DNA of 64,000 bases, taken from contig PMHV01000030.1 in the NCBI GenBank assembly GCA_003156805.1, positions 73,261 through 137,260 on the forward strand, written 5' to 3'. Under the pieces are notes generated by a model. That model did not search any database. It saw nothing but the letters and a program-made list of their open reading frames with translations, and was not told where the DNA came from. Made by a program: the position numbers and the translations under genes. Positions 1-64,000 of the stretch are shown here, one piece after another (position 1 is the first letter of the stretch; each line of letters begins with the position of its first letter). The stretch is from Acidobacteriaceae bacterium (GTDB taxonomy: Bacteria; Acidobacteriota; Terriglobia; Terriglobales; Acidobacteriaceae).

Positions 1-111
1 CTGGAAGTCGCTTCCGGCGGCCTGCTGATCGCTCTCGGTGTCTTGCTGGTGATGGGCCGTTTCACCCTGATTTCGAACTGGTTATCGTTCCTGAATCGTT
101 TTGCGTTGTGA
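1..111 (+). CDS. CcdA-like cytochrome c biogenesis/thiol transporter, C-terminal end only
   Basis: The window opens inside this gene; 36 residues and the stop are visible. They form one hydrophobic helix (GGLLIALGVLLVMGRF) followed by a short tail, SNWLSFLNRFAL. The pattern G-x-L-L-I-x-x-G-x-L-L-x-x-G is typical of the last helix of CcdA/DsbD-beta proteins, which carry electrons from cytoplasmic thioredoxin across the membrane. The assignment leans on context: the next two genes are a TlpA-like thioredoxin and a DsbD alpha domain, the usual partners. The rest lies to the left of the window, so cysteines and length cannot be checked. Confidence 0.6.
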   Translation: MEVASGGLLIALGVLLVMGRFTLISNWLSFLNRFAL

Positions 112-139
112 TCGCATACTCATAGCTGGAGTCTTCTTC

Positions 140-730
140 ATGAAACGTAATCCGCTCGCGCTCCTGGTCGCCGGTTTTGTGGTCGCGCTGATGTTGTACT
201 TCGGCTATCACTCGGCCCGCCGTCCCGGCACGACAGGTGCGCCGCGGCTCACTCAGGCCACGCTCGCTCCCGATTTCTCGCTGCCCTCGCTCGATGGCAA
301 AACCATGCGTCTCTCCGATCTTCGCGGCAAAGCCGTGCTGCTGAACTTCTGGGCCACCTGGTGCGGTCCCTGCAAAGTCGAAATGCCCTGGTTGATTGAG
401 TTGCAGAATCAATTCGCCGGACAAGGATTGCAGATTGTCGGCGTCGCCATGGACGATGCCAGCAAAGACGAAATCGCCAGGTTCACCAGGAATATGGGCG
501 TGAATTATCCCATCCTGATCGGAAAAGATTCAGTCGGCGACGACTACGGCGGCGTTCCCGCTCTGCCCGAAACCTTCCTGATCGGCCGCGACGGCAAATT
601 CGTCGACAAAATCATCGGCCTCAGAGGCAAAGGCGACATCGAAGAAGCCATCAAGAAGGCGCTGAACACGTCGCCGGCCACGAGCCAGGCCTACGCCATG
701 CGGCCCCAGTTGGCACAACCTCACAAATGA
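140..730 (+). CDS. TlpA/ResA-family membrane-anchored thioredoxin
   Basis: A periplasmic thiol-disulfide reductase, 196 residues from the ATG at 140. The N terminus MKRNPLALLVAGFVVALMLY is an uncleaved signal anchor. The AhpC/TSA-Redoxin fold follows, with PDFSLPSLDGK, the active site WATWCGPCK near residue 75, and the cis-proline region GVPALPETFLI. A longer frame begins at 101 but adds only a non-hydrophobic prefix overlapping the previous stop, so 140 is preferred. The gene lies 28 bases after the CcdA-like stop and overlaps the following DsbD-alpha gene by 4 bases (ATGA), which indicates one operon. The family keeps heme-binding or copper-site cysteines reduced; the actual client is not visible here. 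Confidence 0.9.
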   Translation: MKRNPLALLVAGFVVALMLYFGYHSARRPGTTGAPRLTQATLAPDFSLPSLDGKTMRLSDLRGKAVLLNFWATWCGPCKVEMPWLIELQNQFAGQGLQIVGVAMDDASKDEIARFTRNMGVNYPILIGKDSVGDDYGGVPALPETFLIGRDGKFVDKIIGLRGKGDIEEAIKKALNTSPATSQAYAMRPQLAQPHK

Positions 731-1356
731 CAACAGAACCCACGCCTTCGCCGTTCTACTATTCTCGACAAATGACGGCACTCTCGACCAATTCGCAACT
801 CAAGCAAATCCGCGTCTGCTGGATTCTCGTCGTCGTATTCGTGCTCGCGCTCTCGATGACCGCCGTTCCAGCGATGGCGCAAACGCCGGGCCAAGCCCCG
901 ACCTTGAGCGTGGCCGCCGTTCCTCTCGTCACCGCCGAGCGCACCAAAGATACGATGGTCAACGTGAATTTCCGCGTTCCTCCCGGCTATCACATCAATT
1001 CCAACGCGCCCAAGTCGGAGTTTCTGATTCCAACCACTCTGCGCATGGATCTGCCCACTGATATCATTCTCGGCAAAATCCAGTATCCCGCCGGCGAAGA
1101 TCTTACTTTTCCTTTTTCTCCGGACGAAAAACTAAACGTCTACACCGGAGATTTCGCCATCACCTTGGCGGTGCATCCGCTGCACTCCGTTGTGGCAGGA
1201 AAATACATCATGCACGGAGCTCTCCGCTACCAGGCCTGCGACAACGCCGCCTGCTATCCCCCGAAAAATCTTCCCGTAAGCTTTGAAGTGAAGGTGGTGA
1301 AAGAACCGGTGGCCCACCAAGCCAACCCCGCCCAGAGCCCCCACGTGCACAATTAG
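727..1356 (+). CDS. Stand-alone DsbD N-terminal (alpha) domain protein
   Basis: Up to 209 residues. A signal-type helix (residues about 28-45, ILVVVFVLALSMTAVPA) is followed by a DsbD alpha domain: VNVNFRVPPGYHINSNAPK near residue 80 and RYQACDNAACYPPKNLPVSF near residue 180. The cysteine pair in ACDNAACYPP matches the redox pair of DsbD alpha, which passes electrons to periplasmic acceptors. The ATG overlaps the TlpA stop (ATGA), giving translational coupling; ATG 772 is an alternative start closer to the hydrophobic segment. With the CcdA-like and TlpA-like genes upstream, this reads as DsbD split into three polypeptides. Which protein it reduces is not evident. Confidence 0.82.
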   Translation: MTTEPTPSPFYYSRQMTALSTNSQLKQIRVCWILVVVFVLALSMTAVPAMAQTPGQAPTLSVAAVPLVTAERTKDTMVNVNFRVPPGYHINSNAPKSEFLIPTTLRMDLPTDIILGKIQYPAGEDLTFPFSPDEKLNVYTGDFAITLAVHPLHSVVAGKYIMHGALRYQACDNAACYPPKNLPVSFEVKVVKEPVAHQANPAQSPHVHN

Positions 1357-1384
1357 CGGTCAGTTGATTGCTTCCAAAGTAAAG

Positions 1385-1430
1385 TCAAGTGTACTTGACA
1401 TTATGACGCGTATGCTTTACACTCGCCTGT
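1385..1430 (+). promoter_or_regulatory. Sigma-70-type promoter with a palindromic operator over the -35 box; probable leaderless start
   Basis: A perfect -35 TTGACA (1395-1400) is followed after 17 bases by TACACT (1418-1423), a good -10. The expected transcription start is about 1430, next to the ATG at 1431, so the mRNA should be essentially leaderless. The perfect inverted repeat TCAAGT-GT-ACTTGA (1385-1398) overlaps the -35 box. The operon ends with a small XRE repressor (2362-2571), which is the obvious candidate to bind here and autoregulate; that link is inference. Confidence 0.75.
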
Positions 1431-1817
1431 ATGCAAGAAGTCCTTCACGCGCGTCGCTCCCGTTTCACTCGGCCGGTTTTCCTCGCGGCCGCAGCGGGCT
1501 TGATTAGTGAACTCGCCATTCAGTGGTGCTTTCGCATGGGCCGGCCGCTACCGCTTCTTGTTACTCTTCTTCCCCTGTTGCCAATGGCATTTTTCATCGC
1601 GTCCCTGGCTCGCACCGTTCAGAAAATGGACGAAATGCAAAAGCGCATCTGCCTTGAATCAGCTTTCATCGCATTCCTGCTTACCTTGACTCTCACTTTC
1701 GTTTTCGCAGGCCTCGATCGCGCTGGCGTCTACCGCGCCACCTGGGATGACGTAGGCACTTCTATGTTGTTCTTCTGGGCCTGTGCCTACATTTTCTCTT
1801 CGTGGAGATACCGATGA
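1431..1817 (+). CDS. Small polytopic membrane protein, first gene of the XRE operon
   Basis: A 128-residue integral membrane protein with about four hydrophobic helices (roughly residues 15-34, 42-60, 76-96 and 105-124) and a charged loop KMDEMQKRICLES between the second and third. I do not recognise the family beyond its resemblance to small membrane proteins of the type encoded with tiny XRE regulators. No Shine-Dalgarno sequence precedes the ATG and the promoter's -10 ends only 7 bases upstream, which fits leaderless translation. The stop overlaps the next start by 4 bases (ATGA), so the next gene should be translationally coupled. Confidence 0.7.
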   Translation: MQEVLHARRSRFTRPVFLAAAAGLISELAIQWCFRMGRPLPLLVTLLPLLPMAFFIASLARTVQKMDEMQKRICLESAFIAFLLTLTLTFVFAGLDRAGVYRATWDDVGTSMLFFWACAYIFSSWRYR

Positions 1818-2362
1818 CCATCCCGAATCAAAGCCCGCGCGGCACCAGTACCGAAAGCCCCGCCAAAGGCTCCTGCACTATGCGGAGCCTCTACCTCCCT
1901 TTCTTCGCCTACCTGTTCGGTCTGGCTTTCTTTCTTTACACCCGGAGCGTCGTCGGAACGGTACTCTGGCTGGTGGTGACTCCTTGCCTGAGGTGGGCAT
2001 ACATCCATTTCTTTCCCCGCATCGCGCATCTGCGGGGATACAACCACATGGACGACAAGCTGCCCTCGCACGTGGGCAAGGCTCCGGTTGAGGTGAACTA
2101 CTACAGCTTTGTGGGCTGCCCTTTTTGTCCGATCATGGAGAAGCGCCTCACAGTCTTGCAAAAAGAAATGGGATTCACCCTGCACCGCATCGATGTCACA
2201 CTCAAGCCGCAGATCCTTTTGCAGAAAGGAATCAAGTCCGTTCCCGTCGTCGAGGTAGGCCAGAATCGGCTGGTCGGTCATGCCACCACCGAACAGCTAG
2301 TTGAGTTGATCGAACGCTCTCAACTACCCGCGTTGGCCAGCTTCGCGCCGAACGCGGCGTGA
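1814..2362 (+). CDS. Membrane-anchored glutaredoxin/thioredoxin-like protein (CPFC)
   Basis: 182 residues from ATG 1814, which has a GGAG six bases upstream. A longer GTG start at 1802 is possible but weaker. The N-terminal half has two membrane segments (SLYLPFFAYLFGLAFFLYTR and VVGTVLWLVVTPCLRW). The C-terminal half is a glutaredoxin-type domain: VNYYSFVGCPFCPIMEKRL with active site CPFC, then GIKSVPVVEVG with the cis-proline, then a final helix TTEQLVELIERS. It probably performs thiol exchange at the membrane, but the compartment faced by the CPFC is not decided by the sequence. It sits between a membrane protein and an XRE regulator, with both junctions overlapping. Confidence 0.72.
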   Translation: MTIPNQSPRGTSTESPAKGSCTMRSLYLPFFAYLFGLAFFLYTRSVVGTVLWLVVTPCLRWAYIHFFPRIAHLRGYNHMDDKLPSHVGKAPVEVNYYSFVGCPFCPIMEKRLTVLQKEMGFTLHRIDVTLKPQILLQKGIKSVPVVEVGQNRLVGHATTEQLVELIERSQLPALASFAPNAA

Positions 2363-2571
2363 TGAAGAACCGTCTTCGAGTGCTGCGAGCGGAGCAACGC
2401 TGGTCCCAGGCAGACCTGGCCGGCAGGCTCCGCGTTTCTCGGCAAACGGTCAACGCCATTGAAACCGGCAAATACGATCCCAGCCTGCCTCTGGCATTCC
2501 GCATCGCGCGGCTCTTTGGTCAGCCCGTCGAAACCATCTTCCAGCCCGACGCCGAAGACCTTGAAATCTAA
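2362..2571 (+). CDS. Small XRE-family DNA-binding regulator
   Basis: 69 residues, essentially a single Cro/C1-type helix-turn-helix: LRAEQRWSQADLAGRLRVSR then QTVNAIETGKYDPSLPLAFR. It closes with the short tail ARLFGQPVETIFQPDAEDLEI, typical of the compact 65-75-residue regulators of this group. The ATG overlaps the previous stop (TGATG); GTG 2359 is also possible. As the last gene of a three-gene operon whose promoter contains a TCAAGT/ACTTGA palindrome, it is most simply an autoregulator. No effector domain is present, so any signal would have to come from partner proteins or DNA affinity alone. Confidence 0.85.
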   Translation: MKNRLRVLRAEQRWSQADLAGRLRVSRQTVNAIETGKYDPSLPLAFRIARLFGQPVETIFQPDAEDLEI

Positions 2572-2713
2572 CCGCGGTAAGCGGAGCCTGCATGAAGAGT
2601 TTCCGGAAGGCCACGAGCCCATGGAAGGGCACGAGCTCAATCGCGCCGCAAGTCCGCAGAATCTATCCGGACTTAAGCCGCTGAGGAAGTCAGCCTGTGG
2701 CATCCGTGAGATC

Positions 2714-4447
2714 CTAGCTCTTCGCTCCCTGTTTCTTCTCCACCCTCGCCCACGCATCTTTCAACGCGACAGTCCGGTTGAAAACCAGCGCACCAGGCTT
2801 TGAGTCGAGATCGACACAAAAATATCCCAACCGCTCGAACTGATACCGTCCGCCCACAGCCGCACTCGCCAGCGAAGGTTCCAGCTTCGCCCCGGTCACG
2901 ATTTCCAGCGAGTTCGGGTTCAGGTTCGCCGTGAAGTCCTGCCCGTCTTCCACCTGATTCGGATCTTCCTTCGTGAACAGGTTCTCGTAAATCCTCACCT
3001 CGGCGTCGATGGCGTGCGCCGCTGAAACCCAGTGAATGGTCGACTTCACTTTCCGTCCGTCGGGCGCATTTCCCCCGCGCGTCGCGGGATCGTAGGTGCA
3101 GTGCACTTCCACCACTTCACCACTCGCGTTCTTCACCACGGTCGTGCAAGTGATGAAGTACCCGTAGCGCAACCGAACCTCGCGTCCCGGCGAGAGCCGG
3201 AAATACTTTGGCGGAGGCACTTCGCGAAAATCATCCTGCTCAATGTAGAGCACGCGCGAGAACGGTACTTTGCGCGTCCCCGCGCCCGCGTCCTCCGGAT
3301 TGTTCACCGCGTCCATCTCTTCGACCTGATTCTCCGGGTAGTTGTCGATCACCACTTTCAGCGGGCGCAGCACCGCCATCACTCGCGGAACCCGCTTGTT
3401 CAAGTCTTCGCGGACGAAGTGTTCCAGCATCGCCAACTCGATTACGCCAGTGGTCTTAGACACTCCGATCGACGCAACGAAATTGCGAATCGCTTCGGGC
3501 GTGTACCCGCGGCGGCGAATGCCTGAGAGCGTCGGCATCCGCGGATCGTCCCAGCCCCGCACGCGTCCTTCCTGCACCAACTGCAAGAGCTTGCGCTTGC
3601 TCAACAACGTGTAAGTGAGGTTGAGCCGGTCGAACTCGATCTGCCGCGACGGAAAAATCCCCAGTTGCTGGATAAACCAGTTGTAAAGCGGGCGATGGTC
3701 CTCGAACTCGAGCGTGCAGATCGAGTGCGTAACCCGCTCGATCGAATCCGACTCGCCGTGCGCGTAATCGTACATCGGATAAATGCACCACTTCGCGCCA
3801 GTGCGGTGATGCTCCGCGTGCACAATGCGGTACATCACCGGATCGCGCATATTAAGGTTGGGCGAGGCCATGTCGATCTTCGCCCGCAGCACCCGCGACC
3901 CATCGGCGAATTCGCCGGCTCGCATCCGCTCAAACAGATTCAGGTTCTCTGCCGCCGCACGATTGCGATACGGACTGTCTTTTCCCGGCTCGGTCAGCGT
4001 GCCGCGATGTTTGCGAATCTCCTCCGCCGACAAATCGTCCACATAAGCTTTGCCGTCTTTGATCAGCTTCATCGCCCATTCGTAAAGCTGATCGAAATAA
4101 TCCGACGCATAGAACAAACCGTCCCAATGAAAGCCAAGCCACTTGACGTCCGCCTTGATCGACTCCACGTATTCGGTTTCTTCCTTCTCCGGATTCGTGT
4201 CGTCAAAGCGCAGGTTCGTGTGTCCGCCGAATTCGTCGGCCAGTCCAAAGTCCAGGCAGATCGCCTTGGCATGGCCGATGTGCAGATATCCGTTGGGCTC
4301 GGGAGGAAAACGCGTCTGCACCCGCCCCTCGTACTTGTTACTCTTCAGGTCGTCAAGAATAATGTCGCGAACGAAGTTCGACGGCGCAGGCGATGGCGAG
4401 GCGTCCACAGCCTTTTGTCCGGCCTCGCTTGGAGAAGATGAATTCAT
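2714..4447 (-). CDS. glnS: Glutaminyl-tRNA synthetase
   Basis: 577 residues, the usual length. A class I synthetase that charges tRNA-Gln in the cytoplasm. The HIGH motif is at residues 56-59 in [14 protein letters not shown], and the KMSKS-type motif reads LLSKRKLL. Long GlnRS-specific stretches are present, such as [37 protein letters not shown] and the C-terminal beta-barrel anticodon-binding domain ending in [11 protein letters not shown]. It converges with the XRE operon and is followed upstream by a hairpin-rich spacer and gltX on the same strand. A dedicated GlnRS implies that Gln-tRNA need not be made by transamidation, though whether GatCAB also exists cannot be seen here. Confidence 0.97.
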
Positions 4448-4596
4448 CGTTCTTTGATCTTAACCCAAGGTCACTCGGGAACGAACGGGCGGGTACGCTG
4501 CAGCAGCAGAGGACGTTTGAGCCGAAGTCCTTCTCTCTGGGGCTGGCTCACTTTCTGTTTTCGCTTCATGCCGGCACTATGTCCAGTTGAAGCTGC

Positions 4597-4749
4597 CCCA
4601 CTCGCCGCTTTTGGCGAGTGGGAACCACTGACGCCGACTACTCACTTTCTGTTTCGGGCAGGTGGCCACCTTACTCCGAGACGAAAGGCTGGGCAACCTA
4701 GGCGCCGAAGCTTGAGCGTCCTGCGCTCAAGGCTGGGCGAGCCAGCCTT
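4597..4749. repeat. Cluster of hairpins between glnS and gltX
   Basis: The 446-base spacer 4448-4893 holds no gene I can support, but it is dense in inverted repeats. A 10-bp stem CCCACTCGCC/GGCGAGTGGG with loop GCTTTT lies at 4597-4622. CTTGAGCG/CGCTCAAG with a 5-base loop lies at 4711-4731. AAGGCTGG/CCAGCCTT with loop GCGAG lies at 4729-4749 and partly overlaps the second. None has a clear T-tract on either strand. They resemble interspersed intergenic hairpins (REP-like) rather than classical terminators. Confidence 0.6.
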
Positions 4750-4818
4750 AAGTCCCGCTGCTGCTTCCACCTACAGCGATTTCCACAGGTCACTGTACGT
4801 ACACCAGCACCGGTACAG

Positions 4819-4838
4819 AGTGTTCCCATGGGAACACT
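4819..4838. repeat. 20-bp perfect palindrome centred on TTCCCATGGGAA, copy 1
   Basis: AGTGTTCCCATGGGAACACT is a perfect palindrome with no loop, located 56 bases past the gltX stop in gltX direction. A second copy of its 16-bp core follows 26 bp away (centre to centre), and a variant occurs at 48858-48883. A palindrome without a spacer suits a dimeric DNA-binding protein; as RNA it could still fold after losing the central pairs. Confidence 0.75.
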
Positions 4839-4846
4839 TTGCGCAA

Positions 4847-4862
4847 TGTTCCCATGGGAACA
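4847..4862. repeat. 16-bp palindrome TGTTCCCATGGGAACA, copy 2
   Basis: This is the exact 16-bp core of the palindrome at 4819-4838, repeated 26 bp away, 31 bases past the stop of gltX (minus strand). Two identical palindromes so close, separated by about 2.5 helical turns, look like a paired protein-binding site or a duplicated 3' element. Confidence 0.75.
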
Positions 4863-4893
4863 CTACCGAAGCGGCGAAGGAACCCTCAGCCCC

Positions 4894-6519
4894 TTATTGA
4901 ATTTTCCGGATGGCCTGCTCGACTCGCGCCAGCGTTGCCTCCCTGCCCAGCACCTCCAGCGTTTCAAACAGCGGTGGGGCGTTCTTTCGGCCGCAGACGG
5001 CTACGCGGATGGGTTGGAACATCTGTCCGGCTTTGACGCCGAGTTCCTGGGCGGCGGCGCGGAGAGATTGGTCCAGCGGGTCGTGTTTGAATTCGACGTT
5101 GGCGAGCACTTCGCGGGCTCGCGTGAGGACTTTCAGAGCCATGGCCATGTCTCCCTTTTGCGGGATGAGCTCGGCGGGATCGTAGGGTGGGAGCTGGTTG
5201 ACGAAGAAGAAGTCGGCGGCGGTGAGCACATCGCGCAGCAGCTTGATGCGCTCGCGGATGAGTGGCGTGACGTGCAGCATTTTTTCGGGTGTGACGCTGA
5301 ATCCGGCGGCGCGCACGATGAGGAGCAGGCGGGCGCTGAGGTCTTCGATTGGCAGAGCGCGAATGTGCTCGGCGTTGAGCCAGACGGCTTTGGGGTCGAA
5401 GGTCTCTTCGGGGTAGGAAAGCAGGTTGCTCCCCTGCGCGTCGCTCAGGGCCGGAATGACAACGTTAGTGGAAGCGGCCGCTTCCTTGAAGTTCACCACC
5501 ACGTTCGAACGGTTGATGCCTTCGAGAGAGAACGCGTCGGTGAGTTCTTGCAGGGTCATGTGCTCGCGGTCGTTTTTCGGCGACCAGCCGAGCAGGCAGA
5601 GGAAGTTGATAAAAGCTTCGGGAAGAAATCCGGCGTCGCGGTAGGTGGTGACGCTGACGACGGGGCCGTGGCGGCGCTTGGAAAGCTTGGTTCCGTCGGG
5701 TGCGACCAGCAAGGGCAGATGCGCGAACTGCGGCGGTGCAACACCTGCGGCCTTCGACGTCGCAGCTCCAGTCGTCTCCGCGATCGCGGCAAAGATCAAA
5801 ACGTGTTTGAAGGTGTTGGTGAGATGGTCCTGGCCGCGGATGATGTGGCTGATACGGAGATCGGCGTCGTCGGCGCAGGAGGCGAGGTGATAAGTGGGCA
5901 TGCCGTCGGAGCGGAGCAGCGCGAAGTCTTCGATATCGGCTGCGGCTTTCGATTGCTCGCCGTATACGGCGTCGGTGAAGCGAATAAGTTCGCCGGTTTC
6001 GCGGGGCACGCGGAAGCGCAGAGCGAAAGGCTCGCCGGCGGCGGCGCGGCGGTCGCTTTCGGCGCGCGGAAGTTCGGGCATCCCGGCGTTGAACAGCCAT
6101 GTGCCTTGCTGGCCAGATCTTGTCTCGCCGGATCTTTGCTCGCCGGATCTTTGCTCGCCGGATCTTTCGGCGTCGCCGGTGTGGGCGGGTGTGAAGTCGC
6201 GATAGGCGAGGCCTTTCTCGAAGATCGTCCAGGCGATTTTGCGATGCAGATCGAGGCGCTCGGATTGCTTATAGTTCTCGTCCCAACTGAGGTTGAGCCA
6301 CTTCAGGCCTTCGAAAATCGAATCGACGGAAGCGTCGGTATTGCGTTCGACGTCGGTGTCGTCGAGGCGGAGAATCATGGTGCCGCGGTTGTGGCGGGCG
6401 TAGAGCCAGTTGAAAATAAACGTGCGCGCGCTGCCCACGTGCAGAAAACCGGTGGGAGAAGGCGCGAAACGCACGCGGGGGCGGGCAGAAACGGCTGACG
6501 TGGATGATGGCTGGCTCAT
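4894..6519 (-). CDS. gltX: Glutamyl-tRNA synthetase with a tandem-repeat insert
   Basis: 541 residues; charges tRNA-Glu. Class I signatures are the HIGH-type [20 protein letters not shown] (HVGS at 27-30) and the KMSKS-type [11 protein letters not shown] near residue 280. The N-terminal core also shows [13 protein letters not shown]. Oddity: after [14 protein letters not shown] the protein carries repeated [10 protein letters not shown] units (about residues 119-136) encoded by a 15-bp tandem repeat. This lies where many bacterial GluRS proteins have their zinc-binding cysteines; no CxC is present, so that zinc site is absent. Residues return to family pattern at [20 protein letters not shown]. 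The frame is intact and the gene is probably functional. Confidence 0.95.
6112..6168. repeat. 15-bp in-frame tandem repeat inside gltX
   Basis: On the plus strand the unit TCGCCGGATCTTTGC occurs about three times with a fourth degenerate copy (GGCCAGATCTTGTC) next to it. Because the unit is 15 bp, expansion or contraction would add or remove five residues (RSGEQ) without shifting the frame of gltX. Confidence 0.85.
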
Positions 6520-6534
6520 GATGAATCTTGATTC

Positions 6535-6575
6535 GTTCGCAATCCTAGTTTGTTCGCAACCTAAATCATTCGTAA
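6535..6575. repeat. Three direct repeats upstream of gltX
   Basis: GTTCGCAA occurs at 6535-6542 and 6552-6559, and ATTCGTAA at 6568-6575, giving 16-17-bp spacing. They lie 16-56 bases upstream of the gltX start (minus strand). They could be regulator half-sites or a local duplication; no promoter boxes were clear around them. Confidence 0.4.
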
Positions 6576-6792
6576 CTCATGCGATGTTACGGGCGGTGGA
6601 AAAGCATCGTCAAGCGAGTGGTCAGTAGCGGTAACTGTAACTACATGATTCTACGGATGGCTGGAGAGCGGCCAGTGTACTTAAATCCTGTTGTGTTTAA
6701 GCCTGACGATGTGAAAACATTAGATATCAGCTCTCCCGAATTACACCGCGTGGGCCTGCGCGAAAAAGGCCTCCGCCGGACTTGCAGAGTTC

Positions 6793-9700
6793 ATGAATAG
6801 TGTCCTCATCGGCATGGTGGTGATACCGGGCGTGGTCTCGGTGCTGCTGTTCTTAGTTTTCACTTATCTTCACGAACAGAGCAGGCAGGCGTACTTCCGC
6901 GCGTGGCAACTGGCGTGGGCGGCGTATTCGCTGCACTACGTGCTGGATGCGTTTTCGTTTTATCGTGGACCGTCGCCGCTGGTGTTCTTCGCGAGTTCGC
7001 TTTTTCTGGTGGCGATGGCGATGTGCATCTTCGTTTCTACGCGGTTGATGGGAAGACCGTTCCGCTTCCGCTGGTATGACGCGGCGCTGGCGGCGGCGGG
7101 AGTGGCGCTGGCCGGCGTCAATTTGCAAGGCCACATGGTTGGCGGCGAGTTTCAGGCGGATGCGCAGCCATTTCTGCGGCTGGGCGTGGGACTGGCGGCG
7201 ATGCTGCTGTATTGCTCCGCCGTGTTTTACCTGAGAGGCCACAAGCGGGGATCGCTGGCCTTCCAGGTGCTGGCGGTGGCGCTGGCGCTGTGGGCGGTGC
7301 TGATCGGCGTGGGCCAGCTTCGCAGCCCGTGGGTGGAAATATTTGGCAGCGCCAGCCGGCTGTTCGGTCCCGTGCCGCAGATGTTGCTGGGCATTGCCAT
7401 GGTGATGGTGCTGTTTGAAAACGAACGCAACGCGGTACAGGAGAGCACGCTGGCGCTTTCGACGCTGGGCGTGGACCCGCGGCAATTGCTTTCCGCCAAT
7501 GACCTGCTGCCCAGCATGCAGTCGGCGCTGGACCGGCTGATGGGAGCTTTATCCACGCGCCGGGCGGTGATTTACATTTGCGAACGCTGGAGGAGCCTGT
7601 TGCCCTCGGTGCAGCGCGGCTTCGAGCCGGAATTTCTGACGGCGCTGGAGAAAAGCGGGTCGGGAGAATATATCAGCGAAACCGCTTACCGCCAGGGCGG
7701 ATTGTTTACCGTGCAGGATCTGGAGCATATGAGCGAACCGCGGCCCGTGGCTTCTGCGGGAAACTTCGCCGGGCTGAAAGAGGTGCTGACGCAGGCCGAC
7801 ATTCGCAATTTAACTGCGGTAAGTCTGCAAACCCGCGAGCACACCTACGGTGTGATTCTTTTTCCTCATGCCCAGCGCAAGGCCTTCGGTTCTTCGGGTC
7901 CGCGGCTGATGGTGGGACTGGCGCTGCAGCTGGGGCTCACCATCGAGAATTACGTGACGGTTCATGAGGCGCATCGCGGCCGGCAGGAGTACGAACTGCT
8001 GACCGAGATTGGGCAGGCCATCAGCTCGCGGCTGGATCAGGATGAAGTGCTGCGCACCATCCACACGGAGCTGGGGCAGATTTTCGATACCAGCAACTTC
8101 TACGTTGCGTTCCAGGAAGGCGATGTGGTTCGCTTCGAGCTGGAGGTGGAAGAAAACCGGACTCTGCCGAAGCGGTCGCGAAAGCTGGAGAATGCTTTCA
8201 CGGAATATGTGATTCGCGCCGGCCAGCCGTTGCTGATCCGGTCCGATCTGGAGAAGACGCGGGAACGTCTCGGCATCACCTACCGTCCCGAACACCCCGC
8301 CAAATGCCTGTGCGCAGTGCCGATCCTGCTGGCCAACCGGCCGGCGGGAGTGATGGTGGCGATGAACACGGAACGGGAGTTTGTGTTTGAGCAGCGCGAC
8401 CTCGATGTGCTGGTGACGGCGGCGGGGCAGGTCTCGGTGGCGGTGGAGAATGCGCGCCTGTTCGCCGAAGAACAGCGCCGCTCGCGGCAACTGGCGTTCC
8501 TCAACAACATTTCGCGCACCGCCATTTCGAGCGATAATCCCATGCAAATGCTGGGACAAATCGCGGGCGAGATCCAGAAGAACTTCAGCTTCGATCACAT
8601 CGGCATCGGGCTGCTCGACTACGGCACCAAAGAGCTTGAGATCAAAGTGGAAGCGGGCACAACCGCTCACGCCACGGGAAAGCGGGTTCTGCTCGGCGCC
8701 GGCATTTTGGGCCGGGTGGCGCGAACCGGGGAGCGGGCGCTGGTGCAGAACGCGGCAGAAGGCCAACTGGGTGGCATTCTGCCGGAGTCGCGCTCCGTGC
8801 TTTGCATTCCCATCAATTACGGGGAGACGCTGCTGGGGGCGCTGAACATCGAGAGCCGCAACGAGAACGCATTCGAGCCGCAAGACGTTCTCATCCTCAA
8901 CACGCTGGCCGATCTTCTCGCCACGGCCCTGCACAACGCATTCGTATTCCAGAAGCTGCAACAGCAGTCCATCACCGATGGCTTAACTGGAATCAAGACG
9001 CGGCGCTTTTTCTGGGAGGCGCTCTCGGCGGAGTGGAAGCGCGCTTCGCGCTCCGGACGCCCGTTCTCGGTGGTGCTCATCGACCTCGACAAGTTTAAGG
9101 AAGTCAACGACACCATGGGCCACTTCGAAGGCGATCTGGTTCTCGCCCGCGTGGGACGGCTGCTCGAACAAAAATCCCGGCAATCGAACATTGTGGCGCG
9201 CTACGGCGGCGACGAGTTCATTATCCTGATGCCGGAGACCGGTCCCGACCAGGCGCAGGTGCTGGCCGAACGCCTGCGGCAGTGGATTGTCACCGACGCC
9301 ATGCTGAGCGAGCACCACATCACCGGCAGCTTCGGCGTGGCCAGTTTCCCCATGCATGGCTTTTCCATCGAGGATGTAATTCGCGTGGCCGATGCAGGCA
9401 TGTACGTCTCCAAGCGCTCCGGCGGGAACCGCGTATCGACCGCCGAGGAATTCACCGAGGGCGAAGAGTTCGGCCGGCAGCGCCAGCAGATTTCCGCCTA
9501 CATCGAAGGATTTTTGCAGCGCGAACACACCGGCCCCGAGCAGTTGCAGGAACTCTCCTCGACGCTGGTCAAATTATGCGGCGGAGGCGATGATTGCAAC
9601 GTCGCGCTGCTGAAAGAATCGATTGAGGTGCTCAGCCGCGCCGCCGAATCCCGCGAGCCGCACACTGCCGGCCACGGCGACCTGGTGGCTCGCTACACGG

Positions 9701-10188
9701 AAATCCTGGGGCGGGCGCTTCAGTTGCCGCCGGACGAAACGGCCGAACTGGTCTATGCCGCGCGAGTGCACGATGTCGGCAAGATCTTTGTGCCGGAGCG
9801 AATTTTGACCAAGCCGGGCCCGCTTACCGATGACGAATTCTTCCTGGTGAGGATGCACGCTCGCGTAGGCGCCGAGATCGCCGGCATCGTTCCCAACAGC
9901 AGCAAGCTGCGCCAGGCCATCGAGCACCATCACCAGCGTGTTGACGGCTCAGGATATCCCGATAGTTTGAAAGGCGAACAGATTCCTCTGTGGGCCCGCA
10001 TTGTCGGCCTGGCCGATGCCTACGCCAACATGCTGACCGAACACTCCATCTCCGCCGCCCGGACTCCGGAGCAGGCGCTCGACGAACTCGCCAAGATGAG
10101 TGGCACCCGCTTCGATGGAATGCTGGTGCGCCTGCTGCTGCGCGAATTGAAGTCGGAACGTGCGGCATCGTCGAGAGATAGCCTCTAG
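6793..10188 (+). CDS. Membrane GAF-GGDEF-HD-GYP cyclic-di-GMP signalling protein
   Basis: 1,131 residues. The N terminus has about seven hydrophobic segments (residues 1-210), followed by three GAF-like regions (about 230-370, 395-560, 575-720), a GGDEF domain and a C-terminal HD-GYP domain. The diguanylate cyclase signature RYGGDEF is intact (GGDEF 805-809). The inhibitory I-site position five residues upstream reads RQSN rather than RxxD, so product inhibition may be weak. The phosphodiesterase domain keeps HD at 993-994 (VHDVGK), HHHQ at 1045-1048 and DGSGYP from 1051, so it should hydrolyse c-di-GMP. Both activities may coexist, with the GAF and membrane parts sensing ligands. It stands alone between gltX and the VWFA remnant; no partner is obvious. 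Confidence 0.93.
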   Translation: MNSVLIGMVVIPGVVSVLLFLVFTYLHEQSRQAYFRAWQLAWAAYSLHYVLDAFSFYRGPSPLVFFASSLFLVAMAMCIFVSTRLMGRPFRFRWYDAALAAAGVALAGVNLQGHMVGGEFQADAQPFLRLGVGLAAMLLYCSAVFYLRGHKRGSLAFQVLAVALALWAVLIGVGQLRSPWVEIFGSASRLFGPVPQMLLGIAMVMVLFENERNAVQESTLALSTLGVDPRQLLSANDLLPSMQSALDRLMGALSTRRAVIYICERWRSLLPSVQRGFEPEFLTALEKSGSGEYISETAYRQGGLFTVQDLEHMSEPRPVASAGNFAGLKEVLTQADIRNLTAVSLQTREHTYGVILFPHAQRKAFGSSGPRLMVGLALQLGLTIENYVTVHEAHRGRQEYELLTEIGQAISSRLDQDEVLRTIHTELGQIFDTSNFYVAFQEGDVVRFELEVEENRTLPKRSRKLENAFTEYVIRAGQPLLIRSDLEKTRERLGITYRPEHPAKCLCAVPILLANRPAGVMVAMNTEREFVFEQRDLDVLVTAAGQVSVAVENARLFAEEQRRSRQLAFLNNISRTAISSDNPMQMLGQIAGEIQKNFSFDHIGIGLLDYGTKELEIKVEAGTTAHATGKRVLLGAGILGRVARTGERALVQNAAEGQLGGILPESRSVLCIPINYGETLLGALNIESRNENAFEPQDVLILNTLADLLATALHNAFVFQKLQQQSITDGLTGIKTRRFFWEALSAEWKRASRSGRPFSVVLIDLDKFKEVNDTMGHFEGDLVLARVGRLLEQKSRQSNIVARYGGDEFIILMPETGPDQAQVLAERLRQWIVTDAMLSEHHITGSFGVASFPMHGFSIEDVIRVADAGMYVSKRSGGNRVSTAEEFTEGEEFGRQRQQISAYIEGFLQREHTGPEQLQELSSTLVKLCGGGDDCNVALLKESIEVLSRAAESREPHTAGHGDLVARYTEILGRALQLPPDETAELVYAARVHDVGKIFVPERILTKPGPLTDDEFFLVRMHARVGAEIAGIVPNSSKLRQAIEHHHQRVDGSGYPDSLKGEQIPLWARIVGLADAYANMLTEHSISAARTPEQALDELAKMSGTRFDGMLVRLLLRELKSERAASSRDSL

Positions 10189-10343
10189 CCGTTCCCGTAG
10201 TCGCAATAATCGCCGGTTCACATCCGTTGAAGTTCCCCGCGCGGATAGAAGGCGAAACATCGCAGTCACACCAGTAACGCGCCACGTATAAGATAAGTTC
10301 CGGCTACATCGATTCCGGAGCACGGCAGGTTGGAGTTATCCCC

Positions 10344-10540
10344 ATGAAAGCCGTTCTGGTATTTTGTTTGCTCGTATCCCCGGCGTTGGCACAGCAGCCT
10401 GGCGTCCCAGCATCATGGTCACCGCTGGAACCGATCGTCGCATTCCGCTGAACGTGGTCGTGACCGATAAGTCTGGAAAGCCCGTAGCCGGACTGCAACA
10501 GCAGGACTTCACGGCTCTGGACGACAAGTTCGTAACCTAG
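10344..10540 (+). pseudogene. Remnant of a VWFA-related secreted protein, frameshifted and truncated
   Basis: After a TGGAG ribosome site, ATG 10344 opens a good signal peptide, MKAVLVFCLLVSPALAQQ, but the frame stops within 36 residues. In another frame the sequence continues as ITAGTDRRIPLNVVVTDKSG then KPVAGLQQQDFTALDDK, which is the conserved start of acidobacterial VWFA-related proteins, and it hits TAG at 10538. So the 5' end of such a gene survives with a frameshift and everything after about 60 codons is lost. The intact homologues at 28221, 30449, 40932 and 42904 carry the same V-x-D-x-x-G-K-P-V-x-G-L pattern or close variants. Confidence 0.72.
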
Positions 10541-10591
10541 CAGAAGCACCCGAATCGACGCGGGGTCATCAGCAGTTGTCTGTTCGCGCTC

Positions 10592-11122
10592 CTAGTTCCG
10601 TGACGGATAGATTCCCTGCAAGGCGATGACGAAATAAATCGTCAAGTACGGCGGCAGGTTGTTATGCGCCACGTTTCCTCCCGTGTTTTGCACGGCCGCG
10701 GCAGTCATGGAGACGTTGGTGGCTGCGGCGGCGTACACCGGAGGCGGTTCTCTTCCTCCTGCGGCGGCGGCCCAAACGTTGTTCGCCGGCGAACCCGACG
10801 ATCCTGCGCCACCGATGCAGGCCACTCCGTGGCTGTGCGAAGGCAATTGGGTTGGCACCAAAGTCACGGCAAATTCCCCGCCAGTCTCGCCCAAAACGCG
10901 CGGGCTCAACCCACTGCCGTTCCCAGATCCCATGGGCGCCGAGGCCTGCAGATTAGGCAGGGCAAAGTTGCTTTTGCCGTCGCCGCCGTAGTTGGTACCG
11001 AGAAGCGAAAACAAGGCGGTAGCTTGCGAAATAGACATCAGTTGCCCATTGCAAAGCGCCCAGCCCTGCGGCGCAAAATTGAAACCTACCATCCGGATTT
11101 CTCCAAGATACTGATCGGACAT
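10592..11122 (-). CDS. Phage tail-collar domain protein (microcystin-dependent-protein-like), copy 1
   Basis: 176 residues. It starts with YLGEIRMVGFNFAPQGWALC-NGQ, the tail-collar fold signature, then the LLGTNYGGDGKSNFALPNLQ strand and a histidine-containing QLPSHSH motif, and ends in LPPYLTIYFVIALQGIYP. These features define the collar domain of phage tail fibres and the MdpB-like bacterial proteins. There is no signal peptide. A GGAGGG ribosome site precedes the ATG. It is last in a minus-strand array of three paralogues after DUF6916-like and GNAT genes. No other phage genes are nearby, so this is not a prophage remnant in any ordinary sense. The function of such orphan collars is unknown to me. 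Confidence 0.9.
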   Translation of the reverse strand: MSDQYLGEIRMVGFNFAPQGWALCNGQLMSISQATALFSLLGTNYGGDGKSNFALPNLQASAPMGSGNGSGLSPRVLGETGGEFAVTLVPTQLPSHSHGVACIGGAGSSGSPANNVWAAAAGGREPPPVYAAAATNVSMTAAAVQNTGGNVAHNNLPPYLTIYFVIALQGIYPSRN

Positions 11123-11148
11123 AGCAAACCCTCCTCTGGATTCTCGGC

Positions 11149-11661
11149 CTAGCTTCGCGTGGGGAAAATCCCCGTTAACGCGATGATGAAATTGACTACC
11201 AGGTATGGCGAACGGTTCTCGTGGCCTTGATTGCTCCCGTTGTTTGCAATCGCATTGGCCGCCATCGCCGTGTTAAAGGGAGCAGCGGCATATTGTGCAA
11301 TTTGCGATGCCCAGAAGTTGCCGGTCGGAGGGCCGAGAGTGTTGGTAGCGCTGCTGGCTGTAGCCGTGTGAGTATGCGCGGCCATCTCTATCTGCGCCAG
11401 GACGTGCAGCTCCTCTCCGCCGTTTTGGCCCCAGGTGTATGTGGGGGTGCCGGTCTGCAAGCCCGCCTCGATGGGCGCGCGCCCGCGGAAATCGGGGAGC
11501 AGAAAGGTAGTTTGCCCATTGCCGCCAAAGGTGGTTCCCAGAATCGCAAAAAGCGCCTGGTTCTGGTTAATTTGCATCGTTTGTCCGTTGCACGCGGCCC
11601 AGCCCTTGGGCGCGAACCCGAATGCCACCATGCGAATCTCGCCAAGATACGGTGTACCCAT
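11149..11661 (-). CDS. Phage tail-collar domain protein, copy 2
   Basis: 170 residues. YLGEIRMVAFGFAPKGWAAC-NGQ opens the fold, followed by LGTTFGGNGQTTFLLPDFRG, the AAHTHTA histidine motif and a C terminus SPYLVVNFIIALTGIFPTRS. It is a paralogue of its two neighbours, most divergent in the central loop (residues about 105-145). It has a GGAGAG ribosome site and lies 26 bases upstream of copy 1 in transcription order. Confidence 0.9.
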   Translation of the reverse strand: MGTPYLGEIRMVAFGFAPKGWAACNGQTMQINQNQALFAILGTTFGGNGQTTFLLPDFRGRAPIEAGLQTGTPTYTWGQNGGEELHVLAQIEMAAHTHTATASSATNTLGPPTGNFWASQIAQYAAAPFNTAMAANAIANNGSNQGHENRSPYLVVNFIIALTGIFPTRS

Positions 11662-11712
11662 AATCTTCTCTCCAATGCGAGCTGGCGCTAATGTGATCTA
11701 GCGCTGATTCTC

Positions 11713-12225
11713 CTACTGCGACGGATAAACCCCAAAGAGTGAAATGATGAAAGAGAGCACCACAAACGGCAGCATATTGTCGTGCGGTTGGCTGCCGCCG
11801 GTCATTGCGATGGATCCCGCGTTCATCGAGTTGTTCGCCGGAGTGCCGGGCCCATACGTGTTATTAGCGACGCTTCCCCACGAAGCGTTCGCCGGACTCG
11901 ATTGAGCAGCGCCTGAGCCAGCCATTGCCGTGTGCGTGTGTGCCGGCAGTTGGCCGACGGTCAGCGTCACCGTCTGCACTCCGCCCTTTTGGCCAAGGAT
12001 GTAGTTCTGGAGCCCCGCACCCTGTCCCTGGTGGACGGGTATGCGGCCCTGCAGGTCAGGCAGGGCAAAGGTACTCGTACCATCTCCGCCGTAAGTTGTC
12101 CCTAGCAACTGATACAGTGCTTGGTTTTGCGAGATGCTGAGCAATGATCCGTTGCAGAAAGACCATCCTTGAATTGCGAAGGTGCCGCCGAACATTCTGA
12201 TTTCGCCGATATACGGTTGTGCCAT
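11713..12225 (-). CDS. Phage tail-collar domain protein, copy 3
   Basis: 170 residues: YIGEIRMFGGTFAIQGWSFC-NGS, LGTTYGGDGTSTFALPDLQG, QLPAHTHTA and LPFVVLSFIISLFGVYPSQ. It is the first collar gene transcribed, 14 bases after the DUF6916-like gene, with a strong GGAGG site. Three non-identical copies retaining all core motifs suggest that each has a separate role (for example a hetero-oligomer) rather than a recent amplification. Confidence 0.9.
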   Translation of the reverse strand: MAQPYIGEIRMFGGTFAIQGWSFCNGSLLSISQNQALYQLLGTTYGGDGTSTFALPDLQGRIPVHQGQGAGLQNYILGQKGGVQTVTLTVGQLPAHTHTAMAGSGAAQSSPANASWGSVANNTYGPGTPANNSMNAGSIAMTGGSQPHDNMLPFVVLSFIISLFGVYPSQ

Positions 12226-12239
12226 CTTTCTCCCTCCTC

Positions 12240-12572
12240 CTACTGCTGAACCTGATCTCGAACCTGACTCGGAACTTCTATAAGGCGATTGAATACCGCT
12301 TCGTAAAAAGTTCCGCTTTCATCCCGGCCAATCGGAACCAGAAACAAATCGAAGTCGCCGATGGACTCATGTTTCATCGGATAGATTCGCTGCGGAAAGA
12401 CTCTATCGCGATCACCCCGAAAGCGCAACGCAAACTGCTCCTGCCGCGGCGTGGAATGCCCGTTGGTAAGTTCGATCAAATCCATCGCATGTGGTTCCGA
12501 GCTCTCGTCCAGCAGCCAGAACCTTGAGTTGAGACTCTCTTCAAACATGCTCTTAGTCAGATAGATCGACAT
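12240..12572 (-). CDS. DUF6916-like small protein of the collar cluster
   Basis: 110 residues, no signal peptide. Visible features: an N-terminal FEESLNSRFWL, then ALRFRGDRDRVFPQRIYPMKH in the middle and a C-terminal FYEAVFNRLIE. The pattern of an F-R-G segment followed by a polar FLVPIGRDESGTFYEAVFNR ending matches my recollection of DUF6916, a family often found beside tail-collar proteins; this needs a profile search. Its start overlaps the 3' end of the GNAT gene by 16 bases and it has a GGGAG site, so it is in the same operon. Confidence 0.6.
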   Translation of the reverse strand: MSIYLTKSMFEESLNSRFWLLDESSEPHAMDLIELTNGHSTPRQEQFALRFRGDRDRVFPQRIYPMKHESIGDFDLFLVPIGRDESGTFYEAVFNRLIEVPSQVRDQVQQ

Positions 12573-13198
12573 ACGCCGCTCCCAACCTCTGACTCAGCCG
12601 CCGAACCCCGCGCTTCGCGGCTGCCCGATGCCTCGGAGCATGGCTGCCAAACCATCTCCAGATAGACGGGCCCGCTGTTGACCACGCTGAATCCCAGGCG
12701 CTCATACCAGCCCAATGCCGGGTTGAAGCGCTCCACGTGCAGACGCACCGCCTTCGCGCCTTCCGATGCATCCTTCATGATCGCCTGCATCAAAGTGGAC
12801 CCGATCCCCTGCCCGCGAAACTCCGCAAGGATGGCAATATCCACGATGTGAATCTCCTCCGGCTTCCGATCGAGAATCAGCCTCCCCACCGCTGTCTCAT
12901 GGCGACGGATCACCCAATACTCGGCATCGGGAAGTTGCAGCAAGTACGAGCGGCGCTGCGCTTCGTACTGCATGCGCAGGAAGGCTTCCTGCTGATCCGC
13001 ATTCCATCCTGTAAGTGCCATCTCCGCCGTTCGCGTGCTGGCAAAGGTCAAGTATAAGAAGGGTTCGTCCGAGGGACGAACGGGATAAAGGCTGAGGGGC
13101 GGGACACTTATCCCAAAGGTAAGCGTGCCTTCATCTCCGTCAGCAATAAGCGCGTTAAGTCCACTAAGGCTTGGTGCGGAAGACCTTCCCTCGAACAT
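12557..13198 (-). CDS. GNAT-family N-acetyltransferase
   Basis: 213 residues from ATG 13198. A longer open frame reaches 13303 but its extra N terminus (rich in Cys, His) does not look coding. The acetyl-CoA-binding motif A is clear: VDIAILAEFRGQGIGSTLMQ near residue 135, followed by LHVERFNPALGWYERLGFSV. GNAT enzymes acetylate amines or protein termini. Being first in the collar operon suggests it modifies one of the operon products or the giant surface protein encoded divergently. The substrate is unknown. The C-terminal tail (EASGSREARGSAAESEV) is low-complexity. Confidence 0.88.
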   Translation of the reverse strand: MFEGRSSAPSLSGLNALIADGDEGTLTFGISVPPLSLYPVRPSDEPFLYLTFASTRTAEMALTGWNADQQEAFLRMQYEAQRRSYLLQLPDAEYWVIRRHETAVGRLILDRKPEEIHIVDIAILAEFRGQGIGSTLMQAIMKDASEGAKAVRLHVERFNPALGWYERLGFSVVNSGPVYLEMVWQPCSEASGSREARGSAAESEVGSGVCRSI

Positions 13199-13547
13199 GG
13201 CGAGCCGATCACCTAAGGTAAAAAGTAAATGGAAGTGCTGGGCCGAGGCCCGAAAGCGACAAGAGTGGTATTTATGGCAACATGGATGACCTTTGTCAAG
13301 CAAAAATTCGTAAAATTATCGGACTGATCCACCTGAAAAGGGAAAGGTCGTCAGTTGCAAGATGTTTCATCTTGACTTGCCGCGGTAATCGGAGGACCAT
13401 GCCTAACGCGCCCCCAGGGCTTTAGGCCCCGCGTGCTAGGGCCGAAACCCCAGGAAATTAAACCAAATTGACGCCAGCCAACGTGTCCGCGTCTGCCGCT
13501 CTCCCTTGCGGCCTGTACACGACGCAAGGTCTGGCGCGGAGACCTTC
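13199..13547. promoter_or_regulatory. Divergent control region with palindrome CAAGATG-TTT-CATCTTG
   Basis: The 349 bases between the GNAT start (minus) and the surface-protein start (plus) contain no gene. A perfect 7-bp inverted repeat with a 3-base centre lies at 13358-13374, roughly midway, which suits an operator serving both directions. Downstream the leader at about 13390-13460 is GC-rich and can form several short stems. I could not assign it to a known riboswitch. GGAG at 13538-13541 is the ribosome site for the ATG at 13548. Confidence 0.45.
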
Positions 13548-16500
13548 ATGATGCAGCGCCCTCGTCTGAACCGTTCGTTCTATCTGACCCTGCTTGCCAT
13601 TTCTGGCCTTGTGGCCCTGTCTTACTTCCCGCTGAGTAGCATTCGCGCGGCGAATGCCGGTGCCACAATCCTGCCCAGCGCCGCCAAGCCTCTGGTCAAC
13701 CTGAAGAGCCCGCAAACGCTGAAGGTCACTTACACCGGCTCTGCGGACGCAGTGGCGGCATTGCAGGGCGGGACCGCAACTCCCAGGGCATTGGCCGCGG
13801 CGGACTTTGACGCCGATGGCGCCATGGACGTTGTGGCTGGTTACTCCACCGGGAATGGCGGCGTGCTCGCCTTGTTCCACGGCAACCCGGACGCTTTTGC
13901 GCCGAAGGATCTTACTCTCTATGGCAAGGCGGCGAAAGGCAACGTTCCACCCACTTTCCTGTCCAAGGCCGGTGCGTTTGCCGTTCCCGAGTCTCCCGAC
14001 TTGCTGGTGACCGGTGATTTCAACCGCGATGGGAACAAAGACGTATTAGTCGCTGCCCGTGGCGGCAGTCTTTACTTACTTGCCGGCGATGGACACGGAA
14101 ATCTGCTCGCTCCGCAGGCTGTACCACTACCCGGTCAGGTGACAGCGTTGGCCGCCACCCCCGACGGCCATGTCGCGGTGAGCACGGACGGTCCGAACGG
14201 CCCGCAGTTGGCCATGCTCGCTCCCGGCGCCGAGGGTCCCATCGCCGGCGCAACTTATACCTTGCCCAGTCGCGGCGGTGCTATGGAATGGGGAAACCTG
14301 GGCGGCGGAGCCGACCTGGCTGTAGGCGCAGGCGCCAATGTCGTAATGTTCTATAGCGCGCTGGCTACAAACCCGCAGACCGAGACCGTCACCGTTCCTT
14401 TCCAGGTGCAGGGACTTGCCTTAGGCGATTTCATTTGGGACCGCGACGGCCGCACCGAGATTTCCGTTCTTGCCGACGATGGATCGATCCACATCCTGCA
14501 GCATGGGACCCTGAATACAACGCCCATGACGGCTGCGGAGCTTCCCGCCCGCCGCGCCGCGATCCGGGGACATCACAAGCCAGCGGCGACTCCGCCGAAT
14601 CCGACCGCCCTGGGCGCGTGGACCATCGCCAAACAACTGCCTTACACCGGCTCGGCGCCTTCGGGACCGGTCTCGGCTTCGGCTTTTAACTCGCCGCGCG
14701 TGGCCAATTCTTCCACGCCCGATTTGATGGTGCTCGATGCGGCAGCCAGCCAGCTTCATATTCTCGATACCTCCGGCAAAACCGCCAGCCCCAGCGCCGA
14801 CGTTTCTTTCTCCGGCACGCCGGTCGCGGCTCTGGCATTGCCGCAGAAGATCGACTCGGGGCGCGACATCGTCGTGCTCACTTCATCGCAGTCCGCTCCG
14901 TTGCTGGTGACTTCCAACGCCACTCTCACGCTTACCGTAAGCACGACGGCGGACATCGACACCATCAACGCATGCACTACCAGCACCACGTCAATCCCAT
15001 CCACGCTCAGTTTGCGCGAGGCGGTCTGCCTTGCCAACAACATCGCCGACAGCGCCACCACCATCGACATTCCTAACGGCACCTACGACCTCACCAGCCT
15101 GGAAACCGGCGAACTCCAGCAGGGCACCGGCGGCTCCGCCTATAACCTCACGATTAATGGCACGGGAACGGCCGCGGACACCATCATCCAGCAGACCGAC
15201 GGCAAGGACCGCATCCTCGAGGAAGACTACGGTCTCAATGGCAACAACCCGGTCATCATCCAGAACGTGACCATGACGGGTGCTGATTGCACTAACGCCA
15301 ACCCCCCCGGCGACTGCGAAGACGGCGGCGGCGCGATCATCGCCGGCGGCCAGCCCGGTGACACGTTAACTCTCACCAACGTGGTGATGAGCCACAACAG
15401 CACCGGCGGCGCGGTAATCGGGGATGGGGCCAACAATCTCGGCGGTGCAGTCGGAATGGAGGCGCCGGGGAACATAATTATCACCAATTCCACTTTCTCG
15501 AACAACACCGCTGCCAACGGCGGATCGGGTGGCGCGATTGACTTCATAGGAGTGGGCGGCTTAGGAACTGGCAGCATCACGATCACCGGTTCCACGTTCT
15601 CCAGCAATGTTGCGGGCCAGGGTGGCGGCGTAGATTATTCAGTGGAGGCGCCCCAAACCGCCAGCATCTCCGGATCCACCTTCACCGGAAACTCGGTCAC
15701 TGGAACCTCGCCCTACGGCTTTGGCGGTGCAGTTTACGCTGATCTGGAAGGCTCAGGTGGATCCGCGACATTTTCCGGCTCCCGCTTCGCTGGCGACTCA
15801 GCCAGCAACGGAGGTGGTGGAGTTGCGGTGCAAGGCGTCGATTACAGCATTACCGCCGTCAACAACTGGTGGGGCTGCAACGGCGGTCCGGGCGCGTCCG
15901 GCTGCGACACTGTTTATAACGACTCGGCCGACGGCTCGACCGTGACCTTCAATCCCTGGCTGGTGTTGAGCGTCAGCGCTAATCCAAGTCAGATCCTTCC
16001 CAACGCGACCTCGACGCTGACCGCCGACCTCACGCACAATTCGAACGGCATCGGCGGATTCAGCGTTCCCAATGGGACAGCTGTCACCTTCGGCGGCACC
16101 CTGGACAGCAGTATCAACCCGACGAACACCACGCTCACCAGCGGCCAGGCGACCTCTACCTACACAGCCGGATCAACCGCGGGCAACGGCACGGGCACAG
16201 CCACGGTCGACAATCAAGAAGTCAGCGCGACGATCAACATTCTCGACTCCGTCACCGTCACCACCAGCCCCGCTAACTTGTCGATCACAGTAGACGGCGT
16301 CACTTCGACTGCACCGCAGACCTTTAACTGGGTGGTGGGATCGTCGCATATCATCGCAACAACTTCGCCGCAGGCCGGCCCCACAGGTTCGCAATATGTG
16401 TTCGACAGCTGGTCGGATAGCGGCACGATCTCGCATTCGGTCACCGCGCCGGCGGCAACCACAACCTACACCGCCAGCTTCGACACGCAGTATCAATTGA

Positions 16501-19175
16501 CCACCGTGGCTTCGCCGTCTGCCGATGGTTCGGTCACGCCGGCCTCAGGCAGCTACTATGCCTCGGGCGCGGTCATACCCGTTACCGCAACGGCTGGCGG
16601 CGGCTTCCAGTTCAGCAACTGGACCTCGACCGGCGGAACATTTGACTCGACCACCTCCGCCAGTACCAACTTCCACATGCCTGCCGCCGCAGCGACTGTG
16701 ACCGGGAACTTTGTTGCCGCCACGACGCAGATTACGATCACAACCAGCCCCGCCAATCTCCAGGTTTCGGTGGACGGAGGCCCGTTCACGGCAGCCCCGC
16801 TGGTCGAAACCTGGAATCAGGGCTCGTCGCATACCATCGCGACCGAGACGCCGCAATCAGGCGGGACCGGCGTGCAGTATGCGTGGAGTAGCTGGAACGA
16901 CGGCATGGCCATTTCGCACAGCATCACGGTGCCAGGCACGGCCACAACTTACACCGCCAGCTTCAGCACGCAATATCAGTTGACGACCGCGGCGAATCCC
17001 AGTATCGGGGGAACCGTCTCGCCCACTTCTGGCAACTTCTACACCTCCGGAACGGTGGTAGCTCTAACGGCCACCGCCAACGCCGGTTACAGCTTCGTCA
17101 ACTGGACCGGTAACGTCGCGAGCTCCTCCAGCGCCTCCACCAGCATCACCATGACGGCGCCGCAGAGCGTAACCGCCAACTTCTCGCTCATCGTCGTGGC
17201 TGCTCCCACTACGACGTCAGTGTCGTCGAATAACAATCCATCCTTCACCACCGCACCCGGCAACTCGGTCACCTTCACGGCCACGGTAACTTCCAACACC
17301 ACAGTGAACGAAGGCACGATCACATTTAGTGACACAGCCAACGACTTCACGTGCAGCGGCGGTAATACTGTTGCCGTAAGCAACGGCCAAGCCACCTGCA
17401 CCACCTCGTTTAGCACGGAGGTTAGCGAAAACATCACCGCAACCTACAGCGGCACGGTCAATTTCCAGACTAGTAACGGGTTCATCACGCAGACCGTGAA
17501 CAACCACACCGTGGTGACCGGAAACCAATTCTGCAACCAGGGCCCGATCACGGTGCCCAGCACGGCGGGCGCAGCCACGCCGTATCCCTCGAATATCTTC
17601 GTAACGGGTCTGAGCGGCAACGTCGGAGCTGTCACCGTCAACCTCAACAACATCAGCTCGAGCGACATTGCACAAACAGACTTGTTGCTGGTCGGCCCCA
17701 CCGGCGCGCAAATCATTCCCTTCGCCAGCGTGGGAGACAGCTCAACCATTAGCGGCGTAGACATCACGCTCGACGACAGTGCGTCCGGCCTGATCCCGGG
17801 AGGCTCTCCGCTCACTGACGGTTCCTATCAGCCCACGTCGATAACGGGTAGCACCAGCCTGGTCTTCCCGGCTCCAGCACCGTTAGTGAATAAGAGCAAC
17901 TACGCGGCTACGGACGGAGCGGCCACGCTGACTTCAACGTTCCAAAACACCGCTCCCAACGGGACATGGGCGTTGTACGCCATGGATCATTCGGGCAGCG
18001 GCGCGGCAACGATCGGCGGCGGCTGGTGCGTAAACATCTCTCCCCCCGCGGTGCGGACTACGATCACCACCAGCCCCGCAGGCCTCCTGGTTTCGGTGGA
18101 TGGCGGCACTGCAACGGCAGCCCCGCTGGTCGAGAATTGGATCCCCGGCTCGACGCATACCATCGCGACCACCTCGCCACAAACTGGCGCCGGCGTGCAG
18201 TATGTCTTTAGCAGTTGGTCCGACAGTGGCGCGATCTCGCACAGCATCACGGTGCCTTCCACCGCTGCCACCTACACCGCTAGCTTCAGCACGCAATACC
18301 AGCTGACCACGCAGGCTTCGCCGCCAGCGGGCGGCACGGTCACTCCGGCCTCAGGCGGTTATTATGCCGGGGGCGCGGTTATACCCGTGACCGCGACAGC
18401 CAACGCCGGCTTCCAGTTCACTAACTGGACCTCCACCGGCGGATCGTTTGCCTCGTCCACCTCCGCTAGCACGAATTTCACCATGCCCAGCGCTCCGGCG
18501 ACCGTGACCGGAAACTTCACCGCTTCCGCTCCGCAGGTCAGCCTGAACCCGACCAGCATCAACTTCGGAACCCTTTACCTCAACAACCAGACGGTAAGGG
18601 ACGTGACGTTGAAGAACACTGGCAACGCCACGCTCACCATCAGCAGCGTGTCAGTGACGCCGGGTGCCGGGACCAACCCGGGCATTTTCAGACTCCACAA
18701 CATGTGTCCGTCGAGCTTAGCGGCCGGGCATAGTTGCGTCATTCAGGCAGGCATAGTCGCCAACGAAGTGGGTGCGCTTTCCGCCACGCTCAACCTCGCC
18801 GACAATGCTTCCGGAAGCCCGCAACAGGTCCCCCTGTCGGCCACGGTGATCAATCCTCATGCCAACCTCAACCCCACCAGCCTGCATTTTGGCACGGTCC
18901 AAGTCGGCCAAAGCAGTGCTCCTAAAGACATAACCCTTACCAACACGGGAACCACGGCGTTGGACATCACCAGCATTGACATCACTGGCGCGGACAACGG
19001 CGACTTCTCGCAAACCAATGCCTGCCCCAGTTCGCTGGCGCCGACCGACAGTTGCATCATTTCGGTCACGTTCAAGCCCACCACTACGGGTCCACTCTCC
19101 GCCGACCTGAAGGTCGTCGCCAACACTGAAATCGGCACGCATATCGCTGTGATTTCAGGAACGGGGAGCAACTAA
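13548..19175 (+). CDS. Giant mosaic surface protein (FG-GAP, CSLREA beta-helix, Ig-like repeats, choice-of-anchor D)
   Basis: 1,875 residues from ATG 13548, which has GGAG six bases upstream; a longer frame from 13506 lacks such a site. Signal peptide: RSFYLTLLAISGLVALSYFP. Order of parts: FG-GAP/VCBS-type repeats (about 75-470; AAADFDADGAMDVVAGY, TGDFNRDGNKDVLVAARGG); a CSLREA-type segment (TSIPSTLSLREAVCLANNIA) leading into a right-handed beta-helix (about 490-790); Ig-like and repeated bacterial-repeat modules of the GGTVSPTSGNFYTSGTVV type (about 800-1230); a proprotein-convertase-P-like module (about 1335-1505); another repeat set; and two choice-of-anchor-D modules (FGTLYLNNQTVRDVTLKNTG, FGTVQVGQSSAPKDITLTNT) to the end. 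No LPxTG, PEP-CTERM or autotransporter barrel is seen, so anchoring is unclear. Likely adhesive or structural; divergent from the collar operon. Confidence 0.85.
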   Translation: MMQRPRLNRSFYLTLLAISGLVALSYFPLSSIRAANAGATILPSAAKPLVNLKSPQTLKVTYTGSADAVAALQGGTATPRALAAADFDADGAMDVVAGYSTGNGGVLALFHGNPDAFAPKDLTLYGKAAKGNVPPTFLSKAGAFAVPESPDLLVTGDFNRDGNKDVLVAARGGSLYLLAGDGHGNLLAPQAVPLPGQVTALAATPDGHVAVSTDGPNGPQLAMLAPGAEGPIAGATYTLPSRGGAMEWGNLGGGADLAVGAGANVVMFYSALATNPQTETVTVPFQVQGLALGDFIWDRDGRTEISVLADDGSIHILQHGTLNTTPMTAAELPARRAAIRGHHKPAATPPNPTALGAWTIAKQLPYTGSAPSGPVSASAFNSPRVANSSTPDLMVLDAAASQLHILDTSGKTASPSADVSFSGTPVAALALPQKIDSGRDIVVLTSSQSAPLLVTSNATLTLTVSTTADIDTINACTTSTTSIPSTLSLREAVCLANNIADSATTIDIPNGTYDLTSLETGELQQGTGGSAYNLTINGTGTAADTIIQQTDGKDRILEEDYGLNGNNPVIIQNVTMTGADCTNANPPGDCEDGGGAIIAGGQPGDTLTLTNVVMSHNSTGGAVIGDGANNLGGAVGMEAPGNIIITNSTFSNNTAANGGSGGAIDFIGVGGLGTGSITITGSTFSSNVAGQGGGVDYSVEAPQTASISGSTFTGNSVTGTSPYGFGGAVYADLEGSGGSATFSGSRFAGDSASNGGGGVAVQGVDYSITAVNNWWGCNGGPGASGCDTVYNDSADGSTVTFNPWLVLSVSANPSQILPNATSTLTADLTHNSNGIGGFSVPNGTAVTFGGTLDSSINPTNTTLTSGQATSTYTAGSTAGNGTGTATVDNQEVSATINILDSVTVTTSPANLSITVDGVTSTAPQTFNWVVGSSHIIATTSPQAGPTGSQYVFDSWSDSGTISHSVTAPAATTTYTASFDTQYQLTTVASPSADGSVTPASGSYYASGAVIPVTATAGGGFQFSNWTSTGGTFDSTTSASTNFHMPAAAATVTGNFVAATTQITITTSPANLQVSVDGGPFTAAPLVETWNQGSSHTIATETPQSGGTGVQYAWSSWNDGMAISHSITVPGTATTYTASFSTQYQLTTAANPSIGGTVSPTSGNFYTSGTVVALTATANAGYSFVNWTGNVASSSSASTSITMTAPQSVTANFSLIVVAAPTTTSVSSNNNPSFTTAPGNSVTFTATVTSNTTVNEGTITFSDTANDFTCSGGNTVAVSNGQATCTTSFSTEVSENITATYSGTVNFQTSNGFITQTVNNHTVVTGNQFCNQGPITVPSTAGAATPYPSNIFVTGLSGNVGAVTVNLNNISSSDIAQTDLLLVGPTGAQIIPFASVGDSSTISGVDITLDDSASGLIPGGSPLTDGSYQPTSITGSTSLVFPAPAPLVNKSNYAATDGAATLTSTFQNTAPNGTWALYAMDHSGSGAATIGGGWCVNISPPAVRTTITTSPAGLLVSVDGGTATAAPLVENWIPGSTHTIATTSPQTGAGVQYVFSSWSDSGAISHSITVPSTAATYTASFSTQYQLTTQASPPAGGTVTPASGGYYAGGAVIPVTATANAGFQFTNWTSTGGSFASSTSASTNFTMPSAPATVTGNFTASAPQVSLNPTSINFGTLYLNNQTVRDVTLKNTGNATLTISSVSVTPGAGTNPGIFRLHNMCPSSLAAGHSCVIQAGIVANEVGALSATLNLADNASGSPQQVPLSATVINPHANLNPTSLHFGTVQVGQSSAPKDITLTNTGTTALDITSIDITGADNGDFSQTNACPSSLAPTDSCIISVTFKPTTTGPLSADLKVVANTEIGTHIAVISGTGSN

Positions 19176-19638
19176 AAGGGGAGCAACCGAACGAGTGTCG
19201 GGGGGGGCCGGCAAAGTAAAGGTTCGCCGGGCAAGAGAAATTGAGGTGTGACATCTGACCTTGCGGCCGAAACGCAATCGGCAGAACATGGACAAGGCGG
19301 AGGCAGTACGGTCCGCACCGTCACCTCCCTCGGCCACGGAGCTAAGTGCTTTGTTGCCTAGATTTTGCCCGCAAGTTATTGGAAATAAAGACCAAACCCG
19401 CTCACCGCGCATTCGTGATCGCGCTCACCCGCATGTTTACTGGCGATTCGCGAATTAGGGGGAGGGGGGATGTCACTCAACCAGCTCTCAGATCCAAGAG
19501 ATTCTGCGCTCCCCTCTACGCAGAGCCGCCCGCTACCAATATTTTCTAGGCAGATTTCCACAGGCTGAACCAGGCTCATTTACTCACAGGAAAGTCTCGC
19601 ACCCTCCCGCTCGGCAATGATACGATCCCGGTTCTAGC
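19176..19638. other. Intergenic region, no gene seen
   Basis: 463 bases between the giant surface protein and the GH3 gene. It contains a run of eight G (about 19201) and CCGGC/GCCGG pairing near 19209-19230 that could end transcription weakly. I find no coding frame with a ribosome site, no RNA gene, and no clear promoter boxes for the GH3 gene. Confidence 0.5.
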
Positions 19639-21834
19639 ATGAATCTCAAGCTCCGCTGTGCGATTCTCTCTCTCGTCCTGCAGACCGTCTGCGCGGGATG
19701 GGCGCAGCAGTACCAATACCCATTTCAAGATCCCAACCTGCCGGTGGAGACGCGCATCAACAACATCCTCTCGCTGATGACGGTGGAGGAAAAGATCAAC
19801 GCTCTCAGCACCGACCCCAGCGTGCCCCGGCTTGGCATCAACGGATCGTCCCACATCGAAGGACTGCACGGCGCCGCTCTCGGCGGCCCGGGCGGGTGGG
19901 AGGGCCGCGGACTCAAGCCCGTCCCCACCACCCAGTTTCCTCAGTCAGTGGGCTTGGGTGAAACCTGGGATCCTGACTTGCTTCAGAAAGCGGCCGCGGT
20001 GGAAGGCTATGAGGCTCGCTACATATTCAACACCGATTTTGAATATTCAATTGACCGGCGAGGCAATAAACACCGGCGGGCGGCAATTGTGATCCGTGCC
20101 CCAAATACCGATCTGGCGCGCGATCCGCGTTGGGGCAGAAGTGAAGAATCGTACGGCGAAGATCCGTTTCTTACCGGAACCATGGCGGCAGCCTTTGCCA
20201 AAGGATTGCAAGGCGACAATCCGAAGTACTGGCTGACGGCTTCGCTCATGAAACATTTTCTGGCCAACAGCAATGAAGACGGCCGGGACGGCTCGTCTTC
20301 GAACTTCGATGAACGGCTTCTGCGCGAGTACTATTCGGTGCCGTTCCGCATGGGCGTGATCGATGGCGGCTCGCGGGCGTTCATGGCTTCCTACAATGCG
20401 TACAATGGCATCCCCATGACGGTTCAGCCGATCCTCCGCGACATCACCATGCATGAGTGGGGATTCGACGGGATCATCTGCACCGACGCCGGCGCGCTCA
20501 CCAACATGGTGACCAAACACAAGTACTTTCCCGACATTGACGAGGCCTCCGCAGGCGCCATTCATGCGGGGATCAACCAGTTTCTCGATAATTACCGAGG
20601 CGGAGTCACGGCGGCGCTGGACAAGAAACTCGTCAATCTTTCCGAAATCGACGAGAATCTGCGCGGGATTTACCGCGTCATGATCCGGCTTGGGCTGCTC
20701 GATCCTCCATCGATGGTAGCTTATAGCAATATTAAAGGACCCGGTCCGGCCTGGGACAATGAAGAACACAAAGCTCTCGCCCGCAAAGTGACGCAGGAAT
20801 CGATTGTTCTTCTCAAGAATTCGAATCAATTTCTTCCGCTGAACAAAGATTCGCTGAAATCCATCGCGGTGATTGGACCCTATGCGGATCAGGTAGCGCT
20901 CGATTGGTACAGCGGCACGCCCCCTTATGCGATCAGTGTGTTAGATGGAATCAGGAACAAACTGGGCAAACAGGTGCAAGTGAGCTTCGCTCACGATAAT
21001 ACAAATAATGAGGCGGTGCAGATTGCGCGGTCTGCCGATGTTGCCATCGTCGTGGTGGGTAACCATCCCACCTGCCATGCGGGTTGGGGGCAGTGCCCGT
21101 TGCCCAGCGACGGTAAAGAAGCGATCGATCGCCAGTCGATAACGCTGGAGCAGGAAGAGTTAGTGAAACAGGTTTACACCGTGAATCCCCGCACGGTGGT
21201 GGTGTTGATCGCGAGTTTTCCGTTCGCGATTCAGTGGACGAACGAAAATATTCCCGCCATTCTGCACATGACTCACAACAGCCAGGAAGCCGGAAATGCG
21301 TTGGCCGACGCCTTGTTTGGAGACTACAACCCGGGCGGAAGGCTCGTGGTCACCTGGCCGCAGTCGCTGGATCAGTTGCCCCCGATGATGGACTACGACA
21401 TTCGGCACGGCAGAACCTACATGTATTTCAAAGGCAAGCCGCTGTATCCGTTCGGCTATGGTTTAAGCTACACGTCGTTTGAATACTCGAATCTGAAGAC
21501 GAGCGCCGAACAGGTTAGGGCAAAGGCAGAGATCGATGTGAGCGTCGATGTTCACAACTCTGGGACGCGCGCCGGCGATGAAGTAGTTCAACTCTATGTG
21601 AAGCACATGGATTCGAAAGTCGAGAGACCGATCGAAGAACTCAAGGGATTCAGACGAATCACTCTAGGGCCAGGCGAGACCCAGACCGTTCATCTGACTC
21701 TCCGCGCGAGCGCGCTTGCCTATTGGGATGCTTCCAAGGGAAGCTTCGAGGTAGAACCGGATCAAGTGAATCTCCGGGTCGGGAGCTCTTCTGCGGACAT
21801 CCGGCTGCAAAAGATGATCAGCGTTACGCCTTAA
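19639..21834 (+). CDS. Secreted glycoside hydrolase family 3 (beta-glucosidase/xylosidase type)
   Basis: 731 residues. Signal peptide MNLKLRCAILSLVLQTVCAG WAQQ. The GH3 N-terminal barrel shows GINGSSHIEGLHGAALG and DPRWGRSEESYGEDPFLTG, both typical of the xylosidase/glucosidase branch. The catalytic nucleophile is Asp283 in GFDGIICTDAGAL. The C-terminal alpha/beta sandwich domain begins near VTQESIVLLKNSNQFLPLNK, and a fibronectin-III-like domain closes the protein (YPFGYGLSYTSFEYS, then NSGTRAGDEVVQLYV). It should release terminal sugars from plant or microbial oligosaccharides in the periplasm or outside. Substrate cannot be fixed from sequence; xylose isomerase at 59029 makes xylo-oligosaccharides worth considering. 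Confidence 0.93.
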   Translation: MNLKLRCAILSLVLQTVCAGWAQQYQYPFQDPNLPVETRINNILSLMTVEEKINALSTDPSVPRLGINGSSHIEGLHGAALGGPGGWEGRGLKPVPTTQFPQSVGLGETWDPDLLQKAAAVEGYEARYIFNTDFEYSIDRRGNKHRRAAIVIRAPNTDLARDPRWGRSEESYGEDPFLTGTMAAAFAKGLQGDNPKYWLTASLMKHFLANSNEDGRDGSSSNFDERLLREYYSVPFRMGVIDGGSRAFMASYNAYNGIPMTVQPILRDITMHEWGFDGIICTDAGALTNMVTKHKYFPDIDEASAGAIHAGINQFLDNYRGGVTAALDKKLVNLSEIDENLRGIYRVMIRLGLLDPPSMVAYSNIKGPGPAWDNEEHKALARKVTQESIVLLKNSNQFLPLNKDSLKSIAVIGPYADQVALDWYSGTPPYAISVLDGIRNKLGKQVQVSFAHDNTNNEAVQIARSADVAIVVVGNHPTCHAGWGQCPLPSDGKEAIDRQSITLEQEELVKQVYTVNPRTVVVLIASFPFAIQWTNENIPAILHMTHNSQEAGNALADALFGDYNPGGRLVVTWPQSLDQLPPMMDYDIRHGRTYMYFKGKPLYPFGYGLSYTSFEYSNLKTSAEQVRAKAEIDVSVDVHNSGTRAGDEVVQLYVKHMDSKVERPIEELKGFRRITLGPGETQTVHLTLRASALAYWDASKGSFEVEPDQVNLRVGSSSADIRLQKMISVTP

Positions 21835-21918
21835 TATACGTTGGGAAGTAATAGCTCTAAGCGAACAAGCGCAAGAGCCTTCCGATCTGCGGGGCACCGC
21901 TGCGCCACGCGCGGGAAA

Positions 21919-23607
21919 TTAGTGTGCAGGTTCGGTGACTTTCAGAATACGATCCGCGACGACGTCCTGCAGCGTTTGCACTATTCCCGACGGCCAGTGT
22001 ATTTCGATCAGCTCCGCGCGGCTGTCCGCGCCGAGGCCGAAGTGTACTGGACCGTCACTCGAAGAGGCGTATCCGACGCTGGTTGTCATGTGATTGTATT
22101 GTGCGCCGCTCTTCGTCACCAACTTGACGCGCGCGCCGATGCCGTCGCGGTTGCTTTTGGTTCCCCGCAACGCAATGTCAAGCCAGTGGTTGGAGTTCTC
22201 GCTCCGGTTCATCCAGATTTCGGCATCGCGCCCAAGCGCTGTCGCCACCACGTCGATGCGGCCGTCTCCATCCAGCTCGCCGAAAGCGCAGCCACGGTGG
22301 CGCGCAGCCGGAGAGGCGCTCAATCCCGCCTCTTCCGTCAGGGGCGCCCATTTCCCGCTGGGGCCAAGATTGCGGAATACCGTGTTGTACTGGTCCACAG
22401 GCTGGCTGGGCATCGAAATCGATTCAACGTGGCCTCGCGTCACGAACAAATCCTTCCATCCATCGTTATCGAAGTCATATAAACCCGCGCCGAACCCGGA
22501 CATCTGACGGCTGGGCTCGCGCATGCCGCTCTGGGTGGTGACCTCGCGGAACTCGCCTTTGCCCGTGTTCTGAAAAAGAGGGAACGTCTGGTTGTTCAGT
22601 GCGACGAAGACGATGTCGGGATAACCGTCGTTGTTGAAATCGCGAAAGTCCAATCCCATCCCGGAGATAAAGCTTCCATCTTCCACAAGGGCGACGCCGG
22701 CCTCGAAGGCGACCTCCTCGAACTTATTCCCCTTGTTGTGGAAGAGCGAATTGTAGGAAGCATCGTTGGTAACGAACAGGTCAGGCCGGCCGTCCAGATC
22801 ATAGTCGGCCATGCCAACGCCCATGCCCTTGCCGACGTGGTCGCGGATGCCCCACTCTTTGGAAACATCCTGGAAGGTGCCGTCGCCCTTGTTCAGAAAA
22901 AGTTGGTTGGGCTGCCCCTTATAGAATTTGGGACTGCAGTAGTCGGCCACACCCTGAAACCCACACAAGGGATCTGCGCTATATGCCCATTGCATATAGT
23001 TAACCACGAAAAGGTCCAGCAGACCGTCATTGTTCACGTCGACCCAGACGGCCGTGACCGCCCACAGCGGCCCGTACTCCGGGTCTGGACGATTCAAGGC
23101 GGCGTCCAGACCGGCCTTGACGGTGACATCGGTGAACGTGCCATCCCCGTTGTTGTGATAGAGCGTGCTGTGGTGCAGGCCGGCGACAAATAGATCGGGC
23201 CGGCCGTCATTGTCATAGTCGGCCACGGCAACGCCCATATCGTAGCCGGAGCCGGCTAAACCGGCGGCATCGGTCACGTCGGTGAAAACACCGTTGCCAT
23301 CGTTGCGAAAAAGGCGGTTGCGGTACTTGGGTGAGTCCTTCTGCAGGGTGGCAATGTTGGCGCCGTTAGTGAAGAAGATGTCAGGACGGCCGTCACCGTT
23401 GTAGTCGAAGATGGCAACCCCGCCGGGCATGGTCTCGGGCGCGTTCTTCGCGGGCGTTTCGTCATTCTCCAGCCGAAATGAGATTTTCTTGAGCTCAAAA
23501 CGGATTGGGCTGGGCGCTTGCGCGGCGTGCAGCAGGAGAAATGCTGCGAAACTGAACAGGACACTGCACGTAGCCGTCCGGGCGAGTTTCAGCAAGAACA
23601 TATTCAT
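21919..23607 (-). CDS. Exported CRTAC1-family protein (FG-GAP repeats plus ASPIC/UnbV domain)
   Basis: 562 residues from ATG 23607 (alternative ATG 23601). Signal peptide LARTATCSVLFSFAAFLLLH AAQA. At least five FG-GAP/VCBS blade motifs with D-x-N-x-D-G calcium loops (FDYNGDGRPDIFFTNG, ADYDNDGRPDLFVAGL, VDVNNDGLLDLFVVN, DLDGRPDLFVTND, DFNNDGYPDIVF) form a propeller-like fold. The C terminus NRDGIGARVKLVTKSGAQYN leading to HFGLGADSRAELIEIHWPSG is the ASPIC/UnbV domain. The start follows directly after a terminator-like hairpin of the TonB receptor gene, with no ribosome site visible. Function is unknown; the family is often encoded beside TonB receptors and TPR proteins. Confidence 0.88.
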   Translation of the reverse strand: MNMFLLKLARTATCSVLFSFAAFLLLHAAQAPSPIRFELKKISFRLENDETPAKNAPETMPGGVAIFDYNGDGRPDIFFTNGANIATLQKDSPKYRNRLFRNDGNGVFTDVTDAAGLAGSGYDMGVAVADYDNDGRPDLFVAGLHHSTLYHNNGDGTFTDVTVKAGLDAALNRPDPEYGPLWAVTAVWVDVNNDGLLDLFVVNYMQWAYSADPLCGFQGVADYCSPKFYKGQPNQLFLNKGDGTFQDVSKEWGIRDHVGKGMGVGMADYDLDGRPDLFVTNDASYNSLFHNKGNKFEEVAFEAGVALVEDGSFISGMGLDFRDFNNDGYPDIVFVALNNQTFPLFQNTGKGEFREVTTQSGMREPSRQMSGFGAGLYDFDNDGWKDLFVTRGHVESISMPSQPVDQYNTVFRNLGPSGKWAPLTEEAGLSASPAARHRGCAFGELDGDGRIDVVATALGRDAEIWMNRSENSNHWLDIALRGTKSNRDGIGARVKLVTKSGAQYNHMTTSVGYASSSDGPVHFGLGADSRAELIEIHWPSGIVQTLQDVVADRILKVTEPAH

Positions 23608-23610
23608 CCA

Positions 23611-23641
23611 CAAAAAGACAGGGTGGCCGAAGCCACCCTGT
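23611..23641 (-). terminator. Intrinsic terminator of the TonB receptor gene, abutting the next start codon
   Basis: On the minus strand a 10-bp perfect stem ACAGGGTGGC/GCCACCCTGT with a TTCG tetraloop (23618-23641) is followed by CTTTTTG. It begins 25 bases after the receptor stop. The ATG of the CRTAC1 gene (23607) comes only about 4 bases after the T-tract, so that gene must rely on read-through, RNA processing, or a promoter inside the receptor gene. Confidence 0.85.
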
Positions 23642-23666
23642 GGTTGATTGTAACTCGCGATCTCGC

Positions 23667-26600
23667 CTAGAAGTAATACTTAACGGCGAACAGCACCTGC
23701 CGGCTGCCGGTTTTGAAGGCCGGCTTGCCCGTCAGGCTGGTGTTCGTGTTCGTCTGAGAAATGCCGGTGACTGTCGGATGGCAGTTCCCATCACTCCCGA
23801 CGGCTACGTTCAGGAACGCGCACTCGTTACCGGAGCTCCCGACCGCCGTACCACTGATCGGCACTGTGTAGTCGTGTGTAAAGCTGACCGCTTCATCCCC
23901 GGTGCCCGCCAGCCCGAACTGGCCCAGCGGATGGTTCAGCCAGTTGGTAGCCGAAACCCGGAACTGAAGCTTCTGCCGCTCAGTAATCTGGAAGTTCTTG
24001 AACAGCGCCAGATCGCTGTCAAAATAGGCTGGGTTGTGAAGGTAGGGCCATACCAGGGTTCCTTGCTGGCCGTAAGACGGCATCCCGAAGCAGTTCGGAT
24101 TGAAATACTGGCCGGACCCATGTTGGCGCGGGTCGCATATCAGCTGCGGCAAGAGCAGGCCACCACCCGATCCACCATAGGAGTTTGTGCCCAGCCAGCT
24201 GGATTCGTTCACAGTAATAGACCTTAGGCCGTTGGGCAAAAGTATGCTGTTGTTGGGAAGATCCGGCGCGCCCAGGCTTGGGACCGTGAGCCCGGGATAT
24301 CCGGCGTTCATGTTTCCACCCGTGCTCTCCTGGAGGGGCGCGCCGCTCTGATACGTCGTGTAGGTAGACAATTGCCAGCCGTTCGCTCCTGCCTCAAGGA
24401 TGTGATTGCCGTGCACCAGCTTAGGCAACTGCCATACTGCCGCAAGGTTCAGGATCTGCGTGTGGTCGTATTGCAGCGGACCGTAGTTGTTCTTGAGATT
24501 GAAGGGGTCGACCATTGTGCCGTTGCCCGTTCCGTTGTCGGTTTGGCCATCGCGGATGCCCATCACCTTACTGAAGGTGTAATTGGTGAGGAAGGTAATG
24601 TGGCCGGATTGTTTTTGCCACGATACCTGCAGCGCGTTGTAGTTGGCGTAGCTGCCGTGGGTGATCAAGTTGACGTTGGTATAGTTTTTGAGCGGGCGGA
24701 AGTGGTTCTCGGCAAAGCCGTTGCCGTTTGCCGCCTGCTCTTCGAGAGCATACGCTGGAGTCGCAGCGCACAGAGTGGAGTTGTTGTTCGCGTTGCTGTT
24801 AGTACAGCCAGGAGGAGCTGTAGAAACGGCGTAACCTAATACGGGATCAGGGAGGAAGAAAGAACCCGGAGTCCAGTTATTGAGGTCATCGACACCACCG
24901 TTGCCCCCGTTGAGCAACTCGTTCATGCTCTTGTTGCCTACGTAGGAAATCTCGAACACGGAACGCCAGGGAAGAGCCTGAGAGACGGTGATGTTCCAAT
25001 CCATCACGGACGGAGTGCGATTGTCTCCTTCCTGAAATACCGAGATAGTAGCTCCATTGCCCGTCGGGGTGACATACGAACTCAAGGATTGACTCGAGGG
25101 AGGAGTGTAAAAGCCAGCTTGATCGATTTGCCCATATCCCCCCAATCCCGTAGTGGAGTTGTAGGGGTCCGTGGCTGGGGTTTGCGCAGTGAACTGGCCG
25201 GCTGCTGCGCCCGTCGGGCCACCCACGTCGTTGACCGCAAGCTGGTAGCGGAACCAAGCTACGCCGCCGCGCAGCACAGTTTTGCCAGTCCCGAAAATGT
25301 CGTAGGCCAAGCCCACTCGAGGTTCATAGTAGAACAAGGGCGACTTGAGGCCGGAGAGAGGGATGTTGCTATCGATTGAGTGATAGAGCACGCCCGTGTT
25401 GGCGGGTGCCGAAGCCGTGTTGTTGTAGGAGGCAGGATCCCAGACTGCCATTCCATTGGAAGGTCCATACCACTGGCCGACGTGATCGAAGCGCAAACCG
25501 TAGTTCAGAGTAAGCTGGCGATTCGCCTTGAACGAGTCCTGCGCGTAGAGCGACCACTGGTGGAATTCTATGTCGAAGGTTGGGATTATGTTTTGCTGCT
25601 GGTAGTTGCCGTTGACCCCGAGGAGAAAGTCAGCAACCACGTTGCCTGTGTCATTGGCTCCCCAGCCCACATTGTAATTGCCCTGGTTTCCAAGCTGTAA
25701 ACCTGCGCTGGATTGGACGTTCTGGCTGGTGTCCCAATAGAAACCGGCCTTCAGAGTGTGCGATCCGACGACCTTGGTGAAGTTGTCGTAGAGCGACGGG
25801 TCCTTCTTGATGGCGCCAAATCCATTGCCGCCGTTGAACGCTCCATCGAAAGAGAACTCGTCGATGTTGGGGACCGCTCCACCCCAAGGCCCCTCAATAT
25901 TAGGAATTTGGCTGGTCGTAGTGTTGTAGAAGCCGGTAGTGTTGAACCCGAGTGTGCTTCGACTGGCCGCCGAGGCACTAGCAAGGTTGCTGGGATTAAT
26001 GTAGCGGGCATAGGTGAAAACGACTTCATTGGTAGTGGTAGGACTGAAGACGTGGGTGAAGTTCGACATGAAGTCTTGCGAAGTCGTGGGCGCGGTTACG
26101 TTCGAGGGATAAGGCAGAGTCCACGGCGGAGTCCACCACACGCCAATGGGGTGCACGTCGGTCTCGATCTGGCGGGTGTAGGAGACGGACAGCTTGGAAT
26201 TGTCGCTGATCGCATAATCGACTTTGCCCGTAGCTTCCCAACGGTTTTGCGGCTCGGTGGGAGTGTATTGGAAATTGTTGTAGCCGTTGGAGGCGCTGGG
26301 CAAAATGTTGGAGTTGGGATAATACTGCAGGATGCCATGCTTGCCGTCGGGAGTGCCGCCGGTGATATTCGGGTCGAACTGAGCAGGGAGGATCGATTTC
26401 GAATTGGCACATGTTGAACATGCCGGCAGAGCATAGGGAATCATGTAGGCATATCCATAGTTCGGGTTCGCTTGCAACGTGCTCAGAAGCGGCGTATTCA
26501 CCCCGCCCACGACACCCGGCTGGCCGTTGATCGTAGTTTCGCTGAAGTCACCCGCTTTTTGTTCCACCGTCGGCACGTTGTAGTCGATGGGAGTGATCGC

Positions 26601-27641
26601 GGGACTCTGGCTCATGTACTCATAGCCGGCCCAGAAGAAGAGCTTCTTGCGGTTCTTGTTGAAATTTGTAAAAGGCAAAAGGATGGGGCCGCCGATGTTG
26701 CCGCCCGGATAGTAAAAGTGCGCGGGGGGTTCGAGCGAATTGGCGAATTGGTTGGCCAGCGTGGGGAAACTGGCGATGTCGCTCAAGTACTGGGTCTTGG
26801 TGTAGGCGTCCCATGAGTTGAATACGCTGTTGCGGGCGTAGAAGTAGGCCTCTCCGTGGAACTGACTGCCGCCACTCTTACTGAACGCCTCGAAGATCAC
26901 GGGGCCTTTGGCGTATTCCGCGCTGTAGGACGACATCAGCACTTTGACTTCGGAAACCATGTCTTGGTTGATGTTGGCGATCTGGGTTCCAGCATTGCCA
27001 GGATCCACCAGGTTGGCGCCGTCGAGCATGTAGGCCATAGCACCATTGGGCTGCGTACCATTGGCCGAGTAGGCGCCGACGGGACCGTTGTTAGAGCCGA
27101 CCGTGGTGGGGTTAAAGCTCGATCCCTGAGTGCCTGAGTTGTTGAGGGCCATGCCGGGCATAAGCTTGAGCAATTCGCCCGCGTCGCGGCCCACGATCGG
27201 GATGTCTTCCACCAATCCCGTGTTCAGCGTGGTGCTAACTTCGGCGGTGTCGACCGGAACCACAGCATCGGCTCCCGCCGTGATCTCTACCGTCTCATTC
27301 ACCTGCCCCACCTGGAGTTTGATATTGGGCATGGTGCGGTTGTCGCCTTCGGAGAAGGCAATGTGGCCTTCCTCCCAAACCTTGAATCCGGGCGCGGTAA
27401 CAATGACCGTGTAGCTGCCGGGCTGAACGGCGGTAATCGAGAAGTATCCCGAATCGCTGGACACGGTCGAGCGCGTGTCGCCCGACGCCTCGTTCTTCAT
27501 GGTCACCTTGGCATTGGGAACAGCGGCCCCCGACGCATCGAAAGTCGAGCCAGTTAGAGTTCCGGTCAACTGCTGGCCCAAGCAAAACGAAGCCAGCAGA
27601 ATGAAAATGGCCAAAACCACCAAGTTGAATTTCGAAGTCAT
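23667..27641 (-). CDS. Oar-like TonB-dependent receptor with carboxypeptidase-regulatory N-terminal domain
   Basis: 1,324 residues. Signal peptide LVVLAIFILLASFCLGQQ. Residues about 25-110 are a CarboxypepD_reg domain (GTLTGSTFDASGAAVPNAKV, PGSYTVIVTAPGFKV). A plug region follows (VEDIPIVGRDAGELLKLMPG), then a long outer-membrane beta-barrel ending in the aromatic KYYF. Barrel landmarks include LNYGLRFDHVGQWYGPSNGM and GKTVLRGGVAWFRYQ. These receptors import large substrates such as oligosaccharides or peptides with TonB/ExbB/ExbD energy; the ligand is unknown. A likely promoter lies 165-194 bases upstream, and a strong terminator lies after the stop. A second receptor of the same family is at 61674. 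Confidence 0.92.
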   Translation of the reverse strand: MTSKFNLVVLAIFILLASFCLGQQLTGTLTGSTFDASGAAVPNAKVTMKNEASGDTRSTVSSDSGYFSITAVQPGSYTVIVTAPGFKVWEEGHIAFSEGDNRTMPNIKLQVGQVNETVEITAGADAVVPVDTAEVSTTLNTGLVEDIPIVGRDAGELLKLMPGMALNNSGTQGSSFNPTTVGSNNGPVGAYSANGTQPNGAMAYMLDGANLVDPGNAGTQIANINQDMVSEVKVLMSSYSAEYAKGPVIFEAFSKSGGSQFHGEAYFYARNSVFNSWDAYTKTQYLSDIASFPTLANQFANSLEPPAHFYYPGGNIGGPILLPFTNFNKNRKKLFFWAGYEYMSQSPAITPIDYNVPTVEQKAGDFSETTINGQPGVVGGVNTPLLSTLQANPNYGYAYMIPYALPACSTCANSKSILPAQFDPNITGGTPDGKHGILQYYPNSNILPSASNGYNNFQYTPTEPQNRWEATGKVDYAISDNSKLSVSYTRQIETDVHPIGVWWTPPWTLPYPSNVTAPTTSQDFMSNFTHVFSPTTTNEVVFTYARYINPSNLASASAASRSTLGFNTTGFYNTTTSQIPNIEGPWGGAVPNIDEFSFDGAFNGGNGFGAIKKDPSLYDNFTKVVGSHTLKAGFYWDTSQNVQSSAGLQLGNQGNYNVGWGANDTGNVVADFLLGVNGNYQQQNIIPTFDIEFHQWSLYAQDSFKANRQLTLNYGLRFDHVGQWYGPSNGMAVWDPASYNNTASAPANTGVLYHSIDSNIPLSGLKSPLFYYEPRVGLAYDIFGTGKTVLRGGVAWFRYQLAVNDVGGPTGAAAGQFTAQTPATDPYNSTTGLGGYGQIDQAGFYTPPSSQSLSSYVTPTGNGATISVFQEGDNRTPSVMDWNITVSQALPWRSVFEISYVGNKSMNELLNGGNGGVDDLNNWTPGSFFLPDPVLGYAVSTAPPGCTNSNANNNSTLCAATPAYALEEQAANGNGFAENHFRPLKNYTNVNLITHGSYANYNALQVSWQKQSGHITFLTNYTFSKVMGIRDGQTDNGTGNGTMVDPFNLKNNYGPLQYDHTQILNLAAVWQLPKLVHGNHILEAGANGWQLSTYTTYQSGAPLQESTGGNMNAGYPGLTVPSLGAPDLPNNSILLPNGLRSITVNESSWLGTNSYGGSGGGLLLPQLICDPRQHGSGQYFNPNCFGMPSYGQQGTLVWPYLHNPAYFDSDLALFKNFQITERQKLQFRVSATNWLNHPLGQFGLAGTGDEAVSFTHDYTVPISGTAVGSSGNECAFLNVAVGSDGNCHPTVTGISQTNTNTSLTGKPAFKTGSRQVLFAVKYYF

Positions 27642-27805
27642 TTGGTCCGCCTCCAGACGTTAAACGTAACCGCGGGTTCTCAAGCCAGCCGCGGCAAACA
27701 ACCCACACCCTGCGGTCGCGTGACCGAAACACAAAAAACTCTGAGCAATGCAAACGACGAGTCGATGAGACCCTAACTGAAAAGCACTATTTCATGTCCG
27801 GGGTT

Positions 27806-27835
27806 CTTTTACCTTTGCTCAACGGCGACTGTCAA
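27806..27835 (-). promoter_or_regulatory. Probable sigma-70 promoter of the TonB receptor gene
   Basis: Reading the minus strand, TTGACA (27835-27830) is followed after 18 bases by TAAAAG (27811-27806). The -35 is perfect, the -10 is fair. Transcription would begin near 27800, leaving a leader of about 160 bases before the ATG at 27641. Confidence 0.5.
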
Positions 27836-27960
27836 GCAAAAAATCGTTTTTTTGGGAGAATGCATCGTTTACCCTCCGCTGGAGACCGCCAGAGAGGTTG
27901 CCCACATTGGTTCTGTTTGCCGATCGCCGAGCCCGGTATGCAAACTTATTCACAATTCCT

Positions 27961-27986
27961 GCCTAGTCCTCAGGCCTAGTCCTCAG
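27961..27986. repeat. 13-bp exact tandem duplication in the divergent spacer
   Basis: GCCTAGTCCTCAG occurs twice with no gap at 27961-27973 and 27974-27986, in the 579-base region between the TonB receptor and the VWFA gene. The rest of that region (27642-28220) carries the receptor promoter and a second small repeat but no gene I can support. Confidence 0.8.
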
Positions 27987-28186
27987 GAGGACAGGTTTCA
28001 AAAGCGGACAGAAAGAGAATTCAGGATTGCCGTGGTACTAAGGCTGAGAAATTGCATTAGCACCTGCCTGCCGGGCCCAAATGGCTGTACAATGCCTGCA
28101 GTTTTCTGAAGCCGCCGGTGTGTTTCAATTCATTGCAGGTGGCCTAGCGTACACGAACGCGGTCCGCGAACACTGGGTTCAAAATC

Positions 28187-28208
28187 CTCGATGACGTCTC
28201 GATGACGT
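28187..28208. repeat. 11-bp exact tandem duplication just before the VWFA start
   Basis: CTCGATGACGT is repeated head to tail at 28187-28197 and 28198-28208, ending where the ribosome site GAGGTGA of the gene at 28221 begins. Slippage here would move sequence directly next to the ribosome site. Confidence 0.75.
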
Positions 28209-28220
28209 GAGGTGAAGCAA

Positions 28221-30437
28221 ATGTTTGCACGCCTTCGCTTGGTCGGATTTCTAAGCACTCTGTTTATTTGCCGGATGCTGACAGGTCAGACGCCGGATGC
28301 AAATGAGCGCCCCCTCATCCACGCCACCTCAAGAGAAGTGCTCCTCGATCTGGTAGTCCGCGATAAGCATCATCACGCGATCCCCGATCTGCGAGCGGAA
28401 GAAGTGGAGGTATACGAGGATGGGGTTCGGCAAAACGTCCTGGAGTTTCGCAACGTGCAAGGCGCCGAACAATTGCAAACCGAGCGCAGCATGGCGCAAA
28501 AGGAAGCTTCGCCGACCATGAGCAGTGCGGGCAAGGCGCAGACCCTGAACTCGCTGCGGGAGATAAATTTTGTCTCGGTGGTGTTCGGCGAAATCGCCCC
28601 GTTGAACATGGAGTTCGCACGCGAGTCCGTACTCGAATTCCTAAAGAACGACAATCTGCCGAACACTTATGTAACCGTCTACAAGCTGAATCGGAGTCTG
28701 CAGATCGTTCAGGCTTACACCAGCGATAAAGACTCGCTGGTGAGGGCGGTGAATGCAGCCGCCAAAGGACTTTATAGCAACGACGGCCTGGGCCTGACGG
28801 CGGCGGTTGGCGGCGGCGCAAACGCCGCGATACAAGCGACGGTGGCGAATATCCTGGCCTCGCCGAATACCGGCCCGGCCACGACTGCAGCCGCTCAAAA
28901 CATCGCTCTGAATCCATTGCCCGGCATAGTTACGGATCCTCTTTGGTCAAAGAACGCCGCGGCGCAGGACGCTTCGCTGACTCTAGGGAATGCGCTTATG
29001 ACCCAAATCCACCTGGCGACCGGGCTGCGATTCGCAGAAAGTCTTTCGAACGGAATGGACGCGATGGACTCCCTGCGCGAGTTAGTTCGCAGCCAGGAGA
29101 ACCTGCCGGGCCGAAAGGTGATCCTCTATTTGGCCGATGGACTGGCATTCCCGGTGAACCGTCGGGATGCCGTGGATAACGTGATCAGCCATGCCAACCG
29201 TGTGGGTGTGTCCTTTTACACGATCGACACGCGCGGTCTGACCGCGGAAGACCCGATGCTGAAATCCCTCTCGATGTTGGAGCGCGCCGGCGCCGAGAGT
29301 TCAGCTCAGGCCGCGGACCCGGCATCAGGACACCTCCAGGATGACGACGTCGCGCTCACGGCAGTATCGAGTACTACGGAAAACATGCGGGAACTGGCGG
29401 AATCGACGGGAGGCTTTGCGGTCACCAGCACCAATGAGATCGCCGCACCCATGCAACGCATGATGGAGGATATCCGCACACACTACGAACTGGCTTATAC
29501 GCCGACCTCGACCAACTACGACGGACATTTCCGCAAGATCGAGGTCAGGGTCAGCCGGCCCAAGGTCACGGTCCAGACCCGCAAGGGTTATTTCGCCTTG
29601 CCCGAACTCAACGGAGAGCCTTTGCAACCGTATGAATTGGTCGCGCTGAACGCGATCAATGCTCGTCCGGTTCCGGTGGAATTTCCTTTCCGATTCGCGC
29701 TTATGAAGTTCCGGCCCGCACGGGAAGCGGTTGAATATGAGGTCGCGTTTGAAGTTCCGGTGACAGGACTTAAGGCAGTGGCAAATCCGAAGACGGGGAA
29801 AATCCGGGTTCAGACCTCGCTCGTCGCGCTCATTCACGACGCCAGCGGAGAGATTGTGGGCAAAGTAAGCCGTGACCTGTCCCGCGAGCTATCCAGTGCG
29901 GATGTGGGGCAATCTGGCAATGACCGCATTCTCTACGCCGAGCCGGTGGAATTGCCGAAGGGCCATTACGTGGTGGATACAGCGGTCACCGATGAGCAAG
30001 CGGGAAAGACGACGGTGAAGCGCGTCGCGGTTTTCGTCGATCCGGGGAAGAATCTGGGCATGAGTTCGCTGCAAGTGGTGCGACAGCTCCAGCCGCTGGC
30101 GGGACCGCGCAATCCCATGGATCCACTTGAAGTCGAGAATGAGCGCATCATCCCGACGCTGGAAAGTTCTATCAGTTCGAGCAAACCGGTGGATCTTTAT
30201 TTTGTCGTGTATCCAGCCCAGGCTGGAACTGGCGAAGATCTGAAAGCCACTTTACAGATGTTCCGGGAGGGCAAGGAAGTGGCGCGCAAGCCTCTGAACA
30301 TGTCGAAGCCGGATGCGGACGGGTCCATACCAATGCTGGTGCGCCTTTCTCCGGATCCTGGACAATGTGATGTTGTGATCACCGCCCAGCAGGGCGCTTT
30401 AGTGGCGCAATCGAGCCTCTCCGTAAAGGTCGAGTAA
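28221..30437 (+). CDS. Secreted VWFA-related protein (acidobacterial type), 738 residues
   Basis: ATG 28221 has GAGGTGA seven bases upstream; GTG 28212 is also open. Signal peptide MFARLRLVGFLSTLFICRML. The N-terminal hallmark TSREVLLDLVVRDKHHHAIP-DLRAEEVEVYEDG is followed by a von Willebrand A-type fold with RSQENLPGRKVILYLADGLA, NVISHANRVGVSFYTIDTRG and MRELAESTGGFAVTSTNEIA. The usual metal site (DxSxS) is replaced: the first strand reads VVFGEIAPLN, without the first aspartate. The C-terminal half (about 470-738) is beta-rich with no recognised catalytic motif. Cell-envelope function unknown. It converges with the next VWFA gene, with 11 bases between stops. Confidence 0.85.
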   Translation: MFARLRLVGFLSTLFICRMLTGQTPDANERPLIHATSREVLLDLVVRDKHHHAIPDLRAEEVEVYEDGVRQNVLEFRNVQGAEQLQTERSMAQKEASPTMSSAGKAQTLNSLREINFVSVVFGEIAPLNMEFARESVLEFLKNDNLPNTYVTVYKLNRSLQIVQAYTSDKDSLVRAVNAAAKGLYSNDGLGLTAAVGGGANAAIQATVANILASPNTGPATTAAAQNIALNPLPGIVTDPLWSKNAAAQDASLTLGNALMTQIHLATGLRFAESLSNGMDAMDSLRELVRSQENLPGRKVILYLADGLAFPVNRRDAVDNVISHANRVGVSFYTIDTRGLTAEDPMLKSLSMLERAGAESSAQAADPASGHLQDDDVALTAVSSTTENMRELAESTGGFAVTSTNEIAAPMQRMMEDIRTHYELAYTPTSTNYDGHFRKIEVRVSRPKVTVQTRKGYFALPELNGEPLQPYELVALNAINARPVPVEFPFRFALMKFRPAREAVEYEVAFEVPVTGLKAVANPKTGKIRVQTSLVALIHDASGEIVGKVSRDLSRELSSADVGQSGNDRILYAEPVELPKGHYVVDTAVTDEQAGKTTVKRVAVFVDPGKNLGMSSLQVVRQLQPLAGPRNPMDPLEVENERIIPTLESSISSSKPVDLYFVVYPAQAGTGEDLKATLQMFREGKEVARKPLNMSKPDADGSIPMLVRLSPDPGQCDVVITAQQGALVAQSSLSVKVE

Positions 30438-30448
30438 AGCGCCTGGAC

Positions 30449-33400
30449 TCATTGCAGAGGCTGGCCGCCATACAGAATCTTCACTTTTGATCCGTAGCGT
30501 TTGTAGTTCCTGAACTCGATCTCGTTCAAGACCGCTTCCCGCTTGCCTTGCCTGAGACTGACGGTGCCGCGGACCGGCATCAAGTAGTCGTGCGTGCCGA
30601 TGGCGATGTAGTCGTAGTCGACGGTGATCCCCGCGGAGTGGATGGAGAAATCATGCGGCAGTTCGTCGGCCTCCAGGGTTATGCGGCGAACGTTGCGTGT
30701 CGCGCTGTCGATGTAGAGAAGACCGTGGAATCCGGGATACAGTTTCCAGTTGTCATCGCCGGCAAGGCCCCAACTGGAGTTCTCGCGGGCTACGCGATAG
30801 GCCAGTACCTGTACCGTCTCGCTGCCGATGGCGTCGGTTTCCTTCCATTGGAAGTCTGCCTTCGACGATAGTTGAAATACCGCGCTCAGCACGCCGCCGA
30901 ATTCTCCCCACGAAAGCGCCCCGTTCTTACCTCCGAAGTCTTCATGTTTGGTGGCGCTGGGCTTGCCATTCACTGCCAAAGTTTGCCTGGTCTCGGAGTT
31001 GTCGACGAAACGCAGGAGCTCGGCGATCGAATCCTTATGTCTCCATCGTCCATTTCCCGAGGGATCGATGGACCGATCGGTCATTTCGACGCACATGAAA
31101 TTCGGCAAAGTATCCGAATACTTGATGGCGCGTTTCCGGGCATCGGCGATGATGGCCTGAAGCTCGTCCTGTGAGGGGGCGGAAACAGCATCCGGCGGCA
31201 GGGAGGTGACGATGAGGGGATGGCCTTGGCGGGATGCGATACCCGGCGTATCGATATTGGCATCCGAGACAGGTTCGCCTTCAGTGGCGTGGGCGCCGGC
31301 ATTTTTCGTTCCGGCGGCCGCGCTGGCGAGTTCGGGACCATCCACGCGGAACGAGAGGCCGTGTTCCGAGCTTCTTCCACCTTGGGTCAGGGTCGCCGTG
31401 ACTTCATAGCTGCCGGCGGGGAGAGCACTCGCGGGGATAGACGCCAGATAGGGGACGATTCCCTGGCCGCTGCCTTTGTGCAGCGGCAATGGAGCGCGCC
31501 CGACCGGCTCGCCGTTTCGCAGCACTTCCAGTTCAAGGGTCGGCGGCTCCGAAACTGAAGCGTCCGGATGTACCACAAAGAACAGAGACGCAGCTTTTGC
31601 GTCTGGCGACAGATGGCCGGAAAGGTTGGGCACAACTCTGCCGGTTTCGTAGCGCATGGGTTCCAACGGGTCGGCCTCGACGTTAAGCGGATCGGTTCGC
31701 CGGACCAGAACCAAGTCGCTGAGGGATGGACCGGCGGGCGGGTTCGCGATTTCGAAGTCCGTACGCTGAGCGCCGGTTTTTCCGCTGTTGCGGTCCTGCA
31801 CCACAACCTCCACAACGTACTCGCCCGGAGCCGCGACAAAATGGCGCTGCAACGTGACCACTTCCGCGCGCGCCTTCTCCAGGGATTCCAGAGCTCCATG
31901 CCGTGGGATGTCTTCTCCAAAATGCTCGATGACTGTGCCGGCTTTGTTCTTGATCTGGGCCACGACCGATAAATGTAGGTAAAACAAATCGGCGTTGGGG
32001 TCCTGCCGGATTTCCAGTTCAGCGAGTGGTACTTCGACTACCAAGCTGTTGGCGTTCCCGTCCGGGAGGTCGCCGAGCCGGAGAACGCCGGAGTTGAACT
32101 TCAGATCTGCAGGCAATTGGGTTTCGCCCAGAATTTTCATCAGGGGTGCTTCAAAGGGCCGCATCATCCCGGAGCTGGTGCCCGAAGGCAGGGCAAAATA
32201 ACCCGCCCTTGACCGCACCAGGAGACCCTTACGTATCGGCTGGATGGCCACCGAGCGAAACGTTCCATCGTATTCCTGGATCGGAGGCACATAGGAAGCC
32301 TCGTAGTACGTGGTCAGGTCTTCAAGAAGTCGTTCCAGAGGCTTCTTCAGATTGTCGGATGACAGAATATACGCGCCTCCAGTGCTTTCTGCCAGTTCTG
32401 TTAGCGGCTCGTTAGACCCGTTCAAGCCCTGGTTCTCAAATCGGCTGTATTGTTCGCCGATTTCCGTGATCATGCCCGGCCCGTAGGCCCCGTGAGGAGC
32501 AGCGGGCCCGGTCGGCGCAGGATTTAGGTTGTTGGAACTCATCGTGTTGCCGATAGCGACGGTTGAGATGAGCCCCTCCCTGGCCTTGGCATCAAGCGCG
32601 TTCGCGTCCACGGCATAAATGCTCACTCCGGAGCGATTCGCCGCTCCGATGATGGATCGCAGCATATCTCTGGCGTTTGAATCGAGCTCCGGCCCCTGTT
32701 CGAAAAAGATCACGACTTTCCGGCCAGTGATCTCGCGTTCGGTTCGCGCCAGGGCCAGCAAACCCGCAAGCGAAGGCAAGGAGTGCTGGTCTTGCACAAT
32801 CCGCTGCGATTCTTGCAGCGCTGCCAACATCACGCGGGCAGCGTCGCGCTCCTCTGCGCTCACCATGGTTCCGGAAGGATCCTTTCCGGTCTGCGCCACC
32901 GCTATGAGGTTCTTCTCGGGCACTGCGGCATCATCCGGCTGGGGTGCGGCACCCTTTCCAGTAGCAATCTCAACGGCAGTGGCAGAGTTGATGGCCTTGC
33001 CCAGCGCGACGCGGTCGGAAGTGAATCCTTGAAACAGCCGGAGCCGTCCTTCAACGTTGAGCACTGAGAATGAAAATCCATCCGCGGGGACCAGCTTGAG
33101 GATCTTCGCCGCGATGTCGTGTGCGTTTTTCGCCGCTGACGGTTCCAGCCGATCGAAGACTAGAGTGATCAGGTGCCGTGAGCTCGTGGCTCCGGTCACC
33201 AGGCGAAGATCGGAAAGCTTCACCGTCGAACTGTTATCGGTGACCGCGATGTCATCCGGCTTGAGATCGAGAACAGGTTTGTGTTTCTTGTCGCGCACCA
33301 CCAGGTCGAGTGTGACTTCATCCACCGTGGTAACAATCGTGGGCGCCACAGCGGCTGGCGCGGTGGTTTGGGCAGCGTTTTGGCCGGCTATGGTTTGACC

Positions 33401-33505
33401 ATGTGTGCCGGGAACAAAGAGAGCGATAGCCAGCAAAGCAAGGAGCGTTCTGATCGTTTTCACTAGTTGCCCCGGTTGGATCGTACTGACGCCACACTTG
33501 ACCAT
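30449..33505 (-). CDS. Secreted VWFA-related protein with an extra C-terminal domain
   Basis: 1,018 residues from ATG 33505; the frame is open to 33586 but the extra prefix is unlike a signal peptide. The signal helix is TIRTLLALLAIALFVPG. The VWFA-related core begins at VDEVTLDLVVRDKKHKPVLD and includes LVFDRLEPSA (degenerate DxSxS), TEREITGRKVVIFFEQGPEL, AANRSGVSIYAVDANALD and LTELAESTGGAYILSSDNL. Residues from about 800 form a separate domain (ALPDN-rich start, then GFHGLLYIDSATRNVRRITL and DYDYIAIGTHDYLMPVRGTV) seen attached to or beside such proteins. That tail reads like an outer-membrane lipoprotein-carrier-like beta sheet, but this is a guess. Confidence 0.82.
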   Translation of the reverse strand: MVKCGVSTIQPGQLVKTIRTLLALLAIALFVPGTHGQTIAGQNAAQTTAPAAVAPTIVTTVDEVTLDLVVRDKKHKPVLDLKPDDIAVTDNSSTVKLSDLRLVTGATSSRHLITLVFDRLEPSAAKNAHDIAAKILKLVPADGFSFSVLNVEGRLRLFQGFTSDRVALGKAINSATAVEIATGKGAAPQPDDAAVPEKNLIAVAQTGKDPSGTMVSAEERDAARVMLAALQESQRIVQDQHSLPSLAGLLALARTEREITGRKVVIFFEQGPELDSNARDMLRSIIGAANRSGVSIYAVDANALDAKAREGLISTVAIGNTMSSNNLNPAPTGPAAPHGAYGPGMITEIGEQYSRFENQGLNGSNEPLTELAESTGGAYILSSDNLKKPLERLLEDLTTYYEASYVPPIQEYDGTFRSVAIQPIRKGLLVRSRAGYFALPSGTSSGMMRPFEAPLMKILGETQLPADLKFNSGVLRLGDLPDGNANSLVVEVPLAELEIRQDPNADLFYLHLSVVAQIKNKAGTVIEHFGEDIPRHGALESLEKARAEVVTLQRHFVAAPGEYVVEVVVQDRNSGKTGAQRTDFEIANPPAGPSLSDLVLVRRTDPLNVEADPLEPMRYETGRVVPNLSGHLSPDAKAASLFFVVHPDASVSEPPTLELEVLRNGEPVGRAPLPLHKGSGQGIVPYLASIPASALPAGSYEVTATLTQGGRSSEHGLSFRVDGPELASAAAGTKNAGAHATEGEPVSDANIDTPGIASRQGHPLIVTSLPPDAVSAPSQDELQAIIADARKRAIKYSDTLPNFMCVEMTDRSIDPSGNGRWRHKDSIAELLRFVDNSETRQTLAVNGKPSATKHEDFGGKNGALSWGEFGGVLSAVFQLSSKADFQWKETDAIGSETVQVLAYRVARENSSWGLAGDDNWKLYPGFHGLLYIDSATRNVRRITLEADELPHDFSIHSAGITVDYDYIAIGTHDYLMPVRGTVSLRQGKREAVLNEIEFRNYKRYGSKVKILYGGQPLQ

Positions 33506-33694
33506 AAGGAACGCTCCCCACTCGATACAATTCCGGTTCGCGCTGGACTCTCTTAAGTTGGAAGCAACATGGGTTGGAAGCGACATTCAGCCCACAATAA
33601 TCGATATTGCAGACCGCGTCCGCGCCCCATCATACCCCCGTTGGCGCTGCCGAACAAGGCGCGTCCCGGGTGAGAAATGGCGAACTAAAGCGTT

Positions 33695-35449
33695 CTAGCG
33701 GAACGGGCGGCCTTTGACAATTCCCTGACTCTCGCGAATGGTGACCAGCTGATCGGCAGCCAGATGCGAGTAGGATTCCATTTTCCCCGTTGGCCAGTGG
33801 ACCTCGACGTCGGCGGTGGATGCCGTTCCCAAGCCAAAGTGCAGGCGTGGATCGTTGGACGAGAGAAAGCTGGCTTGGCTGGTTACACATTGGGCCTGCA
33901 CCTTGCCGCCATAACGAACCAGAACCCGCGAACCGATTGCGCTGCGATTGCTTTGCACGCCTTCCAGCCGGATTTTTATCCAGTGGTTTCCCGGGGGCGC
34001 GTCATTGCGCAAAAGCGACGGCGGCTCATTGCGGTTCATGATGAACACGTCGAGATCGCCGTCGTTGTCGAAGTCGCCAAAAGCGCAACCGCGGCTCACG
34101 TGACGGGCCGAGATGCCAGAACCAGCCTCCTCCCCGAGTGCGACAAAAGTTCCATTGCCCCGATTGCGGAAGATGAGGCGGGGGCCGCGCGCCGGATACT
34201 TGTTCGGGTAGGCACGCTCGAGCTCAGGCGCGACGGTACCGGTAACGATCAAGATGTCTGGATAGCCGTCGTTATCAAGATCGACCAGCCCCGTGCCCCA
34301 ACTGCTGAAACGGCGCTCCCCCCCAAGACCAACTCGCGCAGTGACGTCCTCGAACTCGGCCTTGCCATTGTTGTGGTAAAGGCCAGTGGCTTGATTGACG
34401 AAGTGGGTTTTGACCAAGTCGAGGTGTCCATCCAGATCGTAGTCGCCGACACCCACACCCATGCCGCCCAAGGGCTCGCCTCCACTGCCGAGAGCGACGC
34501 CGCGAAGCAGCGCCTCCTCGCGGAAGGTGCCATCATGGTTGTTCATCAGCAGCAGGCTCGGCGTGGCATCGCAGGCCACGAAGATGTCCTGCCAGCCGTC
34601 TTCGTCGGCGTCGAAAGCGACGACCGTGAACCCGTACGATCCCCGCAGCGCGGCCACGCCGGATTCTTTGGAAACATCGGAGAATGTTCCGTCTCCATTG
34701 TTGCGGTAAAGCGAGTGCGGAGGAAAACCCAGACCACCGGGGCCGCAGTTTGTGGGCACGCCCTCGAAGTTGCAGTTGGGTATCTTGAGCGAAGGCTTGG
34801 CCGCGGTGGCCAGGTCGATCTCAACATAATTGGAAACGAACAGATCGAGCAGGCCGTCGCGATTGTAGTCCACAAAGGCACAACCCGAACCAAAACGAGT
34901 GCCGGTTTCGAGCAAGCCGGCTTTGGCGGTCACGTCGGTGAAAGTACCGTCGCCGTTGTTGCGGTACAGGCGATTCCGGCCGTAGTAGGTGAGGTAGAGA
35001 TCCTCAAAGCCGTCATTGTTGTAGTCACCAACGCAGACGCCGTTGGCCCAGCCCGCGTCGACCAGTCCGGCTTTCGCGGTGACGTCGGTGAAGCTGCCGT
35101 CGCGATTGTTGTGGTAAAGACGATTGCTCGCGCCGGGCGGAACCTCTTCCAGCCGGCGCCCGCCGAGGACGAAAATGTCCATCCAACCGTCGTTGTCGTA
35201 GTCAAAGAAAGCGCAGCCCGCACCGTTGACTTCAATGATGTACGTGTTGTGGGCGGGGTCGCCATAGATCATGGCCTGAACCAGCCCCGCACTCGAAGCA
35301 ACATCGACAAAGCGGGAAAAAGGAGGCGCGGCCTCAGCGGCGGGGGTTGCGGCGCGTAGCATCCCGGGCACAAATGGAGATGCGAGTGCTGCCGGCAGTG
35401 TTCGCAGCAGGCGGCGCCTAGTCCAAGGGTTGGGGTTGGACGCTTTCAT
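33695..35449 (-). CDS. Tat-exported CRTAC1-family protein (FG-GAP plus ASPIC/UnbV)
   Basis: 584 residues from ATG 35449. The N terminus NPWTRRRLLRTLPAALASPF is a twin-arginine signal, unlike the Sec signal of the CRTAC1 protein at 21919. Frame upstream of 35449 overlaps the TPR gene and is not coding-like. At least six FG-GAP motifs (FDYDNDGWMDIFVLGG, GDYNNDGFEDLYLTYY, VDYNRDGLLDLFVSNY, FDADEDGWQDIFVACD, DYDLDGHLDLVKTHF, VDLDNDGYPDILIVTG) precede the ASPIC/UnbV part (NRSAIGSRVLVRYGGKVQAQ, HFGLGTASTADVEVHWPTGK). Tat export implies folding, perhaps with calcium, before secretion. It lies 40 bases after the TPR gene and is probably co-transcribed with it. Confidence 0.9.
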   Translation of the reverse strand: MKASNPNPWTRRRLLRTLPAALASPFVPGMLRAATPAAEAAPPFSRFVDVASSAGLVQAMIYGDPAHNTYIIEVNGAGCAFFDYDNDGWMDIFVLGGRRLEEVPPGASNRLYHNNRDGSFTDVTAKAGLVDAGWANGVCVGDYNNDGFEDLYLTYYGRNRLYRNNGDGTFTDVTAKAGLLETGTRFGSGCAFVDYNRDGLLDLFVSNYVEIDLATAAKPSLKIPNCNFEGVPTNCGPGGLGFPPHSLYRNNGDGTFSDVSKESGVAALRGSYGFTVVAFDADEDGWQDIFVACDATPSLLLMNNHDGTFREEALLRGVALGSGGEPLGGMGVGVGDYDLDGHLDLVKTHFVNQATGLYHNNGKAEFEDVTARVGLGGERRFSSWGTGLVDLDNDGYPDILIVTGTVAPELERAYPNKYPARGPRLIFRNRGNGTFVALGEEAGSGISARHVSRGCAFGDFDNDGDLDVFIMNRNEPPSLLRNDAPPGNHWIKIRLEGVQSNRSAIGSRVLVRYGGKVQAQCVTSQASFLSSNDPRLHFGLGTASTADVEVHWPTGKMESYSHLAADQLVTIRESQGIVKGRPFR

Positions 35450-35489
35450 TGCCCGCAGCGTCCTCTCTGACGAGTCAGATTTGTCGGCA

Positions 35490-37133
35490 TCAGCGCTGTG
35501 CCTGCGCGGCGGTAAGATCCTTGCGGAGTTGCAGCGCTTCGTTATTGCCGGGCTCAAGCCGCAAAGCGCTGGCCACGGCCTCTTCTGCTTCCGCGAACCT
35601 GGACTCCATGGCCAGGGTGGCGGCCAGGCTGACCCAGGCCTGGGTATAACCCGGGGCCGCACGCACAGCCAGACGGAAGTGTTGTTCGGCAGAGGCAGAG
35701 TCGCCGCCTCGAGAATCCAGGTAGCCCAGTTGGTTTTGGGCGGCAGCCAGATTAGGGTCGATCTTGATGGCCTGCTCCAGGACAGCACGTTCGGAGGCGG
35801 TATCTGCCGTTTTGTCCAGAGCGAGCGCTAGCTTGAAGGCGATCTGGGCATCCTGCGGGGCCGCTTCGAACGCCTCGCGGTATAGGGCCGCAGCCTTCTG
35901 AGCATCGCCGCTAGCGAACTCTTTGTCTGCCTGCGCGGTTTTGTTGACAGCCAGCGCACGCTGGGCAGCTAACTGCAATTGTTGCTGGTAAAGCTTGATC
36001 TGCTCTTGCGCCGCCTCGGTTTCCCCCAGGCTGCGCAGAGCGGTCGCGAACTTGAAGCGGATCTCGGGCTCGGTACCGCCGAGGTCAATCGCCTTTTCCA
36101 ACTGCTCCTTTGCTCCCTGGAAATCCTTGAGTTCAAGCAACGCTACACCGAGATTGTAGTGAGCATTATAGTGCTTGGGATCTAATGCCACAGCCTGGGT
36201 TAGATGGTCTCGCGCGGCGGTATATTGTCCTGCCTGACTTTCGAGGATGCCGCTCAGATATAGAAAGTAGAAATCGTGCGGGGACGCCGCCAGCAACTTG
36301 CGGGCCAGCGGACGCGCCACCGCCGCGTCGCCGTTGAGAACAAGAACTCGCAGGTAAAACCGCTGCGCTTCCAGGTCGTGAGGGTGCAGCCGGGCGGACT
36401 CCCGGGCCACGCGGACGGCATCCTGGTAACGGACCTGGTTGATAAAAATGGTGGTGAGCGCGCTGCTCAAACGCAGTGAGGCCGGATGCGCGCGCAGAGC
36501 CTGAGTAAGAACCGTGGCCGCTTCGTCGAACATTTTGGACTTGCCATACGCCAGAGCCAGGTCGAGCGTCAGATCCTCGTTGTATGGGGCGGAGTGCAAA
36601 AGCTGAATCACCGAGCCGTAATCCCCGTCCGCGATCAAGGATTTGCTGACCGCATCGAGTGCTTCCGTCGAGTGGGGATCGATTTGCAGCGCGGCTTCCC
36701 ACTGGGCTTTAGCTTCGTCGCGGCGCTGGAGCTGATCGTAAGCTGCGCCGAGGATAAGGTGGGGTTTGAGGACCTCGGGCAGGAGGAAGATGGATCGTTC
36801 GAGCGGCTCAAGGGCTTCCTCCGCACGACCGGAAGAATAGAGACTGAGGCCCACGAGATAGTAGAGTTGAGCCGAGCCGGGTTCGAGTTTGAGAGCGGCG
36901 CGAAAAGTCTGCGCGGCGCAGTCGTAGTTGCGATGGTCGCCAAACCAGGTACCAAGCTCGATGTAGGTCTGCACCTCAGGATGGGCGTGGAGCCTGGCTT
37001 CCAGTGGTTGCGGACCCGTGCAGGCCGCCCGAGCGACGAGGCTTGCGCCAAAACAAACCACCAGCAGCAGCCCAGTTTTGGCGAGCATCGAATGCGTGGT
37101 CATGTAGTCGGGTGCTCGTAAATCAGCACACAT
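35490..37133 (-). CDS. Exported TPR protein, about 547 residues
   Basis: Start at ATG 37133 is preceded by GGGAAG; ATG 37103 would place the signal peptide (SMLAKTGLLLVVCFGASLVARA) closer to the N terminus. About ten tetratricopeptide repeats follow, for example GSAQLYYLVGLSLYSSGRAE, AYGKSKMFDEAATVLTQALR, AVALDPKHYNAHYNLGVALL and IDPNLAAAQNQLGYLDSRGG. It acts as a periplasmic scaffold in all likelihood. It is divergent from the heptaheme cytochrome gene at 37259 (125 bases between starts) and upstream of the Tat-exported CRTAC1 gene. That arrangement suggests a shared periplasmic complex; which partner it binds is unknown. Confidence 0.85.
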   Translation of the reverse strand: MCADLRAPDYMTTHSMLAKTGLLLVVCFGASLVARAACTGPQPLEARLHAHPEVQTYIELGTWFGDHRNYDCAAQTFRAALKLEPGSAQLYYLVGLSLYSSGRAEEALEPLERSIFLLPEVLKPHLILGAAYDQLQRRDEAKAQWEAALQIDPHSTEALDAVSKSLIADGDYGSVIQLLHSAPYNEDLTLDLALAYGKSKMFDEAATVLTQALRAHPASLRLSSALTTIFINQVRYQDAVRVARESARLHPHDLEAQRFYLRVLVLNGDAAVARPLARKLLAASPHDFYFLYLSGILESQAGQYTAARDHLTQAVALDPKHYNAHYNLGVALLELKDFQGAKEQLEKAIDLGGTEPEIRFKFATALRSLGETEAAQEQIKLYQQQLQLAAQRALAVNKTAQADKEFASGDAQKAAALYREAFEAAPQDAQIAFKLALALDKTADTASERAVLEQAIKIDPNLAAAQNQLGYLDSRGGDSASAEQHFRLAVRAAPGYTQAWVSLAATLAMESRFAEAEEAVASALRLEPGNNEALQLRKDLTAAQAQR

Positions 37134-37258
37134 CGGCTTCCCATATGGTAAAAAGCATAATTGAGCAACCGACGCACCTGCAAGCGAATCTGACGGCCCA
37201 ACGGGCGGCAGGTTAAGGAGAGCGGCGGCGTGGGCGCGCGCCGTTTCGAACCGACAGC

Positions 37259-38479
37259 ATGGCTTTTTTTTCCCTGGTCTTACTTCTTTTTTTATCGCCA
37301 CACCCTGGCCAAGCCCAGTTGCCGGAATCGGTATCGCCTCCAACTCCGCTTCCCTCGGCTTCCTCCGCGCCGGAGAAGAAGCCTCCTTCTCGGCATGCCT
37401 ATGTCGGAGACGAGGCGTGCCGTTCCTGCCACCAGGAAAAAGTAAAAACCTATCTCGGAACAGCTCACCATCTCGCGTCCTACTGGCCGGGCGAGCATCC
37501 GATCTCGGGAAACTTCATTGCGGGCTCCAATATCTTCCGCACCGCTAATCCGTATCTGCATTTCGAGATGAGCGCCACTCCAGAGGGCTATTTCCAAACT
37601 GCGGTGGAGGAACTGGCACCGTCCAAGACCATTTCGCGAACCGAACGTATCGCGGTAATAGCTGGCGCCGCGCGCAAGGGACAGAGCTATTTGTTTTGGA
37701 AAGGCGATCAACTGTTTCAACTCCCCGTCACTTATTGGACAGAACGCGATAGTTGGGGCAACAGTCCGGGCTATCCCGATGGCTCGCCGCGTTTCGACCG
37801 GGCCATCGTTCCGCGATGTCTGGAGTGTCACGGCAGCTATTTCGAGTGGCTCCCTCCGCCGGTCAATCGCTATAACAAGACCAGCCTGGTGCTGGGCATC
37901 TGGTGTGAAAAGTGCCACGGGCCGGGCCGGGAACATGTAACTCGCAACCGCTCCAAGTCGCCTCCACGCCCCGGTGGGGAATCGGAAGCGATCGTCAACC
38001 CAGCTTTGCTTTCCCGGGACCGGCAAATGGACGTGTGCGCCTTGTGCCACTCCGGCGCGGCCACACCCATCCAGCCTGCCTTGTCATTTCTGCCTGGAGG
38101 TGTGCTCGACGACTACATCATCAACTTACACTACGCGAGTGCGGATACCCCGGTTGACGTTCATGCCAGCCAGGTGCAGCTCCTAAGGAGAAGCCGATGT
38201 TTTCAATCCAGTACCACCCTGACCTGTATGACCTGCCATGATGTTCACATGCCGCAGCGCGATGCAGCTGCATTTTCGCCGCACTGTCTGACCTGCCACC
38301 AGGCGAAGGATTGTGGCCGGTATCCGAAGCTCGGAGACCAGATCGCCCGTAACTGCATCGATTGCCACATGCCACTGCAAGAAACCCAGGCGATCTTTTC
38401 CAATTCCAATGGCAAGAAATTTAAGCCCCTGGTGCGCAATCACCGCATCGCGATTTATCCGGACGCCCAGGCGCCATGA
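37259..38479 (+). CDS. Exported heptaheme c-type cytochrome
   Basis: 406 residues. Signal peptide MAFFSLVLLLFLSPHPGQAQ. Seven CxxCH heme motifs: CRSCH (residue 54), CLECH (about 187), CEKCH (about 216), CALCH (about 260), CMTCH (about 322), CLTCH (about 343) and CIDCH (about 365). The second half has the closely spaced pattern typical of multiheme electron carriers, including CHDVHMPQ. Heme 1 is separated from heme 2 by a 130-residue beta-rich region (QTAVEELAPSKTISRTERIA), so this is not a simple wire. No catalytic CxxCK or known reductase signature is visible. It converges with another heptaheme cytochrome 24 bases away, and divergently faces a TPR gene. Confidence 0.9.
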   Translation: MAFFSLVLLLFLSPHPGQAQLPESVSPPTPLPSASSAPEKKPPSRHAYVGDEACRSCHQEKVKTYLGTAHHLASYWPGEHPISGNFIAGSNIFRTANPYLHFEMSATPEGYFQTAVEELAPSKTISRTERIAVIAGAARKGQSYLFWKGDQLFQLPVTYWTERDSWGNSPGYPDGSPRFDRAIVPRCLECHGSYFEWLPPPVNRYNKTSLVLGIWCEKCHGPGREHVTRNRSKSPPRPGGESEAIVNPALLSRDRQMDVCALCHSGAATPIQPALSFLPGGVLDDYIINLHYASADTPVDVHASQVQLLRRSRCFQSSTTLTCMTCHDVHMPQRDAAAFSPHCLTCHQAKDCGRYPKLGDQIARNCIDCHMPLQETQAIFSNSNGKKFKPLVRNHRIAIYPDAQAP

Positions 38480-38503
38480 CTCGCGCGGATTTCGGAAATG
38501 CGT

Positions 38504-39607
38504 TTAGTTGGGATAACCGTCGCCGGGCTTTACCACGCGGATCTGGTGATCGGTAAATTTCATGTGCCCGCCGGGAAGCGTCACTTTCGGCATGTGGCAA
38601 CTAACGCAATCCGATTTCGACACCGGACAGGATTTTGCTCCCGCGGGAGCTGGGGCAGATCCAGTTCGCGTTGACGCAAGTTGAGCGGAAGACCCGTGGC
38701 AGGCCAGACATTTTGTATCGTAAGTAGAATCTTCACGGACAACGTTTTGATGAGGGTCGTGGCAAGCCAGACAACTGATGCGGGGATCGGTTCCGTCGAA
38801 ACACTTGCTGTTGGCCAGGCGGTAAGGCTGGAAGCGGACGTTGATCTCGCCATGAAAGTGACCTCTCACCACCGACTCCCAGGTGCGGTGACATTGGCCA
38901 CAGAAACTCGATATATCCTCGGACGACAGTTTGCCGAGTTTCGGCGGAGCGGAAGAGAAATCTCCCTGTAGAGAGTCCAGCACATGAGCGGTTGCGCCCG
39001 CGTGGCAATGCTCGCAGGTCACTCCTGGCTCCATGGATTCGAGAGTCAGCTTGCGGTCATGCACCGCGTTGCTGGCGTGGCAACCGAAGCAGGCCTTGGT
39101 CTCACCCTGCGTAAGCTTCCGCCCCATCGCTTCGTCAACAGTGTGCGGCGTGATCCTCTCATCGCCGATCGTGGTATCGAGGCCGGCTACGTTCGGGTAG
39201 TAGCTCACCAGGCTCTCGTAGAGTTGACCGTCACGCTCCAGAATCCATGTCTGCCCTCCCACTCCGAAGCTCCAGCGAACGGGCAAGGAAAGCGTGCGTA
39301 CGCCGTCAGTGACGCTATAGGTAGTGCTGTCGCCGTGGGTTTCGACGGTGTAGCTATAGTCACCCTTGCGGACCGTTAGCTTCGGATTTGCCTTGACTGT
39401 GGGGTTGGTGCCGGGAAGCATTAATGCCTGCGCCATCGGCGTCTGAGGCTGGGCCACGGCTTGGGCACGGTGGCAGCTCAAGCAGGCGGATGCGGGACCG
39501 CTTGAGCGCACCTGCGCTGGGGCAGGCAAGCCCGTGCTTGAAACCGGCATGGCCGCGAACAGAATCACGGACAATAAACCGCTAAGGATGTACAACCGTA
39601 CCCTCAC
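38504..39607 (-). CDS. Exported heptaheme c-type cytochrome, second copy type
   Basis: About 367 residues from GTG 39607; TTG 39595 with GAGGG upstream is an alternative. Frame further upstream is the shadow of the overlapping TPR gene. Signal helix VRLYILSGLLSVILFAAMPV. Seven CxxCH motifs: CLSCH, CFGCH, CEHCH, CGQCH, CLACH (twice) and CVSCHMPK. As in the neighbour, heme 1 is followed by a heme-free beta-rich stretch (KLTVRKGDYSYTVETHGDST, WSFGVGGQTWILERDGQLYE), and the other hemes sit in the C-terminal half; the two proteins share layout more than sequence. The start overlaps the end of the TPR gene at 39582 by 26 bases, so the pair is translationally linked. Confidence 0.85.
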   Translation of the reverse strand: MRVRLYILSGLLSVILFAAMPVSSTGLPAPAQVRSSGPASACLSCHRAQAVAQPQTPMAQALMLPGTNPTVKANPKLTVRKGDYSYTVETHGDSTTYSVTDGVRTLSLPVRWSFGVGGQTWILERDGQLYESLVSYYPNVAGLDTTIGDERITPHTVDEAMGRKLTQGETKACFGCHASNAVHDRKLTLESMEPGVTCEHCHAGATAHVLDSLQGDFSSAPPKLGKLSSEDISSFCGQCHRTWESVVRGHFHGEINVRFQPYRLANSKCFDGTDPRISCLACHDPHQNVVREDSTYDTKCLACHGSSAQLASTRTGSAPAPAGAKSCPVSKSDCVSCHMPKVTLPGGHMKFTDHQIRVVKPGDGYPN

Positions 39608-40814
39608 TCTCCTCAAGCTCGAGGCATCGCATACGCTCGCGCTGGGCATCTTCTTTGCGGCCGGACTTGGAATAAGCTTTGGCCAGTGCGATGTGCGTCT
39701 CAAGATTGCCGGGATCGCGCTGCAGTTCCTTTTCCAGGAGTTCGATGCCACCCTTTACATCGCCCGTATCCAAAAGCGCCCGGCCGAGTACAAGCTGAGC
39801 GATGAGTAGCGCCGGTTCTTCGGCTATGGCTTTTTGAGCGTAGGTGAGAGCCTCGGAAGGATCGTTTCGCATGAGGGCATCCCAAGCCACCATGAGTTGC
39901 GCGGCGGCATTGCCAGGCGATACTTCCAATTCCTTTCTGAATTCAGTGATCGCCTGGTCAGGGTCCGTGGGGAAAAGCAGATAGCCGTACAAATAGTGCG
40001 CGTTGGAGGCGGCGGGAAAGCGCTGAAACAGATCCTGAAACGCCTGCTGGGCTCCGTCTCGGTCTCCAGACATGAAGCGCAACGCGGCATTGCCGGCCGC
40101 CGTGAACAGCTCCTGCGTATCCGCTTTCAATTCCTTCGGCAGCAGCGGCGTGCGCAAGCCGGCCAGGCCGATGCCGACCAGCAATTCGGGGTTTGGTACT
40201 TTCTCCCCGGCAAACAACTCATACTTTTGCAGTGCAGCTTCGAAATTTCCCGCACGAGTGAGCAGGAGCGCCTCGTGGTAGCGAAGAATCTTTTCGTTGC
40301 GCGGCTGGCTCCCCGCTCCCAGCGACAACCCGCGCTGAATATCTTTCAGCGATTGCGCGTATTCGCCGGTTTCGAACTCGCACAGGCCTCGCAGTGCTGA
40401 AGCCGGGCCGGCATCGGGAGTAATTTCAAGATAGTGGGTGAGAGCATCGCGAGCGGCAGCATATGCGTCGGCTTGATATTGCAGTGACCCGAGAAACCAC
40501 CAGCCGTCAGGCCAGTCTGGTTTGAGTTCGACGGCTTGGCGGTAGAGTTCGATGGCTTGCGGCACGTCGTCTTGCTCACGGGCAGCGGCGGCCCTTAAGA
40601 CTATGTCGTCAAAGCTAGCGGGATTCGCCTGGGCGCGGGCGAATACGGGGAACAAAACGCAGGACACAGCAACCAGCCATGTGAGCGGACAAGTCTTACG
40701 GCCGTACTCTCCTAGCTTGCAGCTCCTGACGATAATCTGTGTATTCGCCGCCAGACTCACTATAAGTACGCCCACGTTTGAAGAGCCTGCTCCCGCATTC
40801 AGTTCCGGTTCCAA
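39582..40814 (-). CDS. Exported TPR protein preceding the heptaheme cytochrome
   Basis: Up to 410 residues from ATG 40814; the hydrophobic signal (CPLTWLVAVSCVLFPVFARA) starts only at about residue 42, so the true start may be later, but no good ATG or ribosome site is available (an in-frame GTG lies near residue 19). TPR units include PQAIELYRQAVELKPDWPDG, SNAHYLYGYLLFPTDPDQAI and RDPGNLETHIALAKAYSKSG. Its 3' end overlaps the cytochrome start, implying one transcript and probably one complex. Confidence 0.75.
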   Translation of the reverse strand: MEPELNAGAGSSNVGVLIVSLAANTQIIVRSCKLGEYGRKTCPLTWLVAVSCVLFPVFARAQANPASFDDIVLRAAAAREQDDVPQAIELYRQAVELKPDWPDGWWFLGSLQYQADAYAAARDALTHYLEITPDAGPASALRGLCEFETGEYAQSLKDIQRGLSLGAGSQPRNEKILRYHEALLLTRAGNFEAALQKYELFAGEKVPNPELLVGIGLAGLRTPLLPKELKADTQELFTAAGNAALRFMSGDRDGAQQAFQDLFQRFPAASNAHYLYGYLLFPTDPDQAITEFRKELEVSPGNAAAQLMVAWDALMRNDPSEALTYAQKAIAEEPALLIAQLVLGRALLDTGDVKGGIELLEKELQRDPGNLETHIALAKAYSKSGRKEDAQRERMRCLELEESEGTVVHP

Positions 40815-40931
40815 ATCGTCATCCTACCACTCCTGCGAATGCGCAGGACACGGGTGTTGATGCCGCACACGGCGGGCTCTTCGTACTCTAAGGGAAGATC
40901 GCGACCCTTAGCCCGGAGCAGTGAAAGATGC

Positions 40932-42794
40932 TCAGTTCGGCTTCGTCGAAGCCGGCCCCTCGGACCGAGGCTGCTCGGGAACATCGGCCTGGGCTTCCGG
41001 CTCGGGCGCCAGAGGCAGAGCCACTTCCATGGCGCCGACGCGGTCAGTAGAAATATCCCGCACCGCGATGCGGATCGAAGTCGCGTTCAGTGGCGCGTCG
41101 ATCTGTTGCTGGAAGCGATAGAAGACCGATTTGCTTGGTTCACCCGTAAGGAAAGAAGCGCCAGTGTTTTCGGTGGCATTCGATGGATTCGGAGAAGGCG
41201 CCTCGCGGGCATGTTGGACCTTGCTGATGAGCATTTGGCCGTCGGCATCGAAGACCGCCGCCGCTAACTCCAGGAGGAACGGCTGTGTGCTATTGGCCCG
41301 TGACCCGGGTTTGATTTGCTGCGCCGACAGCGTGTAATCGATGGCATAGGCTTGCAGTGGAACTGGCGGCGACGATTTCGCCGGCCGCTTCTTGCGCCCC
41401 CCATGAGAAAGAGCCTGCTGCTTCGCCAGGGTTGACATCTGTTCGGCACTGGCCCGAGCCGGCACACCCACGACGTGCACGTGAGCTCCGAAGAACAATT
41501 GGTGTGCCACTGGCGCTCCGTGGCGCATGTGGGCCGTCAGCGAATCGACGGACTTGTCGGAGGGGGATCGCAGCGCGGGACCGGTTACCGGGACGTTGTC
41601 GTTTTCCACCGCAGAATTAGCGTCGTCGGCATAGTAAGAACGGCGATAGGCCAGGCGATAGCCGTGTTGGGAAAGTTCCACGTGAATGTTCCGCAGTTGG
41701 CCGTCATAGTCGTGGTTGCTGGGAGCGTAGCTGAGAGTGTAGTAGTTGGCGCCCGCTTCGGTCGCTTCCGCCAACGCACCTCTCAGGTCGTTGCTGCTGT
41801 AGATGGCACGGCCTCCGGTCGCCGTTGCAATGTCGCCCTCGGTGGAATAGCTGGCATTCAGCGCGGTACTGTCTGTAGTGATTGTCATCGCGGAGCCGCC
41901 GGCGCCGGTCTGGGGACGGGATTGAATATGGGTGATCACTACGCCGCGAACATCCACAGGATAGACGGCGATTTGACTTCGGGCCATGGCATTGATCGCC
42001 TCTTTGATCTCGTCGTTGTAACTTACGGCCTCGGTATTCGGGTTCAGGTTCTCAGTGGGAAGAATTGTCGTGGGAATGGATCCCGTCACCCAGATCACAT
42101 TCTTGCGCTCCGGAAATCCATCGAGGAAGTGAGCGATTCTTGTGAAGACCGAGACGATTGGACCCACCTGGCCTCGCCCATAGTTATCTCCGTAGAGGAA
42201 GATTTTAGGAACGTGAGGTCGCGGCGACTTCGGGTCCATGGCGGCAAGCAACTGGCTCTGATCGGCGGTGAATCCCTGGACCAATCGAAGCCCGTCACTG
42301 AAGACGAAGATCGCGAAGCGCGCACCGGGCGGCTTGTCGGAAATGAACTTCAGCAATTGTTTTCGAGCCGTCGCCTGGTCGTCCGTCTCCATGTTCACCA
42401 TGTCGTAGAGGATCACATAGAGCGGCCCCTTCTCCGGCACGGCAGGTACATTTACCCAGGTGTTGGAGGGCAGAGAAGGCAACTTCGGGAGAGGATCGGG
42501 AATCTCATCGAATTCGTGCGCGTCGAAGGAAAGCACCTGCTGCAGCTTGCCGTCCTCTCTGATGGAGAACTTTTCGCGCGAGAGTCCACGCACCGGTTTC
42601 CCGTTAAAGTCGGTCACGACGACATCGAGGATGACGCGGCGGACGCTGCTGTGGAATACCAGGTCGCTCGATTCGGGATTCTGTGGCGTCTGCTGTGGCG
42701 GAGAGTCCCGCTGAGCGGGTAGCGGATGCAGTGCGCAGGGAATCAGCACGGCTGCTAGCAGAGAGCGCATCCCGACCGTGAAGGTTGCGGCCAT
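40932..42794 (-). CDS. Secreted VWFA-related protein, tandem copy A
   Basis: 620 residues. GGAGG lies about 10 bases before ATG 42794. Signal peptide VGMRSLLAAVLIPCALHPLP. The core runs from VRRVILDVVVTDFNGKPVRG through LYVILYDMVNMETDDQATAR (degenerate metal site, D-x-x-N), FPERKNVIWVTGSIPTTILP and DIATATGGRAIYSSNDLRGA. The C terminus (INATSIRIAVRDISTDR-like, then LPLAPEPEAQ and a Pro/Ser tail ending TKPN) is almost the same as in copy B at 42904, so these are a tandem duplication. It is last in a probable minus-strand operon 46014 to 40932. Confidence 0.86.
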   Translation of the reverse strand: MAATFTVGMRSLLAAVLIPCALHPLPAQRDSPPQQTPQNPESSDLVFHSSVRRVILDVVVTDFNGKPVRGLSREKFSIREDGKLQQVLSFDAHEFDEIPDPLPKLPSLPSNTWVNVPAVPEKGPLYVILYDMVNMETDDQATARKQLLKFISDKPPGARFAIFVFSDGLRLVQGFTADQSQLLAAMDPKSPRPHVPKIFLYGDNYGRGQVGPIVSVFTRIAHFLDGFPERKNVIWVTGSIPTTILPTENLNPNTEAVSYNDEIKEAINAMARSQIAVYPVDVRGVVITHIQSRPQTGAGGSAMTITTDSTALNASYSTEGDIATATGGRAIYSSNDLRGALAEATEAGANYYTLSYAPSNHDYDGQLRNIHVELSQHGYRLAYRRSYYADDANSAVENDNVPVTGPALRSPSDKSVDSLTAHMRHGAPVAHQLFFGAHVHVVGVPARASAEQMSTLAKQQALSHGGRKKRPAKSSPPVPLQAYAIDYTLSAQQIKPGSRANSTQPFLLELAAAVFDADGQMLISKVQHAREAPSPNPSNATENTGASFLTGEPSKSVFYRFQQQIDAPLNATSIRIAVRDISTDRVGAMEVALPLAPEPEAQADVPEQPRSEGPASTKPN

Positions 42795-42903
42795 GCAACA
42801 AGGACCTCCAATCTGCCAAATCCGTGAGCGCAGGGGCCCGAATGCAACTATTCTACCTTTGGCGCGCCTCAGTCGCGTAGCACTTTTGTATAGGCGTGCA
42901 ACC

Positions 42904-44787
42904 TCAATTTGGTTTGGCCGGAGCCGGTGCGGTAGATGGACTTTGCGCCGGAGCGGCGGCCTGCGCCTGCGGTTCGGGCGCCAGCGGCAGGCTCACTTCC
43001 AGGGCGCCGAGGCGATCTGTGGAAATATCACGCACGGCGACGCGGATCGAGATTGCGTTGAGGGGGACATCGAGTTGCTGTTGCACACGATAGATGCTCT
43101 GTGAGTTTTGCCCCCCGCTCACCGGGTCGGTTTTGCCTGAAACCTCGACTAAACCGTTGAGCATTCGGCCATCGTCATCGAAGGCCGCGACCGCAACTTC
43201 CAACATGGGCGGCCGTATGGCATGACCCGTCACTCCCTTAGGTGCGCCAGCCATGAAGGTGTAGTCGATGACATATGGTTGAAGCTTGACCGGAGGCAGA
43301 GGCTTGAGCGGGCGATTCTTGCGACGCACACGGAAGTAGGCGGGCTGATCCTCGAGATTCGCCATCTGTGCCGCGGTCGCCATGGAGGGACTGCCGAGAG
43401 TATGAATGTGCGCCCGAAAGAACAATTGGTGCGCCAGCGGCGCTCCATGCTGCATGTTGGCATAGAGCGAATCTCCCACCTTCCGCGGCGGGGGCGTCTG
43501 AGATCCTTCCGATATACGCTTGAAACTTGCTTTATCGACCAGCGAAGAATCAGGATCGTAGGCGAAGTAGGACCGGCGGTACGACAACTGATAGCCCTTC
43601 TTGTCAAGCTCAACGCGGATGTTGCGAAGTGCGCCATTGTAGTTCTGATTGGAAGGTGAGTAGGTGAGGGTGTAATAGTTGGCGCCATTCTCGACCGCTT
43701 CGTCGAGGACATCTTTGAGTCCGTTATCACTGTAAAATGCGCGGCCTCCTGTGGTTTTGGCAATATCGTCCTGGACCGTGTGGCTGCTGGCGATCGAGGA
43801 AAAGGCTTCGCCTACTGGCGCCTGGCCGGCGCTACCGGAGGAAGCTCCTGTGGTCTGAGCGCCGGTGCCGGACGAATTGCCTGCGCCGTGAGAGCTGGAG
43901 CTCACGACCTCAGCGCTGCCTTTTCCGCAAGGATCGTCAGGATTGCCTACCTCGACGCCGCCGGCATCTACGGGATAAATCGCGACCTGACCTTGCGCCA
44001 TGATAGCGAGCGTTACTTTAACCTCGTCACGGAAGCTCACAGAGGTGTTGTCATCGCGTGGGAAAAGATCCAGAGGAAACGCGCCCGAAAACCAGATCAG
44101 GTTCTTGCGGCCGGGGAGACCATCAAGATACCGGCTGATGAAGGCTAAGACCGAAACCATCATTTCGCCATCGTTACAGCCATAATTACGGCCGTAGATA
44201 AAGACCCGAGGAATGTGCGCCTTGGGCTTTCCCGGATTCAGTGCGGCAAACAACTGCTGCTTGTCGTCCGTGAATCCTTGCACCAGGTGGAGTCCTTCCG
44301 CGAGTACGAAGACGGCGAAGCGCGTGCCGTCGGGCTTGTCGCTGATAAATTTCAGTAGTTGTTGTCGCGCATTCATCTGGTCACTGACTGCCGTGTTCAC
44401 CAGGTCCAGCAGAAGCACGTAGAGTGGGCCGCGCTCCGGCTCACTGGGCACATTCACGAAAGTGTTCGCCGGCAGCGGCGGCAATTTGGGAAATTCCGCA
44501 GCCGACTCCAGATCGTACACATCGAATGACAGAATCTGTTGGGATTGTCCGTCTTCGGCCACGGAAAAATCCTGTTGGGTGAGCCCGTGGACCGGTTTGC
44601 CGAGAGAGTCTGTCACCACCACATCAAGAATGACGCGGTTGACCACGCTCTTGAAAACCAGATCGGGGGATTCTGGCCGCTGCGTGGTGGGTGCGGACTG
44701 CGTAGTTTGTTGCGCGAAGAGAAGATGCGCCGGCAAGGCCAAGAGCGCTGCCCCCAGCGCCGCGCGGAGTGCGGTGGCCATCATCAT
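42904..44787 (-). CDS. Secreted VWFA-related protein, tandem copy B
   Basis: 627 residues from ATG 44787, which has GAGGTGA upstream; the frame is open to 44856 but the added segment is not signal-like. Signal MMMATALRAALGAALLALPA. The core matches copy A: VNRVILDVVVTDSLGKPVHG, LYVLLLDLVNTAVSDQMNAR, LPGRKNLIWFSGAFPLDLFP, DDIAKTTGGRAFYSDNGLKD. Compared with copy A it has an extra Gly/Ser-rich loop (about residues 300-335; SSSHGAGNSSGTGAQTTGAS). The C terminus ends PLAPEPQAQ ... AKPN. Gap to copy A is 109 bases. Confidence 0.86.
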   Translation of the reverse strand: MMMATALRAALGAALLALPAHLLFAQQTTQSAPTTQRPESPDLVFKSVVNRVILDVVVTDSLGKPVHGLTQQDFSVAEDGQSQQILSFDVYDLESAAEFPKLPPLPANTFVNVPSEPERGPLYVLLLDLVNTAVSDQMNARQQLLKFISDKPDGTRFAVFVLAEGLHLVQGFTDDKQQLFAALNPGKPKAHIPRVFIYGRNYGCNDGEMMVSVLAFISRYLDGLPGRKNLIWFSGAFPLDLFPRDDNTSVSFRDEVKVTLAIMAQGQVAIYPVDAGGVEVGNPDDPCGKGSAEVVSSSSHGAGNSSGTGAQTTGASSGSAGQAPVGEAFSSIASSHTVQDDIAKTTGGRAFYSDNGLKDVLDEAVENGANYYTLTYSPSNQNYNGALRNIRVELDKKGYQLSYRRSYFAYDPDSSLVDKASFKRISEGSQTPPPRKVGDSLYANMQHGAPLAHQLFFRAHIHTLGSPSMATAAQMANLEDQPAYFRVRRKNRPLKPLPPVKLQPYVIDYTFMAGAPKGVTGHAIRPPMLEVAVAAFDDDGRMLNGLVEVSGKTDPVSGGQNSQSIYRVQQQLDVPLNAISIRVAVRDISTDRLGALEVSLPLAPEPQAQAAAPAQSPSTAPAPAKPN

Positions 44788-44883
44788 CGAATCACCTCGA
44801 TTTTCAACGTAATCTTCAGAACGGCTCCGGGAATTCAACCCCGCTCTGAGGGTCAAGTTGCGATTCGGGCCCCTTATTATTTC

Positions 44884-46014
44884 TTACTTTGACGCTCCCA
44901 CCTTTTTTTCGAGCTGCGCAATCTGCTGCTTAAGAAGATCTGCGGTTGGGCCATTCGGCGAGTACGTGAGGCAATTGCGCAAATGCGCCAGCGCCCCATT
45001 ATAGTCCGCCTTCCGGGCCAGGATCACCGCAAGAAGCTGTTCGGTATTTGGGATGGTGTGCAAAGGATCCATGGCTAAGGCCTTCAGAGCGCTGGTCTCG
45101 GCAACGTCTGTCTTGCCCAATTGGAAGTTTGCCAACGCGTTCAAATACCAGGTCTGCGACGTGCCGGCGGGATCGAGTTGCAAAGCGTGGCTGGTGTTGT
45201 CCACCACATCCTGCCATTTCTCCGCTTGGGCGGCCAGGGTCGCGAGCTGTTCGTAAGGCAGAATAAACTGCGGATCTGCCGCCGCGGCTTTTGAGAAAGA
45301 GTTTTTCGCGTCCCCCGAGTTTGACGCTTGCTGCAGCCTCCCCAGCTGATACCAGGCCTCGGCGAACGGAGGATAGACCTGCACCGCCTTCTCGAGATCG
45401 TGCTCGGCGCGGTCGGTCTTCTGTTCCATTAATTCGGTGCGCGCCTTGTCGAAAGCCTTTACGGCGGCCGCCGGCGCTGACTCGATGGTGTTGCTTACCG
45501 CTGTAGCCGCCGCTCGTCCTCCCGCACGGGAGAGCGTAAGCGTTCCCAGATCGGGTTCGTCGCGCAAGTTGCGCGGGCTAATGGTGATGGTGCCGGAATG
45601 AAAACCCGTAAAGGAGGCTTGGACGGAGCAACCTTCATAGTGGGTTTCCATTTGCCGCTTCTGATCTCCCTGCAAGCTGAGAGATCCCGGCACGGGCATG
45701 ATCGGAATCAGGAACTTGCCACTGGGGTCCGTGCGCGTGGTCGATACGGTGGTCCCGCTGCAAATCACGGAGACCAGGATGGGATTCCAAAGAAGCGGTT
45801 CGCCCTCGACGCTCACGTTGCCAAAAAGAGCGCCACCCGCCCGCCCCTGGCCGCTCATGTTGGTCCAGTATCCGTAAACACCGCTATCCTGGATGGAGTC
45901 GGGGCGTGTGACCGACGACGGAGGAGCAGCGGTGGAAGTTTTGGTTTGTGCCACGGGGAAAATATTGGAACCGACGAGGGTGAGAAAACAAGCAAACAAG
46001 GATAATTTTTTCAT
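44884..46014 (-). CDS. Exported protein with carboxypeptidase-regulatory-like and TPR domains
   Basis: 376 residues; ATG 46014 has GAGGTGG upstream. Signal peptide MKKLSLFACFLTLVGSNIFP. Residues about 60-165 are beta-sandwich-like (LLWNPILVSVICSGTTVSTT, RTDPSGKFLIPIMPVPGSLS, HSGTITISPRNLRDEPDLGT), resembling a carboxypeptidase-regulatory domain. Residues about 185-370 hold TPR units (QVYPPFAEAWYQLGRLQQAS, ALQLDPAGTSQTWYLNALAN). It is first in the minus-strand set with the two tandem VWFA genes, 96 bases ahead of copy B. An adaptor role for the VWFA proteins is plausible but unproven. Confidence 0.78.
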   Translation of the reverse strand: MKKLSLFACFLTLVGSNIFPVAQTKTSTAAPPSSVTRPDSIQDSGVYGYWTNMSGQGRAGGALFGNVSVEGEPLLWNPILVSVICSGTTVSTTRTDPSGKFLIPIMPVPGSLSLQGDQKRQMETHYEGCSVQASFTGFHSGTITISPRNLRDEPDLGTLTLSRAGGRAAATAVSNTIESAPAAAVKAFDKARTELMEQKTDRAEHDLEKAVQVYPPFAEAWYQLGRLQQASNSGDAKNSFSKAAAADPQFILPYEQLATLAAQAEKWQDVVDNTSHALQLDPAGTSQTWYLNALANFQLGKTDVAETSALKALAMDPLHTIPNTEQLLAVILARKADYNGALAHLRNCLTYSPNGPTADLLKQQIAQLEKKVGASK

Positions 46015-46215
46015 AGACCACCTCACGACACGTGGCTATCCCACATCTTTATTATCCAACAATACGGTGCTTCGCAACCAATAGTTCCCGACAATGGACA
46101 TCACATTTTCTGTTTATCGCGGACGCTGCATCATCAACGCGCACGGCGTGAGTTACGATCAGAGAGTTCACCAACAGAATCCGGAGGGCTACAACGTACT
46201 CCCCGGTCATGCGTT

Positions 46216-47343
46216 ATGCTACAGACGATGCGCGCGACCGTGTCAGTTCTGATCATCTTTGCCCTTTTTGTAAGCGCGGTCCCCGCCCAGGAGCCAAATC
46301 CTGACCAGCTTCTCAACAGCGCCATCGACGCCCAGCAACACGGAGACTATCAGACAGCGATCCGCGACTATCGCAAGCTACTTGAGCTGCGCCCCAACAC
46401 GGTCGAAGCAAAGGTCAACCTTGGAGCCGCTTTGGTGCATGTGGGCGATTTCGACGGTGCGATCGCGATGTACAAATCGGCTCTGCCGTCGGTCTCCCAG
46501 AAGAACGCCGTTCTTCTGAACCTTGCTCTCGCTTATTACAAGAAGGGTGATTTCCAAAACGCAGACGAGCAGTTCGAAACTCTTCATAAGGCACGGCCGA
46601 ACGATGTACGAATTGCGATCCTTTTAGGAGACACCGACGTCCGGCTGGGAAAACCGGCCAGCGCCGTGACTCTGCTTGAGCCGCTGGAGAGCGGAAACGC
46701 TCAGAATCTGGATCTTGAGTACGCCTATGGGTCTGCGCTGATCAAGGCCGGCAAGCGGCGCGACGGGGTTGCGCGAATCGAGAAGGTCGCAAAGCTAGGC
46801 AACAGCGCCGATGCCTACCTGCTGGCCGGGTCGACACTCCTCGACCTCAATGAGTTCGAGGCAGCTCGCCGCGATCTTGACACTGCCCTTCGTCTCGACC
46901 CCAAACTGCCGGGCGTCTACACTCTTGCGGGAACAGCTAGAGACAAAACCGGAGATGTAAAAGAAGCGGAAACCGCGTTCCGCGAAGCCCTCAAGCTCAA
47001 GCCGGACGATTTCGAGGCCAACCTCTACTTAGGCGCAATTCTCTACAAGCGACGGGATTTGGACGAGGCGAAACCCTACCTCGACCGGGCACTGCGGCTC
47101 AACCCTAAGTCCTCCATGGCGCGCTACGAAGCCGCCATGTTCGAGAGCACTTCGGGACAATATGAAGCCGCCGCTCAGGATCTGGAGAAACTGGTCAAAG
47201 ACGATCCTAGCTGGCTGGAGCCGCACGAGGAGCTGGCGGCCCTGTATTACCGGTTACATCGTCCTGCTGACGGCACCCAAGAGAGGAAAATCGTAGAGAA
47301 GCTCACGGCCGAGCAGCAGGCGAAGGGACCGGAAGGACGATAA
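46216..47343 (+). CDS. Exported TPR protein, 375 residues
   Basis: ATG 46216 or 46228; no strong ribosome site in front of either. Signal peptide MRATVSVLIIFALFVSAVPA. Ten or so TPR units cover the rest (QHGDYQTAIRDYRKLLELRP, NLALAYYKKGDFQNADEQFE, LDPKLPGVYTLAGTARDKTG, LKPDDFEANLYLGAILYKRR). It is divergent from the carboxypeptidase-regulatory/TPR gene and converges with the LacI-type regulator. A generic scaffold; partner unknown. Confidence 0.85.
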   Translation: MLQTMRATVSVLIIFALFVSAVPAQEPNPDQLLNSAIDAQQHGDYQTAIRDYRKLLELRPNTVEAKVNLGAALVHVGDFDGAIAMYKSALPSVSQKNAVLLNLALAYYKKGDFQNADEQFETLHKARPNDVRIAILLGDTDVRLGKPASAVTLLEPLESGNAQNLDLEYAYGSALIKAGKRRDGVARIEKVAKLGNSADAYLLAGSTLLDLNEFEAARRDLDTALRLDPKLPGVYTLAGTARDKTGDVKEAETAFREALKLKPDDFEANLYLGAILYKRRDLDEAKPYLDRALRLNPKSSMARYEAAMFESTSGQYEAAAQDLEKLVKDDPSWLEPHEELAALYYRLHRPADGTQERKIVEKLTAEQQAKGPEGR

Positions 47344-47507
47344 CTATCCCCACGGGCACAAACGCAACGTGTGCTGCGACAGTTAGATCGCAATCGTAAT
47401 TCGGCGCCCGCGGTGTTTGAGCCCGTGGTCCTCGATAAAGAGGCATGGGATGCTAGACGCGCGCCAGCTTCCCAACGGAATCATGCCAGCCCTTGGTACG
47501 CTTAAGC

Positions 47508-48548
47508 CTAGGGCTTTGGAGCTGTCGCGGTAGATTCCCGCACCACGAGCTCGGGTTCAATAGCGATTTCCGCAGGATATTTTTCCTTTCCCTCAATTCT
47601 TTCCAGCAAGCTCTGCGCAGCAACTTGTCCCATTCGACTCAGAGGCTGTCTAACCGTGGTAATACTTGGGAAGTGAAATGCCGCGCCCGGAATATCGTCG
47701 AAACCCATGACTGAGATATCTTGCGGCACACGTAATCCCTGCTCCTGAAAAGCCCGGATGGCGCCAATGGCCGAAATATCGTTATAGGCAAAGAGCGCAG
47801 TGAACGGCCTCTTGCGCGCCAGCAGTTGCTTGGCGAAGGGATAGCCCAGTTGCGGCGTTGGATCGTCAATGTCAATCTGCACCGTCAATTCGGAATCGAT
47901 GTTTATCCCCAGCTGTTCAGCCACCTCACAGATTGCATTAAATCGGTCCTCAGAATCGGAGCTAAGAGGATTTCCTTTTAGAACGGCGATGCGCTCGTGG
48001 GACAAGTCCTTCAGATGGTTGAGAGCCAGGAACGCCGCCCGGTGATGATCGAGCACAATGTTTGTGACTCCCGCCACCTTCTTGTGTCCCGCCACGGCGA
48101 CCGTTGGCAGGGACGGTGTCTCGTGAACCGTTGTGTCCACGGTAATAAAACCCTCTACGCCCCGTTCCGACAACAGTTGCGAATATCGATTCAACAACTC
48201 GGGATTGTGCCGATGGGCTACTGTGAGGAAGAAATAATCCTTTTGTCTCAAGTAATCTTCGATGCCGCTGATGATCGCCGAGCCGTAGCTGTCGCCAATC
48301 TCCTCTAATATCACTCCGATGGTGTAAGTGCGCTTGTTGCGCAGAGTCCGGGCGAAGAAATTGGGACGGTAGTTCAGCTCTTTAGCGGCGGCCCGGATGC
48401 GGTTCTTGGTTTGTTGCGGAATCGAGCGGGCCGAGGGTGCATCGTTGAGAACTGTGGAGACTGTGCCTGGAGTCAATCCCAGATGCTGGGCAACTGCCTT
48501 GAGAGTAATGACCTGCGGTCTCTGCCCTAATTTCTTGTTTTGGGCCAT
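47508..48548 (-). CDS. LacI-family transcriptional regulator
   Basis: 346 residues from ATG 48548; an upstream open frame to 48686 lacks LacI features. The N-terminal helix-turn-helix and hinge read VITLKAVAQHLGLTPGTVST then VLNDAPSARSIPQQTKNRIR and LNYRPNFFARTLRNKRTYTI. The rest is a periplasmic-binding-protein-like sensor (TIGVILEEIGDSYGSAIISG, TALFAYNDISAIGAIRAFQE, DISVMGFDDIPGAAFHFPSI). Members bind sugars or nucleosides and repress uptake or breakdown genes. No catabolic gene is adjacent; GH3 (19.6 kb) and xylA (59 kb) in this window are candidate targets, purely by inference. Confidence 0.93.
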   Translation of the reverse strand: MAQNKKLGQRPQVITLKAVAQHLGLTPGTVSTVLNDAPSARSIPQQTKNRIRAAAKELNYRPNFFARTLRNKRTYTIGVILEEIGDSYGSAIISGIEDYLRQKDYFFLTVAHRHNPELLNRYSQLLSERGVEGFITVDTTVHETPSLPTVAVAGHKKVAGVTNIVLDHHRAAFLALNHLKDLSHERIAVLKGNPLSSDSEDRFNAICEVAEQLGINIDSELTVQIDIDDPTPQLGYPFAKQLLARKRPFTALFAYNDISAIGAIRAFQEQGLRVPQDISVMGFDDIPGAAFHFPSITTVRQPLSRMGQVAAQSLLERIEGKEKYPAEIAIEPELVVRESTATAPKP

Positions 48549-48918
48549 GATCTTATCTAAATCGTCTTGATCAACCGCAGTGTAAGTATTTAAGGATCTT
48601 ATATCAGATTCTCGGGCACTGAGGTGCTCTTGCTGGGAGTGTCTTAGAAAAAGCGCTGCCGTGAGAGAAACGGATTCAGATAGCACCAGGATGCTTTAGG
48701 CATTCGTCGATTCTCGACAGGGCGATGAGAGGGGCACGCTGAGCGGCCGGGGATACCCTCTTTCCGCATTCCTGGTGCGCCCAGGCACACTGCTTCTCGC
48801 ACCTCCTAACTCACGGCCGATTGTACATATGTACGCAGACATACATCAATGGCAGTACCGAATGTTCCCATAGGAACATTCGGCGATCAGGAACTCAGAT
48901 CGGGGATGGCGTGGAGCT
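48549..48918. other. Intergenic region with a 12-bp palindrome GTACATATGTAC
   Basis: 370 bases between the regulator start and the lytic transglycosylase end, both on the minus strand. No gene is evident. A perfect palindrome GTACATATGTAC lies at 48823-48834, and the CATA-centred hairpin at 48858-48883. A possible -10 (TATAAG on the minus strand near 48600) could belong to the LacI-type gene, but its -35 is poor. Confidence 0.45.
48858..48883. repeat. Hairpin with GTTCC-CATA-GGAAC core, variant of the palindromes at 4.8 kb
   Basis: Arms CCGAATGTTCC (48858-48868) and GGAACATTCGG (48873-48883) are perfectly complementary around CATA. The core ATGTTCCCATAGGAACAT differs from the core at 4847-4862 by one base. 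Like those copies it lies just 3' of a minus-strand gene (36 bases after the transglycosylase stop). Confidence 0.7.
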
Positions 48919-51012
48919 TTACCGGCTTTGCTGCACGACCAGAATCATGCCGGGACGGAGAACGGCGACGTTTTGGTTGCTGCGCTTGAGCGCGGCCACG
49001 GTGGTCTTGTAGTTGGCAGCAATCGAGTAGAACGTTTCCCCGCTTTTGACTTTGTGATGGACCACCGCGGCTGGTTCAGGCCCTTCCGCGTTTTCAGACG
49101 CGCTTGCGGCGGATCTTGCAGCGGAAGATTTTGCAGAGGAAGATTTGTTGCTGGCCGTATGCGTTGCCTTCTTGCCGGTGGTTGGCTTCGCAGAGCGGGG
49201 CGGCTGAGTCGAAGCCGTTTCTATATCGCCGGAGCTGGGCGTGACGGGCAGGTGGACGGCGAGTACTTTGCGTCCGCGCAGGCTGTCGCCGCGCAGGCCA
49301 TTCCAGCGGCGGATCATCTGCGCAGGCACGCCGAGATTGTCGGCAACGGTTTCGACTGTGTCTCCCTTGCGAACCTTATAGCGCGTGATGCGGCGGGCAT
49401 AAGTCGCGGTGTCACTCAGCGGACGCTTGCCGGGCACAACTGGAATGATCAGCTTGCCGTCGGCCTCAAGCCCTCTCTCGTCGAGATGGTTCGCCTCTGC
49501 GATCGACTTCGCCGTGGTGCGATAGGTGCGGGCGAGAGACGCCAGAGTGTCGCCGGGATGCACAGTGCGATAGCGCCACCACAGACGCATGCCGGGCGGA
49601 ATATTGGCAACGGCCGTTTCGTATCGATCTTTGGTTCCGGCGGGCAAATGAATCTCGAACCTGCCTTCTTTCGGAGTGGCCAGGCGGAGAAGACTCGGGT
49701 TCAAGTCCTGAATTTCGGACGGAGCCGCATCTACACATTCAGCTACCAATCGAATATCTATAGGATAATTTATGGTGACGGTATCATATGCGGCAGGGCG
49801 GTCCATGGCTACGCCTTCAAGGCCGTATTGCGAAGGATTCTTCGCCATGATGGTCACGGCCAGAATGATGGGCACGTAGTTGCGCGTCTCTTTGGGAAGA
49901 ACATTGCGGCGGTATAGCTCCCAGAAATCGGCGTATCCGGTGCGCCGCACCGCGGCCTGCACCGTGCCGGGGCCCGAGTTATATGCGGCCATGGCCAGAT
50001 ACCAGTCGCCAAACTCATTGTACAGATCTTTCAGGTGCCGGGCGGCGGCGCGGGTGGATTTTTCCGGATCCTGACGATCGTCGACCCACATGCTGTGCGA
50101 AAGGCCGTAGCCGCGGGCGCGGCTGCCCATAAATTGCCAGATGCCGCGCGCGCCCGCGCGCGAGACCGCCAGGGCATGAAAGCCGGATTCCGCCTGCGCC
50201 AGATAAATCAAATCCTGAGGAACGCCTTCTTCTTTCAGGATGGGAAGCATCATTTCGCGGTAGCGTCCGGAACGGGCCAGGGCGCGCTCGAACGGGCCGC
50301 GTCCGCGATTGGAGAAATAGCTGATGTAGCCGGCGACCTGGTCGGTCATCATGAGCGGCAGGTCGGAGTGCGTGGATTTGATTTCAGCCTGCGCCTTGGC
50401 CTTCACGTTAGGATCGGCAGCCGGGGTAATGCCGTTGGTTTCGTCGATGGGCGCAGGCTCGGATTGTTGCGCTGCTTCGGAGTCACTGCGAGCGCCAATG
50501 TCCAAGTGGTTAATGCCTTCGACGATGCGGTTGAATTCCTTCCCCAGCCGGTCGTCGGAACGGACGTCGAGGTTGCTGCCCAGCAAGGCATTAAAGGCAT
50601 TGTCGAAGTTCTGTTTGGCGGCGTCGGCGTTGCCGGCCTGATAGTTTTCCAACCCCGCCTGGTATTCCTTTTCGACTCGCGCAATCAAGTCAGCCACGGT
50701 ATCGGATGCGGCGGACTGTAAATTGACTTGGGCTGCGCTCTGAGGCTGATCCTGTCCTTGCGCCGGTTTCTGGGCATCTGCGGCTGGGACCGATGTCGTT
50801 GACTGTGAATTCGTTGAGCTGGAATTCGACGGACCTTTAGCCGGGTCGTCTTTGGCCTGACCTCGCGCGGGAGCGGGTGCGGCAGAAACGAGCGACGGAG
50901 CGGTTGCAGCCGGCAGAAGCGAAACTGGCTTCTGCGCCGTCTGGCAACCAGAGGCGGCAAGAGCGACGCAGGCAATAGCGACGATCCGGACCTGAAGTTT
51001 TGCAACTCGCAT
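48919..51012 (-). CDS. MltD-like membrane-bound lytic murein transglycosylase with three LysM domains
   Basis: 697 residues. The N terminus IVAIACVALAASGC carries a lipobox, so it is probably a lipoprotein. A Pro/Ser/Gln-rich linker (about 25-100) precedes a helical region and the SLT goose-type domain: GVPQDLIYLAQAESGFHALA with the catalytic glutamate in AESGF (about residue 267), then SRAGARGIWQFMGSRARGYG and AMAAYNSGPGTVQAAVRRTG. Three LysM units follow: VHPGDTLASLARTYRTTAKS, YKVRKGDTVETVADNLGVPA and HKVKSGETFYSIAANYKTTV. It cleaves peptidoglycan glycan strands non-hydrolytically. Compared with E. coli MltD it has a longer N-terminal linker. Confidence 0.94.
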   Translation of the reverse strand: MRVAKLQVRIVAIACVALAASGCQTAQKPVSLLPAATAPSLVSAAPAPARGQAKDDPAKGPSNSSSTNSQSTTSVPAADAQKPAQGQDQPQSAAQVNLQSAASDTVADLIARVEKEYQAGLENYQAGNADAAKQNFDNAFNALLGSNLDVRSDDRLGKEFNRIVEGINHLDIGARSDSEAAQQSEPAPIDETNGITPAADPNVKAKAQAEIKSTHSDLPLMMTDQVAGYISYFSNRGRGPFERALARSGRYREMMLPILKEEGVPQDLIYLAQAESGFHALAVSRAGARGIWQFMGSRARGYGLSHSMWVDDRQDPEKSTRAAARHLKDLYNEFGDWYLAMAAYNSGPGTVQAAVRRTGYADFWELYRRNVLPKETRNYVPIILAVTIMAKNPSQYGLEGVAMDRPAAYDTVTINYPIDIRLVAECVDAAPSEIQDLNPSLLRLATPKEGRFEIHLPAGTKDRYETAVANIPPGMRLWWRYRTVHPGDTLASLARTYRTTAKSIAEANHLDERGLEADGKLIIPVVPGKRPLSDTATYARRITRYKVRKGDTVETVADNLGVPAQMIRRWNGLRGDSLRGRKVLAVHLPVTPSSGDIETASTQPPRSAKPTTGKKATHTASNKSSSAKSSAARSAASASENAEGPEPAAVVHHKVKSGETFYSIAANYKTTVAALKRSNQNVAVLRPGMILVVQQSR

Positions 51013-51894
51013 ATTCTTCTATTAAGATGCGCACTACTCCCCGCGGAAGAATCCGCTGAAGTCTACCAAAAAATCGTACCCAGCGGTGGGGCCGGGGTCA
51101 ACGGCGAAAACGTCTCGCTGGCGGTTACCACAGGCACCGGCCCGGCCGTTACCGGCGCGCCGTTGACTTAGACGGCAGAAGCCTTCCAGAAACTTTGGGA
51201 GAGCCGGGTTGTGGGCATGAACTGGTATCTGCCCTTGGTCCTAACACCGTCATCCTCGTTGGAGGCCTACCCGATTGCGGACAGGTCGTCGCCAACTCGA
51301 AACAAGCTAGAGAGCGTTCTAAGGCCAAACTGATTGTTCTGGGAAGGGCGCCGGGCTAGAGGTAGAGACTTGGTGGTTTCTTAACATTAAGACACCACCT
51401 AGAGATTTTCCGACTTGAATCGCAACCCGGGTTTCTGCTACAAGGATGTGAAGGTCGTTTGGGTGAATTGCTCAGGCGGGCTGTCCATAGTTTCCTAGGC
51501 ATGGTTTCCTCGAAGAGAGTGGCAGCTTCGCATAGACGCAACGACCTCATCGGGTCTGGCAAATCGGGGCATGTCCCGCCGGCATAGACCGGAAGGGGCC
51601 AATGTATTTGTCGCTTGTCCGGCGCCTCGGGATTCGTTGCTGAACGGCTCTCGCCGGCGTAAAACATCGAACCTCCTGTAACACTTTGTAGGAGTTTCCG
51701 GTGGCTTTAGATCGCAGGTTCAAAGGTTCTCTGCTATGTTCCGGCGGAGACCTGTGCGCCTGTGCTGCTACTCAAAGTTTCGTTCCCTTCCATTCCTTTT
51801 GTTTCTGCACCAATTCTTGCCACGCGGATGGCGACTCTGTTATCCGCGGTTTCACACCTGAAGTTCAACACACCGCATACGCCGGAGGAAGATA
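51013..51894. other. Long spacer with decayed coding traces and a hairpin
   Basis: 882 bases. On the plus strand, short stretches look coding but are broken: EVYQKIVPSGGAGVNGENVS leading to GTGPAVTGAPLT and a stop near 51171, then ALGPNTVILVGGLPDCGQVV up to a stop at 51359 in a different frame. An imperfect hairpin GGTGGT..ACCACC with inner CTTAA/TTAAG lies at 51372-51399. A minus-strand open frame (51356-51667) has no ribosome site or recognised domain. The ribosome site GGAGGAAG just before 51895 belongs to the next gene. I read the first half as the remains of one or two lost genes. Confidence 0.4.
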
Positions 51895-53679
51895 ATGGCG
51901 ACCAATCTCGTGCAAATCGACAATGATGAGGAAATCAAGGAGCGCTTGGAAGGCGAACGCGCCAGGCTGCGCAAGATCGCTGGTTTGGACCAGCCCACAC
52001 ACTTTCATCGCCCGGTAGAACGGGCGTTCAAAGCCGAGGAGCGTGATCGCGTCACGATTCTGTTCGGCGGTTTCACCTGGAAGCATGAAGACCTGATCCG
52101 TGCGGTCTTTCAGGGCTGTGGCTACCGGTGCGAGAAGCTGCCCGTCCCCAATGTGGCGGCCTTCCAGACCGGCAAGGAGTTCGGCAACAACGGGCAATGC
52201 AATCCGACCTACTTCACCGTGGGCAATCTCGTGCAGTACCTGCAGTTCCTGGAGAAGGAGGGCCTATCGCGAGACAAGATCCTTAACAACTTCGTCTTCT
52301 TCACCGCGGGTTCGTGCGGCCCGTGCCGGTTCGGCATGTACGAGGCGGAGTATCGTTTCGCGCTGAAAAACGCCGGATTCGACGGGTTTCGCGTGCTGTT
52401 GTTCAAAGACAGCGACGGAATCAAAGCGGCGTCCGGCGAGCCAGGCCTGAAGTTTACTATCGACTTCGGATTCGGAATGCTCAACGCCATGCATCTCGGC
52501 GATGTGATCAACGACCTGATCTACCAGATCCGGCCCTTCGAAGTGAATAAAGGCGAAACTGACCGCGTGTTCCGGGAAATGGTGGATGGCCTTTGCGATG
52601 ATCTCAGGGATCGCGACTCTTTCGAGATTGAGCAGCGCGCGCCCGCACGGCTCAAGGCGAAATTCGAGAGCAACAAAGTGCTGAGAAATACCGCCAATGT
52701 TCTGGGCAAGATGCATGAGCATTTGTGGGGCAAGGACTATCTAAACGCTCTGCATACCGCCCGCGACCGGATGGACCGCATCGAAGTGGACCGGACCAAA
52801 GTGAAGCCGGTGGTGAAAATCACGGGCGAGTTCTGGGCGCAGATCACGGAGGGCGATGGCAATTTCCACATGTTCGATTTTCTCGAGCGCGAAGGGGCTC
52901 AGGTGGTGGTGGAACCGATCGCTACGTGGGTGGCTTACCTGTTGTATCAGGCGAAGGCGCACGCGATTGCGAAATGGCCGGTGAACCGCCCGCACCGCAA
53001 TCCAGCGTGGTATGAACTCAAGAAGAATATGGCCAATTATTTCGGCTTGCACAAGAAGCTCTGGGGCCTTGGTTTCGGTGAGAAAGCCTGGCAGTACTTC
53101 TACCATCGCACCATCAAGAACATGGGGGGAATTACGCACCACCTGGTGCCGCAGACGGACTTGGCCGAACTGGCGCACCCCTTCTACAACCAGTTCGCGC
53201 GAGGCGGTGAAGGGCACCTGGAAGTGGGCAAGAACGTTTACTATACCGTCCATAAGTTGTGCCACATGGTGCTGGCGCTGAAGCCATTCGGCTGCATGCC
53301 TTCTTCGCAGTCCGATGGAGTGCAGTCGGCGGTGGTGAACAAGTTCAAAGACATGATCTTCCTGCCGATTGAGACTTCTGGTGAAGGCGAAGTAAACGCT
53401 CATAGCCGCGTACAAATGGCACTGGGCGAAGCCAAAGTCAAAGCCAAGACCGAGTTCGAGCAGTGCCTGAAGTCGACGGGAAAGAGTCTGGACGAGATCC
53501 GGGATTACATTGCCGAACATCCTGAGCTGCGCCGGCCTTTCTACCACTTGCCTCACCGCGAGGGCGTGGCGGGAACTGCCGCTCAATTTATTTTGCACGT
53601 GAGCGATCGCATGGATAAGAGCACGCGGTTGTGGAAGCGCTCGCGGGTTCCCGGGATCGCCGTGCCAAGCGCCGCGTAA
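51895..53679 (+). CDS. 2-hydroxyacyl-CoA dehydratase-like FeS protein (atypical dehydratase subunit)
   Basis: 594 residues, cytoplasmic (no signal). Start has GGAGGAAG. Sequence pattern of the second component of large atypical 2-hydroxyglutaryl-CoA-dehydratase-type systems: VTILFGGFTWKHEDLIRAVF, GCGYRCEKLPVPN (Cys75, Cys79), EFGNNGQCNPTYFTVGNLVQ (Cys102), TAGSCGPCRFGMYEAEYRFA (Cys141, Cys144), and later HLVPQTDLAELAHPFYNQFA and PFGCMPSSQSDGVQSAVVNK. These cysteines likely bind an iron-sulfur cluster that accepts electrons from the activase encoded next (96-base gap). The family performs difficult low-potential reductions; the substrate of this subgroup is not established as far as I know. 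The protein is not a close match to classical HgdA/HgdB. Confidence 0.82.
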   Translation: MATNLVQIDNDEEIKERLEGERARLRKIAGLDQPTHFHRPVERAFKAEERDRVTILFGGFTWKHEDLIRAVFQGCGYRCEKLPVPNVAAFQTGKEFGNNGQCNPTYFTVGNLVQYLQFLEKEGLSRDKILNNFVFFTAGSCGPCRFGMYEAEYRFALKNAGFDGFRVLLFKDSDGIKAASGEPGLKFTIDFGFGMLNAMHLGDVINDLIYQIRPFEVNKGETDRVFREMVDGLCDDLRDRDSFEIEQRAPARLKAKFESNKVLRNTANVLGKMHEHLWGKDYLNALHTARDRMDRIEVDRTKVKPVVKITGEFWAQITEGDGNFHMFDFLEREGAQVVVEPIATWVAYLLYQAKAHAIAKWPVNRPHRNPAWYELKKNMANYFGLHKKLWGLGFGEKAWQYFYHRTIKNMGGITHHLVPQTDLAELAHPFYNQFARGGEGHLEVGKNVYYTVHKLCHMVLALKPFGCMPSSQSDGVQSAVVNKFKDMIFLPIETSGEGEVNAHSRVQMALGEAKVKAKTEFEQCLKSTGKSLDEIRDYIAEHPELRRPFYHLPHREGVAGTAAQFILHVSDRMDKSTRLWKRSRVPGIAVPSAA

Positions 53680-53775
53680 GAGTGGTGGCACCGCCGTCTT
53701 GTTTGTCATTCATTTGCCGGCGAGATGGCGGTCACTACGATTGAGAACCGCTTTTTACGACTTATCGGAGAGACG

Positions 53776-56700
53776 ATGCACGACCATCTGGGACAGCAAA
53801 AAAAGCCAGAGCTATTTCATATAGCCCCCGCACCCGCACAAAAACCGCGCAATCATCACACGGAATTCATGGTGGGACTCGATGTGGGCTCGACCACGGT
53901 GAAAGCGACGGTGGTGGATGCGGCGACCGACAAGGTGCTTTGGCAGGACTACCAGCGCCACGAAACTAAGCAACCGGAGAAGACGCTGGAATTCTTGCGC
54001 CGCATCGAAGCGGAGGTCGGCATCAACCGGCACAACACCCGCATGTTCATGACCGGCTCTGGTGGCGGTGGCATCGCAGAACAGATTGGCGCGAAGTTCG
54101 TGCAGGAAGTTACCGCGGTGTCACTGGCGGTCGAGAAGCTGCATCCCGAGGTGTATTCCGTCATTGAGCTCGGCGGCCAAGATGCGAAGATCATCGTCTT
54201 CAAGGACGACGAAGAGACCGGCCGCAAAAAGAAAATTCCCTCGATGAACGATAAGTGCGCAGGCGGTACTGGCGCGGTTATCGATAAGATTAACGCGAAA
54301 CTGAAGATCCCTGTCGCTGAACTGTGTGAGCAGAGGTATCACGGAATCAAACTCCACAGAGTTGCCGGGAAATGCGGGGTCTTCGCTGAGACCGATATCA
54401 ACGGCTTGCAAAAGGTAGGCACACCGTCAGACGAACTCATGGCGTCGCTGTTCGAGGCCATTGTTTTGCAGAACTTGAGTGTGCTGACTCGCGGCCACAC
54501 GCTGCGGCCTCACGTTTTGTTGCTCGGCGGCCCGAACAGCTTCATCAAAGGCATGCGTGAGGCGTGGCAGGCGAATATTCCGCGCATGTGGCAGGAGCGC
54601 AAGGTTACGATTCCTGATGGCGCAAAGCCCGAAGATCTGATCAAAGTCCCGCAAAATGCTCAATATTTTGCCGCCATGGGCGCCATTGAATTCGGCAAGA
54701 GCGAAGAAGACTGCGTAGGTTGCTACCAGGGACACGAAAAGCTGATGCACTACATCGAGCACGGGCGCCAGGAAGAAAAGGCCAAGTCCGGCGCCAAAGG
54801 ATTGACCAACAGCGACACAGAACTCGACGACTTCAAGGCCTCTTACCGACGTAAGAAGTTCACTCCCGCAACGTTTCATACCAACCAGACGGTTGGTGGG
54901 TTCATCGGCATCGACGGCGGCTCGACTTCGACTAAGGCCGTGTTGCTTGACGAAAACGGCGACATCCTTTGCAAGGCGTATCAGCTCTCGAACGGAAATC
55001 CGATCCAGGACACGGTTGAAATGTTCGAAAACCTGCGCGGCCAGGTGGAAGCGCAGAAAGCGAAGTTGGAAGTTCTGGGAGTCGCAACAACTGGCTACGC
55101 GAAAGACATTCTGAAAGACGTGTTGCACGCAGACGTGGCGCTGGTGGAGACAGTAGCTCACACGGAGTCGGCTCTCAAGTTTTACGAAGATCCGCACGTG
55201 ATCGTCGACGTTGGCGGGCAGGATATCAAGATCATCATCCTGCACAAGGGCCGCGTCAAGGATTTCAAGCTCAATACCCAATGCTCGGCTGGCAACGGAT
55301 ATTTTCTGCAGTCTACCGCGGAAGGCTTTGGATTGGGCGTTGAACAATACGCCGATCTGGCATTCTCGGCAAGATCGATGCCGATTTTCGGTTACGGCTG
55401 TGCCGTCTTCATGCAGTCGGACATCGTGAATTTCCAGCGGCAAGGCTGGCGAGCGGAGGAAATTCTCGCAGGTCTCGCGGCCGTGCTGCCCAAGAATGTA
55501 TTTCTGTACGTGGCTAGCATTCCCAATCTCGCGGCGCTGGGCACACGTTTCGTTCTGCAGGGCGGGACTCAAAACAACATGGCGGTCGTGAAAGCCGAAG
55601 TGGATTTCATTCACAACAGCTTCCGCGCTGCGGGCAGAAAACCGGAAATCATCGTCCACGAATTCTGCGGCGAATCCGGAGCCATCGGCGCTGCGGTTGA
55701 GTCTGTCCGCCTGTGGCGCAACGGCCAGCAGACGACATTCGTTGGATTAGAGGCGGTACGCAAGATCGAATACCGCACCACGCGCAACGAAAGCACACGG
55801 TGCAATTTCTGCAAGAACAATTGCCTGCGCACCTTTATTGACATTCGTACCGTCCCCAAGGACGATCTGAGCTTTGTGCCGATCCAGAAAGTCACCAAGG
55901 TTCCGCTGATGCACGGCGAGCAACGCCTCATCATCGCCACCTGCGAAAAAGGCCTGGTTGAAGATGTCAACGACATGAAGGACATCAAAGCGGGAATCGA
56001 CCAGATCAAAGACAAGTATCCGAATTTTGTGGACATGGCGGCGCACGAAGTTTTTCGTCCGGTTAACGCCGAAAGCGTGGCCGACCCCATCCCTGCTGCA
56101 AAATTCTGGAACAAGGCGGCGAAAGGGCGCATTCCGCTCATGGAAACCCGCAAGAAACTTCGCGTCGGCATTCCTCGCGTCCTGAACATCTACACCTACG
56201 CGCCGCTCTTTAACGGATATCTGGAGAGCCTGGGTGTGCAGCCGGAAAACATCGTCTATTCCGACTACACCAGTTCCGATCTGTACCGCGCGGGTGCGAG
56301 CCGCGGGGCCATCGACCCCTGCTTCCCGGCGAAGATCGGCATTTCCCACGTCTACAACCTCATCCAGGAAAAGCACCGCAAGAAGGCGCTGAATGTGATC
56401 TTTTTCCCCATGTACGACGTGTTGAGTTCGCCGCTGGTGAAAATCGTTGGCACCAACGCGTGTCCAACTGTTACGGCGACGCCGGAAACGGTGAAGGCCG
56501 CATTCACGAAAGAGAACGACGTATTTGCCGAGCACAACGTCAAATACGTGGATCCAGTTCTAAACTTTGCCGACCGCAAGCTGTTTGCACACCAGATGCT
56601 GCAGGCGTGGCAGCCAATTCTCGGTTTGTCACAAGAAGAGAACGACCGTGCAGTCGAAGTCGGCTACAAAGCGCTAGAGGACTATGAGGCCAGCATCCGC

Positions 56701-57354
56701 AAGCGTGCCCGCCAGGTTCTCGACCAATTGGAACGCGAAGATCGCATCGGCATCGTCATGCTCGGCCGGCCGTACCACCACGATCCCGGTCTGAATCACG
56801 AAATCATGGAGGAGTTCCAGAAGCTGGGCTATCCCATCTTCTCGCAGAACACGCTGCCACTGGATGAAGATATGCTGGAGCGTCTGTTCGGCGAAGAGGT
56901 TCGTGCCGGCGTTATCGGTCATCCGCTTGATATCACCGACGCCTGGAAAAATTCGTACTCCTGCAGTACCAATCACAAGGTGTGGGCGGCGAAGTTCACG
57001 GCGCGGCATCCCAACCTGGTGGCGCTGGAGATCTCAAGTTTCAAATGCGGCCACGATGCGCCCATTTACGGCGTGGTCGAGGGCATTATCGAGGAATCTG
57101 GCACTCCGTACTTCTGCTTTAAGGACCTGGATGAGAACAAGCCCTCCGGTTCGATCAGGATTCGTGTCGAGACTATCGATTATTTCTTGCGGCGCTATCG
57201 CGAAGAAGTTATCCGCAAGCGCAAGGCATCTGAAGAAATAGAAGCGCAGTTGGCCGCACTGGAAGCGGAACTGCGAGGGCAAATGGCAGCTGAAGCTACC
57301 CAACCCCAGCCACTGCAATGCGAACGGGAGGCAGAGGCTATGGCAGCGGACTAA
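53776..57354 (+). CDS. Giant acyl-CoA dehydratase activase: two BadF/BcrA-type ATPase domains plus DUF2229-like region
   Basis: 1,192 residues from ATG 53776, chosen because GGAG sits five bases upstream; ATG 53725 is open but lacks one. Two ASKHA ATPase domains lie in tandem: the first with GLDVGSTTVKATVVD, IELGGQDAKIIVFK, Cys161 in NDKCAGGTG and Cys200 in GKCGVFAETD; the second with GIDGGSTSTKAVLLD, VDVGGQDIKIIIL, Cys503 in NTQCSAGNG and Cys542 in YGCAVFMQSD. Each Cys pair corresponds to the ligands of the bridging [4Fe-4S] cluster in HgdC-type activators. RCNFCKNNC (Cys676, 679, 683) follows, then a COG3580/DUF2229-like region (RVGIPRVLNIYTYAPLFNGY, GAIDPCFPAKIGISHVYN, VIFFPMYDVLSSPLV, GTNACPTVTATPETV). 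It would couple ATP hydrolysis to injecting a low-potential electron into the preceding protein. Oxygen-sensitive chemistry is expected. Confidence 0.88.
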   Translation: MHDHLGQQKKPELFHIAPAPAQKPRNHHTEFMVGLDVGSTTVKATVVDAATDKVLWQDYQRHETKQPEKTLEFLRRIEAEVGINRHNTRMFMTGSGGGGIAEQIGAKFVQEVTAVSLAVEKLHPEVYSVIELGGQDAKIIVFKDDEETGRKKKIPSMNDKCAGGTGAVIDKINAKLKIPVAELCEQRYHGIKLHRVAGKCGVFAETDINGLQKVGTPSDELMASLFEAIVLQNLSVLTRGHTLRPHVLLLGGPNSFIKGMREAWQANIPRMWQERKVTIPDGAKPEDLIKVPQNAQYFAAMGAIEFGKSEEDCVGCYQGHEKLMHYIEHGRQEEKAKSGAKGLTNSDTELDDFKASYRRKKFTPATFHTNQTVGGFIGIDGGSTSTKAVLLDENGDILCKAYQLSNGNPIQDTVEMFENLRGQVEAQKAKLEVLGVATTGYAKDILKDVLHADVALVETVAHTESALKFYEDPHVIVDVGGQDIKIIILHKGRVKDFKLNTQCSAGNGYFLQSTAEGFGLGVEQYADLAFSARSMPIFGYGCAVFMQSDIVNFQRQGWRAEEILAGLAAVLPKNVFLYVASIPNLAALGTRFVLQGGTQNNMAVVKAEVDFIHNSFRAAGRKPEIIVHEFCGESGAIGAAVESVRLWRNGQQTTFVGLEAVRKIEYRTTRNESTRCNFCKNNCLRTFIDIRTVPKDDLSFVPIQKVTKVPLMHGEQRLIIATCEKGLVEDVNDMKDIKAGIDQIKDKYPNFVDMAAHEVFRPVNAESVADPIPAAKFWNKAAKGRIPLMETRKKLRVGIPRVLNIYTYAPLFNGYLESLGVQPENIVYSDYTSSDLYRAGASRGAIDPCFPAKIGISHVYNLIQEKHRKKALNVIFFPMYDVLSSPLVKIVGTNACPTVTATPETVKAAFTKENDVFAEHNVKYVDPVLNFADRKLFAHQMLQAWQPILGLSQEENDRAVEVGYKALEDYEASIRKRARQVLDQLEREDRIGIVMLGRPYHHDPGLNHEIMEEFQKLGYPIFSQNTLPLDEDMLERLFGEEVRAGVIGHPLDITDAWKNSYSCSTNHKVWAAKFTARHPNLVALEISSFKCGHDAPIYGVVEGIIEESGTPYFCFKDLDENKPSGSIRIRVETIDYFLRRYREEVIRKRKASEEIEAQLAALEAELRGQMAAEATQPQPLQCEREAEAMAAD

Positions 57355-58060
57355 GGAACGTAGCCTGGATAAATCTGCCCGTTGCTTTCATCCCAGAAGT
57401 AGACCATGCTTTCGCTGAAATGTTCGCGGAGATCGTACCGACGTGAGCCGCCGACGGCGACTTCGGGAATCCAATCGGGGCACGACCCGTGCCAGCACCT
57501 CAATTACGAGTCTCCGAAGCGGGATTCTGGGAAGCTCCGAATGAGGTTCCCAAGTGCTGACGAAGTCAAATCGCTTTCGCGATATCATCGGTCGTGATCG
57601 CCTGGCACTCGCCTGATGGACCGTTGAAGGCGGACGGCACCAGAGAAAAACGCTCAAGAGCTTGCTTTCGTGAGTTGAGCGCAACACCGTCTCCGATCCG
57701 GTTTGAGGGCGAGCACGCGGTGCGGGACGAACTAGGCGGAACGGTTCACCGGATTCGATCTGGTCGGAACATCTAGGCGCCGAGCATCAGCCTCAGACCT
57801 CATGCACGTCCGAGATCCTTGGTTTCTCAGTATTTTGCCGATGCGGGTCACGGCTGGGCCGTGGGCGTGCACGGCACGATCCCGGCTACCAGCGACGATA
57901 GATGCGAAAGCAGGGCCACTCGCCTGCTCCAAGAAAGAAATGAGATATATCACTCATCTACTTGACGGGTACAATGGCATGAGTTCTGTTAGCTACCCGG
58001 GTATGCTTTTCCGTGCTCTGAAGCGCTGTCGCGGTTAGTCAACCCGCAAAGGGGACGAAG
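57355..58060. other. Spacer with a possible gene remnant on the minus strand
   Basis: 706 bases. Minus-strand frame 57351-57503 encodes about 50 residues with a convincing look (CPDWIPEVAVGGSRRYDLRE, then HFSESMVYFWDESNGQIYPG) but starts only at TTG, has no ribosome site and no upstream continuation in frame, so it seems to be the 3' end of a lost gene. The rest (57504-58060) shows no supportable frame. AAGGGGACGAAG just before 58061 is the ribosome site of the next gene. Confidence 0.4.
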
Positions 58061-58759
58061 ATGTTTAACAAAATGATCACAGTCGGACACACGGCGTTAA
58101 CTGTCGTTCTCGGCTCAGCCGCGCTGGTCAGTCAACAGGCGCCTGGGGCGCCCAGTTCCTCTGCGGGGAGGGAATTTCCTGTGATCATGCGGCAAAACGT
58201 GGCTGCCGGCAAAACCCTCGTGGGAACGAAGGTCCAGGCCAAACTTGTAGTGGCGACCCTGGTAAATGGCGCCGTGGTTCCGAGAGACGCCATCTTGTCC
58301 GGAGAGGTTACCGAGTCCGTGGCGAAATCTGTATCCGACCCATCCCGACTTGCCATTCGCATGGATTCCGCTCAGTGGAAGAATGGATCTGCACCTATCA
58401 AGGTTTACTTGACCGCCTGGTTTTACCCCGTGGCGGCGATGGCACCTCAGGATCTCTCCTATGAGCCGCCGGACGCCGCAAAAAGCCCGAAAAATTGGAA
58501 CGGGGCCGGCACTTACCCCGACCCGAACAACCCGGTTTCACAGCAGAAATTTCCAGGCCGTGACACGGACAAGGACGCGAGCCTGGCGCCGCCCTCGCCG
58601 GCGTCAAGTATTTCGAACCACCGCGTTTTGATGAAAAATGTAGAGTCTACGCGCAATAGTGACGGAGCCGTTGCTCTCACTTCCACGCACCTGAATGTCA
58701 AGCTCGATAGGTTTACTACCTACGTCTTCGCAGCGGGCAACCTTCTGCCGATGAATTGA
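58061..58759 (+). CDS. Exported protein of unknown function
   Basis: 232 residues with a GGGGA ribosome site. Residues about 5-27 (MITVGHTALTVVLGSAALVS) look like a signal peptide. The mature part begins with REFPVIMRQNVAAGKTLVGT-KVQAKLVVATL and GAVVPRDAILSGEVTESVAK, a beta-rich pattern with alternating hydrophobic residues and an uncovered motif for increasing and setting values (A-K-L-x-x-A-T-L-V-N-G). The C-terminal half is rich in Pro, Ser and Asn (YPDPNNPVSQQKFPGRDTDK). The first part faintly recalls the TrbI/VirB10 beta-barrel (G-T-x-x-x-A-x-L), but I would not assign it. No operon partner. Confidence 0.6.
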   Translation: MFNKMITVGHTALTVVLGSAALVSQQAPGAPSSSAGREFPVIMRQNVAAGKTLVGTKVQAKLVVATLVNGAVVPRDAILSGEVTESVAKSVSDPSRLAIRMDSAQWKNGSAPIKVYLTAWFYPVAAMAPQDLSYEPPDAAKSPKNWNGAGTYPDPNNPVSQQKFPGRDTDKDASLAPPSPASSISNHRVLMKNVESTRNSDGAVALTSTHLNVKLDRFTTYVFAAGNLLPMN

Positions 58760-58870
58760 CTACGAAATGTATGGCGCTCACTGTCGCGAACCGTCCGCCG
58801 AACCGGAATACCGTCACACTATGAAACTTTGCTCCCGGCTTCAACTCAGTCGATGGAAGGCTGGCGCGGT

Positions 58871-58889
58871 TGGAAACGCTTTGTTTCCA
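58871..58889. promoter_or_regulatory. Operator-like palindrome upstream of xylA
   Basis: TGGAAAC-GCTTT-GTTTCCA is a perfect inverted repeat of 7-bp arms, 140 bases before the xylA start. Its left part, GGAAACGCTTT, resembles LacI-family operators, which have a central CG between A/T-rich arms. Regulation of xylA by a LacI-type protein is a guess. Confidence 0.35.
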
Positions 58890-59028
58890 GGCAGTCCGGA
58901 GCTCGCGCCTGCACTTGTAATCGAGCGCACGCGTAGTAACATACCATACCGTTGGCGCACACTTCATGTCCGCGATATCCCGCGATGAAGCCCATCCTGA
59001 ATTGATACAGTTCTGCGGAGAATACCTT

Positions 59029-60201
59029 ATGACAATTACTGACGATTATCAGCCCCGCGCGGAACACAAGTTCTCCTTCGGGCTTTGGACGGTTGGCAAC
59101 CGCGGACGCGATGCGTTTGGCGATTTTGTGCGAGCGTACCTTTCGCCGATCGAGATTGTCTCTATGCTGGCGGAAATGGGTGCCTGGGGCGTCAACCTGC
59201 ACGACAACGATCTCGTGCCAATCGATGCCACCGGCGCTGAACGCGACTGCATCGTTCGCTCGTTCAAGAAGGCCTGCGCGGACAGTGGGATTGTCGTTCC
59301 CATGGCCACAGTCTCGCTCTTCTTCCACCCGGTATTTCGTGACGGAGCTTTCACCGCCAACGATCCTGAGGTGCGTGCCTACGCTCTCCAGAAAACCATG
59401 CGAGCCATGGACATTGGAGCAGAACTGGGCGCGAAGATTTTTGTGTTATGGGGTGGCCGTGAGGGCGTCGAGACCGACGCTTGCCGCAGAGCGGATGACG
59501 CGATCAAGCGCTTGCGCGAAGCCGTCAACTATCTTTGCGAATACAACATCGAGCGCGGATATGGTATGAAGTTCGCTTTGGAAGCCAAACCGAATGAACC
59601 GAGGGCCGACATCTATATGGCCACTACAGGCCAGTACTTGGGCTTCATCCCCACGCTCGATCATCCTGAAATGGTCGGAGTGAATCCCGAAGTCGCGCAC
59701 GAAAATATGGCGGGACTCAACTTCATGCATGCGGTGGCTCAGGCCTGGGAGGCGGGCAAACTCTTTCACATCGATCTGAATGATCAAATGCCAAGCCGAT
59801 TTGACCAGGACCTTCGCTTTGGATCGTCCAACCTGAAGGCCGCATTTTGGCTGGTGAAGTTCCTCGAGGACGTGGACTACGAAGGACCGCGTCACTTCGA
59901 CGCGCATGCCTACCGGACCGAGGACTATGAAGGTGTAAAGGACTTCGCCCGCGGCTGCATGCGAACCTACCTGATCCTCAAAGAGAAGGCTCACCGGTGG
60001 AACGCCGACAGAGAAATACTGGGTATCCTCAATGAGATCTCAAGCAGTGGAAGGGGCACTGCCAGGGTGGACCGCTATTCGAAAGAGGGCGCAGCCCAGC
60101 TGCTGACGCATGTTTTTGACAAAGACGAGATATTGAAGAAGCGTTTGCCGTACGAGCGTCTCGATCAGCTGACGGTTGATATGCTGCTGGGTGTCAGGTA
60201 G
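59029..60201 (+). CDS. xylA: Xylose isomerase, actinobacterial (short) type
   Basis: 390 residues from ATG 59029, preceded by GGAG; a frame from 58966 adds 21 residues without family match. The length and sequence match the short class of D-xylose isomerases (Streptomyces type, about 388 residues) rather than the 440-residue class. Active-site residues are all present: [12 protein letters not shown] (His and Asp of the charge pair), [12 protein letters not shown] (metal Glu and Lys), [13 protein letters not shown] (Glu, His), [11 protein letters not shown] (Asp residues) and [12 protein letters not shown] (Asp). It converts xylose to xylulose in the cytoplasm using two divalent metals and can also isomerise glucose. 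No xylulokinase gene is adjacent, so it is not in a classical xylAB operon. Confidence 0.95.
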
Positions 60202-60255
60202 GGGTCTTCCACCAGCCTGTCGGCAAGTTCAGTGTTTCTCAAGTTGACGAATCTG

Positions 60256-60280
60256 GCAGGGCCAGCCTACAAGGCCCTGC
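60256..60280. terminator. Hairpin between convergent xylA and TPR gene
   Basis: GCAGGGCC (60256-60263) and GGCCCTGC (60273-60280) pair across a 9-base loop, 55 bases past the xylA stop and 7 bases past the stop of the opposite gene. No long T-tract follows on either side, so termination is plausible but not certain. Confidence 0.45.
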
Positions 60281-60286
60281 AGGCTC

Positions 60287-61453
60287 TTATTGCGGCAGCG
60301 GAGGCGGTGCAGACGACATCTTGGACGCGAGGGGCTCATCTGCCTTCCGATGCAGTTCGCGAACTTTGGCGAACTCCTTCTGGGATTGCGCTGCGTCCCC
60401 CATGGCCTGGTACACACGCCCCAATCGGTAATGCGCGTCGGGCTGCGCAGGATCCAACTCCACGGCATGCCGAAGCGCGGTTATGGCGTCGATGTATTGC
60501 TTCTGCTGGGTGAAGATAGCGCCCAAATCAATGTAGGCGATACGAATGTCGTTTTTCGCTCGTACCGCCTTCCTAAGCAAGGAAACAGCCTGGTCCGGAT
60601 TAGACCTCTTCATCTCGATATCGCCCAAATAAGCCAAGGCTAGAGGATGGCCGGAATCGACAGACAACTCACTCTCGAACTCGCGCTTGGCTTCGTCGTA
60701 TTGGTGTGACTTCCAGTACAGGTAACCGAGGCCAAAATGTACGTTCGGTTCTCGTGGCGAGACCTTCGCCGCCGCCTCGAACTCGGCGATGGCTTCCGAA
60801 GTTCTCCCCAGCCCGTCCAGGGCTTCCCCGCTCAGCATGTGGGCAGCCGCAGAACCGGGATTCTGCTGCAGAATCTGATGGAACTCTTCCAAGGCGCAGG
60901 AGTATTTTTTCGCCCAGAGACAACTTTGCGCTAATACCTCGTGCAGCTCGGCGTTGCTGGGATCGGACCTTGCCGCGGCCTCCAGATACGTGGTCGCTTC
61001 CGCAAAACGTTTTGCGCCGTAGCAGCTAAGACCCAGCAGAGTGACTGCCTGCAGGTTATGTGGGTCAGCAGCCGAGGCGGCCTGGAGCGGAGCTATGGCT
61101 GACTCGAAGTATCCCTGCTTAAACTCCGCCAGTCCCAAGTTCAGTTGCACTCCCGGCAACTTCGGATTCAGGGTGATAGCCTTTTCATAGGCTGCAGCCG
61201 CTTCCCGATATTTTTGTTCTTTCGAGAGGATCACACCCAAGCTGGCAAAAGCTCCTGGGTCGTTGGGATCCTTCTCGATCATCGCCCGCCAAACCTGCGC
61301 AGCCTCGGCCAACTTTCCCTGCTGTTCGAGGGCAATGGCATCGGAGGGACTGGACGCTTGCGCGCTAGCACAGATCTGCAAGAAAAAGGTCGGCAAAAAA
61401 CAGCCTTGCAACAACAGCGCGACAGCGGCCCATAGCAACTTCCAGTTCTTCAT
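60287..61453 (-). CDS. Exported TPR protein, 388 residues
   Basis: Signal peptide MKNWKLLWAAVALLLQGCF and following, cleavage near ICASAQA. Nine or more TPR units: GKLAEAAQVWRAMIEKDPND, AAYEKAITLNPKLPGVQLNL, AARSDPSNAELHEVLAQSCL, QNPGSAAAHMLSGEALDGLG, ELDPAQPDAHYRLGRVYQAM. It ends with a lysine/proline-rich tail SSAPPPLPQ. It lies upstream of nothing obvious and 220 bases downstream of the second TonB receptor gene on the same strand; similar TPR proteins accompany such receptors elsewhere in the window. Confidence 0.85.
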   Translation of the reverse strand: MKNWKLLWAAVALLLQGCFLPTFFLQICASAQASSPSDAIALEQQGKLAEAAQVWRAMIEKDPNDPGAFASLGVILSKEQKYREAAAAYEKAITLNPKLPGVQLNLGLAEFKQGYFESAIAPLQAASAADPHNLQAVTLLGLSCYGAKRFAEATTYLEAAARSDPSNAELHEVLAQSCLWAKKYSCALEEFHQILQQNPGSAAAHMLSGEALDGLGRTSEAIAEFEAAAKVSPREPNVHFGLGYLYWKSHQYDEAKREFESELSVDSGHPLALAYLGDIEMKRSNPDQAVSLLRKAVRAKNDIRIAYIDLGAIFTQQKQYIDAITALRHAVELDPAQPDAHYRLGRVYQAMGDAAQSQKEFAKVRELHRKADEPLASKMSSAPPPLPQ

Positions 61454-61610
61454 ACCTGAAACGCAGTGTCAGGAGATTTTTCCATAGGCAGACCACGATA
61501 GCCATCTCCACCTGACGGAGCAACCTGTCCACAATCCCGCTACCGTAGCTCTGCACTGCTGGCGGTTGCAGCCCGCGCTTGCATGTGGGGGCTGGGGCTA
61601 ACACCGAGAT

Positions 61611-61650
61611 CATGCTACGCCCACACGGTGTCCAGTGTGGGCGTAGCATG
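61611..61650. terminator. 16-bp perfect hairpin 3' of the second TonB receptor
   Basis: CATGCTACGCCCACAC (61611-61626) pairs perfectly with GTGTGGGCGTAGCATG (61635-61650) across an 8-base loop. It starts 24 bases after the receptor stop (minus strand). The stem is unusually long and has no T-tract, so it may be an RNA-stabilising or interspersed repeat element as well as a terminator. Confidence 0.6.
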
Positions 61651-61673
61651 CGGGTGAGCTTCTTACAGACGGG

Positions 61674-64000
61674 TTAGAAGATCAGCTTCAGTCCGAGTTG
61701 GAATTCCCTCGGGTCAAACGCGCCAGTGACGGCGCCGAAGTTGCTGGCCCCTTCGTTGAGGCTGATGCCGCCGTTGTTGGCATCACCCTTGAACTGCGTG
61801 TGGTTCCAGGGGTTGAAGCTCTCCGCGCGGAACTCGATGCGGCTGCCGCGCTCTTGGCTGATAACGAAGTTCTTGAACAGAGCCAAGTTCCAGTCGTCTC
61901 GGCCGGGACCGCGCAACCCGTCGAATCCCAGATTCCCGTAGGTTCCGGGCGACGGGGCCGAAAAGGCCGCCGGATTGAACCATTCGGCCGCAGTCTTAGG
62001 ATAGGAGATGCTCCCGGTCACGTCTGGCCGGTTCCCGGAATTGGGAACCACGCTAGCGACGTTGTTTCCGCTCACTCCAAGATTGATTGGTGCCCCCGAT
62101 TCCATGGTGACGATCCCCGATAGGGCCCATCCACCCGCGGTCGCTCTCAGAAGGTGGTTATCGCTGTTCTTCAAGAGCGGGATCTGGTAGACGAAGTTGA
62201 CGAAGGCGACGCCAGTGCGGTCGAACAGAGACGGGCCAACGTCATATTTCGGTCCCACGTAGGGATTGGTGATGTTGTTGAGGTCGCCACCACTGCCGTT
62301 GCTGGTGGTGGAATCAATCGCGCGCGAAAGCGTTAAGCCAAACTGGAGTTGGAGATCGCGCGCCACGTTCCCGTGCAGATCAACCTGCAGCGAATTGTAG
62401 TGCGCGTTGGCCTCGTCTTCAGACAACCGGATAGCGCCATAACCTAGATACCCATACTCTTGGTTAATGCCAGCACCGCCAGACCCGACCAGAGTGGGCA
62501 GATTGGCTTCAGGCGGGAGGTTGATTTCCCGATAGTCGTTCTCGTGCCGGCCCTGGCTTCCGACATAAGACAACGCCAATACGGCCTTGGCTCCCAGTGC
62601 CTGCTGAACGCCAACACTATACTGGTAGCTCGTCGGAGGTTTGTAATTAAGGGCGATACCGGTGATGCCGACGGGAAGAACAGGCAAATCTGCAGAGCTG
62701 ATCGTGGTGCCGGTGCCGACGCCGGTCCCTGGATTTGAGAGGAGAACGTCATGGACCGTGGGGCTGGCATCGAAGGGTGTATTCGTAGCCCCGTTGTACA
62801 TGTCATTGCCCTGGATGCGATCGTACATGATGCCAAAGCCGCCGCGTAGAACAGTCTTGCCTTGGCCCGTAAGGTCATAGGCAAAACCGATGCGTGGGCC
62901 GAAGGCCGGCCAGTAGTTGTTCGTCAGACCCTTGGGAATTCCATTCACGCCGCCGACGCCGATGCCGTTCTCATAGAACTGCAAACCTGCCAATATCGGA
63001 TTGGGACTGGTGCCGAGACCGGGGCTGGGGCCGCCCGGGCACGCAGGCACGGAGACGGCGCTGCAGATGTTACCGCTCGAGTCGAACGTAGCGGCATTGG
63101 CCGGGTTATACAGGTTGGGATAGAAGTTGGCGGACTGTTGGTTCGCCTCGTAGGTATGCGGAGCAACGTCCCAGCGCAAGCCCAGATTTAGGGTCAACCG
63201 GTGATTGACACGCCAGTTGTCCTGAACATACGTGGCATAGGAAACGTTATTCCAATGGCCGCTGGATTTAACAGCGTCCTCTTCATAATTGTTGGCATAG
63301 CCGAGCAGGAAATCGGCAAAATCATTGCCCGTATAGAGGCCGTTGAAGGTGAAATTGCCTTCGGTGTTAGCGAAGTAGTCTTGTACCTTCTTGTAAAGCG
63401 CCCAACTGAACCCAAACTTGAGTTGGTGTGCGCCCTTCGTCCAGGAAATGTCGTCGCGCAACTGGTAATCGTTGGCCGCGTTATTCCACGGGGTCCAATT
63501 GGCGGTAAAGTCCGTCCCCGTGCTGCCGCCCAAGTCGATCGACGGGATGCGGTTGTCGGCGTTGGGCCCCGTAAACAGCCGGTTGAATGTAAACCCAGAG
63601 GGTGCCGCAAACACGCCTTGAGGAATGATATGGATACGGTTGCCGTTGTAGTTGAAAGCCGCTTCGTTAAGCAGCGTCGGGCTTACCACATAAGTGGTAT
63701 GAATCACCGCGCTATAGGAGGGATTTCCGAAAACATCGCTGATGGTGGGCACGTTATCGCCGCTCCACTGCGTCTCCCCATAAGTCTGCGAGACCTGCTC
63801 GGAAACCCAGTGCCCGAAAACCGAGAACTTATCGGTGAACTGGTGATCGACGCGGGCAATTTCCTCACGCACGGTGGTAGGCGACACGTTGCCGCCTTCG
63901 AAGTCCGCCCCAACCGTGGGGGCGGGGAAAATACCCGCACCCAGCAGCGACTGGGCGTTTGCATTGAGCAGCGCAGTCGGGATCGCGTTGCCAGCAAATG
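61674..64000 (-). CDS. Oar-like TonB-dependent receptor, 5' end outside the window
   Basis: At least 775 residues are visible, reading to the right edge in frame (AIPTALLNANAQSLLGAGIF before VREEIARVDHQFTDKFSVFG). Barrel features match the receptor at 23667: LTLNLGLRWDVAPHTYEANQ, GQGKTVLRGGFGIMYDRIQG, LSYVGSQGRHENDYREINLP, RGPGRDDWNLALFKNFVISQ, and an end in LGLKLIF. The plug and N-terminal carboxypeptidase-regulatory domains would lie to the right. An outer-membrane importer of unknown ligand. Confidence 0.92.
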   Translation of the reverse strand, partial: FAGNAIPTALLNANAQSLLGAGIFPAPTVGADFEGGNVSPTTVREEIARVDHQFTDKFSVFGHWVSEQVSQTYGETQWSGDNVPTISDVFGNPSYSAVIHTTYVVSPTLLNEAAFNYNGNRIHIIPQGVFAAPSGFTFNRLFTGPNADNRIPSIDLGGSTGTDFTANWTPWNNAANDYQLRDDISWTKGAHQLKFGFSWALYKKVQDYFANTEGNFTFNGLYTGNDFADFLLGYANNYEEDAVKSSGHWNNVSYATYVQDNWRVNHRLTLNLGLRWDVAPHTYEANQQSANFYPNLYNPANAATFDSSGNICSAVSVPACPGGPSPGLGTSPNPILAGLQFYENGIGVGGVNGIPKGLTNNYWPAFGPRIGFAYDLTGQGKTVLRGGFGIMYDRIQGNDMYNGATNTPFDASPTVHDVLLSNPGTGVGTGTTISSADLPVLPVGITGIALNYKPPTSYQYSVGVQQALGAKAVLALSYVGSQGRHENDYREINLPPEANLPTLVGSGGAGINQEYGYLGYGAIRLSEDEANAHYNSLQVDLHGNVARDLQLQFGLTLSRAIDSTTSNGSGGDLNNITNPYVGPKYDVGPSLFDRTGVAFVNFVYQIPLLKNSDNHLLRATAGGWALSGIVTMESGAPINLGVSGNNVASVVPNSGNRPDVTGSISYPKTAAEWFNPAAFSAPSPGTYGNLGFDGLRGPGRDDWNLALFKNFVISQERGSRIEFRAESFNPWNHTQFKGDANNGGISLNEGASNFGAVTGAFDPREFQLGLKLIF

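Follow-up and report, generated by a model that had tools for sequence, protein, structure and literature searches.

The cassette and its surroundings

The window, the whole stretch of 64,000 nucleotides of Acidobacteriaceae DNA that was analysed, contains five minus-strand genes that are divergent from a gene for a large exported protein. In transcription order, they encode a GNAT acetyltransferase (12557..13198; PF00583, E 4e-15), a DUF6916 protein of 110 aa without a signal peptide (12240..12572; PF21880, E 1.6e-25), and three tail-collar proteins of the PF07484 family. The first collar has 170 aa (11713..12225; E 1.4e-27), the second also 170 aa (11149..11661; E 1.1e-27), and the third, of type 3, 176 aa (10592..11122; E 2.5e-26). 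The GNAT comprises about 213 aa when translated from the ATG at 13198, with a TTG at 13303 as a possible alternative start, and its gene overlaps the DUF6916 gene by 16 nt. The plus-strand gene at 13548..19175 encodes a surface-type protein of 1,875 aa, here called the giant, with a hydrophobic N-terminal signal as well as repeat and Ig domains. An earlier note on this DNA had described this arrangement, which the positions and domain matches confirm. The divergent intergenic region of 349 bp (13199..13547) that it considered shared does extend from the GNAT ATG at 13198 to the giant ATG at 13548; no sigma70-like promoter was found in it.

The other genes in the neighbourhood are cellular and encode a thioredoxin, DsbD, Gln-tRNA synthetase, a GGDEF/HD protein, a GH3 and an ASPIC/UnbV protein, and a TonB-type barrel. 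No tRNA gene occurs in the window. The source genome has no collars other than these three. Compared with one or two relatives, all cassette genes examined have dN/dS values of 0.07-0.30, which implies that they are under purifying selection.

Recurrence and distribution

Among 61 relatives, DUF6916 is present in three genomes, and collars occur in those three and in one more; within the genus, the cassette is carried by two of 37 genomes. The block common to the window and one relative, G015, extends from 10588 to 19167 and so reaches from the last collar up to where the giant gene ends. In G015, it sits in a different neighbourhood, which suggests that the block behaves as a unit. A search for the empty site showed that 40 of 41 genomes of the genus have the upstream GGDEF gene; in the five surrounding stretches compared, the similarity to the window ends after this gene.

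Scanning 84,980 species genomes with a DUF6916 alignment yielded 80 loci from Acidobacteriota, Pseudomonadota, Chloroflexota, Actinomycetota, Bacteroidota, Cyanobacteriota and Bacillota. Deinococcota and Paenibacillus, both without DUF6916, are represented in addition by plasmid records. The cassette is spread over at least eight phyla, whereby some of the scanned genomes are metagenome bins whose phylum may be misassigned; the collars of one Bacillota bin are near those of Acidobacteriaceae. DUF6916 matches on plasmids of Ruegeria TM1040, Sinorhizobium meliloti LMB1, Pontibrevibacter, Rhizobium bangladeshense and Phyllobacterium adjoin a GNAT gene, three genes annotated as "tail fiber" and one for a large Ig/choice-of-anchor protein, which in Pontibrevibacter is annotated just as "hypothetical".

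For counting, 57 DUF6916 loci flanked on either side by 6 kb or more were used. GNAT is present in 56 of them, exactly three collars in 49 (six collars in two), and a large Thr/Ser/Gly/Val-rich ORF lies within 3.5 kb in 46, the remaining 11 being without a giant. The composition filter for this ORF gave no match in six other stretches of 12-15 kb from the genus; elsewhere in the window, it picked out one other ORF, which encodes an outer-membrane barrel protein. Collars occur in 66 of 396 Acidobacteriota genomes, DUF6916 in 48, and both in 46; the two genomes with DUF6916 and no collars are fragmented assemblies, while 20 have collars without DUF6916. The association has a Fisher p of ~1e-41, although this value overstates the number of events because related genomes are not independent. 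At 20 Acidobacteriota loci that were inspected, DUF6916 was found in all, GNAT in 19, three collars in 18 and a giant in 19.

The predicted recurrence of collars with GNAT and DUF6916 is thus borne out by the well-flanked loci and by the Acidobacteriota genomes. Conservation of the five-gene set with the surface protein, chosen beforehand as a refuting test, holds for the content but not for the order. Outside Acidobacteriota, the DUF6916 gene is usually divergent; for the giant gene, divergent and co-directional arrangements occur as well as a position on the other side. Variants exist in which single members are missing, namely DUF6916 in Paenibacillus and Deinococcus and GNAT in Spirosoma. 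Beyond the core and the giant, no further gene was found constantly beside the cassette.

Relationship to phages

Near the cassette, neither the window nor annotated relatives contain genes for capsid, portal, tube, sheath, baseplate or lysis functions. The PHROG tail matches in the window are limited to the collars. A strong match to phrog_12136 at 2714-4447 was ruled out as a phage gene, as it represents the Gln-tRNA synthetase. A search of 50,697 phage records gave no DUF6916 match, and none was confirmed in IMG/VR. Collars of phages are roughly 30-40% identical to those of the window. L190, a contig with a viral classification, carries GNAT and three collars, but it may be bacterial. Triads on the virus-like contigs L194, L208 and L214 group with phage collars, apart from the bacterial triads, which implies that the latter form a lineage of their own.

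The PF07484 domain is typical of phage fibres, and the three collars of Caulobacter K31 have been listed as a phage region (PMC4221894). Even so, it is very improbable that the cassette is the remnant of a prophage, tailocin or gene-transfer agent, as phage structural and lysis genes are absent nearby, both in the window and in annotated relatives, DUF6916 lacks a viral relative in the collections searched, and the cassette genes are under purifying selection. The absence of nearby phage genes, the DUF6916 result and the conservation across phyla together with a large surface protein uphold the view of the earlier note that the collars are not prophage remnants. Phage structural genes just outside such loci in relatives, which would have spoken for the opposite, were looked for in annotated relatives and none were found; neither of the two refuting conditions in the earlier note overturned its reading. 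The locus represents a conserved non-phage cassette.

The collar triad

The window collars match PF07484 with 92-96 bits (cut-off 24) and are free-standing proteins of 165-180 aa, on which no signal peptides were found. The two histidines of the HxH motif are present in each of the 58 collars that were aligned. In the fibres of phages and pyocins, HxH pairs contributed by three chains make up a single metal site (PMC6116203). The best PDB matches of the first collar in transcription order are the A-1(L) fibre and T4 gp12, gp10 and gp37, with E 0.014 or worse and a low-confidence monomer model (pLDDT 71). The resemblance to T4 gp12, gp37 and other phage fibre tips comprises the collar domain, the HxH metal motif and a tentative, weak structural similarity. 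However, those tips are homotrimers on virions, whereas the window collars are free-standing proteins in a non-viral cassette.

A tree was built from 120 collars belonging to 40 triads. The sequences group by position, with 11 label changes compared to about 60 in shuffles; although support for individual branches is modest, the overall clustering is far from chance. One group contains position-3 collars from 33 loci that represent many phyla, and the third window collar joins such position-3 collars. The first window collar groups with the position-2 type of other phyla, and the second has an orthologue in G015/L026; the order of the first two types seems to be reversed in Acidobacteriaceae. 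Position-specific orthologous groups across phyla imply that the triad is ancient and that its members are not interchangeable. The three collars therefore diverged before the cassette spread and have stayed distinct since, a pattern that fits unlike subunits in one complex.

A direct viral precedent has been reported for the virophage DSLV2, in which three consecutive PF07484 proteins co-purify 1:1:1 and bind LPS and Synechococcus cells (PMC12724248). Both triads consist of three consecutive, similar-sized PF07484 genes with position-specific clades and a likeness to T4 gp37, which is weak for the window collar. Unlike the bacterial triad, that of DSLV2 is capsid-borne in a virus, and GNAT, DUF6916 or a giant surface protein were not found in the consulted passages of that report (PMC12724248). 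In a tree with IMG/VR triads and phage collars, built without the DSLV2 proteins, the bacterial triads do not belong to the viral-triad lineage. Triads of this kind therefore probably originated on more than one occasion. Position-specific orthology and the virophage heterotrimer strongly support the earlier idea of a hetero-oligomer. By sequence and by analogy, the bacterial collars probably form a heterotrimer.

Collar proteins outside phages are known. RhiB, encoded in the rhiABC operon of Rhizobium leguminosarum, is a collar protein (COG4675, "microcystin-dependent protein"), and the operon is quorum-regulated and linked to plant interaction (PMC6969944, PMC13133039). RhiB differs from the triads in that it has been described as the sole collar of a different operon. 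COG4675 proteins are also present in a soil metaproteome (PMC5579227). The Ruegeria pomeroyi exoproteome includes a collar protein (PMC4949626), which may or may not belong to such a cassette. Solibacter collar paralogues have been reported to bear signs of positive selection (PMC3174227); by dN/dS, none were seen between the window collars and those of relatives.

The partner proteins

The DUF6916 protein of the window matches PF21880 with 89.5 bits (cut-off 27), and its AlphaFold2 model (pLDDT 90.6) is almost all-beta. No structural relatives of the model were found at E <= 0.001 in PDB or BFVD; the top PDB match, a Diffocin baseplate protein, is not significant (E 0.057). About 20 loci harbour a second DUF6916 copy with a clear twin-arginine signal, such as SRRNFIQ or TRRKFLS. 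They belong mostly to Acidobacteriota, Actinomycetota and Denitromonas/Rhodocyclaceae-type genomes. The Tat pathway carries folded proteins, and partners devoid of a signal can travel with a signal-bearing protein. The Tat-signal copies therefore suggest a co-export of the signal-less collars and offer a possible answer, in those clades, to the export puzzle raised in the earlier note. The source genome of the window has DUF6916 solely as a signal-less copy; as the collars are signal-less too, this route does not account for their export at this locus. Neither a mention of DUF6916 nor a description of the cassette was found in the open-access literature searched.

The NCBIfam model nearest to the GNAT is RimI, with 44.9 bits, below the equivalog cut-off of 86.4. 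The invariant R/G of the acetyl-CoA motif is retained. Position 2 is occupied by Ser, Ala, Thr or Gly in 249 of 266 collars, and their median lysine content is one residue. Should the GNAT act on such nearly lysine-free proteins at all, the N-terminus is a likelier target than lysine side chains. Ser, Ala and Thr at position 2 are, however, common among bacterial proteins generally.

The giant of the window contains an FG-GAP stretch, Divergent InlB B-repeats, a bacterial Ig domain and two C-terminal ASH/choice-of-anchor-D domains, and its orthologue adjoins the same cassette in G015. No single conserved giant family was found; the giants have mainly repeat types in common. They represent a class of mosaics composed of Ig, cadherin, He_PIG, beta-helix and other repeats. 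Of the recurring large CSLREA/Ig protein that had been anticipated, the large surface-type ORF near most well-flanked loci stands, but a single orthologous family does not. By a crude test, 43 of 56 complete giants have a signal-like stretch. Several giants of Pseudomonadota end in an autotransporter barrel, that of Dyadobacter has a T9SS sorting domain, and that of a Chloroflexota bin has SLH domains. In these clades, the giant resembles type V autotransporter, T9SS and SLH surface proteins in its anchor, and the fit of the anchors to each cell type speaks for a function at the surface in different types of cells. The window giant differs in that barrel, T9SS signal and SLH are all absent, leaving the Sec-like signal and the choice-of-anchor-D domains.

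A possible role at the cell surface

The cassette may represent a domesticated phage-fibre-tip system that acts with an anchored surface protein, a reading to which a probability of roughly 0.5 is assigned. One copy of each collar type would assemble into a heterotrimer, in which the HxH pairs of all three chains would coordinate a metal ion that fixes the tip. This collar head would work on or with the anchored giant and bind a glycan or another surface ligand, thereby mediating attachment. We infer such a role in surface attachment with slight preference over the alternatives. The odds are about even that DUF6916 serves as an assembly or export partner of the collar head; in the Tat-signal clades, it may carry the folded collars out of the cell. 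More tentatively, judging from the collar sequences, the GNAT might acetylate the N-termini of the near-Lys-free collars starting with Ser, Ala or Thr. It seems unlikely, although conceivable, that all of this combines into a new class of surface appendage found in at least eight phyla, with a virus-derived heterotrimer that is assembled in the cytoplasm, N-acetylated, exported in folded form by DUF6916 via Tat and mounted on giant, clade-specific scaffolds.

Pyocins are released by the lysis of some cells, and the collars, which have no signal peptides, could be freed in the same manner as a soluble agglutinin or lectin heterotrimer. The giant would then be a docking partner or receptor and not a carrier. 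A collar in an exoproteome (PMC4949626) and the cytoplasmic location of RhiA from the related rhi operon (PMC2275737) are compatible with this explanation. It is nevertheless rather doubtful, because lysis genes were found neither in nor beside the cassette and because, in some clades, regulated export is indicated by the Tat-signal DUF6916 copies. The same exoproteome detection (PMC4949626) and the Tat-signal copies speak against an action of the collars inside the cell or periplasm, for instance as a sensor or assembly factor for the giant, without ever reaching the surface. The missing signal peptides of the collars, the GNAT and most DUF6916 copies would suit such a role, but characterised collar proteins, including those of the virophage (PMC12724248), are surface-binding fibre tips, and the idea appears improbable. 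Somewhat less probable still is a competition or immunity device, in which the heterotrimer would bind the glycans of neighbours or of its own cell, for example masking phage receptors. The phage-type receptor-binding fold, the LPS binding of the virophage heterotrimer (PMC12724248) and the patchy distribution within the genus would fit this notion; the lack of a recurring effector or toxin gene beside the cassette and of a PADLOC match does not. The latter result also speaks against a known defence system.

Significance

Collar triads in viruses and anchored adhesins in bacteria are already known; their combination is undescribed in the open-access literature searched. Through the cassette, DUF6916 acquires a context, and the position-specific triad allows a direct test of the heterotrimer. 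The Tat-signal DUF6916 copies provide a concrete handle on how signal-less phage-type trimers could leave the cell. Very many bacterial genes that now bear the name "tail fiber protein" or "microcystin-dependent protein" would become parts of a conserved cell-surface system instead of prophage debris. If the domesticated fibre-tip reading is true, a virus part would have been turned into a bacterial surface attachment device in at least eight phyla.

DUF6916 copies and cassette neighbours

Twin-arginine (Tat) signal peptides occur on DUF6916 proteins at L020, L027, L044, L066, L074, L075, L081, L082, L087 and L093 (L numbers denote loci fetched from other genomes, plasmids or virus-classed contigs, with coordinates within each locus), and further ones are found at about 10 of L169-L187. 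The Tat-signal protein is usually an additional DUF6916 copy at its locus.

At ten loci, among them L016 (8830-10047), L136 (9071-10555) and some from Rhodobacterales, an additional protein of 400-500 aa lies between GNAT and the collars, one of these proteins being weakly FG-GAP-like. On a Spirosoma plasmid (L138, 7436-14699), a formyltransferase replaces GNAT beside the three collars, followed by a large cellulose-binding-domain protein. Genes for asparagine synthase, PqqD, Transglut_core3, an HPr-kinase-like protein and a sulfotransferase, resembling a lasso-peptide set, adjoin DUF6916, GNAT and three collars in Sphingomonas (L031, 12876-19331; L100, 12718-19067) and Rhodopseudomonas (L083, 13103-18057); no giant protein was found in these three neighbourhoods.

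In a Mesorhizobium locus (L043, 1-6300), a cassette of the normal kind has long collar-matching ORFs, 630 and 623 aa in length, lying a few kb upstream. On the virus-like contigs L194, L208 and L214, long collagen-like Gly-x-y proteins adjoin three tandem collars.

Giant proteins

The large neighbour in the cyanobacterium Symploca (L033, 13004-20297), judged by eye, resembles the RHS/YD-repeat type, not Ig. Giants from several phyla share a C-terminal pattern of the PGYGG..YLxGRN...ACPxP type (L029, L044, L057, L077, L081, L084, L087 and L097), at whose extreme end Pfam and NCBIfam gave no named match. This C-terminal region is a candidate interface domain.

Follow-up and report, generated by a model that had tools for sequence, protein, structure and literature searches.

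Two adjacent genes of an acidobacterium, orfA and orfB, raise the question of what their products act upon. They lie in the window, by which we mean the whole 64,000-nucleotide stretch of Acidobacteriaceae DNA that was analysed, and the first-pass annotation of this stretch had recognised in them an ATP-driven iron-sulphur (FeS) electron-transfer system of the 2-hydroxyacyl-CoA dehydratase/benzoyl-CoA reductase superfamily, an assignment that our comparisons support. It had also held that proteins of this kind have no established substrate, a statement now outdated by PlsA/PlsR (plasmalogens) and Ger (alkyl ethers), which have the same domain layout. Both systems reduce an ester of membrane glycerolipids, PlsA/PlsR making plasmalogens and Ger, a PlsA homologue tested through expression in E. 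coli, making alkyl-ether lipids (PMC8788747, PMC11150832, PMC13274423). Judged by sequence and domain order, orfA and orfB are a PlsA/PlsR-type pair, but they are not simply PlsA, belonging instead to a sister clade that is separate, widespread and uncharacterised. We consider it probable that they encode a glycerolipid ester reductase that makes ether lipids, an ATP-driven FeS enzyme of the PlsA/PlsR-Ger superfamily.

Architecture of the gene pair

Both open reading frames exist as first described, the 594-residue partner lying directly before the activase gene with 45 bp between them (Table 1). To judge from related loci the two genes belong together: the partner is the neighbour of orfB in 37 of 44 clade loci, with both gene orders represented (R-A in Acidobacteriota), and in SAR202 the partner and the orfB-type protein are fused into one chain. 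The two products may well form one complex. A comparison of conserved gene neighbours, as proposed in the first-pass annotation, yielded no family other than the partner that recurs at the loci of the clade, which is to be expected of an enzyme acting on bulk lipid; other recurring neighbour clusters were dismissed as antisense shadow ORFs, or as limited to Sulfurovum and a few loci.

Table 1. Features of the orfA/orfB locus, with positions in the window.
Feature	Position	Strand	Remarks
orfA	51895..53679	+	594 aa; predicted Red2/PlsR-like catalytic subunit, HgdB/BzdO/DCCP-type fold
orfA C102, QCNP motif, predicted cluster ligand	52198..52200	+	29/29 of clade; matches invariant NDxC(Y/F)P Cys of Red2/PlsR
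orfA C141 and C144, CGPCR; C144 predicted ligand	52315..52326	+	C144 29/29, C141 28/29 in clade
orfA C467, KPFGCMPS, predicted ligand	53293..53295	+	29/29 of clade; matches QPF(G/A)CLPNH of Red2/PlsR
orfB	53725..57354	+	1209 aa; layout Act1-Act2-4Cys relay-Red1
Act1 ATPase domain, residues 48-330, C178 and C217	53866..54714	+	PF01869/TIGR00241; motifs and Cys intact
Act2 ATPase domain, residues 393-660, C520 and C559	54901..55704	+	PF01869 394-658
Four-cysteine relay C693/C696/C700/C740, between Act2 and Red1	55801..55944	+	60/60 of clade, 25/25 of PlsA clade
Red1, about residues 780-1190, including DUF2229; C866, C913, C1108	56062..57294	+	PF09989 813-1042

The two complete ATPase domains claimed for a single chain are present in orfB, each of PF01869 BcrAD_BadFG (Pfam; E 2.5e-70, 237.5 bits against a curated cut-off of 31.5) and TIGR00241 (NCBIfam activase) matching two stretches, and they are followed, again as claimed, by a DUF2229-like region (PF09989; Pfam, E 4.8e-48). 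Phosphate-binding motifs are intact in both domains (DVGST, TGSGG and ELGGQDAK; IDGGST, TTGYA and DVGGQDIK), each of which has two cluster cysteines, and orfB is on these counts a member of the BcrAD/BadFG-HgdC activase family. The cluster cysteines and the CxxCxxxC motif had been correctly noted but numbered 17 too low: the former are 178/217 and 520/559, not 161/200 and 503/542, and the latter is 693/696/700, not 676-683. Eleven cysteines of orfB (C178, C217, C520, C559, C693, C696, C700, C740, C866, C913 and C1108) are each kept in 58-60 of the 60 clade members and in 24-25 of 25 members of the PlsA clade; counting three in orfA, all fourteen cluster cysteines are kept in essentially all relatives. 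Degenerate ATPase motifs and unconserved cysteines, which the first-pass annotation had named as grounds for giving up its reading, were thus not found.

By contrast, the description of the 594-residue protein as cysteine-rich was overstated, for orfA has nine cysteines, and conservation is confined to four of them, C102, C141, C144 and C467. Its sequence has no match among Pfam, NCBIfam or PDB sequences; it does match the C-terminal part of a Listeria PlsA-type protein (tblastn, E 4e-17) and aligns with a Red2/PlsR profile over 413 columns (hhalign, 100% probability, E 1e-45). The AlphaFold2 model of orfA (pLDDT 83.3) suggests a fold resembling the double-cubane protein and benzoyl-CoA reductase, its leading Foldseek matches being DCCP 6eno (probability 0.99) and BzdNO (0.89), none with an E below 0.001.

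That DCCP heads this list might indicate a double-cubane-cluster reductase of small molecules. The conserved cysteines, however, number four in orfA and three in Red1, against the six that hold the [8Fe-9S] cluster of BzdN (PMC11971306); no reductase subunit here has six. The DCCP/YjiM-YjiL system has the fold and an ATP-driven activase in common with the pair, but its activase is single-domain. On this cysteine count we reject the double-cubane cluster raised in the first-pass annotation, and consider such a reductase very improbable.

Just as improbable is a 2-hydroxyacyl-CoA dehydratase or benzoyl-CoA reductase in the strict sense, serving amino-acid fermentation or aromatic degradation. 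Act2 does match the HgdC/HadI activators, its nearest PDB relatives being 4eht (E 2e-21) and 1hux (E 7e-21), and the C-terminal part of orfB is modelled with a fold like that of 2-hydroxyacyl-CoA dehydratases (Red1, AlphaFold2 pLDDT 90.5), for which Foldseek places 2-hydroxyisocaproyl-CoA dehydratase first (HadBC 3o3n/3o3m, probability 1.00, E 3.8e-5), then DCCP and BzdNO. HadBC/HadI and HgdAB/HgdC thus resemble orfB in activase fold, cluster cysteines and the HadBC-like Red1, but they act on CoA substrates and their activators are homodimers of about 270 residues, whereas the orfB activase is in tandem and fused to DUF2229. The equivalog models place the pair outside class I benzoyl-CoA reductases, scoring far below their cut-offs (123.5 vs 578 and 100.3 vs 380.2); CoA-transferase and acyl-CoA genes are not conserved near clade loci, and neither the orfA nor the Red1 profile matched any HAD/BCR subunit by sequence. 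The class I enzyme BzdNOPQ likewise combines two reductase-like with two activase parts, and the three-cysteine aqua-[4Fe-4S] site of BzdO counts as a further likeness, but it differs in its CoA substrate, its [8Fe-9S] cluster in BzdN and its four separate subunits.

Relationship to PlsA/PlsR and Ger

PlsA/PlsR, in contrast, shares with the pair the entire Act1-Act2-4Cys-Red1 arrangement with a Red2 partner, has matching cluster cysteines in an identical order, and is homologous over the full length of both chains, the Listeria PlsA-type protein being 30% identical to orfB across 92% of its length. PlsA and PlsR are fused in Listeria and Enterococcus; the PlsA/PlsR of C. perfringens is CPE1195/CPE1194. 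Domain phylogeny also favours this relationship, joining the Act1 domains of the orfB and PlsA clades with support of 100/100 and their Act2 domains with 98/94, and leaving the other tandem-activase families outside.

Identity to PlsA/PlsR is nevertheless about 30% for orfB and 22-25% for orfA, and orfB falls outside PlsA proper. Its clade of 60 sequences has a support of 100, and a branch length of 1.07 changes per site lies between it and the PlsA clade, which in this tree consists of plasmalogen-type proteins of Listeria, Fusobacterium and their relatives. The orfA clade has its own peculiarities: only the equivalent of C144 is invariant in Red2/PlsR, C141 being an addition; the conserved His that follows the last cluster cysteine in PlsA-proper Red2 is replaced by Ser or Thr (PNH vs PSS/PST); and Red2 has 594 residues in orfA against 404 in Fusobacterium. 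This branch length, together with the extra cysteine, lost His and longer Red2, makes a change of substrate possible.

Ger, represented by Tmari_0479 of Thermotoga maritima and a protein of Desulfatibacillum alkenivorans, converts glycerolipid esters to alkyl ethers. It is described as a PlsA homologue with two activation domains, a feature that orfB has, and as not distinguishable from PlsA by primary sequence (PMC13274423). Compared by description rather than by sequence, Ger differs in having been expressed as a single gene (PMC11150832), whereas orfA and orfB are two.

Proposed chemistry and substrate

Sequences and models show the domain layout, the homology with PlsA/PlsR, the conserved ligands, both reductase folds and the pairing of the genes; what we infer from them is the nature of the clusters, the path of the electrons, and a lipid as substrate and product. 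As the first-pass annotation supposed, and as the intact domains support, the tandem ATPases could form a bridging cluster site within one chain, a [4Fe-4S] cluster being held between them by C178/C217 and C520/C559. An electron from ferredoxin, for which a POR domain in the source genome is a possible reductant, would enter this cluster, and ATP hydrolysis would push it through the C693/696/700/740 relay to two dehydratase-like half-sites, Red1 (C866/C913/C1108) and Red2 (orfA C102/C144/C467), each with three cysteines and probably with one coordination site left open. At these half-sites the carboxylic ester of a membrane glycerolipid, a very stable bond, would receive low-potential electrons one after another and, on dehydration, become an ether; the likeliest product is a saturated alkyl ether in iso-branched or membrane-spanning lipids. 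In the acidobacterium S. usitatus, which has no ElbD, PlsAR homologues have been proposed to account for the ether lipids (PMC10087280).

The source genome also encodes a homologue of the tetraether synthase Tes (E 2.5e-62 to 7tol). This gene is near-universal in the family (182 of 200), which gives it no specific link to the pair, and is absent from several pair-bearing genomes (e.g. G564, G587, G598 and G604); we therefore rejected a Tes-pair association.

Less probably, the same machinery serves another stable acyl or hydroxyacyl compound, as an ATP-driven reductase or dehydratase, and not a membrane glycerolipid. The long separating branch, the clade-specific CGPC, the missing His and the longer Red2 all speak for this, as does the fact that some Acidobacteriota have further tandem-activase paralogues alongside the pair, so that functions may have diverged. 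It sits less well with the PlsA clade being the nearest relative in the domain tree, and with loci devoid of conserved metabolic neighbours that would indicate a catabolic substrate.

Oxygen and ether lipids

Distribution adds a further argument for that alternative. Members of the clade are frequent in Acidobacteriota and Myxococcota, the pair occurring in a large minority of Acidobacteriaceae (the source family) and Bryobacteraceae genomes, and are found also in Bacillus, Sulfurovum and Bacteroidota. Within one genus, strains with the gene (G680, G697 and G724) stand beside strains lacking it (G084, G661 and G711). The clade is present in Sorangium, Nannocystis and Enhygromyxa, and the description of myxobacteria as obligate aerobes excepts only Anaeromyxobacter (PMC9131029), which is awkward for oxygen-labile chemistry and weakens the anaerobic or microaerobic metabolism suggested in the first-pass annotation. 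Tentatively, the clade might stand as a third branch, distinct in function from both PlsA and Ger. Its ATP-driven reductase would then tolerate oxygen, or avoid it, sufficiently to work in obligate aerobes, Sorangium and Nannocystis among them, and would provide either an unrecognised route to ether lipids, including the ethers in the tetraether lipids of Acidobacteriota, or action on a new stable ester.

Past temperature and pH are widely reconstructed from branched tetraether lipids. Among Acidobacteriota, elb genes are to our knowledge present in some subdivision 4 genomes only. A conserved two-gene reductase of PlsA/Ger type is a concrete and testable candidate for the formation of ether bonds in this phylum, and its presence in obligate aerobes would also bear on whether low-potential radical chemistry can run in oxic cells.

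Architecture of orfA and orfB

Both open reading frames of the first-pass annotation, orfA and orfB, are present on the forward strand with 45 bp between them (table). The cluster cysteines reported for orfB are likewise there, although each had been numbered 17 too low; their true positions are 178/217, 520/559 and 693/696/700. No match to orfA was found in Pfam, NCBIfam or PDB sequences, and a Pfam scan of 29 clade orfA relatives returned no family for any.

In tblastn comparisons, a Listeria 2-hydroxyacyl-CoA dehydratase-type protein of ~1475 aa, assigned as a plasmalogen synthase in the literature (PMC9702350), matches 92% of orfB at 30% identity, and its C-terminal part matches orfA (E 4e-17). 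The regions equivalent to this fused protein are two genes in Fusobacterium, of 975 and 404 aa. Profile comparison of orfA with this C-terminal region of the fused protein, Red2/PlsR, gave 100% probability (E 1e-45, 413 columns), the Red2/PlsR motifs NDxC(Y/F)P, CR and PFxCLP aligning with QCNP, CGPCR and PFGCMP in orfA. By these matches, orfB comprises Act1-Act2-4Cys-Red1 and orfA represents Red2.

Coordinates of the genes, domains and related loci
Feature	Location	Strand	Length	Remarks
orfA	51895-53679	+	594 aa	
orfB	53725-57354	+	1209 aa	
orfB activase domains				PF01869, E 2.5e-70, two stretches; TIGR00241, E 1.9e-59
orfB DUF2229				E 4.8e-48
Fused orfB-orfA equivalent, SAR202 (Chloroflexota) chromosome	L053:4911-10163		1751 aa	
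Split, divergent orfB relatives	L025 (G132:C25), G599:C31, G602:C98, G594:C23, G665:C219, G623:C5, G600:C158			~46-50% identity
Genomes with two orfB-clade copies	G347 (C11 and C5), G350 (C53 and C167)			
orfB-like open frame, window's family	G155:C1:693991-696201 (L024)			lacks first 530 residues; possible decaying copy
Other tandem-activase + DUF2229 proteins, Acidobacteriota	G085:C34, G122:C20, G037:C43, L026, L027; L028-L032; L033-L035		~1040 aa and 1400-1460 aa	uncharacterised
Tes (tetraether synthase) homologue, own genome	G000:C50:50488-52725 (L212:1000-3237)	+	746 aa	C-terminal extension

Phylogenetic position and cluster ligands

A scan of named genomes returned 80 loci, among which identity to the window protein drops from 42% to 32% with none in between. 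In a tree of orfB, from a quick search that carried long-branch warnings, the window protein falls in a clade of 60 (support 100, branch 1.07 changes per site), set apart from 25 PlsA-type proteins (Listeria, Fusobacterium, Veillonellaceae, Treponema and Fibrobacter) and from eight others, for the most part Acidobacteriota paralogues. A tree of the two ATPase domains places the clade and the PlsA clade as sisters to the exclusion of other tandem-activase families (Act1 100/100, Act2 98/94), the tandem duplication being older than their split. A sister yet separate position marks the orfB clade, as judged from sequence, as probably of PlsA/Ger (glycerol ester reductase) type, but not PlsA. Other tandem-activase proteins with DUF2229 co-occur with the orfAB clade in several genomes; most of those sampled lie outside the PlsA clade, and L026 lies inside.

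Across an alignment of these 60, 25 and eight proteins, both ATPase domains keep intact phosphate-binding motifs, and cysteines at C178, C217, C520, C559, C693, C696, C700, C740, C866, C913 and C1108 are retained in 58-60 of 60 clade and 24-25 of 25 PlsA-clade members. In the clade alignment of orfA, C102, C144 and C467 are invariant (29/29) and C141 is present in 28 of 29; other cysteines of both proteins vary among relatives. Neither loss of the cluster ligands in close homologues nor degeneration of the ATPase motifs, the two outcomes held to count against an ATP-driven reductase, was therefore seen.

The AlphaFold2 model of orfA (pLDDT 83.3) matched the double-cubane protein 6eno (probability 0.99) and BzdNO (0.89), and that of orfB residues 690-1190 (pLDDT 90.5) best matched 2-hydroxyisocaproyl-CoA dehydratase 3o3n (probability 1.00, E 3.8e-5), with further matches to DCCP (double-cubane cluster protein) and BzdNO; since TM-scores were low (0.2-0.5) and no match of orfA passed E 0.001, these are superfamily-level statements. 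The three invariant cysteines of orfA, and the three of Red1, fit the arrangement of BzdO, where Cys 95/128/380 hold an aqua-[4Fe-4S] cluster, and not that of BzdN, whose [8Fe-9S] cluster sits on six (PMC11971306).

Gene organisation and distribution

The partner gene lies upstream in 17 and downstream in 20 of 44 clade loci (mechanical ORF call), a single partner being found in six, mostly at contig ends; in one SAR202 chromosome the two are fused in one chain. The occurrence of both gene orders and of a fusion points to the two proteins acting as a pair. Apart from the partner, no neighbour family around clade loci is conserved across phyla. In some relatives orfB is divided over two genes, one for the activase (~740-800 aa) and one for Red1 (~400-530 aa), with the break near residue 785, which places a module boundary there.

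By hand count, the clade occurs in ~20 of 199 sampled Acidobacteriota genomes and ~72 of 200 from the window's own family, and is patchy even within the genus (G680, G697 and G724 have it; G084, G661 and G711 do not). Of 141 genomes from the phylum of G199, apparently Myxococcota by comparison with named matches, about one in three also carries it. Named holders include Nannocystis pusilla, and Sorangium cellulosum, Enhygromyxa salina and Bacillus chungangensis, for which it is the sole match in the genome. Myxobacteria, with the exception of Anaeromyxobacter, are described as obligately aerobic (PMC9131029), and the presence of the clade in such organisms is unexpected, the chemistry being oxygen-labile in characterised relatives.

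Substrate and lipid context

The first-pass annotation knew of no established substrate for this large class, but the literature supplies one, glycerolipid esters. In Clostridium perfringens, PlsA/PlsR turns the ester bond at sn-1 of diacyl lipids into a vinyl ether (PMC9702350, PMC8788747). Ger, a PlsA homologue from Thermotoga maritima and Desulfatibacillum alkenivorans that carries two activation domains, yields alkyl ethers at sn-1, and partly sn-2, when expressed anaerobically in E. coli (PMC11150832, PMC13274423); sequence cannot decide between alkyl and vinyl products (PMC13274423). Alongside the domain layout, homology, ligand conservation, fold class and gene pairing established for orfA and orfB, the biochemistry of HAD/BCR (2-hydroxyacyl-CoA dehydratase / benzoyl-CoA reductase) and PlsA suggests that the tandem activase would hold an intramolecular bridging cluster, that the passage of electrons along the 4Cys relay would be gated by ATP, and that the three-cysteine clusters would be the site of ester reduction. 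A lipid is the best-supported guess for the substrate, and a reasonably probable one. The main alternative, a substrate other than lipid, arises because Red2 of the clade carries a fourth cysteine of its own and lacks the PlsR histidine, and the clade sits on a long branch; we consider it rather unlikely.

The genome itself encodes a radical-SAM homologue of archaeal Tes (E 2.5e-62 to 7tol), a candidate bacterial membrane-spanning lipid synthase, which matches NF045702 with E 8.5e-94 but at 314.9 bits, under the cut-off of 450. A POR domain is also encoded and could supply reduced ferredoxin. The same genome has genes (L202 and L204) for HpnJ, a hopanoid protein (E 1.2e-235), and for PqqE, of PQQ synthesis (E 2.7e-160). 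The Tes homologue is near-universal in the family (182/200), whereas the orfAB clade occupies only a subset; this is a parallel to, rather than a test of, the pattern in published surveys, where subdivisions 1 and 3 generally have iso-diabolic acid but few strains have ethers (PMC13274423). PlsAR homologues had earlier been invoked for making the ether bonds of Ca. Solibacter usitatus (PMC10087280), and the enzyme type is thus not a new idea in Acidobacteriota; what is new here is the separate clade, the way its genes are organised and how widely it occurs.
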